NCBI RefSeq assembly: GCF_003100395.1
Contig: NZ_CP029210.1
Location: 2,356,001-2,420,000, forward strand
DNA length: 64,000 nucleotides
DNA from: Aquabacterium olei
Lineage (GTDB): Bacteria > Pseudomonadota > Gammaproteobacteria > Burkholderiales > Burkholderiaceae_C
Direction: 5' to 3'
Positions 1 through 64,000 of the stretch are shown here, piece by piece (the stretch's first letter is position 1; each line of letters begins with the position of its first letter). Position numbers and translations under genes: made by a program. The notes under the pieces are model-generated. The model worked only from the letters and a program-made list of their open reading frames with translations, was not told where the DNA came from and did not search any database.

Positions 1-62
1 TGCGACGCCGCAGGCGCATCCGATGAGCCTGCCTGATCTGGCTGCCGGGGTGACCGAATTTC

Positions 63-617
63 ATGACGCATGTGACGATCGTAGCAAGCCCGCCCAACGC
101 TTCTGCCGACGAGGTCTGCCAGACCTGGTCGGACGAGTCCGCCTGCGCGGCCCTGGCCTCCGCCCTGGCTCAGGCGCTGCGCCAGCGGCTCGACTCCGGT
201 GGCTCCGCCGTGATCGAGCTGCATGGCACCCTGGGCGCGGGCAAGACCACCTTCACGCGGCACCTGCTGCGCGCGCTGGGCGTGACCGGCCGCATCAAGA
301 GCCCGAGCTACGCCGTGGTCGAGCCGCATGAACTGCCCGGGCACACCGTGCAGCACTTCGACTTCTATCGGTTCAACGACCCGCAGGAATGGGAAGACGC
401 CGGCTTCCGCGACCTGTTCGCCGCGCCCGGCCTCAAGCTCGTGGAATGGCCGGACAAAGCCGCCGGGCTGCTGCCTCGCCCGGACCTGCGTCTGATGCTG
501 ACCCTGCACGACGACACGCGACGCGATGCCCGACTCGAGGCCTTGAGCCCCATCGGCCGCGCCGCACTCGCGGCCTTGAAAGCCGCCCCGACCGAAGGAG
601 GCCCCGCCCATGCGTGA
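63..617 (+). CDS. tsaE: tRNA threonylcarbamoyladenosine biosynthesis ATPase TsaE
   Basis: A 184-residue P-loop ATPase of the TsaE (YjeE) family, the cytosolic partner of TsaB/TsaD in making the t6A37 modification of ANN-decoding tRNAs. The sequence shows Walker A GTLGAGKTT at residues 55-63, the family motif KSPSYAVVE at 79-87, and HFDFYR at 98-103 with the conserved Asp. An N-terminal stretch of about 20 residues before the core is longer than in E. coli, so the true start could be slightly downstream. The 3' end overlaps the next gene (amiC) by 8 bases, and this tsaE-amiC-mutL neighbourhood is common in proteobacteria. The 62 bases upstream show no recognisable gene. Confidence 0.93.
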   Translation: MTHVTIVASPPNASADEVCQTWSDESACAALASALAQALRQRLDSGGSAVIELHGTLGAGKTTFTRHLLRALGVTGRIKSPSYAVVEPHELPGHTVQHFDFYRFNDPQEWEDAGFRDLFAAPGLKLVEWPDKAAGLLPRPDLRLMLTLHDDTRRDARLEALSPIGRAALAALKAAPTEGGPAHA

Positions 618-2160
618 GCGCGACCCTGCCCCGTCTCCGTCACGCCGCACCCTGCTCAAGCAGGCTGCGGGGGGCACGCTCATCTTTCTGCTCGGCCCGA
701 AGGAACTCGCCTGGGGTGCCGAGCTGGTGGCCGTGCGGGTGTGGCCGGCGCAGGACTACACCCGGGTCACGCTGGAATCCGACACGGCACTCAACGCGAC
801 GTTCTTTTCGGTGGACCGCCCCAACCGGCTGGTGATCGACATCGAGGGCCTCGCCCTGAGCAGCCAGCTCAAGGAACTGGTGCGCAAGATCCGCAGCGAT
901 GACCCCTACATCGCCGGCGTGCGGGTGGGCCAGTACAAGCCGTCCGTGGCCCGTCTGGTGATCGACCTCAAGCAGGCGATCAAGCCGCAGGTGTTCGGTC
1001 TGGCGCCCGTGGCGGCCTACCAGCACCGACTGGTGTTCGATCTGCATCCTGGCGCGCCGATCGACCCGCGTGTGGCGCTGAATGCCGGCATGCCGGACAC
1101 GCCAGCTTCGTCGCCGAATGCGGCGCCCTCCGCCCCTGCGGGCACCACACTGCCTGGCCAGCAGGCCGCGGCCAGCGCAGCCCAGCAGAGCCCCGCCGCT
1201 GTGGCCGGGATGGCGGCGCAACGCTCGTCCGAGCAGGCCGCCGACGCGATGAACGACGCCCTGGGCGAATTCATCGGTGGTCTGCGCCGCCCGCCAGTCG
1301 AGGCAGACCGCGGCGATACCCGCGTGGCCACCCGGACACTGCCCAAGCCGGCGGACAAGGACACCAAGCCCGGTGCACGCGCCGAGCCGCGCCCCACCGC
1401 CGAGCGCCTCGAGCCCAATGAACCACCGCCGCCGGCCGCCGACGCCACCCAGCGGCTCGTGATCGTGGCGCTCGATGCCGGCCACGGTGGCGAAGACCCG
1501 GGCGCCGTCGGCCCCAGCGGCCTGTACGAAAAGGACGTGGTGCTGGCGGTTGCGCGCAAACTGCGCACGCGCATCAACGCCCTGCCCGGCATGCGCGCCA
1601 TGCTGACCCGCGAATCCGACTATTTCGTGCCGCTGCACGAGCGCGTGAACAAGGCCCGCCGGGTGCAGGCCGACCTGTTTGTCTCCATCCACGCCGATGC
1701 CTTCATGAACCCGGAAGCACGGGGGGCGTCGGTCTTCGCGCTGTCAGAGACGGGTGCCACCAGCGCCGCAGCACGGTGGATGGCCAAGAAGGAAAACGCG
1801 GCCGACATCGTGGGCGGCGTCAACATCAAGACCAAGGACGCAACCATCATGCGCGCCCTGCTCGACATGTCGACCACCGCGCAGATCAAGGACAGCCTGA
1901 AGCTCGGTCAGGCCGTGCTGGGCCACCTCGGCAAGGTCGGACGGCTGCACAAGCCGCGCGTCGAGCAGGCCGGCTTTGCGGTGCTGAAAGCCCCGGACAT
2001 CCCGTCCATCCTGGTCGAAACGGGCTTCATCTCGAATCCGGAAGAGGAATCGAAGCTGAAGGACGAGGCCTACCAGGCCCAGCTCGCCGATGCCCTGCTG
2101 GCGGGCATCCAGCGCTACTTCGCGCGCAACCCGCCGCTGGCTCGCAACCGGGCGCTGTGA
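610..2160 (+). CDS. amiC: N-acetylmuramoyl-L-alanine amidase AmiC, Tat-exported
   Basis: A 516-residue periplasmic amidase that cuts septal peptidoglycan during daughter-cell separation. Residues 11-34 form a twin-arginine signal (SRRTLLK followed by a hydrophobic run). An AMIN septum-targeting domain spans about 38-148, then a Pro/Ala-rich linker to about 280, then the Amidase_3 catalytic domain. Zinc ligands can be assigned as His292 (DAGHGGEDPG), Glu307 (YEKD) and His361 (SIHAD), with catalytic Glu470 in LVETGF. The length is usual for AmiC with a long linker. The start overlaps tsaE. A Tat rather than Sec signal matches the AmiA/AmiC pattern of E. coli. Confidence 0.94.
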   Translation: MRERDPAPSPSRRTLLKQAAGGTLIFLLGPKELAWGAELVAVRVWPAQDYTRVTLESDTALNATFFSVDRPNRLVIDIEGLALSSQLKELVRKIRSDDPYIAGVRVGQYKPSVARLVIDLKQAIKPQVFGLAPVAAYQHRLVFDLHPGAPIDPRVALNAGMPDTPASSPNAAPSAPAGTTLPGQQAAASAAQQSPAAVAGMAAQRSSEQAADAMNDALGEFIGGLRRPPVEADRGDTRVATRTLPKPADKDTKPGARAEPRPTAERLEPNEPPPPAADATQRLVIVALDAGHGGEDPGAVGPSGLYEKDVVLAVARKLRTRINALPGMRAMLTRESDYFVPLHERVNKARRVQADLFVSIHADAFMNPEARGASVFALSETGATSAAARWMAKKENAADIVGGVNIKTKDATIMRALLDMSTTAQIKDSLKLGQAVLGHLGKVGRLHKPRVEQAGFAVLKAPDIPSILVETGFISNPEEESKLKDEAYQAQLADALLAGIQRYFARNPPLARNRAL

Positions 2161-2169
2161 CCGCCCGAC

Positions 2170-2820
2170 TCAGGCCGTGGCGCGCGCCTGGCGCCCGGCC
2201 TTCCAGGCCCCGAAGATGGCAATCAGCCCCGGCACCAGGATCATCGCCCAGATGATCTTGCTGAGATGCTGCTGCACGAAGGGGATGTTGCCGAAGAGGT
2301 AGCCCACCACCGTGAGGCCCACCACCCAGATCAGCGCGCCGATGACGTTGTAGGCGGTGAACGTGGCCCGGTTCATCTGCGCCACGCCGGCCACGAAAGG
2401 CGCGAAGGTGCGGATGAAGGGCATGAAGCGGGCCAGGATGATGGTGATGCCACCGTGCTTTTCGTAGAACGCATGGGCCGCATCAAACGCCTTGCGGTTG
2501 AACCAGCGCGAGTCCTCCCACTGGAACACCTTGGGGCCAATGTAGCGGCCGATGGAGTAATTCAGCTGGTCGCCCGCAATGGCGGCCACCAGCAGCACCC
2601 CTATGGCCACCGGCAGGCTCAGCGAGCCGGTGCCGGCCAGCGCGCCCACCATGAACAGCAGCGAGTCGCCCGGCAGAAACGGCATCACGACGAGCCCGGT
2701 TTCCACAAACACGATCAGAAACAGCAGGGCGTACACCCACGGGCCGTAGAGCTGCACGAACTCGGCAAGGTGCTTGTCGACGTGCAGAATGAAATCGATC
2801 AGAAAGTGGGCGAGCTCCAT
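2170..2820 (-). CDS. DedA family inner-membrane protein
   Basis: A 216-residue polytopic membrane protein of the DedA/SNARE-associated family, thought to act in proton-dependent lipid-carrier (undecaprenyl phosphate or phospholipid) flipping and envelope homeostasis. It shows the family signatures: GDSLLFMVGALAGTG near residue 50 and the arginine motif ARFMPFIRTFAPFVAG near 130, with at least four hydrophobic segments. It converges on amiC with 9 bases between stop codons and diverges from mutL with 75 bases between starts. The exact substrate of this paralogue cannot be told from sequence. Confidence 0.88.
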   Translation of the reverse strand: MELAHFLIDFILHVDKHLAEFVQLYGPWVYALLFLIVFVETGLVVMPFLPGDSLLFMVGALAGTGSLSLPVAIGVLLVAAIAGDQLNYSIGRYIGPKVFQWEDSRWFNRKAFDAAHAFYEKHGGITIILARFMPFIRTFAPFVAGVAQMNRATFTAYNVIGALIWVVGLTVVGYLFGNIPFVQQHLSKIIWAMILVPGLIAIFGAWKAGRQARATA

Positions 2821-2860
2821 AGCGCGGGATTATGGACGCTTTGCCCGCAAGCCCCACCAC

Positions 2861-2889
2861 CTGTCCGGGCGGCCCCGCGCTTCTACAAT
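2861..2889 (+). promoter_or_regulatory. Candidate mutL promoter giving a leaderless mRNA
   Basis: A good -10 element TACAAT lies at 2884-2889, with a weak -35 (CTGTCC, 2861-2866) 17 bp upstream. Only 6 bases separate the -10 from the mutL ATG, so transcription would begin at or next to the A of the start codon. There is no Shine-Dalgarno sequence. The leaderless reading is inferred. Confidence 0.5.
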
Positions 2890-2895
2890 GCGCAG

Positions 2896-4974
2896 ATGAA
2901 TCTGGATACCGCCCCCGACCCTGCCACCGCCGATCAGACCGCCGCGGCGCCTGACGCCGGGGCCGAGCCGGTCCAGCGGCGCACCATCCAGGAACTGCCC
3001 GACGAGCTGATCAGCCAGATCGCCGCGGGCGAGGTGGTCGAACGGCCGGCGTCGGTGGTGCGCGAACTGGTGGACAACGCCCTGGATGCCGGCGCCAGGC
3101 AGGTCACCGTCAAGCTGATGGCGGGCGGCGTGCGCCAGATTCTGGTCGAGGACGACGGCTGCGGCATTCCCGTGCCCGAGCTGCCGCTGGCGCTCAAGCG
3201 CCACGCCACCAGCAAGATCCGCTCGCTGGACGACCTGGAACACGTCGGCACCATGGGTTTTCGGGGCGAGGCGCTGGCCGCCATTGCCTCGGTGTCGGAC
3301 ATGTCGGTGGCCAGCCGCACCCCGCACGACGCCCACGCCCACCGGCTGGATGCCCGCTCGGGCGAACTGACGCCTGCGGCCCGTGCCGTGGGCACCAGCG
3401 TCGAGGCCCGTGAGCTCTTCTTCAATACGCCGGCCCGGCGCAAGTTCCTCAAGAGCGACGCGACCGAGCTCGCGCATTGCCTCGAGGCCGTGCGCCGCCA
3501 TGCCCTGGCTCGACCGGAGGTCGGCTTTGCCGTATGGCACGAAGGCAAGCTGGTCGAACAGCTGCGGCCCGGCACGCCGGCCCAACGCCTGCAGGACGTG
3601 CTGGGCGACGAATTCGTGCGCACCAGCCGCGAGGTCGATCTGCAGATCGGGCCGATGCGGGTGCATGGGCGGGCCGGGCTGCCCGATGCCGCCCGCTCCC
3701 GTGCCGACTGGCAGTACTGCTATGTCAATGGCCGCTATGTGCGCGACAAGCTGATCTCGCACGGCGTGCGCTCGGCGTATGAGGACGTGCTGCACGGCTC
3801 ACGCCAGCCCACCTATGTGCTCTTCATCGAGATCGACCCCGAGCGGGTGGACGTGAACGTGCACCCGACCAAGATCGAGGTGCGTTTCCGCGATTCGCGC
3901 GAGGTGCACCAGGCCGTGCGCAAGGCGGTCGAGGCCACGCTGGCCCGCTCCCGCGCGGGGGCCGAGGCCGCGCCACTGATGCCCGACCTGGCCCGTGCGG
4001 CTGCCGATGTGCCGGACCCGGCCCCCGGCCCATCGCAGGCATCGGACGCCGGCAGCTGGAGCGGCGCCAACCGCACGCAGAGCGCCCTGCCCTGGGCGCG
4101 CCCCGCCGGCACGACCGCGCCCGAGCAGCGCTGGGCCGGCTGGCCTGCGGCCTCGGGCGCGCCGACCGCGCCGCTGCCGACCACGCCGGATCCCTTTGCC
4201 GACCTGGCCCTGCCCCGCGTGGTGGCCCGCGCGGACGCCGAGGCCGAGGCCGCGCTGCCCGTGACGTACACGCCCGCCGCGCCGCACCCGCTGGGGGTCG
4301 CCGAAGGCGTGCCGGCCCCTCTGCTCGCCGCGCCGTCGGGTTTTGGCCAGATGGCATCGCCCGCCTCCACCGACGAAGCGCCCCACGAAGAGTGGCCCCT
4401 CGGCCGCGCCATCGGTCAGATCGGCGGCATCTATGTGCTGGCCGAGAACGCGAAAGGCATGGTCATCGTCGACATGCACGCCGCCCATGAGCGCGTGGTC
4501 TACGAGCGGCTGAAGGCGCAACTGGCGCAGGCTCGGCTCGAAAGCCAGCCGATGCTGATCCCGCTGACCTTTGCCGCCTCGCCGGCCGAGATGGCCACAG
4601 CCGAGACCGCACGCGAGGCCCTGACCGAACTCGGCCTGGACATCGACGCCATCGGCCCCGGCAAGCTCGCCGTGCGTGCCGTGCCCGCCGCGCTGGCGCA
4701 GGCCGACGGCGTGGAGCTGGCGCGCTCGGTGCTGGCCGAACTGGCCCAGCTGGATGCCAGCCACGTCGTGCAGCGCGCCCAGCACGAACTGCTGGCCACC
4801 ATGGCCTGCCACGGCGCCGTGCGGGCCAACCGCCAGCTGACGCTGACCGAAATGAATGCCCTGCTGCGCGACATGGAGGCCACCGAACGCGCCGACCAGT
4901 GCAACCACGGGCGCCCCACCTGGCGGCAGCTGGCCCTGCGTGAACTGGATGCCCTGTTCATGCGCGGCCGCTGA
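2896..4974 (+). CDS. mutL: DNA mismatch repair protein MutL, endonuclease type
   Basis: A 692-residue mismatch-repair protein that links MutS recognition to strand removal. The N-terminal GHKL ATPase shows QIAAGEVVERPASVV and RELVDNALDAG near residues 40-70, and GFRGEAL. A Pro/Ala-rich linker covers about 355-510. The C-terminal domain carries DMHAAHERVVYE, matching the metal-binding endonuclease motif DQHA-x2-E-x4-E with Met for Gln, plus ACHGAVRA and CNHGRPT. It should therefore nick DNA itself, as expected where MutH is missing. The reading frame stays open 210 codons upstream, but that stretch is antisense to the DedA gene and lacks similarity. The ATG at 2896 precedes the conserved core by about 35 residues. 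Confidence 0.95.
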   Translation: MNLDTAPDPATADQTAAAPDAGAEPVQRRTIQELPDELISQIAAGEVVERPASVVRELVDNALDAGARQVTVKLMAGGVRQILVEDDGCGIPVPELPLALKRHATSKIRSLDDLEHVGTMGFRGEALAAIASVSDMSVASRTPHDAHAHRLDARSGELTPAARAVGTSVEARELFFNTPARRKFLKSDATELAHCLEAVRRHALARPEVGFAVWHEGKLVEQLRPGTPAQRLQDVLGDEFVRTSREVDLQIGPMRVHGRAGLPDAARSRADWQYCYVNGRYVRDKLISHGVRSAYEDVLHGSRQPTYVLFIEIDPERVDVNVHPTKIEVRFRDSREVHQAVRKAVEATLARSRAGAEAAPLMPDLARAAADVPDPAPGPSQASDAGSWSGANRTQSALPWARPAGTTAPEQRWAGWPAASGAPTAPLPTTPDPFADLALPRVVARADAEAEAALPVTYTPAAPHPLGVAEGVPAPLLAAPSGFGQMASPASTDEAPHEEWPLGRAIGQIGGIYVLAENAKGMVIVDMHAAHERVVYERLKAQLAQARLESQPMLIPLTFAASPAEMATAETAREALTELGLDIDAIGPGKLAVRAVPAALAQADGVELARSVLAELAQLDASHVVQRAQHELLATMACHGAVRANRQLTLTEMNALLRDMEATERADQCNHGRPTWRQLALRELDALFMRGR

Positions 4975-4994
4975 CGCCACCCTGACTGTTTTTC

Positions 4995-6257
4995 ATGACC
5001 GAACGCAAGAAACTGAGCCTCAACCGCCCGGCCTCCACCGAAGGCGGTGACGCGCCCACGCACCGCAAGCCCCCCGTGCGTGGCAGCGGCACCGCACCGC
5101 GCAAGCGCATGACGGCCGCCGAAGCCGCCCAGGCGCGCGAGGAAGCGGCCGCGCGCGCCGCCGCTGCACCGCCCTACCGCCCCGGGCCGGACGACCGCGC
5201 CGAGCGGGGCCCGCGTCGCGATGCCCCACGCCACGACGACCGTCGGCCCGCCCCCCAGCGAGGTGAGGACCGCCGCGCTGCCCCGTATGGCGACCCACGC
5301 CAGCGGGAAGGCCGCCGCGAGCCTCGCGCCGCGGCAGGCCGCCGCGAGGATCCCCGCACCGGGGGACGCGCAGACCGCCGGGACGAGCCGCGGGGCGACC
5401 GCCGGGATGACCGCCGGGCCCCGTCGCGTGACGATTTCCGCGCCACACCGCGCCCTGCGCAACCGCCGCACACCGAGCGCCCGACGCCCGATGACGGCCG
5501 CATGCGCCTGTCCAAGCTGATGAGCGAACGCGGCCTGGCCTCGCGTCGGGAGGCCGACGAGTGGATCGAACAGGGCTGGGTGCGCGTCAATGGCGAGGTG
5601 GTGGACGAACTGGGCACCCGCGTGCTGCCCGATGTCGAGATCACCATCGACCCGCTGGCCCGCACGCAGCAGGCCGAGCGCGTCACCATCCTGCTGCACA
5701 AGCCGATCGGCTATGTCAGCGGCCAGGCGGAAGACGGGCATGAGCCCGCCGTCATCCTGATCCGCCCCGAGAACCGCTGGAAGGAAGACCGCCAGGGCCT
5801 GCAGCTCACCCGCGGGCACCTGCGCCATCTGGCACCGGCCGGCCGCCTCGACATCGATTCGACCGGGCTGCTGGTGTTGACCCAGGACGGCCGCATCGCG
5901 CGCCAGCTGATCGGCGAGGACTCGGGCGTCGAGAAGGAATACCTGGTGCGCGTGCAGGCCGTGGACGCGCCGGACGCCGAGAACGTCTCGGCCGTCGTGC
6001 CCCCCGAAGTGATCGAGCAGCTGCGCTTTGGTCTGGAGCTCGACGGGCGCCAGCTCAAGCCAGCCCAGGTGTCGTGGCAGAACGAACAGCAGCTGCGCTT
6101 CGTGCTGCGCGAAGGCCGCAAGCGCCAGATCCGCCGCATGTGCGAGCTGGTGGGCCTGCGCGTGGTGGGCCTCAAGCGTGTGCGCATGGGCCGCATCACG
6201 CTGGGCAAGCTGCCGGTGGGCGAATGGCGATTCCTGAGGGCCGATGAGCGCTTCTGA
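4995..6257 (+). CDS. rluF: 23S rRNA pseudouridine synthase, RluF/RluB type with charged N-terminal tail
   Basis: A 420-residue RsuA/RluB/E/F-family pseudouridine synthase. Residues 1-165 are a disordered Arg/Asp/Pro-rich extension with repeated DDRR/DRRD-like stretches, probably for RNA contact. An S4 RNA-binding domain covers about 169-215. The catalytic domain has the family motif [11 protein letters not shown] with nucleophile Asp286, KEYLV at 314-318 and [11 protein letters not shown] near 374. KEYLV and the GEWRFL ending resemble RluF (U2604) more than RluB (U2605), but paralogue assignment is only moderately sure. It lies 20 bases after mutL and overlaps the next gene by 14 bases. Confidence 0.85.
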
Positions 6258-7515
6258 TCCCGCGGCGGCGCGCCCGGCCGGCCACGGCATTCCCACGTGG
6301 GTGGTGGTGGTGGCGCTGAGCATGCTGCTGGGCCTGCAGCCGATCACGACCGACCTCTACCTGCCCGCGCTGCCGCAACTGCAGGCGGCGCTCGGCCTGA
6401 CGCCCTCGCTGGCGCAATGGACGCTGTCGGTGCTGATGCTCAGCTTCGGTTTCGGCCAGCTGGTGTGGGGGCCGATTGCCGACCGCATCGGCCGCCGCCC
6501 GGTCTTGCGCTGGGGGCTGAGCCTGTATGTGCTGGCCAGCATCGCGGCCACGCTGGCGCAGGACTTCAGCATCGTCATCGCCGCCCGCATTGCCCAAGGC
6601 GCCAGCCTGTCCGGCGTGGTGATGTGCGGGCGCGCCATGGTGCGCGACCTCTACGAGCCCGAAGATGGCGCCCGCATGATGGCCCACGGCATGGGTGGGC
6701 TGGGCGTGATCGCCCTGGTCGGGCCGGTCCTGGGCGGTCTGGCGGCCACGCATGGCGGCTGGCGCGCCACCATGTCGATCCTGGCCATCTCCGGGGCCAT
6801 CATCCTCGCCTTCATCTGGTGGCGCCTGCCCGAAACGCTGGCCCCCGAGCGCCGACAGGCCGCGCAGCCCTGGCGCACGCTGGTGCGCAACTGGATCGGC
6901 ATCGGCAAGCAGCCGGTGTTCCGCAGCTACGCGCTGCTGTCGGCCTCCACCTATGGCGGGTTGTTCGTCTTCCTGTCGATCTCGTCCTTCGTGTTCATCA
7001 ACGTGCTCGGCATCAGCCGCACGGCCTACGGACTCGTGATGGCCAGCACCTCGCTGTCCTACCTGCTGGGCACCCTTCACTGCCGGCGCACACTGAGCCG
7101 GCAAGGGCTGCGCGGCACGGTGCGGCGCGCGGGGTGGTTTCCGCTGGTGGGCGGCGTGTGGGGGTTGTGCATCTCACTGGCCCAGCTCAGCACGGGCTGG
7201 GATGTGCCCCCCTGGGCGCTGTTGCCCGGTCTGTGGCTGTATGCCTTCGGCCACGGCATCCACCAGCCATGCGGCCAGACCGGCGTGGTGGCCGCCTTCC
7301 CGCATCAGGCGGGCGCCGCATCGGCCTTGTCGGGCTTCGTGCTGTCGGTGATCGCCTTCGGCGTGGGCGCCGTCATGTCGGGCTGGACCGCCCTGCCCGG
7401 CTGGGTCGGCACCATTCACCCGCTGACACTCGGCATGGCGTTGGGAGGCGCCTGCACGGCCCGCGTGGCGCTGCACCGCGTTCAGCGCCATGGCCTGATC
7501 CCGCAAGCCGCCTGA
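6244..7515 (+). CDS. Bcr/CflA-type MFS drug exporter
   Basis: A 423-residue major facilitator with about 12 hydrophobic segments. The [10 protein letters not shown] segment at residues 35-44 is typical of the Bcr/CflA subfamily of DHA1 drug:proton antiporters. MFS motif A appears as [10 protein letters not shown] at 79-88 and an antiporter-like motif C region ([15 protein letters not shown]) follows. It would pump small hydrophobic or cationic compounds out across the inner membrane. Its start overlaps the end of the pseudouridine synthase gene and it ends 4 bases before miaA, so the run is probably one transcript. The substrate is unknown. Confidence 0.86.
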
Positions 7516-7519
7516 ACCC

Positions 7520-8500
7520 ATGAGCCAACCTCACACCGAACCCCTGTGGATCCTGACCGGGCCCACGGCCTGCGGCAAGACCGCGGTGGCGCTCGAGCTG
7601 GCCCGGCATGTGCCGCTGGAGATCATCAGCGTCGACTCGGCCCTGATCTACCGCGGCATGGACATCGGCACCGCCAAGCCCACCCGTGAGGAACAGGCTC
7701 AGGTGCCCCACCACCTCATCGACATCCTCGACCCGACCGAGCGCTACAGCGCGGCGCGCTTCGTGGCCGACACCGAGGCCCTCGTGGTCGACATCCGTGC
7801 GCACGGGCGCACGCCGCTGCTGGTGGGCGGCACGATGCTCTACCTGAAGGCCCTGCTCGAAGGCATCGACGAGATGCCCGCCATTCCGCCCGAAGTGCGC
7901 GCCGAGGTCGACACCCGCATGCGCGCCCAGGGCAGCCACGCTCTGCACGCCGAGCTGGCCCGGGTCGACCCGGCGACGGCCACCCGCCTGGCCCCCGGCG
8001 ACACACAGCGCATCCAGCGCGCGCTGGAGGTGTGGCACGCCACGGGCACGCCGCTGTCGGCCTTTCACCAGCGTGACCGGCAGGACGCCGCCGCGCAGCG
8101 CCCGGCCGTCGTCGTCTCGCTGGAGCCGCAGGACCGCGCCTGGTTGCACCGCCGCGTGGCGTTGCGCTACCAGCAGATGATGGCCGCCGGCTTCGTCGAC
8201 GAGGTACGCGCCCTTCGCGCACGCCCTGAGTTGCATGCCGATCTGCCCGCCATCCGCTGCGTGGGCTACCGCCAGGTGTGGGAGGCGCTGGACGCCGGAC
8301 TGGACCTGCGCCACCCGGCCACGCTGGCCGAGGTCACCGAGCGCGGCGTCGCGGCCACGCGCCAGCTCGCCAAGCGCCAGGTCACATGGTTGCGCAGCAT
8401 GCAACAGCGTCACGTCATCGCCTGTGACCAGGGCGACACGGCTGCTACCCTGTCGGATAGGGCGCGTGCACTCTTCACGACAGGCTCGCCCCCGAATTGA
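7520..8500 (+). CDS. miaA: tRNA dimethylallyltransferase MiaA
   Basis: A 326-residue enzyme that adds the dimethylallyl group to N6 of A37 in tRNAs reading UNN codons, the first step to ms2i6A. It shows the P-loop GPTACGKT at residues 14-21, the [16 protein letters not shown] substrate-binding region at 39-54, and the C-terminal [12 protein letters not shown] motif. The length matches the family. In many proteobacteria miaA lies close to mutL; here the pseudouridine synthase and an exporter gene are inserted between them. Confidence 0.95.
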
Positions 8501-8594
8501 GGTGGGTTAAGTCAATCGACTGTACTTGCGTCTAAGCTCGGCGATCCCCTTTTTGCCGTGCGACGTGCGGCTCAGGGCCGAAGTTGGAGTTGTG

Positions 8595-9365
8595 ATGCCA
8601 TACGAGCTGTTCCGCGATCAGGGCCACGCCTGCCTGATGTTTTCCGACCTCAGCAATGAGGGCGGCGAGGCCGTGCAGGCCAACCAGTTCCTGATCGTCG
8701 ATGGCGACCATGGCGCCATCATCGACCCGGGCGGCAACCTCGCCTACAGCGAGCTCTACCTGGGCATGACGCGGCACTTCCCGCCCTCGCGCCTGTCGGC
8801 CATTCTGGCCTCGCACGCCGACCCGGACATCATCGCCTCGCTCGACCGCTGGATGACGGCCACGCCCGACGCCAAGCTGTACGTGTCGACGCTGTGGGAG
8901 CGCTTCGTGCCCCACTTCTGCAAGCCGGGCAAGACCACCGGCCGCATCGTCGGCATCCCCGACCCGGGCATGCGCATCCGCGTGGGGCGCAACGACCTCA
9001 TCGCCCTGCCCGCGCACTTCATGCACGCCGAGGGCAACTTCCAGTTCTACGACCCGGTCAGCCGCATCCTGTTCTCGGGCGACCTGGGCGTGTCCTTCGT
9101 GTCGGGCGAAGGCGCCAAGCAGCCCATCCGCTCGCTCAACCCGCTGCCGCGCGGCATGGAAAGCTTCCACCGCCGCTACATGGTCTCCAACAAGATCCTG
9201 CGCAGCTGGGCCCGCATGGTGCGCACGCTGAAGATCGACATGATCGTGCCGCAGCACGGCGCGCCGCTGGCCGGTGCCGCCGTCAAGGAGTTCATCGACT
9301 GGGCGGAGCAGCTGTCGTGCGGGATCGACCTGATGTCGGACGCGAACTACATCGTGCCGAACTAA
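8595..9365 (+). CDS. Stand-alone flavodiiron-like (ODP) MBL-fold protein
   Basis: A 256-residue metallo-beta-lactamase fold protein resembling the di-iron half of flavodiiron proteins, without the flavodoxin domain. The metal residues follow flavodiiron spacing: His74-x-Asp76-x-Asp78, His144 (HAEGNFQFYDP), Asp163 (SGDLG) and His221 (PQHGAPL). Residue 79 is Ile where classical MBL hydrolases have the second His of HxHxDH. This favours a di-iron, oxygen- or NO-binding role over hydrolysis. The start was set at ATG 8595 because GGAG at 8586-8589 sits correctly upstream; a TTG 23 codons earlier lacks such support. No redox partner gene is adjacent. Confidence 0.75.
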   Translation: MPYELFRDQGHACLMFSDLSNEGGEAVQANQFLIVDGDHGAIIDPGGNLAYSELYLGMTRHFPPSRLSAILASHADPDIIASLDRWMTATPDAKLYVSTLWERFVPHFCKPGKTTGRIVGIPDPGMRIRVGRNDLIALPAHFMHAEGNFQFYDPVSRILFSGDLGVSFVSGEGAKQPIRSLNPLPRGMESFHRRYMVSNKILRSWARMVRTLKIDMIVPQHGAPLAGAAVKEFIDWAEQLSCGIDLMSDANYIVPN

Positions 9366-9390
9366 ACCGGCATCGGTGCAGACATCGGCG

Positions 9391-10947
9391 TCAGTGGGCG
9401 CCGGAATCCACCGCAGCCCCGCCGGCGCGCTTCGGACGCGTCATCCACACCAGCGGAATCATCAGCACGAACAGACAGGCCGACGCCAGGTAGACGTCGT
9501 CGGCCGCGCGCGTGAAGGCTTGCTGATCGATGAGACGCGTGATCTGCGCGGCGGCCTGCTCGAAGCCCAGCCCGCCGCGCGACAGGGTGTCGAGTGCCTC
9601 CATGGCGCCCGGGTCGGTTCGACTCACATGCTCGACTATGTGCACGTGGTGCAGCGTGGCCCGGTTGTCCCACACGGTCGTGACGGTCGACGTGCCGATG
9701 GCGCCCGCCGTGATCCGCACGAAGTTGCTCAGGCCCGAGGCCGCCGGGATGCGGTCGGGCGTGAGCCCGGACAAGGTGATGGCGCTCAGCGGGATGAAGA
9801 AGAACGCCAGCGCCGCGCCCTGGATGATCGTGGGCAGCATGATGTGCTGGAAGTCCGCCTGCACCGTGAAGTGCGAACGCATCCACAGCACCAGCGCGAA
9901 CACGCAGAACGACACGGTGGCCAGCGCCCGCGGATCGACCCGGCTCACGTTCTTGCCCACCACGGGCGACAACAGGATCGCCAGCAGCCCGACCGGGGCC
10001 ACCGCCATGCCGGCCACTGAAGCGGTGTAGCCCATGTGCTGCTGCAGCCACAGGGGCAACACCACCACATTGCCGAAGAAGAGTCCGTAGCCGATCGACA
10101 GCGTCAGCACGCCGAAGGCGAAGTTCTGCTTCGAGAACAGCCGCAGGTCGACCACCGGGTGGTCCTGCGTCAGCTCCCAGATCACGAAGACGATGAAGCC
10201 GACCAGGGCCACCAGGCCCATCGCGATGATCTGACCGCTTTCAAACCAGTCCAGCTCCTTGCCCTTGTCGAGCATGACCTGCAGCGCGCCCACCCACAGC
10301 ACCAGCAGCGCCAGCCCGACCGTGTCGATGGGCAGCTTGCGCGTGGGCGTCTCACGTTTCTTGTAGATGCGCCACGTGACAGCCGCCGCGCCCAGCCCGA
10401 CGGGCACGTTGATGTAGAAGATCCACGGCCACGACAGGTTGTCGGTGATCCAGCCGCCCAGCAAAGGCCCGGTCACGGGTGCGACCAGCGTGGTCATCGA
10501 CCACATCGCCAACGCCATGCCAGCCTTGGCCGGCGCATAGCTGCTCAGCAGCAGGGTCTGCGACAGCGGGATCATCGGCCCGGCGACCAGCCCCTGCAGC
10601 ACTCGAAAGGCAATCAGCATCTCGAGCGACGTGGCGAGCCCGCACAGCCACGAGGCCAGCACGAACAGCAGCACGCTGGCCGTGAACAGCCGCACCGCAC
10701 CGAAGCGCTGGGTCAGCCAGCCCGTCAGCGGCACCGAGATGGCGTTGGCCACCCCGAAGCTGGTGATCACCCAGGTGCCCTGCGTGGGGCTCACGCCCAG
10801 GTTGCCGGCAATGGCGGGCAGGGACACGTTGGCGATCGACGAGTCGAGGACGTTCATGAACGTGGCCAGTGACAGCGCCACGGTGCCCAGGGCCAGTTCA
10901 CCGCCCTGCAAGGGGCGCGGGGCGGCCACCGCCGCGGTGGCACTCAC
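9391..10947 (-). CDS. emrB: DHA2-family multidrug MFS transporter, EmrB type
   Basis: A 518-residue, about 14-segment MFS drug:proton antiporter of the EmrB/QacA family. LDSSIANVSLPAIAG near residue 35 is the signature of family TM1, and MWSMTTLVAPVTGPLLGGWI is motif C. It would form a tripartite pump with the adjacent EmrA-like adaptor and the outer-membrane factor, ejecting hydrophobic drugs or uncouplers directly to the medium. The start is a GTG located 1 base after the emrA stop codon. It is the last gene of the marR-led operon and ends 25 bases from the convergent ODP gene. Confidence 0.9.
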   Translation of the reverse strand: MSATAAVAAPRPLQGGELALGTVALSLATFMNVLDSSIANVSLPAIAGNLGVSPTQGTWVITSFGVANAISVPLTGWLTQRFGAVRLFTASVLLFVLASWLCGLATSLEMLIAFRVLQGLVAGPMIPLSQTLLLSSYAPAKAGMALAMWSMTTLVAPVTGPLLGGWITDNLSWPWIFYINVPVGLGAAAVTWRIYKKRETPTRKLPIDTVGLALLVLWVGALQVMLDKGKELDWFESGQIIAMGLVALVGFIVFVIWELTQDHPVVDLRLFSKQNFAFGVLTLSIGYGLFFGNVVVLPLWLQQHMGYTASVAGMAVAPVGLLAILLSPVVGKNVSRVDPRALATVSFCVFALVLWMRSHFTVQADFQHIMLPTIIQGAALAFFFIPLSAITLSGLTPDRIPAASGLSNFVRITAGAIGTSTVTTVWDNRATLHHVHIVEHVSRTDPGAMEALDTLSRGGLGFEQAAAQITRLIDQQAFTRAADDVYLASACLFVLMIPLVWMTRPKRAGGAAVDSGAH

Positions 10948-10948
10948 A

Positions 10949-12196
10949 TCACGCTCCGCGTGCGGCTGCCACGGCGTGTGCCGTGGTGTGGCCGATGTTG
11001 GCGTCGATGATGCGGCGCACCAGGGCGTCGGCCTCGCTGGCCTGGTGGTTGAACACGTCGGTCTGCGTCAGGGCGCGCGCACGCGGGGCCACGGCCAGCA
11101 CCGGGCCATCCTGACGGCTCACATCCAGCTCGACTTCCATCGACAGGCCGACGCGCAGCGGGTGCGCCGCCACCTCGCGCGGGTCAAGCTCGATGCGCAC
11201 CGGCACACGCTGCACGATCTTGATCCAGTTGCCCGTGGCGTTCTGGGCCGGCAGCAGCGCAAACGCCGCCCCCGTGCCCGCACCCAGCCCGACGACCTTG
11301 CCGTGGTAGGCCACCTTGCTGCCGTACACATCGGCCGTCAGCGTGGCGGGTTGGCCGATGCGCACACGCTGCAGCTGGCTTTCCTTGAAGTTCGCGTCCA
11401 CCCAGGGCTGGCCCAGCGTGACCAGCGCCATCAGCGGAGAGCCGGCCTGCACGCGCTGGCCCACCTGCACACTGCGCTTGGCCACGTGTCCGTCCACGGG
11501 GGCCAGCAGATCGACCCGCTGACGCGCCAGCCAGGCCTCGCGCACACGCGCCGCAGCCCGGGCCACGTTGGGGTGCTCGGCCACCGAGGTGCCATCGGTC
11601 AGTGACCGGTTGGACGCGAGCTGCTCGCGCGCCGCCACGAGTGCCGATTCCGCTGCGGTCAGCGCGCTGCGCATGGCCACAAGCTGGGCGCTGGCATGTT
11701 GGAACTCTTCCTTGCCGACGGCCCCGCTGGCCAGCAGCGGGCTGCGGCGGCTCACGTCCTCCTGGGCACGGGCCACCTCGTTGCGCGCCTTCTCGACATC
11801 GGCCTGCCGCAGGGCCACCTGTGCCTGCAGGCTGGCGTTGTTGGCGTACAGCGTCCGCACCTCGCGCACGGTCTGGGCCAGTTGCGCGCGGGCCTGATCC
11901 AGTGCAACGTCGGCATCGGCCGGGTCCAGGCGAACAAGCACCTGCCCTGCCTTCACCACGTCGGTGTCGTCGGCGCCAATGGACAGCACCGTGCCGCCCA
12001 CCTGCGGCGTGATCTGCACCACATTGGCCTGGACGTAGGCGTTGTCGGTGTGCTCGTAGTGGCTGGCGACCAGCGCGTACCAGGCGCCCCATGCAGCGCC
12101 GCCAAACAGCACCACGGCGGCCACGGCCGACAGCGCCTTGCGACGGGTCCGAGCGGGCTGGGCCGCGGAAAGGTTTTCAGCAGGGGCTTGGCTCAT
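10949..12196 (-). CDS. emrA: EmrA-like membrane fusion protein (HlyD family)
   Basis: A 415-residue periplasmic adaptor. A single N-terminal membrane segment covers about residues 22-45. HTDNAYVQANVVQITPQVGG after it is typical of EmrA/VceA, followed by a coiled-coil hairpin region (about 100-210) and the second half of the lipoyl/beta-barrel domains with PVDGHVAKRSVQVGQRV. The start was placed at 12196 because it forms an ATGA overlap with the upstream outer-membrane factor gene; longer reading frames run into that gene. Together with emrB and the outer-membrane factor it makes a complete tripartite system. Confidence 0.9.
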   Translation of the reverse strand: MSQAPAENLSAAQPARTRRKALSAVAAVVLFGGAAWGAWYALVASHYEHTDNAYVQANVVQITPQVGGTVLSIGADDTDVVKAGQVLVRLDPADADVALDQARAQLAQTVREVRTLYANNASLQAQVALRQADVEKARNEVARAQEDVSRRSPLLASGAVGKEEFQHASAQLVAMRSALTAAESALVAAREQLASNRSLTDGTSVAEHPNVARAAARVREAWLARQRVDLLAPVDGHVAKRSVQVGQRVQAGSPLMALVTLGQPWVDANFKESQLQRVRIGQPATLTADVYGSKVAYHGKVVGLGAGTGAAFALLPAQNATGNWIKIVQRVPVRIELDPREVAAHPLRVGLSMEVELDVSRQDGPVLAVAPRARALTQTDVFNHQASEADALVRRIIDANIGHTTAHAVAAARGA

Positions 12197-13734
12197 GAGC
12201 GGACTCCGGTCGGATGCGGCGTGGCCGTCCGTGTGGGCGGGTTCGACGAAGTGGGGATCGGGGAAACGGGCGATGCAGGGGAGGCCGTAGACACAGGCGA
12301 CAGGCCGCCACCGAGGGCACGCACCAGCGCGGCCTGGTTGTCCAGCTGACGGGCCTGGAGGTCGACCGCCAGACGGCGCTGCGCAAGCACCGCCGTCTCG
12401 GCGCTCAGCACGTTCAGGTAGCTGCCCAGGCCCGCCTGGTAGCGCTCGCGCGCCAGCCGGTAGGCGGCCTCGCTGGCCTGCTGAGCGGCGGCCTGCTCGG
12501 CACGCTGACGCTGCAGCGAGCGGCCACTGCCGAGGGCGTCGGCCACCTCCTGCACGGCCTGCAGCACGGTCTGGTTGTAGCGGGCGATCGCCTGGTCCTC
12601 GTCGGCCACGCGACCGCGCAGGCTGGCCTCGCGCCGACCGCCATCGAACAGCGGCAGGTTCAGTGCGGGCAACACGCCCCACTGCAGGCTGCCCGGGTCG
12701 AGCAGGCGGTCCAGTCCGATGGCGCCATAGCCGCCAAACAGGCGCAGGTCGACGTTGGGGTAGTAGCTCGCCCGGGCGGCGCGGCTCAACTGCCCGGCCG
12801 ACTCCACACGCCAGCGCGCCGCCATGACATCGGCCCGGCGAGACAACAGGTCGACCGGCATCACGCCCGTCTCGCCCGGCAGCTGCAGCCGGTCCAGCGC
12901 CGGCGCATGGCCCTGCAGTGCATCAGGCACCTGCCCGAGCAAGACCGCCAGCGCGTGACGAGTCAGCGTGATCTGCTCATCCAGTGCTTCGAGTTGCTGA
13001 CGCGCGTCGGGCAGGCTCGCTTCGCCCTGCCGCAGCTCGACGGTGGTGTCGAGCCCGGCCGACACACGCTGCTGGATCAGCTTGAGCGTCTCTTCACGCT
13101 GGGCCAGGGTGCGGGCCCCGACCTCGCGCAGGCTCAACAAACGAGCCAGCTGCACATGCGTGCGCGCCACCTGCGTGCTCAGCAGCAACTGCGCCGCATG
13201 CGCTTCGGCCTGCGCAGCCTGGGCCTCGCCCACGGCCGCAGCGAGTTCGGCACGGTGGCGGCCGAACAGGTCAAGCTCCCATGCCCCCTCCAACTGCAGC
13301 GTGCCGTTCTCGCGCACCGAGCCGGCCAGCGGCGGTGGGACAGCCCCGTGCTCCGTGTAGCGCTGGCGGGCCAGTTCACCGCGCGCCTGCAAATGCGGCT
13401 GCGTGACGGCATCGGCCTGCAGGCGCATGGCCTCGGCGCGCATCAGGCGCGAGCGCGCCACGGCCATCGAGGGGCTGTCGCGCAGGGCCTGCTCCACCAG
13501 GCTGGACAAGCTGTCGTCGCCCCACACGCGCCACCAGGGTTGCAGCGCCTGCGTGAAGCGGCCGGTGTCATCCGGGGCCTGCAACTTCAGGGCGTCGGCC
13601 GACAGGGGCTCGACCGTTGCACGAACGCCCGCCGGGCTGCCGCAGCCTGCCAGCGCCATGGCACACAGGGCGGCGACCACGGCGAACAGCCGCCGCGGCG
13701 GTGCCGCGTCAAGTGAAAGTGTCTTGCCCTGCAT
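12193..13734 (-). CDS. Outer-membrane efflux lipoprotein (NodT/OprM family)
   Basis: A 513-residue outer-membrane factor. The lipoprotein signal ends in LAGC with the lipidated Cys at residue 31. Two tandem OEP repeats follow, with the usual SNYYPNVDL-like segment (ASYYPNVDLRLFGG) in the first half of the second repeat. The start at 13734 is chosen because AGGAGG lies 5-6 bases upstream; ten more in-frame codons extend to the marR stop. It probably provides the outer-membrane channel for the EmrA/EmrB pair encoded directly downstream (ATGA overlap with emrA). Confidence 0.89.
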   Translation of the reverse strand: MQGKTLSLDAAPPRRLFAVVAALCAMALAGCGSPAGVRATVEPLSADALKLQAPDDTGRFTQALQPWWRVWGDDSLSSLVEQALRDSPSMAVARSRLMRAEAMRLQADAVTQPHLQARGELARQRYTEHGAVPPPLAGSVRENGTLQLEGAWELDLFGRHRAELAAAVGEAQAAQAEAHAAQLLLSTQVARTHVQLARLLSLREVGARTLAQREETLKLIQQRVSAGLDTTVELRQGEASLPDARQQLEALDEQITLTRHALAVLLGQVPDALQGHAPALDRLQLPGETGVMPVDLLSRRADVMAARWRVESAGQLSRAARASYYPNVDLRLFGGYGAIGLDRLLDPGSLQWGVLPALNLPLFDGGRREASLRGRVADEDQAIARYNQTVLQAVQEVADALGSGRSLQRQRAEQAAAQQASEAAYRLARERYQAGLGSYLNVLSAETAVLAQRRLAVDLQARQLDNQAALVRALGGGLSPVSTASPASPVSPIPTSSNPPTRTATPHPTGVRS

Positions 13735-13763
13735 CGGGCCTCCTGCATGGTGAAGCGCGGCCA

Positions 13764-14315
13764 TCAGCCGCCCTGGGTGCCCGGGCCTTTGGGATCGGTT
13801 CGCGCACGGAACGCGACCGCGTTGGCCTGCATGCGACGCAGCATCTCGAGCAGCGTCTGCCATTCCTCGCGGGTGAAACCGGCCAGGTAGGCGTTCATGA
13901 CTTCGCACAGCACGCCGGGGACGGGTGCCATCGCCGCCTCGCCGTCCGGCGTCAGCGCCAGGTGCACGACACGACGGTCGGACGTCGAACGTGCTCGCCG
14001 CACCAGGCCCTTGGCCTCCAGGCGATCCAGCGTGCGCGTCAATGCGCCGGGGTCGGTCTGCAACTCGCGCGAGAGTTCGGCGAGCGTGGTCGTCCCGATC
14101 TTGTGGATGGTGAACAGCGGCGCCCACTGCGCATTGGTGAGGCCGATGTCCTGCAGGCGATGGTCCACCTCGGTCACCAGCAACTGCATGATGCGCCGCA
14201 TCAGGTAGCCGACGCTCTCGTGACGGCTGAAGCGGTCCTGCACATAGAAGTCGGCGGGCGCCGGACAGGGCCCCGGTGTGCCCTGCGGATCAGGCATGCT
14301 TGACGAATCTGACAT
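13764..14315 (-). CDS. MarR-family regulator of the efflux operon
   Basis: A 183-residue winged-helix regulator, first gene of the efflux operon, in the position of E. coli mprA/emrR. The DNA-binding region includes TTLAELSRELQTDPGALTRTLDRLEAKGLVRRARSTSD (quoted here by its parts: helix around residue 75, wing around 105). It should bind as a dimer to the palindrome in its own promoter and release on binding a small phenolic or drug ligand. ATG 14315 lies 6 bases from a CAAAAT -10 box. A second in-frame ATG at 14297 is possible. The ligand is unknown. Confidence 0.88.
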   Translation of the reverse strand: MSDSSSMPDPQGTPGPCPAPADFYVQDRFSRHESVGYLMRRIMQLLVTEVDHRLQDIGLTNAQWAPLFTIHKIGTTTLAELSRELQTDPGALTRTLDRLEAKGLVRRARSTSDRRVVHLALTPDGEAAMAPVPGVLCEVMNAYLAGFTREEWQTLLEMLRRMQANAVAFRARTDPKGPGTQGG

Positions 14316-14321
14316 GCCGCG

Positions 14322-14350
14322 ATTTTGTTTGCCTATGCAAATATTGTCAA
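14322..14350 (-). promoter_or_regulatory. marR-efflux operon promoter with MarR operator in its spacer
   Basis: Read on the minus strand: -35 TTGACA (14350-14345), a 17-bp spacer, -10 CAAAAT (14327-14322), then 6 bases to the marR ATG. The spacer contains the palindrome TTTGC-ATAG-GCAAA (14341-14328), with the TTGC-N4-GCAA core of typical MarR-family sites. Binding there would block RNA polymerase directly. The same 73-bp intergenic space must hold the promoter of the divergent ABC exporter, where GATACT at 14355-14360 could be a -10. Co-control of both transporters is inferred. Confidence 0.7.
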
Positions 14351-14388
14351 GGCTGATACTCTGCTGGCTCCCTTGCTCCCGTCTGCCC

Positions 14389-16245
14389 ATGCCGCCCTCC
14401 GCCCGAGATCCCGTCCGTGACCCGGCCCCGGCCCGGTCCGCCGCCTCCCTTCGCGCCCTGGCGCCCTACCTCCGGCCGCACCGCGCGCGGCTGGTGCTCG
14501 CCTTCGTCTTTCTGGTCATGGCGGCGCTGACCACGCTCGTGCTCCCGATCGCGCTGCGCACCCTGATCGACCAGGGCATGGTGTCGCCCGAGCCCGGCGA
14601 GCGGGTCATGGCGCTGCGCGAGCATTTCCTGGCATTGTTCGGCGTCGGCCTGGCGCTCGGTGTGTTCTCGGCCTCGCGCTATTACATGGTCACCTGGCTG
14701 GGTGAACGCATCACCGCCGACATCAAGCGCGCCGTCTACGCCCACGTGCTGCGGCAGAGCCCCGCCTTCTTCGAGACCACCCAGAGCGGCGAGGTGCTGT
14801 CCCGCCTGACGGCCGACACCACGCTGATCCAGACCGTCGTCGGCTCCAGTTTTTCGATGGGGCTGCGCAACGCCATCATGGCCATCGGCGCCCTGATCAT
14901 GCTGATTGCCACCAACCCGTATGTGATGGCCCAGGTGCTGGGCGGGCTGGTGCTCGTGGTGCTGCCAGCCATCGTGTACGGCCGGCGGGTGCGCAAATTG
15001 TCGCGGGCCAGCCAGGACCGCCTGGCCGACTCCAGCGCCATCGCGGCCGAAGTGCTCAACGCGGTGCCCGTGGTGCAGAGCCACACCGCCGAGGCCCGCG
15101 AGGCCCGCCGTTTCGATGACGCCACCGAGCGCGCCTTCGGCACCGGCGTGCGCCGCATCCGGGCGCGGGCGGTGCTCGTGGCCTTCATCATCACCGCCAC
15201 CACCGGGGCCCTGCTGTGGGGCCTGTACCAGGGCACACAAGCGGTCATCGACGGCCGCATCAGCGCCGGCCACCTGGGCCAGACGGTCGTCTACGTGATC
15301 CTGCTGCTCAGTGCGGTGGCCGCGCTGTCCGAGGTCTATGGCGACATCCTGCGCGCCGCCGGCGCCACCGAGCGCCTGATGGAGCTGCTCGCCACGCGCT
15401 CCCCCATCCAGTCACCGGCCGTGCCAGCCACGCTGCCGGCCAGCCGCACGGGCGCCCGGGTGCATCTGCACCAGCTGAACTTCCACTATCCCTCTCGCCC
15501 CCAGCACGCGGCCCTGGAGGCCTTCGACCTCGAGGTGCGCCCGGGCGAAACCGTGGCGCTGGTCGGGCCCAGCGGGGCAGGCAAGAGCACGGTGTTCCAG
15601 CTGCTGCTGCGCTTCTACGACCCGCAACAGGGCCACATCACCCTGGACGGTGAACGCATTGACCAGCTGCGGCTGGAGGACCTGCGCCAGCGCATCGGCC
15701 TGGTGCCGCAGGACAGCACCATCTTCTCCACCACGGCGATCGAGAACATCCGCTACGGCCGCCCGGATGCCAGCGACGAGGAGGTGACAGCCGCCGCCCG
15801 CGCTGCCTACGCGCACGACTTCATCATGGCGCTGCCCGAGGGCTACGCCACCTACCTCGGCGAGCGCGGGGTGCGGCTCTCTGGCGGGCAACGACAGCGC
15901 ATCAGCATCGCCCGGGCCATTCTGAAGAACGCCCCGCTGCTGCTGCTCGATGAGGCCACCAGCGCCCTCGACACCGAGAGTGAGCGCGCCGTGCAGGCCG
16001 CGCTGGAACAAGCCATGAAAGACCGCACCACGCTGGTCATCGCCCATCGCCTGAGCACCGTGGTCAATGCCGACCGCATCGTCGTGATCGACCAGGGCCG
16101 CATCGTCGATGTGGGGCGCCATGCCGACCTGCTCGCCCGCAATGGGCTCTATGCCCGGCTGGCCGCCATGCAGTTCGACACGGTACCGCCCACACCGGAG
16201 GGGGCGGGCACGCCGCGTGCCAAGGACACCTCGCCACAAGGCTGA
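14389..16245 (+). CDS. ABC exporter, fused transmembrane and ATPase domains
   Basis: A 618-residue type IV (ABCB/MsbA-like) half-transporter that works as a homodimer. Six membrane segments lie in residues 30-340. The ATPase domain carries Walker A GPSGAGKST at 393-401, Q-loop Gln441, signature LSGGQ at 497-501, Walker B LLLLDEATSALD ending near 528 and H-loop His553. The start at ATG 14389 follows the family alignment; upstream in-frame codons run across the marR promoter. It diverges from the marR efflux operon, which suggests a role in export of a toxic or lipid-like compound, but the substrate cannot be named. Confidence 0.88.
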   Translation: MPPSARDPVRDPAPARSAASLRALAPYLRPHRARLVLAFVFLVMAALTTLVLPIALRTLIDQGMVSPEPGERVMALREHFLALFGVGLALGVFSASRYYMVTWLGERITADIKRAVYAHVLRQSPAFFETTQSGEVLSRLTADTTLIQTVVGSSFSMGLRNAIMAIGALIMLIATNPYVMAQVLGGLVLVVLPAIVYGRRVRKLSRASQDRLADSSAIAAEVLNAVPVVQSHTAEAREARRFDDATERAFGTGVRRIRARAVLVAFIITATTGALLWGLYQGTQAVIDGRISAGHLGQTVVYVILLLSAVAALSEVYGDILRAAGATERLMELLATRSPIQSPAVPATLPASRTGARVHLHQLNFHYPSRPQHAALEAFDLEVRPGETVALVGPSGAGKSTVFQLLLRFYDPQQGHITLDGERIDQLRLEDLRQRIGLVPQDSTIFSTTAIENIRYGRPDASDEEVTAAARAAYAHDFIMALPEGYATYLGERGVRLSGGQRQRISIARAILKNAPLLLLDEATSALDTESERAVQAALEQAMKDRTTLVIAHRLSTVVNADRIVVIDQGRIVDVGRHADLLARNGLYARLAAMQFDTVPPTPEGAGTPRAKDTSPQG

Positions 16246-16365
16246 CCACCCTGCCTGACGCCCCCCGGCCACAGGCTGCGTCCGTGACCGTCAACGCGGA
16301 AGGCCGGCCGGGCGTTCAAGGACAGAGGGACATACTTCCCACCGAACATGCTGAGAGGAATCGCC

Positions 16366-17043
16366 ATGACAACGAACCGCACCCCCACCCGACTCACCCT
16401 GGCTGCCGTGGCCGCCGCGCTGCTGGCCACCGGCTGCGCCAACATGGACGAGCGCCAGCAAGGCACGGCCAAGGGGGCCGCCATCGGCACCGTCGCAGGT
16501 GCGGTGCTCGGTGCCGCCACGGGGGGCAAGAACACGGTGCGGGGGGCCGCCATCGGGGGCATCGCGGGCGCCATCGCGGGCAACGTCTGGTCGCGCCGCA
16601 TGGAAGAGCAGCGCCAGGCCATGGAGCAGGCCACCGCCGGCACGGGCGTGGACGTCGTTCGCACGCCCGACAACCAACTGAAGCTGAACATCCCGAGCGA
16701 CATCTCCTTCGCCACCGGGAGCGCCGCGCTGCAGCCGCAACTGCGCAGCGTGCTGCAGCAGTTTGCGGATGGCCTGCGCGCCAACCCGGGCACCCTGGTG
16801 CGCGTCGTGGGCCACACCGACAACGTCGGCAGCGACGCCACCAACAACACGCTGTCGGTGGCCCGCGCCGACACGGTTCGCGATTTTCTGGAGGACCGTG
16901 GCGTGAGCCGCTCGCGCATCGAGACGGCCGGCCGGGGTGAGCGTGAGCCGATTGCCAGCAACGAGACCGCGGATGGACGCTCCCGAAACCGCCGCGTCGA
17001 AATCTTCCTGCGCGAGCCCGAGGCCGCCGGCACTGTTCGATAA
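16366..17043 (+). CDS. OmpA-domain lipoprotein, YiaD-like
   Basis: A 225-residue outer-membrane lipoprotein. The signal peptide ends in the lipobox LLATGC (Cys24). Residues 34-75 are a glycine-zipper membrane segment ([18 protein letters not shown] and a second copy [14 protein letters not shown]). The C-terminal OmpA domain (about 105-215) binds peptidoglycan; it shows [24 protein letters not shown] and the ending [15 protein letters not shown] 16366 is preferred over ATG 16348 because GAGAGGA at 16353-16359 is a suitably spaced ribosome-binding site. It is followed by a clear terminator, so it forms its own unit. Confidence 0.9.
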
Positions 17044-17063
17044 TCCCCGGAACCGTCAGATGG

Positions 17064-17091
17064 GCCCTCCAGTAAAATGGAGGGCTTTTTT
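17064..17091 (+). terminator. Rho-independent terminator after the OmpA-like gene
   Basis: Stem GCCCTCCA (17064-17071), 6-base loop, TGGAGGGC (17078-17085), then six T residues (17086-17091). The stem is perfect. It lies between the OmpA-like gene and thyA, which argues against a thyA start upstream of it. Confidence 0.9.
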
Positions 17092-17110
17092 ACCTTTTGC
17101 GAGCCTGCCC

Positions 17111-17953
17111 GTGAGCCCGTCGTCCCCCCGCCCTGTGCGCAGCCAGTACGAAGACTTCATGCGCCTCGTCCACACGACGGGCGTGCTCAAGACGGACCGC
17201 ACCGGGACCGGCACCCGCAGCGTGTTCGGCCATCAGATGCGCTTCGATCTGAGCGAGGGATTTCCCCTGGTGACGACCAAGAAGGTGCACCTGAAATCCA
17301 TCATCGTCGAGCTGCTGTGGTTCCTGCGCGGCGACGACAACGTGAAGTGGCTTCAGGAGCGCGGCGTCACGATCTGGGACGAGTGGGCCCGTGAAGACGG
17401 CTCGCTGGGCCCCGTCTACGGCGTGCAATGGCGGAACTGGCCCAAACCCGACGGCACCCATGTGGACCAGATCACCGAGGTGGTCCGGCAGCTCAAGACC
17501 TCGCCGGATTCGCGCCGCATCATCGTCAGCGCCTGGAACCCGGGTCTGATCGACCAGATGGCGCTGCCGCCGTGCCACGCCTTCTTCCAGTTCTACGTCG
17601 CACCGCCGCAGGCCGAAGGTGAGCGGCCAAAGCTCAGCTGCCAGCTCTACCAGCGCAGCGCCGACATCTTCCTCGGTGTGCCGTTCAACATCGCGTCCTA
17701 TGCACTGCTGACCCACATGCTGGCGCAACAGTGCGACATGGACGTCGGCGACTTCATCTGGACCGGCGGCGACTGTCACATCTACAGCAACCACACCGAA
17801 CAGGTCGAGTTGCAACTCAGCCGCACGCCCTACCCTTATCCGGTGCTGAACATCAAGCGCACGCCCGACTCCATCTTCGATTACGAATACGAAGACTTCG
17901 AAGTGACCGAGTACCAGCACCACCCGGCCATCAAGGCTCCGGTCGCAGTCTGA
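17111..17953 (+). CDS. thyA: Thymidylate synthase ThyA
   Basis: A 280-residue enzyme converting dUMP and methylene-THF to dTMP and dihydrofolate. Conserved features: TDRTGTGT with Arg30, [21 protein letters not shown], the nucleophile Cys155 in [12 protein letters not shown], and [17 protein letters not shown]. The reading frame continues upstream into the terminator and the OmpA-like gene, so the start must lie after 17091. GTG 17111 is used here; GTG 17135 (MRSQYEDFM) is closer to the E. coli start and equally possible. Neither has a clear ribosome-binding site. A short insertion ([11 protein letters not shown]) occurs after the catalytic Cys region. It is followed 11 bases later by folA. 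Confidence 0.94.
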
Positions 17954-17964
17954 CGTCCCGCGCC

Positions 17965-18486
17965 ATGTCCGTGCCCGCACCCAAGCCCCGCACCCTCAGC
18001 CTGATTGCCGCCGTCGCGGCGAACGGGGCCATCGGCAAGGACAATGACCTGCTGTGGCACCACCCGCTGGACCAGAAGCACTTCCGGGCCACCACCATGG
18101 GCTGCCCGGTGATCATGGGACGCCGCACCTGGGACTCGCTGCCCGAGCGCTTCCGGCCACTTCCCGGACGCCGCAATGTCGTGGTGACGCGCAACCCGGA
18201 TTTGCACGCACCGGGTGCCGAAGTCGCTCACACACTCGAAGAAGCCCTCGTCCGTACGGCCGATGCCGACAAGGTTTTCGTCATGGGAGGCGGCCAACTC
18301 TATGCCGCCGCCCTTCCCCTGGCCGACGAGCTGGTGTTGACGGAAATCCACGCTGCCTATGACGCAGACACCTTCTTTCCTGACTGGCCTCGCACCGCTT
18401 TTGAAGAGGTGTCCCGTGAGGAACATCACGCGCAAGGCGACGGGCAGCCCGGCTTCGCGTTCGTGACCCACCGTCGGCGTCGCTGA
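17965..18486 (+). CDS. folA: Dihydrofolate reductase
   Basis: A 173-residue NADPH-dependent reductase that regenerates tetrahydrofolate from the dihydrofolate produced by ThyA. Motifs: IAAVAANGAIGKDNDLLW at 14-31, catalytic Asp36 in WHHPLD, MGRRTWDSLP near 51, and the nucleotide-binding VFVMGGGQLYAAAL near 110. The HHP in place of the usual xLP between Trp and Asp is a minor variant. thyA and folA are adjacent and codirectional, so the two reactions of the thymidylate cycle are co-expressed. Confidence 0.94.
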   Translation: MSVPAPKPRTLSLIAAVAANGAIGKDNDLLWHHPLDQKHFRATTMGCPVIMGRRTWDSLPERFRPLPGRRNVVVTRNPDLHAPGAEVAHTLEEALVRTADADKVFVMGGGQLYAAALPLADELVLTEIHAAYDADTFFPDWPRTAFEEVSREEHHAQGDGQPGFAFVTHRRRR

Positions 18487-18642
18487 CACACAACGAAGAC
18501 GGACCCAAACGCCCGAGGCCCCCGCTGCGCCTTCCCGGCAGCGAGCTTGCAGTCTCTCCGGAGAGCGGCGAGACTCTGCGCCGTACGCGTGCGGGCTTTC
18601 TTCCTGCAAGCGCGGTTGTCCCGGGGCGGAGCACATGGCACC
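18487..18642 (+). promoter_or_regulatory. Structured leader between folA and the binding-protein gene
   Basis: A 156-base gap with several inverted repeats: CGCTGC/GCAGCG (18523-18543), the 12-bp palindrome CTCTCCGGAGAG (18554-18565), and AGTCTC/GAGACT (18551-18575), which competes with it. CCGTA-CGCG-TGCGG (near 18581-18594) is followed by CTTTCTT and might be a weak folA terminator. I recognise no known riboswitch class. Function is open. Confidence 0.35.
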
Positions 18643-19620
18643 ATGAATCGACGCGCAGTTCTGGCAGGCGGCCTTGGTGCGCTGTCATCCGGCCTGCTGG
18701 GTGGCGCCGGCCTGTCGGGTTGTCACGCATCGTCCACACCGCTGCGGGTGGCTCTGAATCCCTGGATCGGTTACGCGTTGCTGTTTCTGGCCCGCGAGCT
18801 CGGGCATCTCCGGGAATCGACCGCGCGCCTCGTCGAATTTCCCTCCAACACGGCCAGCCTGCTCGCAATGGCGAACCACAGTGTTTCGGCCGCCGCGCTC
18901 ACGCTCGATGAACTGCTGCTGGCGCGCGAAGGCGGCCTCGACCTGCGCGCGGCGCTCGTGTTCGACGAATCGTGCGGCGCGGACGTGGTGATGGTGCATC
19001 CATCCATCCAGCGTGTGAGCGCGCTCAAGGGCAAGCGCATCGCCGTGGAATCGACCGCCGTGGGCGCCCTGATGCTGTCCCGGCTGCTCGAAGTCGCGGG
19101 GCTGGAGGCCACTGATCTGGTCAAGGTCCCGCTCACGGCAGACCAGCACGTGCAGGCCTACACGGCGGGCAAGGTCGATGGGGTGATCACATTCGAACCC
19201 ATGGCGTCCCGCCTGCGGAGTGCCGGTGCCCACCAACTGCTCGACAGCAGCCGCTTCCCCGGCCTCATCGTGGACGTGCTGGCCATCGGGCCGGAGATCG
19301 GTGCCAGCGGCAAAGCGCACCTGCGAGAGCTCGTCCGCGGCTACTTTCTCGCGCTGGCACACCTGCGTGCCCAGCCGGAGGATGCCGCGCGGCGACTGGC
19401 ACCTTATCAGCAGCTGAGTGCCACGGACGTGCTCGAGGCCTTCCGGGGCATCCGGCTTCCTTCCGCGGCGGAGAACCAGCGCTGGCTTGCGGGGCCTGAA
19501 CCTCAGCTTCTCCGGTCAGCCCAGACGGTCGGCCGGCTGATGCATGGCGCCCGGCTGCTGCGTGGGGCGCCGTCACTCGAGGGCCTGTGCGTCCCCGATT
19601 ACCTTCCGGAGCCCACATGA
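18643..19620 (+). CDS. Periplasmic binding lipoprotein (NMT1/SsuA-like), kinase partner
   Basis: A 325-residue type 2 periplasmic binding protein. MNRRAVLAGG and a hydrophobic run lead to the lipobox LSGC (Cys27), so it is probably exported (possibly by Tat) and lipid-anchored. PLRVALNPWIGYALLFLARELG at the mature N-terminus and the ALTLDELLLAREGGLDLRAALVFDESCGADVVM segment are typical of aromatic-sulfonate/pyrimidine-precursor binding proteins of ABC uptake systems. No permease or ATPase gene is present. Instead its stop codon overlaps the start of a hybrid histidine kinase (ATGA), so I infer that it acts as the ligand-sensing subunit of that kinase. The ligand is unknown. Confidence 0.75.
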   Translation: MNRRAVLAGGLGALSSGLLGGAGLSGCHASSTPLRVALNPWIGYALLFLARELGHLRESTARLVEFPSNTASLLAMANHSVSAAALTLDELLLAREGGLDLRAALVFDESCGADVVMVHPSIQRVSALKGKRIAVESTAVGALMLSRLLEVAGLEATDLVKVPLTADQHVQAYTAGKVDGVITFEPMASRLRSAGAHQLLDSSRFPGLIVDVLAIGPEIGASGKAHLRELVRGYFLALAHLRAQPEDAARRLAPYQQLSATDVLEAFRGIRLPSAAENQRWLAGPEPQLLRSAQTVGRLMHGARLLRGAPSLEGLCVPDYLPEPT

Positions 19621-21980
19621 CCATGCGCTCCCTCCGGCTCTTTCTTCCAGTGGCCCTCACGGTGCTGCTGCTCGCGATCGGCACGGTCTCCGTGTCGCTT
19701 TCGCTGGAGCAGCGGCAGGACCGCCTCACCGAGACCGTGTATCGCGAGGCACTGGGCGATGTCTCTCGGCTGGTGCGCCTGAGCGACGAAGGCATGGGCA
19801 CGGCCTCCGCCCTTGTCGCCGCCGAGATCGCTCAGATCGCCAGCCGGCCTTACGTGCGCATGGTGCTGCTGATCAGCGAGAACGGCGAGGTGCTGCGAGC
19901 GCACCGCACCGACTGGCGTGGCCGCCACGTGAGCCAGGTGGCGCCGGAGCTGAACGCGGCCCGGATCGCCCGCGCTGCGAGCAGCCGCCTGCCCGACTGG
20001 CGCATGACCGATGATCGCGGCACGCTGGACGCGCTTCAGTCGTTCGAGCGCCCGTCAGGGCCGGACGAGGTGCGCAGCCTGAAACGGGGCCTGGCTTACG
20101 TCGCCTACGACTTGCAGGAAGAACGGGCCGAGGCCGCACGCAACGAGTTGCTGGCACGCCTGCCGGACCTCGTCGGCCTGATCCTCGTGTTCGTCTTCAT
20201 GGGCTGGTGGCTCGGACGCAACGTGACCCGCCCGCTGGCACGCCTGGACGCCGCGGCCTGCGCCCTGCGCGCGGGCGAAGTGAGCACGCCTGTGCCGCGC
20301 GGTGGGTTCAAGGAGATCGACCAGCTGGGGGCGGGTCTGGACGCGCTGCGCGAGGAGCTGTCTGCCACCTGGCAGGCCATACCCGACCTGCTCTTCGAGC
20401 TGGATGCGGGGGGCCGCTATCGCAGAGTGCTTGCCATGCGCCCCGAACTCGTGGTGCAGGCGCCACCCGACCTCGTCGGCCGAACGGTCCACGAGGTCCT
20501 TTCGCCCGAGGCCGCGGCCGCTGTGCAGCAGGCAATCGACGACGCCGCGCGCAGTGGTTGTGTCTGGGGCCGCGAGGTGGCGATCAACGTGCCGGCCGGC
20601 CAGCGCTGGTTCGACATTTCGGTGGCCCGCAAGAACCGCCTCGACGACGGCACGCTGACGTTCCTGGTGATCTCCCGAGACATCACCGAGCGCAAGCAGA
20701 GTGAGATGGCGCTCGGCCACATCAATGAGCAACTGGAGCAGCGGGTTCAGGAACGCACGGCCGAGCTGCTGACGGCCAAGAACGAGGCCGAGCGGGCCGA
20801 CCGCAGCAAGAGTGAGTTTCTCTCGCGCATGAGCCATGAGCTGCGCACACCGCTCAACGCCATCATCGGCTTCGGCCAGCTGCTCGACCTGACGGTGCAC
20901 GACAGCGGCCAGCGTCGGCAGGTCGGCCACATCATCAGCGCAGGCCATCACCTGCTCACGCTGATCAACGAGATTCTGGACCTTTCTCGCGTGGAGGCCG
21001 GCCAGATGAACGTGAGTCTGGAGCGGGTGCGCGTGGATGAGCTGGTGGCCGAATGCATCGAGCTGATGCGGCCGCTTGCTGAAGGGCACGACGTCAAGGT
21101 GAAGGTCGAGGCCATCGCGGCATCGGCCGAGGTGCGCGCTGACCGGACCCGTCTGCGCCAGGTGCTGCTCAACCTGCTGTCCAACGGCGTCAAGTACAAC
21201 CGGCGCGGCGGCCAGCTCACGCTGTCCCTGCTGCAGCGGCCCGCCGTGATCGAGTTGCGCGTGCAGGACACGGGCGCCGGTCTGACACCGTCCCAGCAGG
21301 AACGGCTGTTCAAGCCCTTCGAGCGTCTGGATGCCGATGCACGCCAGATCGACGGCACCGGCATCGGTCTGGCGTTGAGCCGACGCCTGATGCACCTGAT
21401 GGGCGGTGAGATCGGGGTGGACAGCCAGCCCGGCCGGGGCAGCACGTTCTGGATCACGCTGGCACGGTGGACCGGCAGGAGCACCCCAGCCGCCGCGCCC
21501 GCGCCCGCACCGGCATCCCCATCGCAGCGCGATGCGCCCGGGGCAGGCGCCGCTGTATCGAGCCCACGCTGGACGGTGCTGTGCATCGAGGACAACGCGG
21601 TCAACCTGCAGTTCATCGAGCATGCGTTTGCGCGCTGGCCCGACCTGCAGCTGCTGACGGCCGACACCCCGCACAAGGGCCTTGCCCTGGCGGCCGAACG
21701 CCATCCCGACCTCGTGCTGCTGGACATCAACCTGCCCGACATGGACGGCTACGAGGTGCTGCGACGACTCAAGTCAGAACCGGCCACAGGCACCATTCCG
21801 GTGGTGGCCCTGACCGCGAACGCGATGGTGGGCGATGCCGCGACCGCCCGGCGCGCCGGCTTCGACGGCTACATCACCAAACCCATTCACCTCGGCCTGC
21901 TGAGGGCCGAGATCGACCGCTGGCGTACCCGGGTCGCCGCGTCGGCGAACGATCAGCACGCCCCGGAAGCCGGCAGCTGA
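19617..21980 (+). CDS. Hybrid sensor histidine kinase with PAS and receiver domains
   Basis: A 787-residue inner-membrane sensor. Layout: TM1 8-30; periplasmic domain about 31-182; TM2 183-200; HAMP about 200-252; PAS about 253-355; coiled coil; HisKA with phospho-acceptor His407 in [14 protein letters not shown]; HATPase about 510-617 with DTGAGL and GTGIGLALS; Ala/Pro linker; receiver domain 653-770 with phosphorylatable Asp703 and Lys755. ATG 19617 overlaps the TGA of the binding-protein gene; a GTG 10 codons upstream is less likely. There is no DNA-binding partner next door, so the receiver probably passes phosphate to a distant Hpt or response regulator. Confidence 0.87.
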
Positions 21981-21993
21981 AGCGCTCCCGCGT

Positions 21994-22878
21994 TCAGGCG
22001 CGCTTCAGGCGCATCTGGCTCGGCAACGGCGTGGCGCGCTTGAGCACCTCGTCAGCCAGCCAGCTCGCACTGCGGAAGGCACGCTGCGAGACCAGCTCCG
22101 GCGGCATCGCCTGGTAGTCATCGTTGAAGACTTCGAAGCTGTAATCGCCGGCGTAACCCATGCGATCGAGCTGCAGCACCAGTCGGGCCAGTTCTTCACT
22201 GTGGACGCCCTCACCAGGAAAGACGCGGAAGTGCCGTGCCGTGGTGATGCGCTCCTCCACCGTGCGGATCTCCTGCCACATGAAGTCGGCAAGCTGTACC
22301 AGAAAGATCTTGCGCGCATCCACCATCTCGAGCGCGTCGAGCGGGGTGCGGGTCGCAAAGATGTGGAAGGAATCGACCCCCAGACCGAGGTTGGGGCAGT
22401 CGGCCGCCTCGACCAGCTCCCACGCCGTCGTGTACTCGTTGATGGTCCGGCCCCATGACAGCCCTTCATACGCCACCTTGATGCCCAGCGGCACGGCCAG
22501 CATCGCAAGCTTGCGCAGATCGCGCACCAGTGCGTCCCTGTCCTGTGTGGCGTGCACCGAGGTGGACGAGCATGCCAGCATGACCTTGCAACCCAACGCG
22601 GCACACATCTCCATCATCGACTTGGCCACGTCGACCTTGTACTCGTGCAGGTGGCCCGACAGGCCTTCAAAGTCGCGCAGCACCTGAAATCCCGTGGCCC
22701 GCAGGCCGCTGTCCCGCACCAGGCGGATGGCGTCCTGCACGCCCGCGGGGTGTTGCACCAGGTCCCGTGCCGACAGCATCACCTGGTCGAAGCCGGCCTC
22801 ACGGATGGCGCGCAGCTTGACGTCCAGGCCCCCGCCCAGCGAGATGGTGTCCATGCCGAATCCGGCGACTGCATTCAT
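21994..22878 (-). CDS. quiC: 3-dehydroshikimate dehydratase, TIM-barrel part (split QuiC)
   Basis: A 294-residue sugar-phosphate isomerase/epimerase-type barrel. Metal-binding residues expected for dehydroshikimate dehydratases of the QuiC type are visible: Glu138 (VAYEGLSWG), Asp169 (GVDSFH), Gln195 (VQLADF) and Glu249 (FEVFND). The reaction turns 3-dehydroshikimate into protocatechuate. In Pseudomonas QuiC1 this barrel is fused to an HPPD-like domain; here the barrel ends and the HPPD-like part is the neighbouring gene 20 bases upstream. It is the last gene of a minus-strand operon with the HPPD-like gene and a quinate/shikimate dehydrogenase. The function is inferred from family and context. 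Confidence 0.82.
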   Translation of the reverse strand: MNAVAGFGMDTISLGGGLDVKLRAIREAGFDQVMLSARDLVQHPAGVQDAIRLVRDSGLRATGFQVLRDFEGLSGHLHEYKVDVAKSMMEMCAALGCKVMLACSSTSVHATQDRDALVRDLRKLAMLAVPLGIKVAYEGLSWGRTINEYTTAWELVEAADCPNLGLGVDSFHIFATRTPLDALEMVDARKIFLVQLADFMWQEIRTVEERITTARHFRVFPGEGVHSEELARLVLQLDRMGYAGDYSFEVFNDDYQAMPPELVSQRAFRSASWLADEVLKRATPLPSQMRLKRA

Positions 22879-22898
22879 GGCGTGCTCCTTCGGATGGC

Positions 22899-23789
22899 TC
22901 AGGCCGCGTCACGGTGGACCAGCTCGAAGCTGACGCCGCCCAGATGGGTCTGGGTGAGCGCGCCACGGTCCTCGCTGTGCAAATGGCGGGTCTCGGTGAA
23001 CTCGAGGCCGCGACTGCGCAGCGCCGCCACCGCACCCAGCACGTCGGGCGTGCTCAGCGCAATGCGCTGTAAGGTTTCCTCGCCCCCCACATCCCAGGCA
23101 TCCGGTTCAGGCTCGATGAGTTGCAGGAAGAACTTCCCGCACGCGCTGCGCAGTACGCGCCCCTTGGGCAGGATGCCGAACCGCAGCTCGTCCGGAACGG
23201 GCAGGAAGCCCAGCAGCTCCCCGTAAAACTCGGTCCAGTCGTCCATGCGATCCGCACCGATGTACTGCACGACGCCAAAGAACTCGAAGCCGGCAAGCGC
23301 AGGCGGATGCGGGTCGACCGATGGGATGGGCACGAAGTCGACGTCGTAGATCGAGAACTCGCGGTAGCGGTCGACAAAGAAGATGCGGCTCTGACCGACA
23401 CCATGAATGGCGGGAATGTTGAGCTCCATCGGCTGAACCTCGGTCTTGACCGGCCAGGCGCCCCGCTCCAGGGCGCGACGGTAGGCGGCGCCGGCGTCAC
23501 GCACACGCAGCGCAATGGCGGCGATCTGTGGCACATCGGGTTCCGCATCGAGGCTGGGACGGCTGCCGGGATGGGCGTTGATGATGATGTTCATGTCCCC
23601 CTGGCGGTACAGCAGCACCTCACGTGAGCGATGGCGAGCCACAGGGCGGAAGCCCAGCATCTCGAGCACCTGGCCCAGCGCCTGCGGCTTGCGCGTGCTG
23701 AACTCGATGAACTCGATGCCGTTCATGCCCAGCGAATTGTCAGAAGCGCCGACGCGCTCGCGCGGCATGGTGGGATCGACTTTGTTCAT
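22899..23789 (-). CDS. HPPD-like VOC protein lacking iron ligands (second half of split QuiC)
   Basis: A 296-residue two-module VOC protein similar to 4-hydroxyphenylpyruvate dioxygenase and to the C-terminal half of QuiC1. Aligning it on HPPD by the RM..W..FY and ALST landmarks, the first iron-binding His is replaced by Gly172 (FFGVVQ), the second by Arg242 (LQRIALST), and only Glu289 (FELVHR) remains. It should therefore not bind catalytic iron. A structural or allosteric role with the barrel encoded next door is likely. It lies between the dehydrogenase and barrel genes in one operon. Annotation as an active dioxygenase would be wrong. Confidence 0.78.
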   Translation of the reverse strand: MNKVDPTMPRERVGASDNSLGMNGIEFIEFSTRKPQALGQVLEMLGFRPVARHRSREVLLYRQGDMNIIINAHPGSRPSLDAEPDVPQIAAIALRVRDAGAAYRRALERGAWPVKTEVQPMELNIPAIHGVGQSRIFFVDRYREFSIYDVDFVPIPSVDPHPPALAGFEFFGVVQYIGADRMDDWTEFYGELLGFLPVPDELRFGILPKGRVLRSACGKFFLQLIEPEPDAWDVGGEETLQRIALSTPDVLGAVAALRSRGLEFTETRHLHSEDRGALTQTHLGGVSFELVHRDAA

Positions 23790-23817
23790 GACAGTGTCCT
23801 CTCGCGAAAAGCCGGGC

Positions 23818-24711
23818 TCAGCGATGCCCGATGAGGCTCAGGAAATGAGCCAGCATGCGTTCGGGATCGGCTTTCAGGCCCGTGACGAGCTCGAACGCCC
23901 CGATGGCCTGGCCGACAGCCATGCCGCCGCCGTCCACCGTACGGCAACCTTTGGCACGCGCAGCCTTGAGCAAGGCGGTTTCCAGCGGGAAGTAGACGAC
24001 CTCGCTGACCCACATGGCGGGCTGCAACAGGTCGGCCGGCAGCGGCAGGCCAGGCAGCTTGTCCATGCCCGTGGGCGTGGCGTGGATGAGGCCGCTGGCC
24101 CCCGCCATCGCGCGGACCACATCTGCTTCAGCAAGAGCGCGCTCACCGCCGTAGCGCGCGTTCAGCTGGGCAGCCAGCTCGATCGCGCGGCGTGGGTCCT
24201 GATCGACCAGCACCAGCCGGCCCACGGCCATGCGCATCACGGCGTGTGCAATGGCGGCCCCCGCCCCGCCCGTTCCCAGCAGCACGACGCGAGACAGGTC
24301 TGCATCGGGCAGCGCGCGCTGAAAGCCCCACGCCCAGCCGGAACAATCGGTGTTGTGCCCCACCAGGCGACCGTCACGGTGCACCACCGTGTTGACTGCA
24401 CCGATGGCCGCGGCCTCATCCGACAGCCCATCCAGCAAGGGAAGCACCGCCTGCTTGCACGGAAAGGTGATGTTCAGACCGGCATAGTTCATGGTGCGCG
24501 CCGCATCGATCAGGTTGGGCAGGGCATCCACGGTCGAGCCGGTGGTGTCCAGGTCGATGAGCTGGTAGTGCAGGCGCACACCATGCCGCCGGGCTTCTTC
24601 CTCCTGCATGGCGGGCGTCAGTGACTTCTGAATGCCCGAGCCGATCAACCCCATGAGGAGCTTGGTTGTGCTGGCCGCCGGGGCGAGCGCGTGTGCGAGG
24701 GATGCGTTCAT
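23818..24711 (-). CDS. Quinate/shikimate dehydrogenase (AroE superfamily, catabolic)
   Basis: A 297-residue NAD(P)-dependent dehydrogenase. It resembles catabolic quinate/shikimate dehydrogenases such as corynebacterial QsuD: GLIGSGIQKSLTPAM with Ser30-x-Thr32 (biosynthetic AroE has Ser-x-Ser), Lys86 in ITFPCKQAVLPLLD, Asn107 in GAVNTVV, Asp122 in GHNTDCSGWAWGF, and the nucleotide fold GTGGAG at 146-151. It would oxidise quinate to dehydroquinate and shikimate to dehydroshikimate. It is the first gene of the minus-strand operon, behind an operator also found at the TRAP operon. ATG 24711 is the likely start; a TTG/GTG-type extension of 24 codons would cross the promoter. Confidence 0.85.
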   Translation of the reverse strand: MNASLAHALAPAASTTKLLMGLIGSGIQKSLTPAMQEEEARRHGVRLHYQLIDLDTTGSTVDALPNLIDAARTMNYAGLNITFPCKQAVLPLLDGLSDEAAAIGAVNTVVHRDGRLVGHNTDCSGWAWGFQRALPDADLSRVVLLGTGGAGAAIAHAVMRMAVGRLVLVDQDPRRAIELAAQLNARYGGERALAEADVVRAMAGASGLIHATPTGMDKLPGLPLPADLLQPAMWVSEVVYFPLETALLKAARAKGCRTVDGGGMAVGQAIGAFELVTGLKADPERMLAHFLSLIGHR

Positions 24712-24787
24712 GAGCAGACGGGAATGCGAGGAAACGAGGGGTTCGGGCGTTGCGTGGCGCCCTGAGAATAAGGCTGCACACAAATGT

Positions 24788-24807
24788 ACTAACTAGTTCG
24801 TTTTATA
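24788..24807 (-). promoter_or_regulatory. TetR operator and -10 box of the quinate dehydrogenase operon
   Basis: The 14-bp site ACTAACTAGTTCGT (24788-24801) is a near-perfect palindrome around AACTAGTT. On the minus strand it reads ACGAACTAGTTAGT and matches the site at 25780-25793 in 12 of 14 positions. A minus-strand -10 box TATAAA (24807-24802) touches it, placing the predicted start site inside the operator. The -35 is weak. The adjacent tetR gene is the obvious source of the repressor. Confidence 0.65.
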
Positions 24808-24954
24808 TCACGAGGGATTTCCCGAATCTGTCCTGGCCGGTCCGGTGAGCTTGAAGGAGCCTGCCGCAAGGCAGACCGGACGAGCCCTCGCCTGCCGCAG
24901 GCACAATCACGTCATCGTGTGCGCCACCCCGCCACGCGCACTTCCCGCCGTCAC

Positions 24955-25665
24955 ATGAGCAAGCCAGCCTCCATCTCCTCTGTCGCCCGCAGCCAGCCAG
25001 CCACTGCCGAGCGCACTGCCCCCCGCCGGGGACGCCCGCCCGCATCCGAGCGTGGCCCGGACGCCGATCACACGCGCCAGAACATCCTGGAAGTCGCCAC
25101 CCGTGAGTTCGCAGACAAGGGCTTCAGCGGCGCGCGCATCGACGAGATCGCCGCCCTGACGCAGACGAGCAAGCGGATGATCTATTACTACTTCAACAGC
25201 AAGGAAGGCCTGTACATCGCGGTGCTCGAGCACGCGTACCAGCGGATCCGCCACATCGAGAGCGAGCTGCATCTGGAGGACCTCGCGCCAGAGGACGCCC
25301 TGCGCCGACTGGTCGAATTCACCTTCGACTATCAGGTCGGCAACCCCGAGTTCATCCGCCTGGTGATGAACGAAAACATGCACAGCGGCGAGTTCCTCGC
25401 CCAGTCCAGCCTGATCCAGCAACTCAATACCCCGGCCATCCTCGGGCTGTCGCAGGTGTACGAGCGGGGCTGCAAGGCCGGCGTCTTTCGCACCGGACTC
25501 GATCCCATCGACCTGCACATGTCCATCAGCGCGCTGTGCTTCTTCACGGTCTCGAACCGGCACACCTTCTCGCTGATCTTCAAACGCGATCTCGGCTCAC
25601 CCGCCACCCAGGCCCTGCGCCGCGCCAACATCGTCGACATGATCGTGCGCTACGTTCGCGCCTGA
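24955..25665 (+). CDS. TetR-family regulator of quinate/shikimate catabolism
   Basis: A 236-residue repressor. A basic, Pro-rich N-terminal arm (RRGRPPASERGPD) precedes the HTH: NILEVATREFADKGFSG and the recognition region TQTSKRMIYYYFNSKEGLY near residues 72-90. The C-terminal ligand-binding part resembles TetR_C_33/RutR-like regulators. Operators with ACGAAC/GTTCGT arms lie on both sides of the gene, at the quinate dehydrogenase operon and at the TRAP operon, so it probably controls both and responds to a quinate-pathway intermediate. An upstream GTG (24919) is possible but ATG 24955 fits the family. A terminator follows. Confidence 0.85.
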   Translation: MSKPASISSVARSQPATAERTAPRRGRPPASERGPDADHTRQNILEVATREFADKGFSGARIDEIAALTQTSKRMIYYYFNSKEGLYIAVLEHAYQRIRHIESELHLEDLAPEDALRRLVEFTFDYQVGNPEFIRLVMNENMHSGEFLAQSSLIQQLNTPAILGLSQVYERGCKAGVFRTGLDPIDLHMSISALCFFTVSNRHTFSLIFKRDLGSPATQALRRANIVDMIVRYVRA

Positions 25666-25692
25666 ACGGCGCGCTCCGCGCCCCCCCCGCAC

Positions 25693-25715
25693 AGCCCACC
25701 ACCGGTGGGCTTTTT
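25693..25715 (+). terminator. Rho-independent terminator after tetR
   Basis: Perfect stem AGCCCACC (25693-25700) and GGTGGGCT (25704-25711) with a 3-base loop, followed by T residues to 25715. It insulates the TRAP operon promoter from tetR transcription. Confidence 0.88.
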
Positions 25716-25751
25716 ATGTGCCTGTTTCACCCGTGCCGATCCGACCTTCCA

Positions 25752-25793
25752 TTGACCTAGGGCAAACACCGATTACTAAACGAACTGGTTCGT
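25752..25793 (+). promoter_or_regulatory. TRAP operon promoter with TetR operator
   Basis: -35 TTGACC (25752-25757), 16-bp spacer, -10 TACTAA (25774-25779). Immediately downstream lies the operator ACGAAC-TG-GTTCGT (25780-25793), with perfect 6-bp arms, covering the predicted start site near 25786. This geometry is that of a classical repressor site and mirrors the site at 24788-24801. Confidence 0.75.
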
Positions 25794-25850
25794 ACATTAT
25801 TCGAACCCATCGGGGCAGCTGCGCCTTCCCCTCGTTTTCGGAGACCCCTG

Positions 25851-26408
25851 ATGCAGATCTGGCTCGATCGCTATTGCAAGTTCCTTGACCTCCTGCTGGC
25901 CTTGCTGATGGCCGGCATGGTCATCCTCGTGTTCGGCAACGTGGTGCTGCGGTATGGCTTCAATTCCGGCATCACGATGTCGGAAGAGGTGTCACGCTGG
26001 CTCTTCATCTGGATGACGTTTCTTGGCGCCATCGTGCTGCTGAAGGACCGCAAGCACCTTGGTACCGACATGCTGGTGAGCCGCCTGCCCGCAAGCGGCA
26101 AGCGCGCCTGCCTCGTCGCCTCCCAACTGCTGATGCTGTACGTGTGCTGGCTGCTGTTCAAGGGCAGCCTGGACCAGGCCCAGATCAACCTCGATGTGGC
26201 CTCGCCCACCACCGGCACGTCCATGGCGGTGTTCTACGGGTGCGGCGTGGTGTTCGGCGCGTCGGCGGCGCTGTTCCTGCTGCGTGACCTGCTGCTGGCC
26301 ATCACCGGTCGACTGTCTGAAGACGAGCTGGTGCAGACACAGGAATCGGAAGACATGAGTGCGGTCGAAGCCCAGCAGGCAGCCCACAAACACGCTCCCG
26401 CCAAGTAA
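25851..26408 (+). CDS. TRAP transporter small permease (DctQ type)
   Basis: A 185-residue membrane subunit with four hydrophobic helices. VLRYGFNSGITMSEEVSRWLFIWMTFLGA around residues 35-65 is the DctQ signature (only fragments given: RYGFNSGI, EEVSRWLFIWM). It pairs with the large permease encoded 25 bases downstream to form the sodium-driven TRAP membrane complex. First gene of the operon behind the TetR-type operator. The substrate is inferred to be quinate, shikimate or protocatechuate from context. Confidence 0.88.
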   Translation: MQIWLDRYCKFLDLLLALLMAGMVILVFGNVVLRYGFNSGITMSEEVSRWLFIWMTFLGAIVLLKDRKHLGTDMLVSRLPASGKRACLVASQLLMLYVCWLLFKGSLDQAQINLDVASPTTGTSMAVFYGCGVVFGASAALFLLRDLLLAITGRLSEDELVQTQESEDMSAVEAQQAAHKHAPAK

Positions 26409-26433
26409 GTCCGGCCCCTCGGAGACCCCTCAC

Positions 26434-27714
26434 ATGACGATCACCATCTTCCTGGGATCCCTGCTTGGCGCCATGGCGCTCGGCATGCCCATTGCCTTTG
26501 CCCTGCTGCTCAGCGGCGTGGCCCTGATGTACCACCTCGATCTGTTCGACGCGCAGATCCTCGCGCAGAACGTCATCAATGGCGCCGACAGCTTCACGTT
26601 GCTGGCCGTGCCCTTCTTCATGCTGGCCGGCGAGATCATGAACCACGGCGGGCTGTCGAAACGCATCGTGCATCTGGCCATGGCATTGGTCGGCCACGTG
26701 CGCGGCGGACTGGGCTACGTGGCCATTGTTGCAGCCTGCATGCTGGCCGCGTTGTCTGGCTCGGCCGTGGCCGACGCGGCTGCGCTGGGTTCGCTGCTGC
26801 TGCCCATGATGGTCGCAGCCGGACACGACAAGGGACGCTCCGGTGGACTGATCGCGTGCGCCGGTTGCATTGCTCCGGTGATCCCGCCTTCCATCGGGTT
26901 CGTGATCTTCGGCGTGGCCGCCAACGTGTCCATCTCCAAGCTCTTCATGGCCGGCATCTTCCCGGGCCTGATGCTGGGCGGCGCGCTGTGGTTCACCTGG
27001 TGGTGGCTGATGCGCAGAGAGCAGCTGACCCCTCCGCCGCGCAAGACGCGCGCCGAGGTCAAGGCGGCCCTCAAGGAGTCCGCCTGGGCGATGATGCTGC
27101 CCGTCATCATCCTGGTCGGCTTGCGCATGGGCGTCTTCACGCCGACCGAAGCCGCCGTGGTGGCCGCCGTGTACGCGCTGTTCGTTGCCACGGTGATCTA
27201 CCGCGAGCTGTCGATCAAGGACCTGTACCCAATCTTCGTGACCGCCGCCCGCACCAGCGCAATCGTCATGTTCCTGGTCGCGGCCGCCATGGTGTCTGCC
27301 TGGCTGATCACGGTGGCCGATCTGCCCTCCAAGGTCATCGAACTCGTACAGCCCTTCATGGACAGCCCCACGCTGCTGATGATCGCCATCATGCTGCTCG
27401 TGATGGCCGTCGGCACGGCAATGGACATGACCCCGACCATCCTGATCCTCACGCCGGTGTTGATGCCGGTGATCAAGGCGGCCGGCATCGATCCCGTCTA
27501 CTTCGGCGTGCTGTTCATCATCAACAACGCCATCGGGCTGGTCACGCCGCCCGTGGGCACGGTGCTCAACGTGGTGGCCGGCGTCGGCCGCCTGACGATG
27601 GACCAGGTGACCAAGGGCGCCCTGCCCTTCGTGGCCGCGCAGTTCAGCGTCATGTTCCTGATGGTTCTGTTCCCCTGGCTGGTCACCGTGCCGGCTCGCT
27701 GGTTCGGTGGCTGA
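26434..27714 (+). CDS. TRAP transporter large permease (DctM type)
   Basis: A 426-residue, about 12-segment membrane protein that carries out sodium-coupled transport in TRAP systems. Signatures include PFFMLAGEIMNHGG, LSGSAVADAAALGSLLLPMM, GCIAPVIPPSIGFVIFG and the C-terminal INNAIGLVTPPVGTVLNV. ATG 26434 has GGAGA upstream; the reading frame continues into dctQ but lacks similarity there. The leader CGGAGACCCCT is the same as before dctQ. It lies between the small permease and the binding-protein gene, the usual full set. Confidence 0.92.
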   Translation: MTITIFLGSLLGAMALGMPIAFALLLSGVALMYHLDLFDAQILAQNVINGADSFTLLAVPFFMLAGEIMNHGGLSKRIVHLAMALVGHVRGGLGYVAIVAACMLAALSGSAVADAAALGSLLLPMMVAAGHDKGRSGGLIACAGCIAPVIPPSIGFVIFGVAANVSISKLFMAGIFPGLMLGGALWFTWWWLMRREQLTPPPRKTRAEVKAALKESAWAMMLPVIILVGLRMGVFTPTEAAVVAAVYALFVATVIYRELSIKDLYPIFVTAARTSAIVMFLVAAAMVSAWLITVADLPSKVIELVQPFMDSPTLLMIAIMLLVMAVGTAMDMTPTILILTPVLMPVIKAAGIDPVYFGVLFIINNAIGLVTPPVGTVLNVVAGVGRLTMDQVTKGALPFVAAQFSVMFLMVLFPWLVTVPARWFGG

Positions 27715-27771
27715 CCGCAGTCAGCAACCGGCCCTCTCTTCGCCCCCCACCCTTCCAACGGAGACACCCTC

Positions 27772-28785
27772 ATGCGCAAGTTCGCGAAATTGCTCTGCAC
27801 GGCCGCGGCCGTGTCCCTGCTGCCCCTGAGCGCCGCCATGGCCCAGATCAGCGAGCGCACGATCAAGTTTGCCTTTCTGAATCAGATGGACCACCCACAG
27901 GGGCTGGGTGCACAGAAGTTCGCCGAGCTGATCAAGCAGAAGAGTGGCGGCAAGCACACCGTCAAGCTGTTTGCGGGCGGTGCGCTGGGTGGCGACCTGC
28001 AGACCGTGTCGGCCCTTCAGGGCGGCACCGTCGAGGTGACCGTGCTGAATGCCGGACTTCTGGCCTCTCAGGTCAAGGAGTTCGCTGCGATGGACATCCC
28101 CTTCCTGTTCAACAACAGCAAGGAAGCGTTTGCCGTGATGGACAGCGACTTCGCCAAGCGCCTGCTCAACCGCCTGCAGGACAAGAACCTGGTCGGCCTG
28201 AGTTATTGGGATCTCGGCTTCCGGAACATGACCAACAGCAAGCGCCCGGTCACGAAGCTGGAAGACATCAGCGGCCTGAAGCTGCGCGTCCTGCAACTGC
28301 CGGTCTACATCGACCTGTTCAACACGCTGGGTGCGAACGCCGTACCCATGCCCTTCACCGAGCTGTATGCCGCGATGGAAACCAAGGCGGTGGACGGCCA
28401 GGACAACCCGGTCACGCTGATCCACAACTCCAAGTTCTACGAGGTGCAGAAGTACCTCACCCTCACCCGCCACACCTACAACCCGCAGGTCCTGATGGTG
28501 AGCAAGAAGTTCTGGGACAAGCTTTCCGCGCAGGAAAAGAAGGTGTTCGAGTCGGCCGCGGCCGAGGCGACGGCGTACCAGCGTCAGGTCTCGCTGGAGC
28601 GCGAAGCCTCGTCGCTCGAAGCCCTGAAGAAGGCGGGCATGCAGGTCAACGAGCTGAGCCCTGCCGAGCTGGCCCGGATCCGTGAGCGCATCAAGCCCGT
28701 CGTGGCCAAGGCCACGCAGAACATCGGCGACGCGATGCTGTCCGAGATGAATGCCGCCATCGCCAAGGTGCGCGGCGCCAAGTAA
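27772..28785 (+). CDS. TRAP transporter substrate-binding protein (DctP type)
   Basis: A 337-residue periplasmic protein with a Sec signal ending near SAAMAQ (about residue 24). It shows HPQGLGAQKFAELI, the carboxylate-clamping Arg in GLKLRVLQLPVY near 170, and the ETKAVDGQDNPVT segment near 205, typical of DctP proteins that bind organic acid anions. Combined with the flanking quinate/shikimate and pca genes, a hydroxylated cyclic carboxylate such as quinate or shikimate is the best guess. Located 57 bases after the large permease with a GGAGA ribosome-binding site. Confidence 0.9.
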   Translation: MRKFAKLLCTAAAVSLLPLSAAMAQISERTIKFAFLNQMDHPQGLGAQKFAELIKQKSGGKHTVKLFAGGALGGDLQTVSALQGGTVEVTVLNAGLLASQVKEFAAMDIPFLFNNSKEAFAVMDSDFAKRLLNRLQDKNLVGLSYWDLGFRNMTNSKRPVTKLEDISGLKLRVLQLPVYIDLFNTLGANAVPMPFTELYAAMETKAVDGQDNPVTLIHNSKFYEVQKYLTLTRHTYNPQVLMVSKKFWDKLSAQEKKVFESAAAEATAYQRQVSLEREASSLEALKKAGMQVNELSPAELARIRERIKPVVAKATQNIGDAMLSEMNAAIAKVRGAK

Positions 28786-28794
28786 GGCGGGCCC

Positions 28795-29229
28795 ATGATG
28801 AAGAAGATTCTCGTCCTCAATGGTCCGAACCTGAATCTCCTGGGTACGCGTGAACCGGCGGTGTACGGCGCCACCACGCTGCCCGAAGTGGAACAGCAGC
28901 TGATCGATCTAGGCCGCGACCACGGTGTGGAAGTGACCTGCTTCCAGAGCAACCACGAGGGCGCCCTGATCGACCGCATCCACCAGGCGCGCCTTGAAGG
29001 GGTGGACGGAATCCTCATCAACCCGGGCGGCCTCACCCACACCAGCGTCGCACTGCGTGATGCCCTGGCCGGCGTCGCCATTCCCTTCGTCGAAGCCCAC
29101 ATCTCGAACATCCACAAGCGGGAAGCCTTCCGGCATCACTCCTATCTGTCGGATGTGGCCATCGGCGTCATCTGCGGGCTTGGCACCCAGGGCTATCACC
29201 TGGCGCTGCAACACCTCATCGCCCGCTGA
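28795..29229 (+). CDS. aroQ: 3-dehydroquinate dehydratase, type II (AroQ)
   Basis: A 144-residue type II dehydroquinase that forms dodecamers and interconverts 3-dehydroquinate and 3-dehydroshikimate. Motifs: [14 protein letters not shown] with the catalytic Tyr shortly after, [33 protein letters not shown], and [21 protein letters not shown] (His and Arg of the active site). It lies 9 bases after the TRAP binding-protein gene and within the TetR-controlled unit, so it is probably the catabolic copy serving quinate breakdown. Two ATG codons (28795, 28798) are adjacent. Confidence 0.93.
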
Positions 29230-29308
29230 ACGCGGGCACCTCGACCTCAACGCACGGGCCGAAGTGGCCGGGCCGTGTGCGTCCCTACGCCACTGAAGGA
29301 GCAAACTC

Positions 29309-30457
29309 ATGAGTCAGAAACTCGCTCGCGTTTCCATCGTTGCCGCAACGGCCTTGCTGTGCGGCGCGGCCTTTGCCCAGACCTCCTCGGTCACGCTGTA
29401 CGGCAGTCTGGATCAATACCTGAGCTACATGAAAAGCAGTTCGGGCAAGTCGCTGACCTCGTTGAACGATGGCTCGACGCTGCGCAGCCGCATCGGCTTC
29501 CGCGGCGTGGAAGAACTCGGAAACGGCCTGCAGGCCAAGTTCCAGCTGGAGCACGGCCTGTCGGCGGACTCGGGTGCCCAGGCCGACTCGGCCCGCTTCT
29601 TCGATCGCCAGGCCTGGATCGGCCTTGCCTCGCCCACCTATGGCGAATTCCGACTGGGCCGCCAGAACGGCATCGTCTTCGGCCGGGGCGATTTCATCGA
29701 CTACAGCTCGCGCACGCTGGGCTCGATCGTCAACAATTTCGGCACCCCCTCGCGCTACGACAACGACATCTCGTGGCAGTCGCCGCGCTGGGCCGGCGTC
29801 ATGCTGGAGGCCCATTACGCGCTGGGCGAAACCACCGCCGGCAGCGGCAAGCAGGCCATCTACCAGCTGGGCGTCGACTATGTGAACGGCCCCTTCCGCG
29901 TGGGCTATGCCGATATCACCGGCAAGGCCAACCCCAATTCGGCCGTGCGTGAGAACGTCATCTACCGCAACCTGTACGCCAACTACGACTACGGTCAGGG
30001 CAAGGTCTACCTGGTTGCCATCCGCAGCAACAACAGCACCAGTTCGACCACGACGAGCAACAACGGTGCGGCCATCATGAGCAACGTGGGTGGTCTGGTG
30101 AACGGCACCAACACCGCCACGAACCCAACCATTCAGGCCGACCTCCAGCGCTTCTACAACATCTTCCAGATCTCGGCCGATTACCGCATCACCCCGGCGC
30201 TGCGCCTCGGTGCGCTGTACGGCGTGATCAAGGACACGTCGGATTCGGGCCGCGACGCCAAGGGCGGCTCGGTGGGCGCCTATTACAGCCTCAGCAAGCG
30301 CACCACGCTGATGGCGATGTACGAATCGATGAGCAACGACACGAACGCCGGCTTCCGCCCCTCCGGCTCGGCGGGCGTGAACCCGAACTTCACGGGTGCC
30401 GACGTGAATGGCCAGCGTATCCACGGGATGCAGGTCGGTGTGATCCACCGCTTCTGA
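29309..30457 (+). CDS. Gram-negative porin (Burkholderiales Porin_4 family)
   Basis: A 382-residue outer-membrane trimeric porin. The signal peptide ends at AFAQ (residue 24). SSVTLYGSLDQYLSY, RSRIGFRGVEELGNGLQAKFQLEHG and FDRQAWIGLASPTYGEFRLGRQ are the usual N-terminal strands of this family, and the last residue is Phe, as required by the BAM complex. A GGAG ribosome-binding site lies upstream. As last gene of the TRAP-aroQ unit it probably lets aromatic or alicyclic acids cross the outer membrane. Thr/Ser/Asn-rich residues around 240-270 form an extracellular loop. Confidence 0.9.
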   Translation: MSQKLARVSIVAATALLCGAAFAQTSSVTLYGSLDQYLSYMKSSSGKSLTSLNDGSTLRSRIGFRGVEELGNGLQAKFQLEHGLSADSGAQADSARFFDRQAWIGLASPTYGEFRLGRQNGIVFGRGDFIDYSSRTLGSIVNNFGTPSRYDNDISWQSPRWAGVMLEAHYALGETTAGSGKQAIYQLGVDYVNGPFRVGYADITGKANPNSAVRENVIYRNLYANYDYGQGKVYLVAIRSNNSTSSTTTSNNGAAIMSNVGGLVNGTNTATNPTIQADLQRFYNIFQISADYRITPALRLGALYGVIKDTSDSGRDAKGGSVGAYYSLSKRTTLMAMYESMSNDTNAGFRPSGSAGVNPNFTGADVNGQRIHGMQVGVIHRF

Positions 30458-30507
30458 GGTCCCTCCCGGGGGCCGGTTGTCACGCTGCAATCGGCCCCCT
30501 GCCCCCC

Positions 30508-30569
30508 GGCCGCGAGACGCCCCCGCCCTGTGACACCCATCACAGGCAGACAGGTCTCGCGGCCTTTTT
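30508..30569 (+). terminator. Large bipartite terminator after the porin gene
   Basis: Outer stem GGCCGCGAGAC (30508-30518) and GTCTCGCGGCC (30554-30564), 11 perfect pairs, followed by TTTTT (30565-30569). Inside its loop a second hairpin CCTGTGA/TCACAGG (30527-30546) forms. This separates the TRAP-aroQ-porin unit from pcaB. Confidence 0.85.
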
Positions 30570-30637
30570 CATGCGCCCCTTTGCGTGCGCACTGCGCACT
30601 GCCTAACATGGGGCCCTGCAACCCTTGCGACACGCCT

Positions 30638-32011
30638 GTGAGCACCCTTTTGTTCGACCAGTTTCTTTCCACCGACGCCATGGCGGCGGTGTTCGACGGG
30701 CCGCACCTGCTGCAGTGCATGCTCGATTTCGAGGCCGCGCTCGCCGAGGCCGAGGCGGCTGAAGGACTGATCCCTCCCGCGGCGGCCCGCGTCATCCGCG
30801 ACGCCTGCCAGATCGACGCATTCGACGTGGCCGAGATCGCGCGGGCCAGCCGGAGTGCCGGCAGTGTCGCCATCCCGCTGGTCAAGGCCCTCACGCAACG
30901 CACGGCCTCGCTCGACGCCGAGGCGGCGCGCCATGTGCACAAGGGCAGCACCAGCCAGGACGTGATCGACAGTGGCAACGCACTCGTCACGCGCGAAGCA
31001 CTGGCCCTCATCGACGCCAGCCTGACCCGGCTGATTGACCGGCTGCAGGTGCTGGCCCGCGAGCACGCGGCCACGCCGGTTCTGGCTCGCACCCTGCTGC
31101 AGCCTGCCACCGTCACCACGCTGGGCTTCAAGATGCTGGGCTGGATCGCCCCGCTGCGACGCAGCCGCGACGCCCTCACCGAGCTGGCAGACAGCGCCCT
31201 GGCACTGCAACTCGGCGGCGCCGTGGGCACGCTCTCTGCGCTGGGCGACAAGGGGCCGGCCGTGGCACGTCGCATGGCGCAGTCGCTGGGTCTGGCCCTG
31301 CCGGATGGCTGCTGGCACACCCAGCGCGACAGCTGGATGCGTCTTGGCGCCGAAGTCGGCATCCTGACCGGCACACTGGGCAAGATCGCCACCGACCTGG
31401 CACTGATGGCACAAGGCGAAGTGGGCGAACTCGCCGAGCCTTCGGGCGGCGGCCGCGGTGGCTCGTCGGCCATGCCGCACAAGCGCAACCCTGTCTCATC
31501 GATGATCGCGCTCGCTGCCGCACACCGCGCGCCAGCCCGCGTCGGTGCGCTGCTGGGCTGCATGGCGCAAGCACACGAACGCGGCCTGGGTGACTGGCAG
31601 GCCGAGATGGCCGAGTGGCCCGGCCTGTTCCTGGGAGCACATGGTGCGCTGGAGGCCCTCAACGAAGCCTTCGCTGGCCTGCAGGTCGACACGGACCGCA
31701 TGCGCGCCAACATCGATGCGCTGCTGGGGCTGGTCTTCGCTGAAGCGGCCAGCGCCGTGCTCGCTCAAGCCATCGGCCGCGCAGACGCGCACCACGAAAT
31801 GGAAGCCCTCTCACGTGAAGCCGTGGCGTCGCGCACCCACCTGCTGGCTCTCACCCTCGCCCGTGTGCAGGCCAGCGACGCCCTGCGTGACCACGTTGAC
31901 GAGGCCTCACTGCGGCGGGCCTTCAGTCCGGACCACGCCGCCCGACACGCCGCCGAGCTGGCTCGCCAGCACCTTGCCAACCTGCCCTCTTCCTCTGACC
32001 CTCGAGCCTGA
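30638..32011 (+). CDS. pcaB: 3-carboxy-cis,cis-muconate cycloisomerase PcaB
   Basis: A 457-residue member of the fumarase/aspartase superfamily that lactonises 3-carboxymuconate, the product of protocatechuate ring cleavage. The superfamily signature GGRGGSSAMPHKRNPV lies near residue 270, with KGSTSQDVIDSG near 105. GTG 30638 aligns with the family start (STLLFDQFLSTDAMAAVF); ATG 30608 would add 10 residues. No ribosome-binding site is evident for either. It is followed 2 bases later by the fused pcaC-pcaD gene. Confidence 0.92.
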   Translation: MSTLLFDQFLSTDAMAAVFDGPHLLQCMLDFEAALAEAEAAEGLIPPAAARVIRDACQIDAFDVAEIARASRSAGSVAIPLVKALTQRTASLDAEAARHVHKGSTSQDVIDSGNALVTREALALIDASLTRLIDRLQVLAREHAATPVLARTLLQPATVTTLGFKMLGWIAPLRRSRDALTELADSALALQLGGAVGTLSALGDKGPAVARRMAQSLGLALPDGCWHTQRDSWMRLGAEVGILTGTLGKIATDLALMAQGEVGELAEPSGGGRGGSSAMPHKRNPVSSMIALAAAHRAPARVGALLGCMAQAHERGLGDWQAEMAEWPGLFLGAHGALEALNEAFAGLQVDTDRMRANIDALLGLVFAEAASAVLAQAIGRADAHHEMEALSREAVASRTHLLALTLARVQASDALRDHVDEASLRRAFSPDHAARHAAELARQHLANLPSSSDPRA

Positions 32012-32013
32012 CC

Positions 32014-33273
32014 ATGACTGCATACGACCACGATCTTCAGCGCGGCCTTCGCAACCGCCGCAGCGTCCTGGGCGACGCCTGGGTGGACCGCTCGCTCAAC
32101 GGCGCCACGGCCCTCACCGCCGAGTTCCAGGGCTTCATCAGCCGCTACGCGTGGCACGAGGTCTGGGGACGCCCCGGGCTTGATCACCGCACCCGTCGCA
32201 TCATCGTGCTGGCCATCACCACCGCGCTGGGGCGCTGGGAAGAGTTCCAGCTGCACATCCGCGCTGCCTTGACGGGCGATGACCCGGCCTCGCGCCTCAC
32301 GGTGGACGACATCAAGGAAGTGCTGATCCAGTCCGCCATCTACGCGGGCGTGCCCGCCGCCAACACGGCTTTCGCCGAAACCGTGAAGATCCTGCGTGAA
32401 CTCGGCCCCGAGTTCGCACCCTGGCTGGAGCAGCTGGACGTGCACACCGTGGCGCACCCGGGTGTGGGTGCCAGCCGCTTCACCAAGACCACCCCCAGCC
32501 TGCACTACACCGTGCGCGAGCCGCGCAATGGTCAGGCACCGCGCCGCACCATCGTGCTCAGTCACGCGCTCGGTTGCGACGTCATGATGTGGGACCACCT
32601 GGCCAACGTGCTGGCCTGGGACAACCGTGTCGTCTGCTATGACCACCGCGGCCATGGCCTCAGCGAGGTGCCTGCCGGTCCGTACACGATGCAGGACCTG
32701 TGCGACGACGCGGCCCGCCTGATCGACGAAATCGGCGGCCCGGTCACCTTCATCGGCCTGTCGATGGGCGGCATGGTTGGACAGGAACTGGCCCTGCAGC
32801 ACCCTGACAAGGTGCAGGCTCTCGTGCTGGCCAACACGACCAGTGGCTACCCGGCCGAAGCCCAGGCCGGCTGGGCGCAACGCATTGCCGCCATCGAATC
32901 CGGCGGGCTGGAAGGCATCGTCGACGGCGCCATGCAGCGCTGGTTCCATGACGGCTTCCGCGCCGCGCAGCCCGCCACCGTGGCACGCTGGCGTCAGCGT
33001 GTGGTCACGTGCGATGCACGTGGCTACATCGCCACCTGCCAGGCCATCAGCCAGATCGACACCACCGCCCGCCTGGGTCAGCTGAAGGTGCCCGTGCTGG
33101 TGATCGCCGGCGAACTGGACATGGGCACCCCGCCCGCCATGGCCAAGACCATCGCCCAGGCCACCCCCGGCGCCACGCTGGTGGTGCTGCCCGAGGCCTC
33201 TCACCTGAGCGTGCTGGAACAACCCGAGTCGTTCACGGCCTGCGTGCGCGACTGGCTGGCCGGCCTCGCCTGA
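32014..33273 (+). CDS. PcaC-PcaD fusion: carboxymuconolactone decarboxylase / enol-lactonase
   Basis: A 419-residue bifunctional protein. Residues 1-130 match 4-carboxymuconolactone decarboxylase (FISRYAWHEVWGRPGLDHRTR, ALGRWEEFQLHIRAAL, EVLIQSAIYAGVPAAN). Residues 160-419 are an alpha/beta hydrolase of the 3-oxoadipate enol-lactonase type, with nucleophile Ser250 (GLSMGG), Asp369 (GELDMGTP) and His397 (ASHLS). The two successive steps of the beta-ketoadipate pathway are thus in one chain. The order decarboxylase-lactonase is the reverse of actinobacterial PcaL as I know it. It sits directly behind pcaB. Confidence 0.9.
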   Translation: MTAYDHDLQRGLRNRRSVLGDAWVDRSLNGATALTAEFQGFISRYAWHEVWGRPGLDHRTRRIIVLAITTALGRWEEFQLHIRAALTGDDPASRLTVDDIKEVLIQSAIYAGVPAANTAFAETVKILRELGPEFAPWLEQLDVHTVAHPGVGASRFTKTTPSLHYTVREPRNGQAPRRTIVLSHALGCDVMMWDHLANVLAWDNRVVCYDHRGHGLSEVPAGPYTMQDLCDDAARLIDEIGGPVTFIGLSMGGMVGQELALQHPDKVQALVLANTTSGYPAEAQAGWAQRIAAIESGGLEGIVDGAMQRWFHDGFRAAQPATVARWRQRVVTCDARGYIATCQAISQIDTTARLGQLKVPVLVIAGELDMGTPPAMAKTIAQATPGATLVVLPEASHLSVLEQPESFTACVRDWLAGLA

Positions 33274-33294
33274 TCGCACGGCCCCACAGAACAA

Positions 33295-33328
33295 AAAGGC
33301 CCCGCGGCATGGTTGCCCCGGGGCCTTT
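33295..33328. terminator. Bidirectional terminator between pcaCD and pcaG
   Basis: Stem AAAGGCCCCG (33295-33304) and CGGGGCCTTT (33319-33328), 14-base loop, flanked by an A-run upstream and T residues downstream. It lies between two convergent transcription units and should stop both. Confidence 0.75.
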
Positions 33329-33379
33329 GTGCATCACGGAGCAGGCTTGTGGCCCGCCCCCTGCTTTGCTGTTCACCGA

Positions 33380-34018
33380 TCAGATGTCGAAGAACACGGT
33401 CTCCTTGCCACCATCCGGGGTGTCCTGAATGCGGATGTCGAAGCGATAGACCACCTCGCCGTCGCGCACCTCACGGCGGGCCTTCAGCGTGTCGCGCCGC
33501 ACCACCCATTCGATGCCATTGAGCACCGGGTCCTTCGCATTCGCGTCGGTCTCGTCCTCGAAGTACAGGCGAGTGTGCAGGCCGATGTTGATGCCGCGGG
33601 CAAACAGCACGAGACAGATGTGAGGTGCCTGCTCGCGGCCATCGGGATGGCTGACCTTGCCGGGCTTGATCGTCTCGAAGGTGTAAACCCCCGTGTCGAA
33701 ATCGGCACCGGTTCGGCCCCAGCCGCGAAATGCGGGATCCAGCGGCTTGTTCTGGCGGTCTGCCGGGTGGGCGTATTTGCCCGCTGCATTGGCCTGCCAG
33801 ACCTCGATCAGCACGTCCCGCAACAGCGAACCGGTGCCGTCGTACACGCAGCCCTCGATGCGGATGCGTTCGCCCTGTGTCTCGGGCTGAACCAGCACGT
33901 TGCCGAAGTTGTTCTCGAAGATTTCGAAGCCGGCCTGGCGCGGCGCCAGCCCGATGTGAACATAGGGGCCACCGGTCTGCGACGGGGTCTCGTTGAACTG
34001 GGTCAGAAGTGTCGTCAT
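33380..34018 (-). CDS. pcaG: Protocatechuate 3,4-dioxygenase alpha subunit PcaG
   Basis: A 212-residue alpha subunit of the intradiol dioxygenase that cleaves protocatechuate to 3-carboxy-cis,cis-muconate. It carries the shared beta-sandwich motifs (GCVYDGTGSLLRDVLIEVWQANAAGKY, FETIKPGKV, APHICLVLFARGIN, HTRLYFED) but lacks the iron ligands, which reside in PcaH. The N-terminal TPSQTGGPYVHIGLAP is typical. It follows pcaH with a 14-base gap on the minus strand. Confidence 0.94.
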   Translation of the reverse strand: MTTLLTQFNETPSQTGGPYVHIGLAPRQAGFEIFENNFGNVLVQPETQGERIRIEGCVYDGTGSLLRDVLIEVWQANAAGKYAHPADRQNKPLDPAFRGWGRTGADFDTGVYTFETIKPGKVSHPDGREQAPHICLVLFARGINIGLHTRLYFEDETDANAKDPVLNGIEWVVRRDTLKARREVRDGEVVYRFDIRIQDTPDGGKETVFFDI

Positions 34019-34032
34019 GGTGCAGCCCTCGC

Positions 34033-34937
<905 letters not shown>

Positions 34938-34939
34938 CC

Positions 34940-35857
34940 TCAGAGGGCGTCCGGCCGGCCGTCATCGGCCAGCTCGTGCATCAGCGCCGACAGCAACGCG
35001 ATCTGCCCTCCCCCATGCGCCGCGGCCGTGAACAAGCCGATGGCTTCATCCGGCGCCCCACGCAAAGCGCGCACCGCGAGGGTCCCGCGCGCTACCTCGT
35101 CACGCACGGCGCTCAGCGGGGTGAACCACACGGCGTCGACGTCCAGCACCAGCGTCCGCGCCAGCTCGGGCGTCAGCGTTTCCACCACACCGGCCACGGG
35201 CTCGGCGCCGATGCCATGAAGAAACCCGTCTGCGGCCTGACGAATGGCGGTGCCCGGCACGGCGAGCACCACCAGTGCGTCCAGCCGTTGCCAGTGCATC
35301 CAGGGCTGCTGGCTCAATCGGTGATCCGGGCGCATGGCGACCACCAGCGGCTCGCCCCATAGCGGCTCGAAGCGCAAGTTCATCATCCTGTCCGGCTCGG
35401 CCAGCCGTCCCAGCACGGCATCCAGCTCACCGCGTTGCAGCTGTGACAGCAACTCACCGTTGCGGCCGTGCACCACGCGCACCGTACCCGGGCCTGCGCG
35501 CTCACGCCAGGCAAGCACCAGCCTGGCCAGCCAGCCGGCCGGCATTGAGGGCAGCACCCCCAGCCGCATCAGCCCGCCCTGGGGCTGTGTCACGCTGCCC
35601 AGCGCCTGCTCCAGGGCGAACACCCCCTGCTGGGCGTGCCGCACGAACAGTTCGCCAGCGGGCGTCAGGCGCACGCCCTGGCGCTCCCGCACCATGAGCG
35701 CCTGGCCCACGATGTCCTCCAGCTCCTTGATGGTCTTCGTGACCGCGGGCTGGGTGACGGCCAGCGACTCGGCCGCGGCCCGCATGTTGCCGTGACGGGC
35801 GCAGGCCAACAGGCAGCGCACATGTTGCAGTCGGACCCTGTGCAGCAGGTTCGACAT
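34940..35857 (-). CDS. LysR-family regulator, PcaQ-like
   Basis: A 305-residue LysR activator. The HTH near residues 20-60 reads NMRAAAESLAVTQPAVTKTIKELE, followed by the effector-binding domain. The start HRVRLQHVRCLLACARHGNMRAAAE is characteristic of PcaQ/GbpR-type regulators of protocatechuate genes. Its ATG lies 1 base after the stop of the iclR gene, so both are made together, and it is codirectional with and upstream of pcaHG, its likely target. The inducer is probably beta-carboxymuconate or a later intermediate, by analogy with PcaQ. Confidence 0.83.
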   Translation of the reverse strand: MSNLLHRVRLQHVRCLLACARHGNMRAAAESLAVTQPAVTKTIKELEDIVGQALMVRERQGVRLTPAGELFVRHAQQGVFALEQALGSVTQPQGGLMRLGVLPSMPAGWLARLVLAWRERAGPGTVRVVHGRNGELLSQLQRGELDAVLGRLAEPDRMMNLRFEPLWGEPLVVAMRPDHRLSQQPWMHWQRLDALVVLAVPGTAIRQAADGFLHGIGAEPVAGVVETLTPELARTLVLDVDAVWFTPLSAVRDEVARGTLAVRALRGAPDEAIGLFTAAAHGGGQIALLSALMHELADDGRPDAL

Positions 35858-35858
35858 G

Positions 35859-36662
35859 TCAGGCGGCCATCATGGCGCTGATGCGCTCGGCGGCAGACAG
35901 CAGCCTGGGCAGGTAGTGGCTCAGCATGTGATCCACCGTGGTGTGCTGCGCCTGCCCGCTCACGTTGACGGCCGCCACCACGCGCCCGCCCCGGTCGCGG
36001 ATCGGAGCGGCCAGCGACAGCAGCCCGAGCTCCAGCTCCTGGTCGATCAGGGCCCAGCCCTGTCGGCGCACACGCGCCAGCACATCCAGCAGCTCATCGG
36101 CCTGCGTGACGGTGTGCGGCGTGCGCGCAGTGAGCGTCATGCCGGCCACGCGGCGTGCCCGCTCGTCCTCGGGCAATGCGGCCAGCAACACCCGCCCCAT
36201 GGAGGTGCAGTACGCCGGCAGCCGGGTGCCCACGCCCAGGTTGATCGACATGATGCGATGGGCCGGCACACGCACCACATAGACGATGTCGCTGCCGTCC
36301 AGCACCGCAGCCGAAGACGACTCGCGCAACTCGCGAGTGAGCTCTTCCATCACCGGCTGGGCCAGGTGCCACCAGGGCTGTGCGCTCAGGTAGGCAAAGC
36401 CCAGCTCCAACACCCGAGGCGTGAGGCGGAACAGCCGCCCGTCCTGCTCGACATAGCCCAGCGTCTGCAAGGTCAGCAAGATGCGGCGCGCACCGGCACG
36501 GGTCAGCCCCACCCGCTCGGCGCACTCTGAAAGCGTCTGCGCTGGCGCATCGACCCCGAAGCTGCGCAGCACCTCCAGCCCGCGTGCGAACGACTGGACG
36601 TAGCTGTCGCTGGGGCGCGGCGGCTCAGTGGTGACCTGCGTGGGCTCTTCGTGCAATGGCAT
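35859..36662 (-). CDS. IclR-family regulator, PcaR/PcaU-like
   Basis: A 267-residue IclR-type regulator. An N-terminal winged helix (YVQSFARGLEVLRSFG, TLSECAERVGLTRAGARRILLTLQTLGYVEQDG) is followed by the ligand-binding domain ending in AAVNVSGQAQHTTVDHML. This matches the PcaR/PcaU/PobR group that senses beta-ketoadipate, protocatechuate or 4-hydroxybenzoate. It diverges from pcaIJF, with a 36-bp dyad in between that is its probable operator. A TTG one codon upstream of the ATG is possible. Confidence 0.88.
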   Translation of the reverse strand: MPLHEEPTQVTTEPPRPSDSYVQSFARGLEVLRSFGVDAPAQTLSECAERVGLTRAGARRILLTLQTLGYVEQDGRLFRLTPRVLELGFAYLSAQPWWHLAQPVMEELTRELRESSSAAVLDGSDIVYVVRVPAHRIMSINLGVGTRLPAYCTSMGRVLLAALPEDERARRVAGMTLTARTPHTVTQADELLDVLARVRRQGWALIDQELELGLLSLAAPIRDRGGRVVAAVNVSGQAQHTTVDHMLSHYLPRLLSAAERISAMMAA

Positions 36663-36742
36663 CAACGGGACTCCGAGGAGGGGTCGTCACGGGCAAAACC
36701 GTGCGGCAAGCGAACAGACGGCGTTTTGGCGAGCGTAGCCGA

Positions 36743-36812
36743 TTGACAGCGCCATGCGGCCCGCGTAAGCTCAAACTGTTCTACCAACGAATTCTTGTTC
36801 GTTATTAGAACA
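36743..36812 (+). promoter_or_regulatory. pcaIJF promoter and 36-bp IclR operator dyad
   Basis: -35 TTGACA (36743-36748), 17-bp spacer, -10 TAAGCT (36766-36771). Downstream is a concentric dyad centred at 36794.5: outer arms TGTTCTA (36777-36783) and TAGAACA (36806-36812), inner arms AACGAA (36786-36791) and TTCGTT (36798-36803), 13 of 18 base pairs symmetrical. The inner arms also resemble the ACGAAC/GTTCGT arms of the TetR sites at 24788 and 25780. It lies between iclR and pcaI, as expected for PcaR-type control. Confidence 0.72.
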
Positions 36813-36889
36813 CACCAAGAGGCCGGGCACAAGACCCGGGGCCCCTGACCGGCGTGCGCCCCGGCCGCGCCCTCACCGAGAGACACGAG

Positions 36890-37588
36890 ATGATCGACAA
36901 GATTGTGGCCACGCCCGCCGAGGCACTGGCCGACATCCGCGACGGCGCCACCGTCATGATTGGCGGCTTCGGCACGGCTGGCCAGCCCAATGAACTGATC
37001 GACGCCCTGATCGAGACGGGTGCCAAGGATCTGGTCATCGTCAACAACAACGCCGGCAACGGCGACACCGGCCTGGCCGCACTGCTCGCCAAGAAGCGCG
37101 TGCGCAAGATCATCTGCTCCTTCCCCCGCCAGGCCGACAGCCACCACTTCGACGCGCTGTACCGCGCCGGCGAGATCGAGCTGGAACTCGTGCCTCAGGG
37201 CAACCTGGCCGAGCGCATCCGCGCCGCGGGCGCCGGCATCGGCGGGTTCTTCACGCCCACGGGCTACGGCACCGAGCTGGCCAAGGGCAAGGAAACGCGC
37301 GAGATCAACGGAAAAATGTATGTGCTCGAGTCGCCCATCCACGCCGACTTCGCCCTGATCAAGGCCGAAAAGGGCGACCGCTGGGGCAACCTCACCTACC
37401 GCATGACGGCCCGCAACTTCGGCCCGATCATGGCCATGGCCGCCAAAACCACCATCGCCACCGTGCACGAGATCGCCGAACTCGGCTCGATCGACCCGGA
37501 AACCGTCGTCACGCCCGGCCTGTTCGTGCAGCGCGTCGTGAAGATCGACCGCGTGGCCACCTCGGCCGGCGGCTTCAAGCGCGCCTGA
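36890..37588 (+). CDS. pcaI: 3-oxoadipate CoA-transferase subunit A (PcaI)
   Basis: A 232-residue subunit of the transferase moving CoA from succinyl-CoA to 3-oxoadipate. The family I signature is present: DGATVMIGGFGTAGQPNELI near residue 20 and GAGIGGFFTPTGYGTELA near 110. ATG 36890 is preferred over a GTG 12 codons upstream. It leads the pcaIJF operon, 24 bases before pcaJ. Paralogous acetoacetate or 3-oxoacid transferases (ScoA) look alike, but adjacency to pcaF and the pca genes supports PcaI. Confidence 0.88.
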   Translation: MIDKIVATPAEALADIRDGATVMIGGFGTAGQPNELIDALIETGAKDLVIVNNNAGNGDTGLAALLAKKRVRKIICSFPRQADSHHFDALYRAGEIELELVPQGNLAERIRAAGAGIGGFFTPTGYGTELAKGKETREINGKMYVLESPIHADFALIKAEKGDRWGNLTYRMTARNFGPIMAMAAKTTIATVHEIAELGSIDPETVVTPGLFVQRVVKIDRVATSAGGFKRA

Positions 37589-37612
37589 ACGCCATCACAC
37601 AAGGATCACCCC

Positions 37613-38272
37613 ATGAGCCAGGAACAAAGCTACACCCGCTGGACCCGTGACCAGATGGCCGCCCGCGTCGCGCAGGACATCCCCGACGGCGCCGTCGTCA
37701 ACCTCGGCATCGGCCTGCCCACCGCCGTGGCCAACCACCTCTCGGCCGACAAGGAGGTCGTGCTGCACTCCGAAAACGGCGTCATCGGCATGGGCCCCGC
37801 GCCGAAGGAAGGCGAAGAAGACTTCGACCTCATCAACGCCGGCAAGCAGCCCGTCACGCTGCTGCCGGGCGGCTGCTTCTTCCACCACGCCGACAGCTTC
37901 GCGATGATGCGCGGCGGCCACCTCGACGTGTGCGTGCTGGGTGCCTTCCAGGTGTCGGCCAGCGGCGACCTCGCCAACTGGCACACCGGCGCACCGGACG
38001 CCATTCCCGCCGTGGGCGGCGCGATGGACCTCGCCATCGGCGCCAAGAAGACCTACGTGATGATGGAGTACCTGACCAAGAAGGGCGAAGCCAAGCTGAC
38101 CCCGACCTGCACCTACCCCATCACCGGCATCGGCTGCGTCAGCCGCCTCTACACCGACCTGGCCGTGATCGACCTGGTGAATGGCGAAGCCCGCGTGCTG
38201 GACCTGGCCCCCGGCCTCACGTTCGAGGCCCTGCAGGCCATGACCCCCGGCGTCACGCTGACGCAAGCCTGA
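37613..38272 (+). CDS. pcaJ: 3-oxoadipate CoA-transferase subunit B (PcaJ)
   Basis: A 219-residue partner of PcaI. The catalytic glutamate that forms the CoA thioester is Glu54 in LHSENGVIGMGP, and LGIGLPTAVANHL precedes it. PcaI/PcaJ act as a heteromer on 3-oxoadipate, the product of the enol-lactonase. It lies 24 bases after pcaI and 32 before pcaF. Confidence 0.9.
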   Translation: MSQEQSYTRWTRDQMAARVAQDIPDGAVVNLGIGLPTAVANHLSADKEVVLHSENGVIGMGPAPKEGEEDFDLINAGKQPVTLLPGGCFFHHADSFAMMRGGHLDVCVLGAFQVSASGDLANWHTGAPDAIPAVGGAMDLAIGAKKTYVMMEYLTKKGEAKLTPTCTYPITGIGCVSRLYTDLAVIDLVNGEARVLDLAPGLTFEALQAMTPGVTLTQA

Positions 38273-38304
38273 CCCACCGGCCAGACCGCCCCCGAGGAGA
38301 CCCC

Positions 38305-39510
38305 ATGACTCAACACGCCTACATCTGCGACGCCCTGCGCACCCCCTTCGGCCGCTACGGCGGAAGCCTCTCCGGCGTTCGCGCCGACGACCTGGGCGCC
38401 GTGCCGCTGAAGGCCCTGGCCGCCCGCCACCCGCAACTCGACTGGGACGCGTTTTCCGACGTCATCTACGGCTGCGCCAACCAGGCCGGTGAAGACAACC
38501 GCAACGTGGCCCGCATGTCGCTGCTGCTGGCCGGCCTGCCGTTGACCCTGCCTGGCTCCACCGTGAACCGCCTGTGCGGTTCGGGCATGGACGCCATCGG
38601 CACCGCCGCCCGCGCCATCAAGTCCGGCGAAGCCGAGCTGATGCTGGCCGGCGGCGTCGAAAGCATGAGCCGCGCGCCCTTCGTGATGCCCAAGGCCACG
38701 TCGGCCTTCGCCCGTGAGAACGCGGTGTACGACACCACCATCGGCTGGCGCTTCGTGAACCCGCTGATGAAGCAGCTCTACGGCGTCGACTCGATGCCCG
38801 AGACGGCCGAAAACGTCGCCACCGACTTCAGGATCAGCCGCGAAGACCAGGACAAGATGGCCCTGGCCTCGCAGATGAAGACAGTGGCCGCACAGAAGGC
38901 CGGCTTCTTCGACAGCGAGATCACGCCGGTCACGATTCCGCAGAAGAAGGGTGACCCGATCGTCGTGAGCAAGGACGAGCACCCGCGCGAGACCACGATG
39001 GAAGCGCTGGCGAAGCTGCGCGGTGTGGTGCGCCCCGATGGCACTGTGACCGCCGGCAACGCCTCGGGCGTGAACGATGGCGCCTGTGCGCTGATTCTCG
39101 CCAGCGAAGGCGCCGCCGCGCGCCAGGGCCTGACCCCGCGTGCCCGCATCGTCGGCATGGCCACGGCCGGTGTCGCCCCGCGCATCATGGGCATCGGCCC
39201 GGCGCCGGCCACCGTGAAGGTGCTGGCCCAGACCGGCCTGAAGCTCGAACAGATGGACGTGATCGAGCTGAACGAAGCCTTTGCCGCACAGGGCCTGGCC
39301 GTGCTGCGCGAACTGGGCCTGCGTGACGACGATCCGCGTGTGAACCCCAACGGTGGCGCCATTGCCCTGGGCCACCCGCTGGGCGCCAGCGGCGCACGCC
39401 TGGTCACCACCGCGGTCAACCAGCTGCACCGCACCGGCGGCCGCTATGCGCTGTGCACCATGTGCATCGGCGTCGGCCAGGGCATCGCCCTCATCGTCGA
39501 GCGCGTGTAA
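38305..39510 (+). CDS. pcaF: 3-oxoadipyl-CoA thiolase PcaF
   Basis: A 401-residue thiolase that cleaves 3-oxoadipyl-CoA to acetyl-CoA and succinyl-CoA, the last step of the pathway. Acyl-accepting Cys91 (NRLCGSGMDA), the NEAFAAQGLAVLRELGL motif, His in GGAIALGHPLGASG and the second Cys in CTMCIGVGQG are all present. The DDPRVNPNGGAIALGHP spacing is typical of PcaF/PaaJ rather than acetoacetyl-CoA thiolases. A GGAG ribosome-binding site precedes ATG 38305. Confidence 0.93.
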   Translation: MTQHAYICDALRTPFGRYGGSLSGVRADDLGAVPLKALAARHPQLDWDAFSDVIYGCANQAGEDNRNVARMSLLLAGLPLTLPGSTVNRLCGSGMDAIGTAARAIKSGEAELMLAGGVESMSRAPFVMPKATSAFARENAVYDTTIGWRFVNPLMKQLYGVDSMPETAENVATDFRISREDQDKMALASQMKTVAAQKAGFFDSEITPVTIPQKKGDPIVVSKDEHPRETTMEALAKLRGVVRPDGTVTAGNASGVNDGACALILASEGAAARQGLTPRARIVGMATAGVAPRIMGIGPAPATVKVLAQTGLKLEQMDVIELNEAFAAQGLAVLRELGLRDDDPRVNPNGGAIALGHPLGASGARLVTTAVNQLHRTGGRYALCTMCIGVGQGIALIVERV

Positions 39511-39548
39511 ACGCACCGACCACAGATACCGTTCGGACGGAACGGCGG

Positions 39549-39617
39549 CCCTGCGCGGACCGCCCTCACAGGCGGGGCGCGCAGGGTCTTTACGGGGCTG
39601 AATGGGGCCCCTTTTTT
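39549..39617 (+). terminator. Tandem hairpins terminating pcaIJF
   Basis: First stem CCCTGCGCG (39549-39557) and CGCGCAGGG (39578-39586) encloses CCGCC/GGCGG. A second stem GGGGC (39594-39598) and GCCCC (39607-39611) is followed by TTTTTT (39612-39617). The second is a standard intrinsic terminator. The rest of the 228-base gap before xthA shows only a possible -10 (TACAGT near 39687). Confidence 0.78.
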
Positions 39618-39738
39618 GCGTCTGTGGCATCCGCATCGCGGAATGAGGTCACGGCCGCCGCGTTCACCGCCAGCGGACATTCCCGCTACAGTGGCGGGCT
39701 GTGCCACCGGCACGCACCGACCGCTCCCCGCTCACACC

Positions 39739-40521
39739 ATGCTCAAGCTCGCCACCTGGAACGTCAACTCGCTCGCCGTCCGCCTGCCCCAGCTCCTCGA
39801 CTGGCTGGCCGCCAACCCGGTCGACGCCCTCGTGCTCCAGGAAACCAAGCTCACCGACGATAAATTCCCGCATGCCGAACTGGCCGCCGCCGGCTACCAG
39901 GCCCAGTGGTTCGGTCAGAAAACCTACAACGGCGTGGCCCTGCTCACGCGCACCGAATCCACCGACATCGTGCGCAACATCCCCGGCTTCGCCGACGAGC
40001 AGGCCCGCGTGATCGCCGGCACGCTGGGCCAGACCGAGCTCGGCCCCGTGCGGGTCATCGGCTGCTACTTCCCCAATGGCCAGGCACCCGGCAGCGACAA
40101 GTTCGCCTACAAGATGGGCTGGCTCAACGCCCTCGAAGCCTGGCTGCGCGATGAGCTCGCACAGCATCCGCAGCTCGTGCTCATGGGCGACTTCAACATC
40201 GCCCCCACCGACGCCGACGTCTACGACCCGGTCGGCTGGAAGGACCAGATTCACTGCACGGTCGAAGAGCGCGCCCACTTCCAGCAACTGCTCGATCTGG
40301 GCTTCGTCGACGCCTTCCGCCAGTTCGAGCAGCCACCCAAGCCCTGGAGCTGGTGGGACTACCGCAACCTGGCCTTCCGCAAGAACCAGGGCCTGCGCAT
40401 CGACCACATCCTCACCAGCACGGTGCTCACCCCGCGCCTGCAGGCCTGCACGATCGACAAGGCGCCGCGCAAGAACGAACGCCCGAGCGACCACGCCCCG
40501 GTCATCGTCACGCTCGCCTGA
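39739..40521 (+). CDS. xthA: Exodeoxyribonuclease III
   Basis: A 260-residue EEP-superfamily AP endonuclease and 3'-5' exonuclease in base excision repair. Motifs: TWNVNSLAVRLPQLLDWL at 6-23, LQETKLTDDKFP with the metal-binding Glu, GCYFPNGQ, LMGDFNIAPTDADVYDP, and the C-terminal RIDHILTS and NERPSDHAPVI with catalytic His. It converges on mutY with 24 bases between, so three base-excision enzymes (XthA, MutY, MutM) cluster within 5 kb. Confidence 0.94.
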   Translation: MLKLATWNVNSLAVRLPQLLDWLAANPVDALVLQETKLTDDKFPHAELAAAGYQAQWFGQKTYNGVALLTRTESTDIVRNIPGFADEQARVIAGTLGQTELGPVRVIGCYFPNGQAPGSDKFAYKMGWLNALEAWLRDELAQHPQLVLMGDFNIAPTDADVYDPVGWKDQIHCTVEERAHFQQLLDLGFVDAFRQFEQPPKPWSWWDYRNLAFRKNQGLRIDHILTSTVLTPRLQACTIDKAPRKNERPSDHAPVIVTLA

Positions 40522-40545
40522 GCGCTTCCGCGGCCGAGCAGAAGC

Positions 40546-41640
40546 TCAACCCACGAGCCAGCGCTTCACCGGCGCAGGCAGGCCCCAGTTCGCCAGCTCG
40601 TTGAGGGGCACCCACCGCCCCGACGGAACCCGGGCCTTGAGCGCTTCGGCCAACACACTCGCCTCCAGCGCATCGTTCAGCACCAGCCGCCGCGGGTTGA
40701 GCCACCAGTCCAGGTGCGTGAGCACGTGCTTGCTGCGCGGCTGGGCTTCGGCCCGTCCAGCCAGCGCCCCCAGCAGCGACTGCAGATCCGCTTCGCTTTC
40801 CAGCAGGGGCAAGGTCCACAAACCGCCCCACACGCCGGTTTCCGGCATCTGCTGCAGCCACACCTGTGCCTGCCACTCCAGCCACGGCAGCCAGCTTTCG
40901 CGCTCGCCCCGCACCAGCTTGCGGCCCTTCACCGGAAACCGCTCGGGGTCACCGTCCCTGCGGCCCAGGCACAAGTCAGACCACGGGCAGGTCAGGCAGG
41001 CCGGCTTGCGCGGCGTGCACAGCGTCGCCCCCAGGTCCATCAGGCCCTGCGTGTAGGCCGGCATGTCCTCGGCGCGCTCTGGCAGCACCTGCTGCGCCGC
41101 CGCCCAAAGCGCCCGCTCGTGGCCCTTCACAGAGAGGTCTTCCCCCCAAGCCAGCACCCGCCCCAGCACACGCTTGACGTTGCCATCCATGATCGAGATG
41201 CGCTCGTTGAAGCAGAACGATGCAATGGCCGACGCAGTCGAAGGCCCGATTCCGGGCAAGGTCTGCAACACGGCCGCGGTGTTCGGAAAGACCCCGCCAT
41301 GCTCCGCCACCACAGCCTGCGCACAGCGATGCAAGTTGCGCGCGCGGCTGTAATAGCCCAGCCCGGCCCACAGGGCCATCACTTCATCCTGCGGCGCAGC
41401 AGCCAGCGCCGCCACATCCGGGAAGCGCGTCAGGAAACGGTCGAAATAGCCGAGCACCGTGCTCACCTGCGTCTGCTGCAGCATGATCTCCGACAGCCAC
41501 ACGCGGTACGGGTCCTGCACTTTCTGCCAGGGCAGATGATGCCGCCCCTCCAGTCGTTGCCAGGCCACCAGTCGCTCGGCCAGCACCGGGCTCACCTGCT
41601 GCGCGTCCCGCAGCAGGTCGTCTGCAGTGCGAACACTCAT
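40546..41640 (-). CDS. mutY: Adenine DNA glycosylase MutY
   Basis: A 364-residue glycosylase that removes adenine mispaired with 8-oxoguanine. Glu51 in SEIMLQQTQV is catalytic, the helix-hairpin-helix reads LPGIGPSTASAIASF, and the Asp follows in IMDGNVKRVLGR. The iron-sulfur cluster ligands form C-x6-C-x2-C-x5-C (CTPRKPACLTCPWSDLC). The C-terminal NUDIX-like domain recognises 8-oxoG. Its ATG overlaps the stop of the dynamin-like gene (ATGA), so both are translated together, downstream of mutM. Confidence 0.95.
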   Translation of the reverse strand: MSVRTADDLLRDAQQVSPVLAERLVAWQRLEGRHHLPWQKVQDPYRVWLSEIMLQQTQVSTVLGYFDRFLTRFPDVAALAAAPQDEVMALWAGLGYYSRARNLHRCAQAVVAEHGGVFPNTAAVLQTLPGIGPSTASAIASFCFNERISIMDGNVKRVLGRVLAWGEDLSVKGHERALWAAAQQVLPERAEDMPAYTQGLMDLGATLCTPRKPACLTCPWSDLCLGRRDGDPERFPVKGRKLVRGERESWLPWLEWQAQVWLQQMPETGVWGGLWTLPLLESEADLQSLLGALAGRAEAQPRSKHVLTHLDWWLNPRRLVLNDALEASVLAEALKARVPSGRWVPLNELANWGLPAPVKRWLVG

Positions 41641-43658
41641 GCGCTGGTCGACGGGGCCGAATCTGCCAGCAAGGCCGGCTCGGTGCTGAGGTTGAGATCC
41701 AGATTCAGCCCAGGCAACCCGGCCGCGGCCGACAGCCCGCCTGCGCTCTGCGCCTGCTGCACCAGTTCGTCCACCAGCACGCCAAGACGGGTCTGCAACT
41801 GCAGCACGCGCTCGTCCTGGGCCTGCACTTCCTGCAGCCGGTTATCCAGCTCGGTCGAGGCGGTCTGGATGCGATCCAGCGACTCGTAGCGCCGCTTGAA
41901 ATTGCGCCGCCGCTCGCGCAGCTGGCTGTCCACCTGTGCCGAGGCGGTCTTGTTCCACAGCTCGATGTCGTTGCTCACCGTCTCGAAGACCACGCGCAAA
42001 CGCGAGATCAGCATGCGGCGGAACTGCTCCTGGAAACCGGGTTGCGCCAGCCGGAAGGCCTGGCTCAGGCCGAGATACTGAACGTAGTTGCGCTCGATGA
42101 GGTTCAGGTCGTCGGTGTACTTGCGCACATCGACCGGCTTGTCGGCCACGAGGCTGAAGCCGAATTCGGCATTGAGCTTGGCAAACGAGGCCACCAGCAT
42201 CGCGTGCACCTCGTCGTTGCGCTGCTGGGCCTGTTCGATCAGGCCGCGCAGCCGCGCGCACAATTCGATGAAAGCCTTGCGCGCGCCCAATGGCAGCCAC
42301 GAGCCGCCCAGCACCTGCTGCAGCACTTCCACCTCGGCACGCAGCCGGTCGGACGAGAGCTCGCGCAACACGTCCTTCATCATGCGGGCGTGCACGCTGC
42401 GCATGGCTTGCAGGCGGGCCGTGCATTGTTCGAACTCGGTCGCCTCGGCCTGAACCCGCTGCAGCATCAGCTGCACCTTGCCGGAGCTCTTGCCGCGCAG
42501 GCCGCGCAGTTCGAGCAGCTGGTCGGCGTACAGACGGCGCATCTCGCCGAAGCGGCGCTGCAGCTGCTGCTGGAACCGCAGCGCGCCGGCCACCGAGGCC
42601 TCGGCCAAGTTGTCACGCCGGCGCGGCAACAGGCCGTCCGACAGCGCATGCTCGAACGCTTCGAGCCGGCTGGCCGCCATGCCCGACGCATCACCCGACA
42701 GGCGCGAAGTCAGCGCCAGGCGTGCCGAAATGGGAAACACATGGTCAGCCGGGATCTCGAGCGTCTGGGCCACGCTCTCGCGCTGCCGGGCGATGACGGC
42801 CTCGACTTCGGCCGGCGTGCTCAACGGGTCGACCAGCGTGTCGATCTTGTTCAGCGCCACGTAGCGGGCCAGCGCCGGGCCGGAAAGGTGGTCACGCCAG
42901 ATGCTGAGATCCGAGCGTGTCACGCCCGTGTCCGCGCCCAGGATGAACACCGTGGCATGCGCCTGTGGCAGCAACCCCAGCGTCAGTTCCGGCTCCGTAC
43001 CGATGGCATTCAGGCCCGGCGTATCGAGCACCACCAGGCCCCGTTTGAGCAGCGGATGCGGCAGGTTGATCCGCGCATGACGCCAGACGGGCACCTCGAC
43101 CAGATCTTCTGCCTGCAGCGGCGGGTTGTCGTCAGGCCGCTCGTCGTCCCAGAAACCGAGCCGTGCAGCCTCATCCTTCGACACCAACCGCGTCCGCACC
43201 ACCTGGGCCAGCGCCTGCGCCATGCCGTCGGGGTTCTGCAGATCCAGCTCAATCCAGGTCCAGGCCGCGCGGCGGGTGCGGTACTCGGTCAGCGAAGTCG
43301 GCTCCAGACGCGTCTCGATCGGAAGCAGCGACAGCCCCACCGGGTCTTCCGCGTCGTAGCCCAGCTCGACCGGGCACATCGTGGTGCGCCCAGCCGATGC
43401 CGGCATCATCCGCCGCCCCTTGTCCGAAAAGAAGATGGCGTTGATGAGTTCCGACTTCCCGCGCGAGAACTCGGCCACAAACGCCACCATGAGCTTTTCG
43501 CCCGACAGGCGATGCCGCATGGCCTCGAACCACTCGGCCGAGGCGTCGTCGAGCAGATCGTGCTCGCGAGCAAAACGCGCGAGCGAGGCCAGACGGGCGT
43601 CGGTGTCGGCGCGCCACTGGCCCAGGGCGTCAAGGTGGCTGGCAAAAGTCGGCATCAT
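41637..43658 (-). CDS. Dynamin-like large GTPase
   Basis: A 673-residue bacterial dynamin-family protein. G1 motif AEFSRGKSE lies at residues 62-70, a G2-like Thr follows in SAGRTTMCPVEL, G3 is DTPGLNA (212-218) and G4 NKID (270-273). The rest is predicted largely helical, with coiled-coil segments around 360-430 and 570-645, and a low-complexity C-terminus. Such proteins remodel or protect membranes, but this one has no obvious membrane segment. It lies between mutM and mutY on the same strand and overlaps mutY by 4 bases. A role in DNA repair is not implied by its family. Confidence 0.82.
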   Translation of the reverse strand: MMPTFASHLDALGQWRADTDARLASLARFAREHDLLDDASAEWFEAMRHRLSGEKLMVAFVAEFSRGKSELINAIFFSDKGRRMMPASAGRTTMCPVELGYDAEDPVGLSLLPIETRLEPTSLTEYRTRRAAWTWIELDLQNPDGMAQALAQVVRTRLVSKDEAARLGFWDDERPDDNPPLQAEDLVEVPVWRHARINLPHPLLKRGLVVLDTPGLNAIGTEPELTLGLLPQAHATVFILGADTGVTRSDLSIWRDHLSGPALARYVALNKIDTLVDPLSTPAEVEAVIARQRESVAQTLEIPADHVFPISARLALTSRLSGDASGMAASRLEAFEHALSDGLLPRRRDNLAEASVAGALRFQQQLQRRFGEMRRLYADQLLELRGLRGKSSGKVQLMLQRVQAEATEFEQCTARLQAMRSVHARMMKDVLRELSSDRLRAEVEVLQQVLGGSWLPLGARKAFIELCARLRGLIEQAQQRNDEVHAMLVASFAKLNAEFGFSLVADKPVDVRKYTDDLNLIERNYVQYLGLSQAFRLAQPGFQEQFRRMLISRLRVVFETVSNDIELWNKTASAQVDSQLRERRRNFKRRYESLDRIQTASTELDNRLQEVQAQDERVLQLQTRLGVLVDELVQQAQSAGGLSAAAGLPGLNLDLNLSTEPALLADSAPSTSA

Positions 43659-43764
43659 GCGGTCATCCTAGCGCAAGCGCCCCTCCCGCGGGCAAACCAA
43701 AAGGCTGCAAAACGTGCGCGGCCCCTGCCCACCGCCGGGGGTTTCGCAACAGACCGCACGACTG

Positions 43765-44607
43765 TCACTTCTTCTGACAATTGGCGCAGTAGAACGTGGA
43801 ACGCTGCCCGAGCACCACGCGACGCACCGGTCGCTCGCAGCGCCGGCACGGCGCGCCCTCGCGGCCATATACCAGCGTACTCAGCTGGAAATGCCCCTGG
43901 GCACCATGTGCATCCCGGAAGTCCTTCAGGCTTGACCCGCCCTGCGCCACCGCCTCCTGCAGGACCGCCTTCACCTCGTCCACCAACCGCTGGCACCGCG
44001 GCCGGCTGAGGTGGCCTGCCGGAGTCCGCGGATCGATGCCCGCCCGGAACAGCGCCTCGCACGCATAGATGTTGCCCGCCCCGACCACGATGGCGCCCGC
44101 CATCAAGGCCTGCTTGATCGGCACTCGGCGGCCCTTGAGCCGCGCATGAACGTACGCGCCGTCCAGCACGGGATCGGACGGCTCGAGCCCCAGCCCTGTC
44201 AACAGCTTGCCCGGCCACCCGAGCGTCATCGAGGGGCCCCACAACACGGCGCCGAAGCGGCGGGGATCAGTCAGACGCAGACACCCGTGCGTCGTGTGCA
44301 GCTCCATGTGGTCATGCGGACCCGGTGGCGTCAAGCCGATGCCGAATCCCAGCGAACCGGACATGCCCAGGTGAATCAGCAGCCCACCTTCGTCGACCTC
44401 GCCAGGCGCGCTCGGCCGGGTCAGTGGCAGCCACAGGTACTTGCCTCGCCGCTGCACCGCCCCCACCCGGCATCCCACCAGTTCGTCAGGATGGCGCCCC
44501 ATGGGCCAGCGCAAGGGCTTGCCAAGGCGTACGGCCTCCACCGTGGCACCCAGGATGCGGTCTGCAAAGCTGCGCCGCGTAACTTCGACTTCCGGCAATT
44601 CAGGCAT
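43765..44607 (-). CDS. mutM: Formamidopyrimidine-DNA glycosylase MutM (Fpg)
   Basis: A 280-residue bifunctional glycosylase/AP lyase acting on 8-oxoguanine and ring-opened purines. The N-terminus MPELPEVEV gives catalytic Pro1 and Glu2 after Met removal, RRGKYLWL holds the conserved Lys, [17 protein letters not shown] is the H2TH motif, and the C-terminal zinc finger is C-x2-C-x16-C-x2-C. It heads the mutM - dynamin - mutY run and diverges from the TPR gene with 57 bases between starts. Confidence 0.95.
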
Positions 44608-44664
44608 GGCGGAATTATCCCGGGCCAGCTCACTCAATAGAATGGCTGCACCATTGGAGAGCTC

Positions 44665-46527
44665 ATGCCCTTGCCGACCGACCGCCCCTCGCTGTCTCTG
44701 CTGCCCATCCCTCGTTCCGCCTTGATGGTGGCCCTGGCAGCCAGCGCCCTGCTTGCGTCCCACGCCCACGCGCAGGCTGGCCGCAAGCCGTCCGAACGCA
44801 AGGCCGCCGAGGCACCTGCCGGCGCCGCCAGCAAACCCGTCGAAAACTCTTCCATGGACGGCGCGCTGTTCTATCAGGTGCTGATCGCCGAGATCGAATC
44901 CAACGGCGGCAATGCCGGCCCGGCCTACCAGCTCTACCTGGAAGCCGCGCGCCGGCAGCACACCACATCGCAAGGCAGCCAGCTGTACCAGCGCGCCGTC
45001 GAGATCGCCCTGCGGGCCAGGGCGGGTGAGCAGGCACTGGCCGCAGCCAAGGCCTGGCGTCAGGCGTACCCGCAATCGCGCGAGGCCTCCGACTACACCG
45101 CGCAGATCCTGATCGCACTGGGCCGCACCAATGAACTGGCCGCGCCCTTGCGCACCCTCATCCAGCAGACGCCGGCACCGCAGCAACCTCAGGTGATTGC
45201 CGGCCTGCCCCGCAGCCTGCAGCGCCTGCCGGACAAGCAGGCCGTGGCCCGCGTGGTCGACGACGCCACCCAGCCCTGGCGCCAGCCCCCGCTGGAGCTG
45301 GCCGAAGCATGGGGCGCCAGCGGCGAAGCCTGGCTCGGCGCGCGCCAGCCCGACAAGGTCATGGCCGCCGCTCAGCGTGCCCTCACACTGAAGCCCCAGC
45401 TTCCCCTGGCCGGCCTGCTGGCCGTCGATCTCATGGGCGTTCAGTCTGGCGCCGAGGACCTTGTGAAGGCCCAGCTCGCACGCCCGGATGCCGAGCCCCT
45501 GGTGCGCCTGGCCTACGGCCGCAAGCTCGCCAGCCTGAAACGCTACGAAGAGGCCGCCAGCCAGCTGGACACCCTGCTGGCCAGCCAGCCCTCGCAAACC
45601 GGCATCTGGCTGACGCTGGCCGCGGTCCGCATGGAATTGGGCCAGCTCGACAAGGCCGAGCAGGCACTCAAGCCGGTTCTGGAAGCCCCCCCGGCCGATA
45701 CCGCAGTCCAGGAAGGTGGCATGCCCCGCATGATGAGCGAGGCCAACAGCAGCGGCCTGACCGAGCAGCAACAGGCGCAGATCCTGATGGCGCAGATCGC
45801 CGAGCAGCGCAAGCAGCTGCCCACGGCGCTCGACTGGCTGGGGCGAGCCGACCCCGATCACCAGCTGATGGCCATCCAGAACCACCGCGCCCGCATCCTG
45901 GTCCGGCTGGGACGTGTCGACGAGGCCCGCGCCACCCTGCGCAAGCTCCCGGAGACCGAACCTCGCGACGCTGCCGTGAAAATTCAGGCCGAAGCCCAGT
46001 TGCTGCGCGAGGCCAAGCGCCACAAGGACGCCTACGAGGTGCTCGCCGAGGGCGTGCGCCGCTTTCCCGAAGACGGCGACCTGCTGTACGACCAGGCCAT
46101 GATGGCCGACCGCCTCGGCCGCCACGACGAGATGGAGCGGCTGCTGCGCAAGGCACTGACGCTCAACGCCGACAACGCCAATGCCCTCAACGCCCTGGGC
46201 TACAGCCTTGCAGACCGCGGCGTCCGCCTTGATGAGGCGCGGAGCCTGATCGATCGGGCCCTGACACTGCGCCCGGGTGACCCGTACATCACCGACAGCC
46301 TGGGGTGGGTCATGTTCCGGGCCGGCCAGACCGACGACGCCCTGCGCACACTGAAAGAGGCCTACGCCAAGCGGGCCGACCCCGAGATCGGCGCCCACAT
46401 CGGCGAAGTGCTCTGGCAGATGGGCCGCAAGGAGGAAGCGCTCCAGTACTTCCGGGAATCCCGCCAGGGTGACCCCGAAAACGAGGCGCTGGTCGAAACC
46501 CTCAAACGCTTGAAGATCAGGTTGTGA
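44665..46527 (+). CDS. Exported tetratricopeptide-repeat protein
   Basis: A 620-residue protein with a signal peptide ending near SHAHAQA (about residue 37). Several TPR units are visible, clearest at about 465-590 ([76 protein letters not shown]). The NALGYSL..R...EA and DSLGWV patterns are typical of the betaproteobacterial TPR protein encoded just before lolB. It is probably periplasmic or outer-membrane-associated and may help envelope assembly. Its stop overlaps the GTG start of lolB. Confidence 0.85.
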
Positions 46528-47102
46528 GCCTCCGCCCCGTCATGCCGGCCGCGAGAAGGCTCACGCGCGCTGTTCTCCTCGGCACGCTGGGCGTGGCACT
46601 CCTCGGCTGCGCCACCCCCCAGCCCCCCCTGCCCGAGCCGGTGGCTTCGACCGAGTCCGTGTCCCTGCAAGGCCAACTGAGCATCAAGCTCGCCGCCTGG
46701 CTGGACCAGCCCGCGCGCGGCATCAGCGCCGGCTACTTCTTCGAGGGCGACGAACGCTCCGGCCGCATCGACCTCATGACGCCGCTGGGCAGCCAGATGG
46801 CGCGCGTGGTGTGGCAACCCGGCCGCGTGTGGCTGGAAGACGGGCGCGAGCGACGGGAATTCGAGTCACTCGACGCGCTCAGCGAGAGCCTCTTCGGCGA
46901 AGCACTCCCGCTGCGCGCCCTGCCCTGGTGGATGCAGGGCAAGCCCACGCCTGCCTTGCCCCATCAAGCTGACACCGGCACATTCGGCCAGGCTGGCTGG
47001 CGCATCGACACCCGCGCCGTGAATGAAGGCCGCATCACCGCCGAACGCCCCGGCTCGTCCGGCCAGCGCCCCGTCACCATCCGCATCGTTTCCGACCGCT
47101 GA
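46524..47102 (+). CDS. lolB: Outer-membrane lipoprotein receptor LolB
   Basis: A 192-residue lipoprotein that accepts lipoproteins from LolA and inserts them in the outer membrane. The signal ends in the lipobox LLGC (Cys29). [36 protein letters not shown] and [14 protein letters not shown] fit the family. The GTG start overlaps the upstream TGA (GTGA), indicating translational coupling. Short for LolB but complete. Confidence 0.88.
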
Positions 47103-47107
47103 GCCCC

Positions 47108-47995
47108 ATGTCCGCCCTCCTCGGCCTGCCCGCCCCGGCCAAGATCAACCTCTTCCTCCACGTCACCGGACGGCGCCCCGACGGCTACCACCTCCTGCAG
47201 TCCGTCTTCATGCTGATCGACTGGCAGGACAGCATCGACCTGACCCTGCGCAGCGACGGCTGCCTGCAGCGCCACGACCTCACGGTCACCCTGCCCGACG
47301 ACGACCTGTGCCTGCGCGCCGCCCGCCTGCTTCAGCAGGAAAGCGGCACCCCGCTCGGTTGCGACATCGGCATCCGCAAACACGTTCCCTGGGGCGCCGG
47401 CCTGGGCGGCGGCAGTTCGGATGCGGCCACGGTGTTGCTCGGCCTCAATCAGCTCTGGGGCCTGCAATGGTCGCGCACGCGTCTGGAAGCCCTGGCGCTG
47501 CGACTGGGCGCCGACGTGCCCTTCTTCGTGCGTGGCCGCAACGCCTGGGTGGAAGGCGTGGGTGAAGCCATCACGCCCATCGAACTGCCACACAGTGTGT
47601 TGAAAACGCCACTGGCCCTGCTGAAGCCGCCGGTGGCGGTGCCCACCGCGGCGATTTTTGGATCGCCCGCGTTGAAACGCGACACACCCCATGCTATAGT
47701 CGCAGTCTTTCTTGCAGCGCCCAAGCGCTTCGGCAGAAATGACTTGCAAGAGCCCGCAACGGCTTACAGCAACCAGATCAGCCAGGCACTTGAGATCATG
47801 CAGAACCGCTTCGGCAACAGCCGGATGACGGGTTCAGGCAGCACGGTGTTTTCATGGATCGACGATGACGCACAGCCTGAAAACGGTTTCCAGCCTTGCG
47901 ATGTGGGCCTGAATGATCCGGACTGGGTCGGTCGCGTGACACGCGGTCTGCCTCGGCACCCTCTGCTGGAGATGCTCGATCCGATCCGTGATTGA
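47108..47995 (+). CDS. ispE: 4-diphosphocytidyl-2-C-methyl-D-erythritol kinase IspE
   Basis: A 295-residue GHMP kinase of the non-mevalonate isoprenoid pathway. Lys12 in APAKINLFLHV, the ATP loop GLGGGSSDAA at 98-107, Asp136 in GADVPFF and the C-terminal MTGSGSTVFSW are conserved. It follows lolB by 5 bases. A strong sigma-70-like promoter lies inside its 3' third (47672-47700), pointing to tRNA-Gln and prs, as also described for the ispE-prs locus of E. coli. Confidence 0.94.
   Translation: MSALLGLPAPAKINLFLHVTGRRPDGYHLLQSVFMLIDWQDSIDLTLRSDGCLQRHDLTVTLPDDDLCLRAARLLQQESGTPLGCDIGIRKHVPWGAGLGGGSSDAATVLLGLNQLWGLQWSRTRLEALALRLGADVPFFVRGRNAWVEGVGEAITPIELPHSVLKTPLALLKPPVAVPTAAIFGSPALKRDTPHAIVAVFLAAPKRFGRNDLQEPATAYSNQISQALEIMQNRFGNSRMTGSGSTVFSWIDDDAQPENGFQPCDVGLNDPDWVGRVTRGLPRHPLLEMLDPIRD
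47672..47700 (+). promoter_or_regulatory. Promoter inside ispE, towards tRNA-Gln and prs
   Basis: TTGAAA (47672-47677), exactly 17 bp, TATAGT (47695-47700). Both hexamers are 5 of 6 matches to consensus. It is within the coding sequence of ispE, about 430 bases before tRNA-Gln. Confidence 0.6.
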
Positions 47996-48033
47996 ACAGC
48001 ATCGACAGAAGATGATGCAGAGACGCAACAGAC

Positions 48034-48063
48034 TTGCAAACGTCGCAAAAATCGACATACAAT
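48034..48063 (+). promoter_or_regulatory. tRNA-Gln promoter
   Basis: TTGCAA (48034-48039), 18-bp spacer, TACAAT (48058-48063), followed by the GC-rich discriminator CCGAGGC typical of stable-RNA promoters under growth-rate control. It is 73 bases upstream of the mature tRNA. Confidence 0.7.
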
Positions 48064-48135
48064 CCGAGGCTCTCGACAAGAGAACAGCTTACTAGGTCGC
48101 AGACAAGAACGTCAGTTCAAGACTGTGTCCTGAGT

Positions 48136-48212
48136 AGGGGAGTCGCCAAGTTGGTCAAGGCATCGGATTTTGATTCCGACATGCGAGGGTTCGAGTCCTT
48201 CCTCCCCTGCCA
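48136..48212 (+). tRNA. tRNA-Gln (anticodon TTG)
   Basis: A 77-base tRNA with encoded CCA. Acceptor stem AGGGGAG/CTCCCCT, D-stem GCC/GGC, anticodon stem TCGGA/TCCGA with loop TTTTGAT (anticodon TTG at 48170-48172, reading CAA and by wobble CAG), variable loop CATGC, T-stem GAGGG/CCTTC with loop TTCGAGT, discriminator G. All stems pair except one G-T. Confidence 0.95.
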
Positions 48213-48248
48213 GATTTCTTCTGTGCGGTCTTTGCTGATCACACAACA

Positions 48249-48338
48249 TCACCTGCCCTGAACCTTCCGCGAAGGCAGATGCCAACAGGCATCAACCGGA
48301 CAGGCTCCGGTTTCCTCAGGGGCAAGGTGACAGGGCAG
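48249..48338 (+). ncRNA. Structured prs leader RNA, candidate cis-regulator
   Basis: A closing stem of 13 pairs forms between 48249-48261 (TCACCTGCCCTGA) and 48316-48330 (TCAGGGGCAAGGTGA, with one A and one G bulged). It encloses three perfect hairpins: CCTTC-CGC-GAAGG (48263-48275), GATGCC-AACA-GGCATC (48278-48293) and AACCGGA-CAGGC-TCCGGTT (48294-48312), a compact four-way junction. The 5' strand has an exclusive alternative: CTGCCCTG (48253-48260) pairs perfectly with CAGGGCAG (48331-48338). The prs start is 42 bases further on. I recognise no Rfam class. Confidence 0.55.
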
Positions 48339-48379
48339 ATGGTCATTTCGTCATCATCTCCGTCCCCAACGGCCCGCCC

Positions 48380-49342
48380 ATGCTCTCCGACACCGTTCTC
48401 TTCACCGGCAACGCCAACCCGGCGCTCGCTCAGGAAATCGCCACCAGCCTCGGCATCTCTCTGGGCAAGGCCGCTGTCGGCCGCTTCTCGGACGGCGAGA
48501 CCACGGTCGAAATTCAGCAGAACGTGCGCGGTCGCGAAGTGTTCGTGGTGCAGTCCACCTGCGCCCCGACCAACGACAACCTGATGGAACTGCTGATCAT
48601 GGCCGACGCACTCAAGCGTGCATCGGCCCAGCGCATCACGGCCGTCATCCCCTACTTCGGCTACGCCCGCCAGGATCGCCGCCCGCGTTCCACCCGCGTG
48701 CCCATCTCGGCCCGCGTGGTGGCCAACATGCTGGAAGCCGTCGGCGTCAACCGCGTCCTGACCATGGACCTGCACGCCGACCAGATCCAGGGCTTCTTCA
48801 ACATCCCGGTCGACAACATCTACGCGTCGCCCGTGCTGCTGTCCGACCTGCAGGCCAAGAAGTACGAAGACCTGGTGGTCGTGTCGCCCGACGTGGGTGG
48901 CGTGGTTCGCGCTCGCGCGCTGGCCAAACAGCTGGGCTGCGATCTGGCCATCATCGACAAGCGTCGCCCCAAGGCGAACGTCTCCGAAGTGATGCACGTG
49001 ATCGGCGAAATCGAGAACCGCAACTGCGTGATCATGGACGACATGATCGACACCGCCGGCACGCTGGTGAAGGCGGCCGAAGTGCTGAAGGAGCGCGGCG
49101 CCAAGAGCGTGTACGCCTACTGCACGCACGCCGTGTTCTCGGGCCCGGCCATCGAGCGCATCAAGGCTTCGCACCTCGACGAAGTCGTGATCACCAACAC
49201 CATTCCGCTGGCCGAGGCTGCCAAGGGCACCGCCAAGATCCGCCAGCTGAGCACCGCATTCCTGTTTGCCGAAACCATCCGTCGCATCACCGACGGCGAC
49301 TCGGTGACATCCCTGTTTGCGGAACAGAACAACAACTTCTGA
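48380..49342 (+). CDS. prs: Ribose-phosphate pyrophosphokinase (PRPP synthetase)
   Basis: A 320-residue enzyme making PRPP from ribose 5-phosphate and ATP, the precursor of nucleotides, His, Trp and NAD. Class I features: [12 protein letters not shown], the ATP-binding [35 protein letters not shown] and the PRPP loop [16 protein letters not shown]. Length and C-terminus ([10 protein letters not shown]) match bacterial Prs. It follows tRNA-Gln with a 167-base leader that folds strongly. A terminator-like hairpin follows and partly insulates rplY. Confidence 0.96.
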
Positions 49343-49355
49343 TCCGTTTCTGCTG

Positions 49356-49381
49356 ACCGCGGCCTCGGCCGCGGTTTCTTT
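49356..49381 (+). terminator. Terminator or attenuator between prs and rplY
   Basis: Stem ACCGCGGC (49356-49363) and GCCGCGGT (49368-49375) around CTCG, then TTTCTTT. The interrupted T-run suggests partial termination. Confidence 0.7.
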
Positions 49382-49422
49382 CAGCGCCTGGTCGCGGGCG
49401 CTTTACCAACTTGGAGCATTCC

Positions 49423-50046
49423 ATGAAATTCGTCGCTTTTGAGCGCAATCTGCAGGGGACCGGAGCGAGCCGCCGCCTGCGCAATTCCGGCAAGACCCCG
49501 GGCATCGTTTACGGCGCCGGCAAGGCCCCGCAGAACATCGAGCTGGACCACAACGCCCTGTTCCACGCCATGCGCAAGGAACAGTTCCACTCGTCCATCC
49601 TGGACATGGAACTGAACGGCGAAGTGCAGAAGGTCCTCCTGCGCGACTATCAGATTCACCCGTTCAAGCGCCTCGTCCTGCACGTGGACCTGCAACGCGT
49701 GGACGCCACCACCCGCATCCGCAAGAAGGTGCCTCTGCACTTCGTGAACGAAGCAGAGTCGCAGGCCGTCAAGATCGACAAGTGCCTGATCAACCACGTC
49801 GTGACCGAACTGGAAATCGAGTGCCTGGCTGAACAGCTGCCCGAGTTCCTGACCGTCGACCTGAGCAACGTCGTCAAGGGCCAGTCGATCCACGTCGAAG
49901 ACCTGACGCTCGACAGCCACATCAAGGTCATCACCCACGGCCGCAAGAACCCGGTGATCGCCACTGTGGTCGAGCCGGTTGCCGAAGAAATCGTGGCTGC
50001 TCCGGTGGCTGCCGAGCCCGCCAAGGGCAAGAAGGGCAAGAAGTAA
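49423..50046 (+). CDS. rplY: 50S ribosomal protein L25/CTC
   Basis: A 207-residue long-form L25 (CTC/TL5 family) that binds 5S rRNA. The L25 domain (about 1-95) shows [24 protein letters not shown] and LHVDLQRVD; a second beta domain follows, and a Lys/Gly tail (KGKKGKK) ends it. ATG 49423 has GGAG 8 bases upstream; a TTG 4 codons earlier is unlikely. The order prs-rplY-pth is common in proteobacteria. Confidence 0.95.
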
Positions 50047-50068
50047 TTTCTTGCGCTTCGGCACAGTC

Positions 50069-50096
50069 AAGCCCCGCCTCGGCGGGGCTTTTCTTT
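50069..50096 (+). terminator. Rho-independent terminator after rplY
   Basis: Stem AAGCCCCGCC (50069-50078) and GGCGGGGCTT (50081-50090), with T-rich tail TTTTCTTTT through 50096. Confidence 0.9.
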
Positions 50097-50129
50097 TGTG
50101 AGACGGTCTCCCGATAATCGAGCCCCAAC

Positions 50130-50765
50130 ATGATTCGCCTGTTTGTCGGCCTGGGCAACCCGGGCCCTGAATACGAAGACACCCGGCACAACGCGGGCTT
50201 CTGGTACATCGACGCCCTCGCCCGTCGCCTGGGCGTGCACCTGCAACCCGACCGGGCCTATCACGGGCTGGTGGCGCGCGCCAACCTGCCGCAAGGGCCG
50301 GTGTGGCTGCTGCAGCCCCAGACCTTCATGAACCTGTCCGGCAAGTCGGTCGCACCGCTGGCCCGCTTCTTCAAGATCAACCCGGACGAAGTGCTCGTGG
50401 CGCACGACGAACTCGACATGCTGCCCGGCCAGGTCAAGCTCAAGAAGGGTGGCGGCCACGCGGGCCACAACGGCCTGCGCGACATCCACGCGCAACTCGG
50501 CTCGGGCGACTACCACCGCCTGCGCCTGGGCATCGGCCATCCGGGCGTGAAGCACGAGGTGGCGGCCTATGTCCTGCGCAAACCGCCCCAACCCGAACGG
50601 GAAGCCATCTACAAGTGCATCGACCAGGCGCTGGACGCCACTGAGGCGCTGCTGTCCGGCGACATGGCCAAGGCGACGGCCACCATCCACGCTGGCCCGC
50701 AGCGCCCCAAGCCCCCGCGCAAGCCGCCTGCCGCCGACGGCAGTCCCTCGACATCCCAGACCTGA
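50130..50765 (+). CDS. pth: Peptidyl-tRNA hydrolase
   Basis: A 211-residue enzyme releasing tRNA from stalled peptidyl-tRNAs. All catalytic residues appear at the E. coli positions: Asn10, His20 ([11 protein letters not shown]), Asp93 ([10 protein letters not shown]) and Asn114 (GHNGLRDIH). A Pro/Lys-rich tail of about 20 residues is extra. A -10 box GATAAT (50113-50118) ends 11 bases before the ATG, giving a leader of only about 5 bases and no Shine-Dalgarno sequence. Confidence 0.95.
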
Positions 50766-50771
50766 AGCACC

Positions 50772-51233
50772 ATGCGCCGCCCGCCGCCCTCCCTGCCCCC
50801 CTGGCCCTGGATGAAGATCGCCCTGTGCGCCATCGCACTGGCCGGGGCGTCGGCCCCGATGGTGGCGGCCGCGACCGTGGTCTATCGCTGCAGCGAGGGT
50901 GGGTCGGTGGTGCTGAGCCAGTTTCCCTGTGCGGGCGGCCAGCGCCAGCCGGTTCGCGAGGACCTGCGCACGGAAGCGCAGCTGCATGACGCGCTCAATC
51001 GACGCGCCCGGGCGCAGGAACAACTTCAGCGTGCACAGGCCGCACAGCGCAAGCAAGCGGAGCAGCCTGCGCTCGTGTCGAAGACGCCAGCGGCCGCGCC
51101 CGAGCCCGACAACGACACCCCGCCGAAGCGAGCCCGCCGGGCGCAAGACCGAGATCCGCGATTGTTTACCGCGCGTGCGCCTCGGGCTACACAGGCCGCA
51201 CCGGCAGGCAACGGCCAGGACGCCAGCCGCTGA
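50772..51233 (+). CDS. Secreted DUF4124-like protein of unknown function
   Basis: A 153-residue protein with a hydrophobic signal segment (residues 14-33) and ATVVYRCSEGGSVVLSQFPCAGGQRQPV, resembling the DUF4124 domain (two Cys). The remainder is charged and Gln/Ala-rich (coiled-coil-like, 70-100), then low complexity. Periplasmic location is likely. The start could be the ATG 50811 (MKIALC) rather than 50772. It follows pth by 6 bases. No function can be assigned. Confidence 0.65.
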   Translation: MRRPPPSLPPWPWMKIALCAIALAGASAPMVAAATVVYRCSEGGSVVLSQFPCAGGQRQPVREDLRTEAQLHDALNRRARAQEQLQRAQAAQRKQAEQPALVSKTPAAAPEPDNDTPPKRARRAQDRDPRLFTARAPRATQAAPAGNGQDASR

Positions 51234-51273
51234 CGCTGACGCTGACCGCTTCGGGCAAAAAAGTGGCGCGCGT

Positions 51274-51582
<309 letters not shown>

Positions 51583-52086
51583 TCAGGCCGGGCGCCGGGC
51601 CACGCGCTCGTGCAGGCGGGCCAGCACGCTGGGCGCCACGAACTTCGACACGTCACCGCCCAGCATCGCGATCTCGCGCACAAAGGTGCCCGATACGAAC
51701 TGGAACTGGTCGGACGGCGTCAGGAACACGGTTTCGACATCGGGCATCAGTTGCCGGTTCATGCCGGCCATCTGGAACTCGTACTCGAAGTCGCTCACGG
51801 CCCGCAGCCCGCGCACCACCACCTTGCCTCCGTGGCCCACCACGAAATCGCGCAACAGTCCTTCGAAGGCGATGACCTCGACATTCGCGTGCCGCGCCGC
51901 GAGTTCCTTGGCCATGTCCAGCCGCTCTTCCAGCGAGAACATCGTCTTCTTGTGATGCCCCGCGGCCACCGCAACGATGAGGCGGCCAAACAGCTGGCTG
52001 GCGCGCCGCATCAGGTCGGCATGCCCAAGGGTCATGGGGTCGAACGTGCCGGGATAGACGGCGGTCGGGGAAGCAGACGGGCTCAA
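51583..52086 (-). CDS. coaD: Phosphopantetheine adenylyltransferase CoaD
   Basis: A 167-residue nucleotidyltransferase, penultimate step of coenzyme A synthesis. [21 protein letters not shown] holds the TxGH-type motif, [22 protein letters not shown] binds the acceptor, and [16 protein letters not shown] corresponds to the ISSTxVR motif. The start is a TTG at 52086, supported by CCGGAG 7 bases upstream. It is downstream of rsmD, the usual pair. Confidence 0.94.
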
Positions 52087-52158
52087 ACGGGGCTCCGGAA
52101 AGGAACGGATTCGGTGGATGCCGTGGCCGTGAGGACAGCACCAGCGTCAGTGTAAGCG

Positions 52159-52869
52159 TCAGGCAGACAGTGCGTGGGCGCGGCCGTCTTCCTCCACGCG
52201 GCGGAAGAGGTGAAAGTGCACTGCGCCGGCCCGATCGCGGCGATGCAGTGCCAGCCCGGGCCGCGCTTCGAACGCGCACGACGCTTCCAGGTAGATCCAG
52301 CCCCCCTCCGGCACACATCCGCGCGCCGCCGCCAGGGCCCGGTCAAAGGCCTGGCCATCGAACGGGGGGTCGAGGAACACGGCGTCGAAACGGCCGGCCT
52401 GCGCAGGCTGGCTCATCCACGTGAGCGCGTCGGTCTGGTGAATGTGCACCTGCCGAGCCTGCAGCCGGGTCTTCACGGCCTGCAGTCCGCGCACCAGGGC
52501 GGGCTCACGCTCGAGCATCACGACCTCGTCGGCGCCACGAGAGGCGGCCTCCCAGCCGAGCGCGCCAGAACCGGCATACGCGTCCAGCACGCGCCAGCCC
52601 TGCAGATCCTGCCCCAGCCAGTTGAACAGCGTTTCACGCACGCGGGCGGGCGTCGGGCGCAGGCCGGACGACACCGGGACCGGCAAGGGCGTGCGCCGCC
52701 ATTGACCGCCGATGATCCGGACTTCCTGGGGCGCGCCGGAGGCGACCTTTTCCGCCGCGCGGCGCCCGGCGTCGGACCGCGCGCCTTTCGCCGTCGGCGA
52801 ATCGGCGCCGGCAGCCCCTGCGCGCGCCGAACGGGGACCGGATCTGGAGGAGGAACGGGGGGAAGACAT
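52159..52869 (-). CDS. rsmD: 16S rRNA (guanine966-N2)-methyltransferase RsmD
   Basis: A 236-residue SAM-dependent methyltransferase. A basic, disordered N-terminal tail of about 48 residues precedes the core: VRIIGGQWRRTPLPVP, LRPTPARVRETLFNWLG, SAM motif LDAYAGSGALGWEAASRGA and catalytic LDPPF. The tail contains several possible internal starts. It diverges from ftsY with 39 bases between starts, as in E. coli. Confidence 0.92.
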   Translation of the reverse strand: MSSPRSSSRSGPRSARAGAAGADSPTAKGARSDAGRRAAEKVASGAPQEVRIIGGQWRRTPLPVPVSSGLRPTPARVRETLFNWLGQDLQGWRVLDAYAGSGALGWEAASRGADEVVMLEREPALVRGLQAVKTRLQARQVHIHQTDALTWMSQPAQAGRFDAVFLDPPFDGQAFDRALAAARGCVPEGGWIYLEASCAFEARPGLALHRRDRAGAVHFHLFRRVEEDGRAHALSA

Positions 52870-52896
52870 CGCGAGATTGTAAGAAGGGGCGCCCTC

Positions 52897-52902
52897 TACA
52901 AT
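52897..52902 (+). promoter_or_regulatory. ftsY -10 box, leaderless geometry
   Basis: TACAAT ends 6 bases before the ftsY ATG, the same spacing as at mutL. The best -35 at 17 bp (AGATTG, 52874-52879) is weak. No Shine-Dalgarno sequence is present. Confidence 0.45.
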
Positions 52903-52908
52903 GGATGC

Positions 52909-54123
<1,215 letters not shown>

Positions 54124-54127
54124 TCGT

Positions 54128-54988
54128 TCAGAGCCGGCTGATCGGGCCCAGCGGCATCGGCTCGGAATCCAGGTCGTCAAACCAGGTGGAAGGCGGTGGC
54201 TCCCGGCGCGCCACTTCGGGGTCTTCCGGGTCTTCATGGATCGCGGCCCGCCAGGCGTCCAGGTTTCCGCTGGCGGATTCGTCTACCTGCATGCCGTGCA
54301 ACGCCGATGCCGGGTTCTGCAACGAGGCGACCACGGCCGCCGCTTCCGCGGTGCGCCGCGCGACATTCACATCCTGATAGCCAGACCGGCCCGAGGTGCT
54401 GATGGCCGCGCCCAGGATGGCTTCACGCGCCACCGCCGGCCCGGGCAATGCCCCCTCCAGCCACACATGCACGGGGATGCGCGCGGCCGTCAGCACCCGG
54501 TCCATGCGCGCATGGCGTTGCTGGCTGCGCTCCTTCTCGCGTGACATGGGCTGGCGGATTTCGACCACCGCCACCACCTGCGAGGCGGCGTCGCACACGA
54601 CCAGATCGGCGCAGAGTGACCCGACGCGGCGCAGCCATTCGCTGTAGGAGTTGCGCGTGGGCACCTTGATGAAACGCGCCACCGGCACCTGCGCCAGCAC
54701 CATGTGTTCGGGCAGCGCCTTGCGCAGAATGTGCCAGGCCTCTCGTTCTGCACTGGTCAGCACCCGCGTGGCCACCGGCTCCCAGCCGATCAGCGTGTCC
54801 AGGTCGGATTCGGGCACAGACGCCTTGCGAGACACCTTGGCGGGCCGGGCCACGCGCGGCGCAGCCCGCCCGGATCGCCCGCCCACCGAAGCAAGGCGGG
54901 CCCGCCGCCACCACCACGCAGCGGCAATGCCACCGGGCGCGAGGACGCCGGCGGCCAAGGCCGGCCAGATCGAGGCCAAGTCCATCAT
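54128..54988 (-). CDS. DUF2726 protein with one membrane anchor
   Basis: A 286-residue protein with an N-terminal hydrophobic helix (residues 4-28) and a DUF2726 domain (about 62-200), related to PD-(D/E)xK nucleases. The core residues could be Asp in CADLVVCDA and Glu in VVAVVEIRQP. The C-terminal 80 residues are low complexity and acidic. GGAAGAG upstream supports the ATG at 54988. It reads towards ftsY and lies downstream of ffh on the same strand, 135 bases away. No function is known. Confidence 0.75.
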   Translation of the reverse strand: MMDLASIWPALAAGVLAPGGIAAAWWWRRARLASVGGRSGRAAPRVARPAKVSRKASVPESDLDTLIGWEPVATRVLTSAEREAWHILRKALPEHMVLAQVPVARFIKVPTRNSYSEWLRRVGSLCADLVVCDAASQVVAVVEIRQPMSREKERSQQRHARMDRVLTAARIPVHVWLEGALPGPAVAREAILGAAISTSGRSGYQDVNVARRTAEAAAVVASLQNPASALHGMQVDESASGNLDAWRAAIHEDPEDPEVARREPPPSTWFDDLDSEPMPLGPISRL

Positions 54989-55123
54989 GAGGCTCTTCCT
55001 GCCCAAGGCATGCACCGGATGGCGGATCCGGACCGTCTCCGATCTTCGGCGGTCTGACGCCTCAATAAAGGGTTGTGTAGCGAAGTGCGACGTCTGTCAC
55101 ACCTGCTCACATGGGGCCGGGGG

Positions 55124-56503
55124 TCAGCGCCCCAGACCAGGCAGCCCCTTCATGCCGCCCATGCGCTTCATCATCTTCATCAGGCCGCCGCCTTTCATCT
55201 TCTTCATCATCGTCTGCATCTGCTCGAACTGGTTCAGCAAGCGATTGACGTCCTGAATCTGCACGCCGGCTCCCTGGGCAATGCGGCGTTTGCGGCTGGC
55301 CTTGCTCTTGCCGTCCATCAGGAGGGCAGGCTGGCGGCGCTCCTTCGCGGTCATGGCGCTGATGATGCCTTCCATGCGGCGCACATCGCGCTCGGCCTTG
55401 TCCATGTCGGCCTGTCCTGCCTTGGCGGCCAGTTCGGTGGGCAGCTTGTCCATCAGTCCGGACAGGCCACCCATCTTCTTCATCTGGCTGATCTGCGAGA
55501 GGAAATCGTTGAAATCGAACTCGGCGCCGGACTTGACCTTCTCGGCCAGCTTCTGGGCCGCCTCGATGTCGACGCCCTTCTGCACCTCTTCGACCAGAGC
55601 CACAATGTCGCCCATGCCCAGCACACGGCCAGCATGGCGGTCGGCGTCGAACACCTCCAGCCCGTCGATCTTCTCGGAGACGCCGGCAAACTTGATCGGC
55701 ACACCCGTGATCTGGCGCACCGACAGGGCCGCGCCCCCGCGCGAGTCACCATCGAGCTTGGTCAGCACGACGCCGGTGAGCGGCAGCGTGTCCTTGAAGG
55801 CCTTCGCGGTGTTGACCGCATCCTGGCCCTGCATGGCGTCCACCACGAACAGCGTCTCGACGGGCTTGAGCTGGGCGTGCAGCGCCTTAATTTCCGCCAT
55901 CAGGGCTTCGTCGATCGCCAGGCGGCCAGCCGTGTCCACCAGCAGCACGTCGAAGTAGTGACGACGGGCGTGGTCGATGGCCGCCGCGGCGATTTCGGCG
56001 GGCTTCTGATCGGGTGCCGACGGGAACCACTCGGCCCCGGCCTGCGCGGTCACCGTTTTCAGCTGCTCGATGGCGGCCGGGCGGTACACGTCAGCCGAGA
56101 CCGTCAACACCTTCTTCTTGCGCTTTTCGATCAGGTGCTTGGCGAGCTTGGCTGTGGTGGTCGTCTTGCCTGCACCTTGCAGGCCGGCCATCAGGATGAC
56201 GGCAGGCGGCTGCGTGGCCAGGTTGATGTCCGACACCCCCTCGCCCATCGTGGCGGAGAGCTCCTTCTGCACGATGCTGACCAGGACCTGGCCCGGGGTC
56301 AGCGAGGAGACGACCTCCTGGCCCAGGGCCTTGTCCTTGACACGGGCAATGAAGTCGCGCACCACCGGCAGGGCCACGTCGGCCTCCAGCAGCGCCATGC
56401 GAACCTCACGCAACATGTCCTGCACGTTGGATTCGGTGATGCGGGACTGGCCGCGCATGGTCTTGACCAGGCGACTCAGGCGTTCTGTGAGGTTGGATGC
56501 CAT
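55124..56503 (-). CDS. ffh: Signal recognition particle protein Ffh
   Basis: A 459-residue SRP54-type GTPase. Domains: N (1-85), G with GLQGAGKTTT near 106, DTAGRLAIDE, TKLDGDSRGG, and the methionine-rich M domain (about 330-459), which binds 4.5S RNA (RKRRIAQGAGVQIQDVNRLL) and signal peptides, ending in a Met/Lys/Gly tail. The 135 bases after its stop contain no visible 4.5S RNA and no clear terminator. Confidence 0.96.
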   Translation of the reverse strand: MASNLTERLSRLVKTMRGQSRITESNVQDMLREVRMALLEADVALPVVRDFIARVKDKALGQEVVSSLTPGQVLVSIVQKELSATMGEGVSDINLATQPPAVILMAGLQGAGKTTTTAKLAKHLIEKRKKKVLTVSADVYRPAAIEQLKTVTAQAGAEWFPSAPDQKPAEIAAAAIDHARRHYFDVLLVDTAGRLAIDEALMAEIKALHAQLKPVETLFVVDAMQGQDAVNTAKAFKDTLPLTGVVLTKLDGDSRGGAALSVRQITGVPIKFAGVSEKIDGLEVFDADRHAGRVLGMGDIVALVEEVQKGVDIEAAQKLAEKVKSGAEFDFNDFLSQISQMKKMGGLSGLMDKLPTELAAKAGQADMDKAERDVRRMEGIISAMTAKERRQPALLMDGKSKASRKRRIAQGAGVQIQDVNRLLNQFEQMQTMMKKMKGGGLMKMMKRMGGMKGLPGLGR

Positions 56504-56523
56504 GAAAGAGCTGCGTGTGCTTT

Positions 56524-56529
56524 TAAACT
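56524..56529 (+). promoter_or_regulatory. -10 box of the CcsA-like gene, leaderless geometry
   Basis: TAAACT ends 6 bases before the ATG at 56536. The divergent ffh start is only 32 bases away. No Shine-Dalgarno sequence. The -35 is not clear. Confidence 0.35.
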
Positions 56530-56535
56530 CGACAC

Positions 56536-57387
56536 ATGATTTTATCGCCCGCCCTCTCGACCGCCTGGCCCAGTGGCCTTGCCGTGCTGGCTTATCTTGC
56601 CGCCAGCGCGTGGCCGCAACCCGCCCAGGCAGACCGCCCGGACGCCGCGCGCCCCGTCTGGATGGTGCTTGGCCTGGGCTGGCTGGCGCAGGCGGTGGCC
56701 ATCGTGCTCGACGCGCTGGTGCTCGGCGGCCCCGAACCAGGGGGACGATTCGGCTTTGCGCCGGCCCTGTCGGTCACGGTGTGGCTGGTCCTGGCGGTGT
56801 ACGCGCTCGAAAGCCGGCGCCTCGACCTGGTCGTGGTGCGGCGCGTGCTGGCAGCGCTGGGCGCCGTCGTGGTGGCGCTTGCCTGGATCTTCCCCGGGCA
56901 GACTCACCCTCTGGGGGGCTCGCCCTGGGCGCCGCTGCACTGGCTGCTGGGCTTTGCCTCGTACGGGCTGTTCGGCACCGCGCTGTTGCACGCGGGGCTG
57001 CTGCAGCACGCCGAGCGCCAGATGCGGACACGCCCGGTGAGCGGGCAGGTGCCTGCGCCCCGGCCGATCGGACAGGCGCTCGGCATGCCCCTGCTGCGGC
57101 TGGAGGCCCTGACGCTGCGCTTCGTGGCCGCCGGGTTCGTCATGCTGAGTCTGACGTTGCTCCTGGGGGCAGCTTTCGCCAATCCGTGGCGCTGGGATCA
57201 CAAGACGGTCTTTTCCGTGCTGTCATGGCTGGTGTTCGCCACGCTGCTGGTGGGCCGCGCCCGCTTCGGCTGGCGGGGCAGCCAGGCCATCCGCTGGCTG
57301 GTGGCCGGCTCGCTGCTGTTGCTGCTGGCCTATGTCGGTTCCCGTTTCGTGATGGAGGTGCTGTTGCACCGCCCTGCCACCGTCTGA
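56536..57387 (+). CDS. CcsA/YpjD-like cytochrome c assembly membrane protein
   Basis: A 283-residue integral membrane protein with about eight hydrophobic helices. The C-terminal part carries WRWDHKTVFSVLSWLVFATLLVGR and GWRGSQAIRWLVAGSLLL, and HWLLGFASYGLFGTALLHAGLL precedes, all typical of the YpjD/HemX/CcsA family whose His residues may handle haem. The gene beside ffh in many proteobacteria is of this type. True haem handling is unproven for YpjD homologues. Confidence 0.85.
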   Translation: MILSPALSTAWPSGLAVLAYLAASAWPQPAQADRPDAARPVWMVLGLGWLAQAVAIVLDALVLGGPEPGGRFGFAPALSVTVWLVLAVYALESRRLDLVVVRRVLAALGAVVVALAWIFPGQTHPLGGSPWAPLHWLLGFASYGLFGTALLHAGLLQHAERQMRTRPVSGQVPAPRPIGQALGMPLLRLEALTLRFVAAGFVMLSLTLLLGAAFANPWRWDHKTVFSVLSWLVFATLLVGRARFGWRGSQAIRWLVAGSLLLLLAYVGSRFVMEVLLHRPATV

Positions 57388-57393
57388 CCCGCC

Positions 57394-57642
57394 ATGCTCA
57401 AGTACCTGTTGATTGCCCTGCTGGTGTGGCTGGTGGTGGTGCCGCTGCTGAAGCGCATGCTGGCCCGCCCGGCCGAGCCCGCGCAGCGCGCCGACCCGCC
57501 CCCCACGCCGCCTCAGACACAGGAGATCGTGCAGTGCGCCCATTGCGGCATTCATCTGCCGGAGGCGGAGGCCCACCATGATCTTGGTGGCCTGCCCTAC
57601 TGCAGTGCCGAACACGCCCGGCTGGGCCGCCGGCCCGGCTGA
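57394..57642 (+). CDS. Small PP0621-family membrane protein
   Basis: An 82-residue protein with one N-terminal membrane helix (residues 3-24), a Pro-rich linker and a C-x2-C...C module: VQCAHCGIHLPEAEAHHDLGGLPYCSAEHA, which looks like a TRASH-type metal site (Cys48, Cys51, Cys70, His). This PP0621 family regularly precedes pilS in betaproteobacteria. Its TGA overlaps the pilS ATG by one base. Function unknown; metal binding is inferred. Confidence 0.8.
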   Translation: MLKYLLIALLVWLVVVPLLKRMLARPAEPAQRADPPPTPPQTQEIVQCAHCGIHLPEAEAHHDLGGLPYCSAEHARLGRRPG

Positions 57643-59500
57643 TGCCGCGCCCGATGGACGACGCCGCCACCCGCCCCGCAGAAGCCGGCCCGGGTGAGGC
57701 CAGCCAGTTTCCGAACTCCCGGCAAGCCTCCTGGTTCGGTGAGCTGGATGCCCCCACCGAAGCGGCCGCCATGGCCGCCCAGCGCAAAAGCCGGCACACC
57801 TCGCTGCCCGACAGCGACAACGGTCACCCGACGTTTCAGCGGATCTACCGGGCCTTTCTGGCGGCCCGCCTCGTGCTCGGCATGCTGGGCCTGCTGTTGC
57901 TGGCGACGCTGTGGAGCACGGGCACCCGCGTGTCCCCCTGGGCGTCCTTGCTGGGCGCGGTGTACGCCACCCTGGCCACGCTGGCGTGGTTCTGGCCGGG
58001 ACGCAGTCGCAAGGGTCGCGACGCCGCGCGCCTGGGCACACGGCAGGCACTGGGCACCGTGGGAGTCGACCTCACCGTCTTCGCCCTGATCCACCACCTG
58101 AGTGGCAATGGCCTGAACGCGCAGGCCCTGCTCGTCATGCCGGTGCTGATGTCGGCGGTGCTGCTGCCCCGCGTGATCGCGCTCGGTGTTGCGGCGGCTG
58201 CCACGCTCAACCTGCTGTCCGTGGCGTGGGTGCAGGGCGAGCGCAGCGACGAGGTCGCCGCGTTGATGACGCAAGGCGGGCTGAACGGTCTGGGTTTGTT
58301 CCTCATCGCCGCCCTGGCCAGCGAACTGGCCGCCCGGCTGGCGCGCGAAGAGCGCAGCGCACGCGGCAACATGGAAGCGGCGCGGCGTCAGGCCCAGCTC
58401 AACAAGCTGGTGATCGACGAGATGACGGAAGGCGTGCTGGTGGTCGACCGGCGAGGCCGCGTCCGCACGGCCAACCCCTCCGCGCGGCGCCTGCTGTCAG
58501 CACAGGGCTCGGCGCCGCAACCGCCCTTCCCGTTGACAGGCGTTCCCGCCTGGCGCGCCCTCATCGAGGCCATCGAGGAGGCCATGGCCAACCCCGGCCA
58601 TGCAGAGGTGGGGCAGGAAGTCACCCTGCATTTCGACGACCGGAGTCTGCGCGAGCTGCGCCTGCGCATGCGTTTCATCCGCGGGCGGGGTGCGCGGGCC
58701 CAGGAAGACGTCTGCGTGCTCTTCATCGAGGACCTGCGCAGCGTGCGCGCCCGCCAGCGTCAGGACAAGCTGGCCGCCATGGGCCGGATGTCGGCCGGCA
58801 TTGCGCACGAAGTGCGCAACCCGCTCGCGGCCATCGCCCAGGCCAACGCCCTGATGGCCGAGGACGCCGCCACATCCACCCAGCAGCGGCTCACCCAGAT
58901 GGTGGCCGACAACGTCGCACGCCTGAAGCACATCGTCGACGACATCCTGGCCGTGGCACCCGGCGTGCGCCCGCCTGCACCGGCCATCGACCCGCTGGAG
59001 CACATCGTCGCCATCTGCAATGAATGGCGCAGCACGGCGGGCGTCGGGATGGGTGAGCACAGCCTGCTCGAGATCGACATCCAGGCCTGCCGTCAGGCAC
59101 CGAGCTTTCCGCACCTGAAGGTGCGTTTCGAACCCGAGCACCTGCAGCGCGTGCTGGTCAACCTGCTGGACAACGCGCTGCGCCATCAGTCCGGTGAGCC
59201 CGGCGCCATCCGGGTTCACGTGGGCTGGGTGCCGACCGTGCACGGCCCGCACGGGCTGCTGATGATCTCGGTGCTGAGCGACGGCCCGCCCATCACCCCC
59301 GACACCGAGCGCGCCCTCTTCGAGCCCTTCTTCTCGACCCGCAGCCGGGGCACGGGCCTGGGCCTGTATATTTGCCGCGAGCTGTGCGAGCGCCACGGTG
59401 CCACCATGGATTACCGTCAGCATCCGGCCAGCATGCGCCACCGCAACGAGTTCTACCTGACGATGCCGATCGAACCCGTCGGCCTCCCCCCCCCTCACGC

Positions 59501-59504
<4 letters not shown>
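57642..59504 (+). CDS. pilS: Sensor histidine kinase PilS
   Basis: A 620-residue sensor of the type IV pilus two-component pair. About six membrane helices span residues 68-235, then a PAS-like domain (about 262-370), HisKA with His389 in SAGIAHEVRNPLAA, and HATPase ending with FEPFFSTRSRGTGLGLYICRELC. An N-terminal soluble stretch of about 65 residues is longer than in Pseudomonas. The gene ends with a C9 tract (59486-59494) just before pilR and overlaps pilR by ATGA. Confidence 0.87.
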
Positions 59505-61007
<1,503 letters not shown>

Positions 61008-61021
<14 letters not shown>

Positions 61022-61607
61022 CCCCTGCCCAGCCCCAGCTTGGCAAAACGGCTGGCTGTCCGAGGCGGCACGTTGCCCCTCCCCCAACTTCGGCCCCCGC
61101 CCGCCCGGCATGCCGATCGACCTGGCCATCGTCCACTCGATCAGCCTGCCCCCCGGCGAATACGGCGGCGACCACATCGAGCGCCTGTTCACCAACACGC
61201 TCGACTGGGACGCCCACCCCTACTTCCAGCAGATCCGCGGGCTGGAGGTCTCGGCGCACTTCGTCATTCGCCGTGGCGGCCAGCTGATGCAGTTCGTGTC
61301 CGTGCTCGATCGCGCCTGGCATGCCGGCCGATCGAGCTGGTGCGGCCGCGACAATTGCAACGACTACGCCATCGGGGTCGAACTGGAAGGCCTTGAAGAT
61401 CACCCCTTCGAGCCCGCGCAATACGAGGCTCTCGCGCACTTGCTGGCGCAGATCGACACCGAGTGGCCGCTGCAAGGCGTGGTGGGCCACGAGCATGTGG
61501 CCCCTGGGCGCAAGCGCGACCCCGGCCAGGCCTTCGACTGGGCCGACCTGCGACGCCGACTCGGGTGGGCTGCCGTCCGCTTTCCCGTCGGTGTGGCGGC
61601 CGACTGA
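61008..61607 (+). CDS. ampD: 1,6-anhydro-N-acetylmuramyl-L-alanine amidase AmpD
   Basis: A 199-residue cytosolic amidase for peptidoglycan recycling; its loss can derepress ampC-type beta-lactamases. Zinc ligands are His43 (IVHSISLPP), His161 and Asp171 in GHEHVAPGRKRDPG, and GVELEG holds the catalytic-site Glu. Compared with E. coli the loop reads HEHV instead of HSDI. The start overlaps pilR by 14 bases, so it is read as part of the pil unit. Confidence 0.93.
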
Positions 61608-61741
61608 CAGCCCCTCTGCGCCCCGGGGAAACCCGCTCGCCCCCTGACGCGACAAGACCTTGCGCACGCCCGTGAAGGCCGTGTCGAGGGCCGCCATGTC
61701 GCGAGGATCAAGGTCGCTTCCCGACGCCGGCAAAAAGGCGT

Positions 61742-61803
61742 TATAGTTGCCGCCGAACACTACTGGTAGTGCCCAAAGCACCCCCAGACACCAGATATAG
61801 TGT
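61742..61803 (+). promoter_or_regulatory. nrdA promoter region with two NrdR boxes
   Basis: Two 16-bp boxes close to the NrdR consensus ACACTATATATTGTGT: ACACTACTGGTAGTGC (61757-61772) and ACACCAGATATAGTGT (61788-61803). Their centres are 31 bp apart, three helical turns, as usual for paired NrdR boxes. -10-like TATAGT occurs at 61742-61747 and again inside the second box (61796-61801). The rest of the 286-base gap between ampD and nrdA shows nothing else distinct. Confidence 0.85.
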
Positions 61804-61893
61804 CCTCCGCAGTCAGCGCCTCTACCCCGAAGCGCCCGAATTCACAAGGTTTCGCGCCCGCTCGCGGGGCCTTGAGATCCTGAAGGGAAACAC

Positions 61894-64000
<2,107 letters not shown>

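Follow-up and report, generated by a model that had tools for sequence, protein, structure and literature searches.

A structured leader upstream of prs in Aquabacterium with a remote Shine–Dalgarno-like sequence predicted to be masked and to be bridged to the start codon by a hairpin

Introduction

PRPP synthetase, the product of prs, supplies the synthesis of purines, pyrimidines, histidine, tryptophan and NAD. In Aquabacterium olei the gene is preceded by a 167-nt leader that separates it from tRNA-Gln, raising the question of whether this RNA governs prs expression and, if so, how. Genes of purine and PRPP metabolism are where one would look for PRPP riboswitches, which are variants of ykkC included in Rfam. 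We know of no control of prs by a leader at the RNA level, and a literature search on such control found no report. A sequence-only reading of the window (the whole 64,000-nucleotide stretch of the A. olei genome analyzed here) had proposed that this leader folds into a multi-hairpin domain with a mutually exclusive pairing, in the manner of a riboswitch or protein-controlled leader. We compared the leader with those of its relatives within and beyond the genus and weighed that proposal against other readings.

Results

The prs leader and its locus

The genes and signals around the leader are as follows.

47108-47995, same strand as prs: ispE (from the list of open reading frames; named by an NCBIfam match above cut-off)
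48034..48063, + strand: sigma-70-like promoter, TTGCAA, 18 nt, TACAAT (consensus scan; 1 found, 0.1 expected)
48136..48212, + strand: tRNA-Gln (TTG) (ARAGORN; Rfam RF00005, 61.9 bits over 48136-48209)
48380..49342, + strand: prs, ribose-phosphate diphosphokinase (PRPP synthetase), 320 aa (open reading frame; NCBIfam NF002320)
49423-50046, same strand as prs: rplY (NCBIfam match above cut-off)
50130-50765, same strand as prs: pth (NCBIfam match above cut-off)

The prs product scored 513 bits against NF002320, for which the cut-off is 297. The promoter-like site 5' of tRNA-Gln likely drives a tRNA-Gln-prs transcript. A search of the + strand from 47950 to 48500 found no terminator-like site, and we therefore rejected an intrinsic-terminator attenuator, that is, a GC-rich hairpin with a U run directly after it, placed 5' of the start codon. 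Only one copy of the leader is present in its own genome, where the next best match has an E value of 0.095 over 22 nt; together with the finding that, within the genus, the strong matches to a covariance model of the leader fall on prs leaders or behind tRNA-Gln (see below), this led us to reject a repeat or mobile element.

Predicted fold of the leader

The structural elements of the leader, all on the + strand, are listed in order.

48249..48330, + strand: P1 domain, a 13-pair closing stem around HP1, HP2 and HP3 (MFE structure)
48253..48260, + strand: 5' strand of the alternative helix, CTGCCCTG (sequence; type-A alignment)
48263..48275, + strand: HP1, CCUUC-CGC-GAAGG, 5 pairs (MFE; type-A alignment)
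48278..48293, + strand: HP2, 6 pairs (MFE)
48294..48312, + strand: HP3, 7 pairs (MFE; present in the window and in its near-identical relative L010)
48324..48330, + strand: AAGGUGA, the leader's best anti-Shine–Dalgarno match, within P1 (duplex with the 16S tail)
48331..48338, + strand: 3' strand of the alternative helix, CAGGGCAG, which doubles as the P2 5' strand (sequence; type-A alignment)
48333..48379, + strand: P2 hairpin (GGGC-AGAUGGU ... AUCAUCU ... GCCC), abutting the start codon (MFE; comparison of leaders)

The MFE of the leader (48213-48379) is -63 kcal/mol, with a z score of -2.98 and one of 200 dinucleotide shuffles at least as stable; a second shuffling script gave a z score of -4.3 over 60 shuffles. 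The closing stem of 13 pairs and the 5-, 6- and 7-pair hairpins that it was said to enclose all recur in the MFE structure at the same places, the stem being made of 6, 4 and 3 pairs separated by two single-base bulges. The competing perfect 8-pair helix between 48253-48260 and 48331-48338 is likewise present, and it can be extended by pairing ACCTT (48262-48266) with AAGGT (48324-48328). The structured feature extends beyond 48338, where the sequence-only reading had ended it: P2, which that reading lacked, lies directly 3' of P1 and runs to the start codon, its GGGC able to pair with a GCCC touching the AUG and a small hairpin (48360-48372) nested inside it. The folding core in the window's type of leader is thus P1, CACCUGCCC/GGGC-A-AGGUG, followed by P2.

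An upstream open reading frame was also considered, as an AUG at 48339 sits 8 nt past AAGGUGA. It was rejected: eight other leaders have ACG or GUG in its place, the changed letters are often matched by a change in the P2 partner, and no upstream reading frame is conserved.

Unlike PRPP riboswitches, the leader and its relatives reach no Rfam threshold other than that of tRNA. With Rfam 15, only tRNA reached threshold in 47500-49000 of the window, and the same was true of 13 related loci.

prs leaders in Aquabacterium and beyond

We detected prs in 39 of 42 Aquabacterium genomes and read 38 distinct leaders from those 39. The leader L146 is identical to L009, L147 and L066 come from one genome, genome G002 has a second, partial prs copy that was left out of the set, and L164 (genome G308), whose contig stops inside the leader, was read and left out of the counts. 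A pattern search for two GGGC strands found the tandem P1/P2 layout in 32 of the 38, so the proposed structured prs leader proved to be a retained feature of most of the genus that lies outside Rfam. A further leader, L148, keeps the second GGGC strand and P2, while its P1 is broken and the first GGGC is lost; it was placed among the types by hand. The 33 leaders divide into types that we named A (16), B (4), B2 (5), S (2) and D (6). On a tree of the prs gene, a single branch separates each of B, B2, S and D from the rest, and A requires three changes; the leader types are clades or nearly so.

Five leaders lack P1 and P2. Two of them, L036 and L152, branch outside the other 36 on the prs tree, and the remaining three (L022, L033 and L035) carry a different stem, UGCCGCCC/GGGCGGCA followed by UUGGUUUUUU, with GCCC at the AUG in L022 and L035. 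In gene order, ispE and tRNA-Gln stand 5' of the leader wherever the loci of the genus reach far enough, and rplY lies 3' of prs in all 32 of the 38 loci with enough downstream sequence.

To search more widely we used R1, a covariance model built on type A. In the 42 genomes of the genus it gave 18 matches at E < 1e-14, namely 17 prs leaders and one contig-end leader behind tRNA-Gln; many leaders of types B, B2, S and D were missed or scored weakly. In a family sample of 299 genomes, 12 had a match at E <= 0.1. Three of these were prs leaders of the genus, two strong and one weak, and the nine matches outside the genus scored 22–26 bits (E 0.01–0.08 per genome), which we take as chance over 299 genomes. 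The family sample therefore held no strong match outside the genus, a result that covers type-A-like leaders only: because R1 is weak on the sister types, its silence elsewhere excludes nothing further.

Other genera have the same tRNA-Gln followed by different and often shorter leaders, in some cases of just 49–70 nt. Six leaders from neighboring genera (L055, L056, L063, L070, L072 and L074) carry TTCCC close to the 5' end and, ahead of a GTG start, GGAGGGAA, which could mask the SD there; this is another type of prs leader. Within about 80 nt 3' of tRNA-Gln, L060 and L061, and L042 too, have a strong hairpin ending in a U tail, and the tRNA and prs are for that reason probably separate transcripts in these three.

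Conservation and covariation

Aligning the leaders and scoring covariation, a check called for by the sequence-only reading, set the type-A structure above all 500 shuffles on three measures: the covariation score (0.148, against 0.098 +/- 0.010 in shuffles), the proportion of cells paired (91.9% against 88.4%) and the number of cells changed on both sides (20 against 9.7). Two further measures within type A did not exceed the shuffles, 131 of 500 being as high for pairs changed on both sides and 364 of 500 for pair types. The signal comes from the inner hairpin and P2; at the position of HP2, most type-A relatives carry one freely covarying hairpin. Nine P1 core pairs and five HP1 pairs are invariant in all 16 type-A leaders, and P1 and HP1 show no covariation within the type since their letters never vary.

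Between types, P1 has been re-made, from CCUGCCC/GGGC-A-AGG in A to CUUGCCC/GGGCAAG in B and UUGCCC/GGGCAA in D, the last with mismatches further out. P2 mostly retains GGGC...GCCC, and its inner pairs switch jointly between GAUG/CAUC and GACG/CGUC. Folding stability does not set the genus apart: the mean z scores of the types range from -1.6 to -2.8, L012 and L038 do not surpass their shuffles, and leaders from other genera, in two sets of eight, have mean z scores of -2.0 and -1.0.

The prs start lacks an SD and has a remote anti-SD match

All 38 leaders of the genus lack an SD in the 22 nt that precede the AUG, where the best duplex with the 16S tail (a sequence found four times in the window's own genome) is -4.5 kcal/mol or weaker; in 33 of them it falls between 0 and -2.7 kcal/mol. 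By contrast, 39 of 43 leaders from other genera, taken with the start codon at the same position and including some that are identical, have an SD at the start, with duplexes of -5.5 to -11.4 kcal/mol. The four exceptions are L044, L046, L050 and L088, the last probably because its start is misplaced. A smaller control of 16 hand-picked loci from other genera (15 distinct leaders) had an SD throughout. The five leaders without P1 and P2 also lack an SD, so the genus can translate prs without the P1/P2 device.

The leader of the window does contain an SD-like sequence, too far upstream for normal use, as in a split ribosome binding site: AAGGUGA pairs with the 16S tail at -8.3 kcal/mol about 50 nt 5' of the AUG. 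In 15 of the 16 type-A leaders, including this one, the best anti-SD match is the P1 3' strand, (A)AGGUG(A), which starts 46–64 nt upstream. L011 and clade B have their best match at another place, and in most of D it is weak (-4.1); L148, for its part, retains GAGG. The SD core is predicted to be masked, with an unpaired probability of 0.16 in the window and a mean of 0.14 over the 33 leaders.

What could bring this remote sequence into reach is P2. A GCCC lies within 12 nt of the start in 34 of 38 leaders of the genus, compared with 6 of 43 from other genera. If the P2 GGGC pairs with the GCCC at the AUG, the distance between SD core and AUG would shrink from some 35–60 nt to 4–10 nt in 27 of 33 leaders; in four clade-B leaders the bridged spacing is 12 nt by count, and in L032 and L034 the region around the AUG contains no GCCC. 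Folding with P1 left out predicts this bridge at more than 0.5 in 24 of 33 leaders, including the window, where GGG pairs at 0.90 with the 9 nt directly 5' of the AUG. The other nine leaders, eight at 0.01 or less and one at 0.28, are all of type A, the window's own type, in which the bridge is predicted in just 7 of 16.

Two exclusive folds, or a processing element?

One rival to a bridged start is the switch first proposed for this leader, in which a ligand or protein would be sensed by a bistable RNA: the 5' GCCC would pair either with the P1 GGGC, leaving P2 closed on the AUG and prs off, or with GGGCAG of P2, leaving the start open and prs on. The second fold joins CUGCCC to GGGCAG; type A adds a helix between CACCUU of HP1 and AAGGUG. 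Both helices of this alternative are compatible with 95.8% of the type-A cells, and the near-complete invariance of the HP1 letters, which are fixed across type A apart from one loop base, is what would be expected if CACCUU served two partners. In eight of the 33 leaders, all of types A or D, the alternative takes an ensemble share of 0.43–0.95 when the leader is folded alone, and L148 can still form it despite having lost the P1 GGGC. Against this, the window reaches a share of 0.05 and clades B and B2 no more than 0.03. The values move considerably once 45 coding bases are included, that of L148 falling from 0.55 to 0.00.

Two further results argue against use of the alternative. Among the 16 type-A leaders, no pair of the alternative helix is changed on both sides, so the second fold lacks the covariation by which a riboswitch could be recognized. 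When we permuted the base pairs of P1 and HP1, at least 6 of 60 designs per type-A leader gave as favorable a competitor, and on this negative control we rejected bistability as a designed feature. Moreover, the SD-like element of the window is paired in both folds. The exclusive pairing is real in the letters, as had been claimed, and implies no ligand; we regard its use as a switch as unlikely.

Alternatively, the structure could shield the 5' end left by excision of tRNA-Gln, acting in RNA processing or stability with no sensing. Such a role would fit the position of tRNA-Gln directly upstream, the placement of the scan's sole promoter-like site before the tRNA and the further hairpin that follows soon after the tRNA in many folds. 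It would need no fixed letters, however, yet the P1 and HP1 stems are invariant throughout type A; nor would it call for a P2 whose end lies at the AUG or close to it in many leaders, for a missing SD, or for more than the 49–70 nt with which some other genera manage after the same tRNA. We consider this role rather unlikely.

A separate hairpin upstream of rplY

The region between prs and rplY contains a hairpin of its own.

49383-49402: hairpin CUGGUCGCG, AGCGCC-UGGUCGC-GGGCGCU, with apex CUGGUCGCGG (rplY starts at 49423)

TGGTCGC occurs within 420 nt 3' of prs in all 134 readable loci (143 were tried, and L067 duplicates L037), representing 124 distinct hairpin sequences. Other families of the order contributed 20 loci, and it is present in 19 of these (L169 lacks it, and L167 was missed by a second script). 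The covariation score of the stem, taken over 53 of the 134 chosen for diversity, is 0.394 against 0.111 +/- 0.019 in shuffles, none of 500 reaching it. In a class-level sample, 18 of 30 loci drawn from a degenerate-pattern search of 229 genomes, which is biased towards matches and produced many unrelated hits as well, have the hairpin before rplY. The E. coli rplY leader has GCUGGGUCGCC (GGGUCGC) before its start. The hairpin has no Rfam match. A terminator-like hairpin, ACCGCGGCC/GGCCGCGGT with the tail TTTCTTTC, occupies 49356-49382, between prs and the rplY hairpin, and similar hairpins are found in many relatives.

The available text of a 2024 review (PMC10931766) describes known L25 operator features as confined to species with a short bL25. 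The protein in the window is the long L25/Ctc form, of 207 aa, and the rplY hairpin is probably the L25 operator of proteobacteria with long bL25. Judged by sequence conservation, it is a stronger feature than the prs leader, being far more widely conserved.

An autogenous operator through which ribosomal protein L25 would control a prs-rplY operon from the prs leader is very improbable, even though rplY follows prs in every locus readable that far and E. coli L25 is known, from the available part of the same review, to regulate its own synthesis at an irregular hairpin, because rplY has a probable operator of its own directly upstream, terminator-like hairpins precede rplY in many loci, and strong R1 matches are missing outside the genus in the family sample although prs-rplY persists there. 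The prs leader resembles the E. coli operator, as that text presents it, in having a conserved hairpin before the start codon and a weak or missing SD; it differs in gene and in sequence, and Aquabacterium rplY has, besides its own hairpin, an ordinary GGAG (32 of 32 read).

Discussion

The leader probably controls how often prs is translated. As to the means, we tentatively favor, with confidence a little below even, a cis-acting structured leader that would set prs translation through a masked remote SD and a P2 bridge to the AUG. The transcript probably begins upstream of tRNA-Gln, and the tRNA would be excised from it. The remaining RNA would then fold into P1 with its inner hairpins, followed by P2, whose 3' end in the window abuts the start codon. 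AAGGUGA in the P1 3' strand would pair with CACCU, which reproduces part of the anti-SD, and the SD would thereby be masked. If the outer part of P1 opened, through competition by the ribosome or through a putative ligand or protein, the SD would be freed; with P2 folding away the nucleotides between SD and AUG, the 30S subunit could use the remote AAGGUGA as its SD. With P1 closed, initiation would be weak. Both the direction of this regulation and the existence of a signal are what we infer from the arrangement.

By analogy, the leader may work like a split ribosome binding site, a class whose features it shows in part. In phage T4 genes 38 and 25, a hairpin between SD and AUG cuts the spacing from 22 to 5 and from 27 to 11 nt, as reported in the available portion of PMC3014915. 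The prs leaders are similar in having a distant SD and an intervening hairpin, provided that P2 closes on the GCCC. Unlike the T4 sites, they have an upstream multi-hairpin stem predicted to mask the SD as well, their bridge is not predicted in 9 of 33 leaders, and the prs case as a whole is a prediction. Our reading is weakened because the nine unbridged leaders all belong to type A and because a few other genera are without an SD as well.

A fuller version of the masked, bridged start can be put forward, which we hold to be doubtful. In most of the genus, an essential gene would be translated via a remote masked SD, with 30–57 nt bridged by a dedicated hairpin; the masking stem and the bridging hairpin would share the GGGC/GCCC letters, and the leader would be closed, bridged or mis-paired according to a PRPP- or purine-linked signal.

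If confirmed, the leader would provide a cellular, non-phage example of a ribosome binding site that is both masked and bridged by a hairpin, represented by some 30 natural variants. It would also point to a fast turnover of prs leaders, as other genera keep the tRNA-Gln-prs arrangement, differ in the leader and mostly have an ordinary SD.
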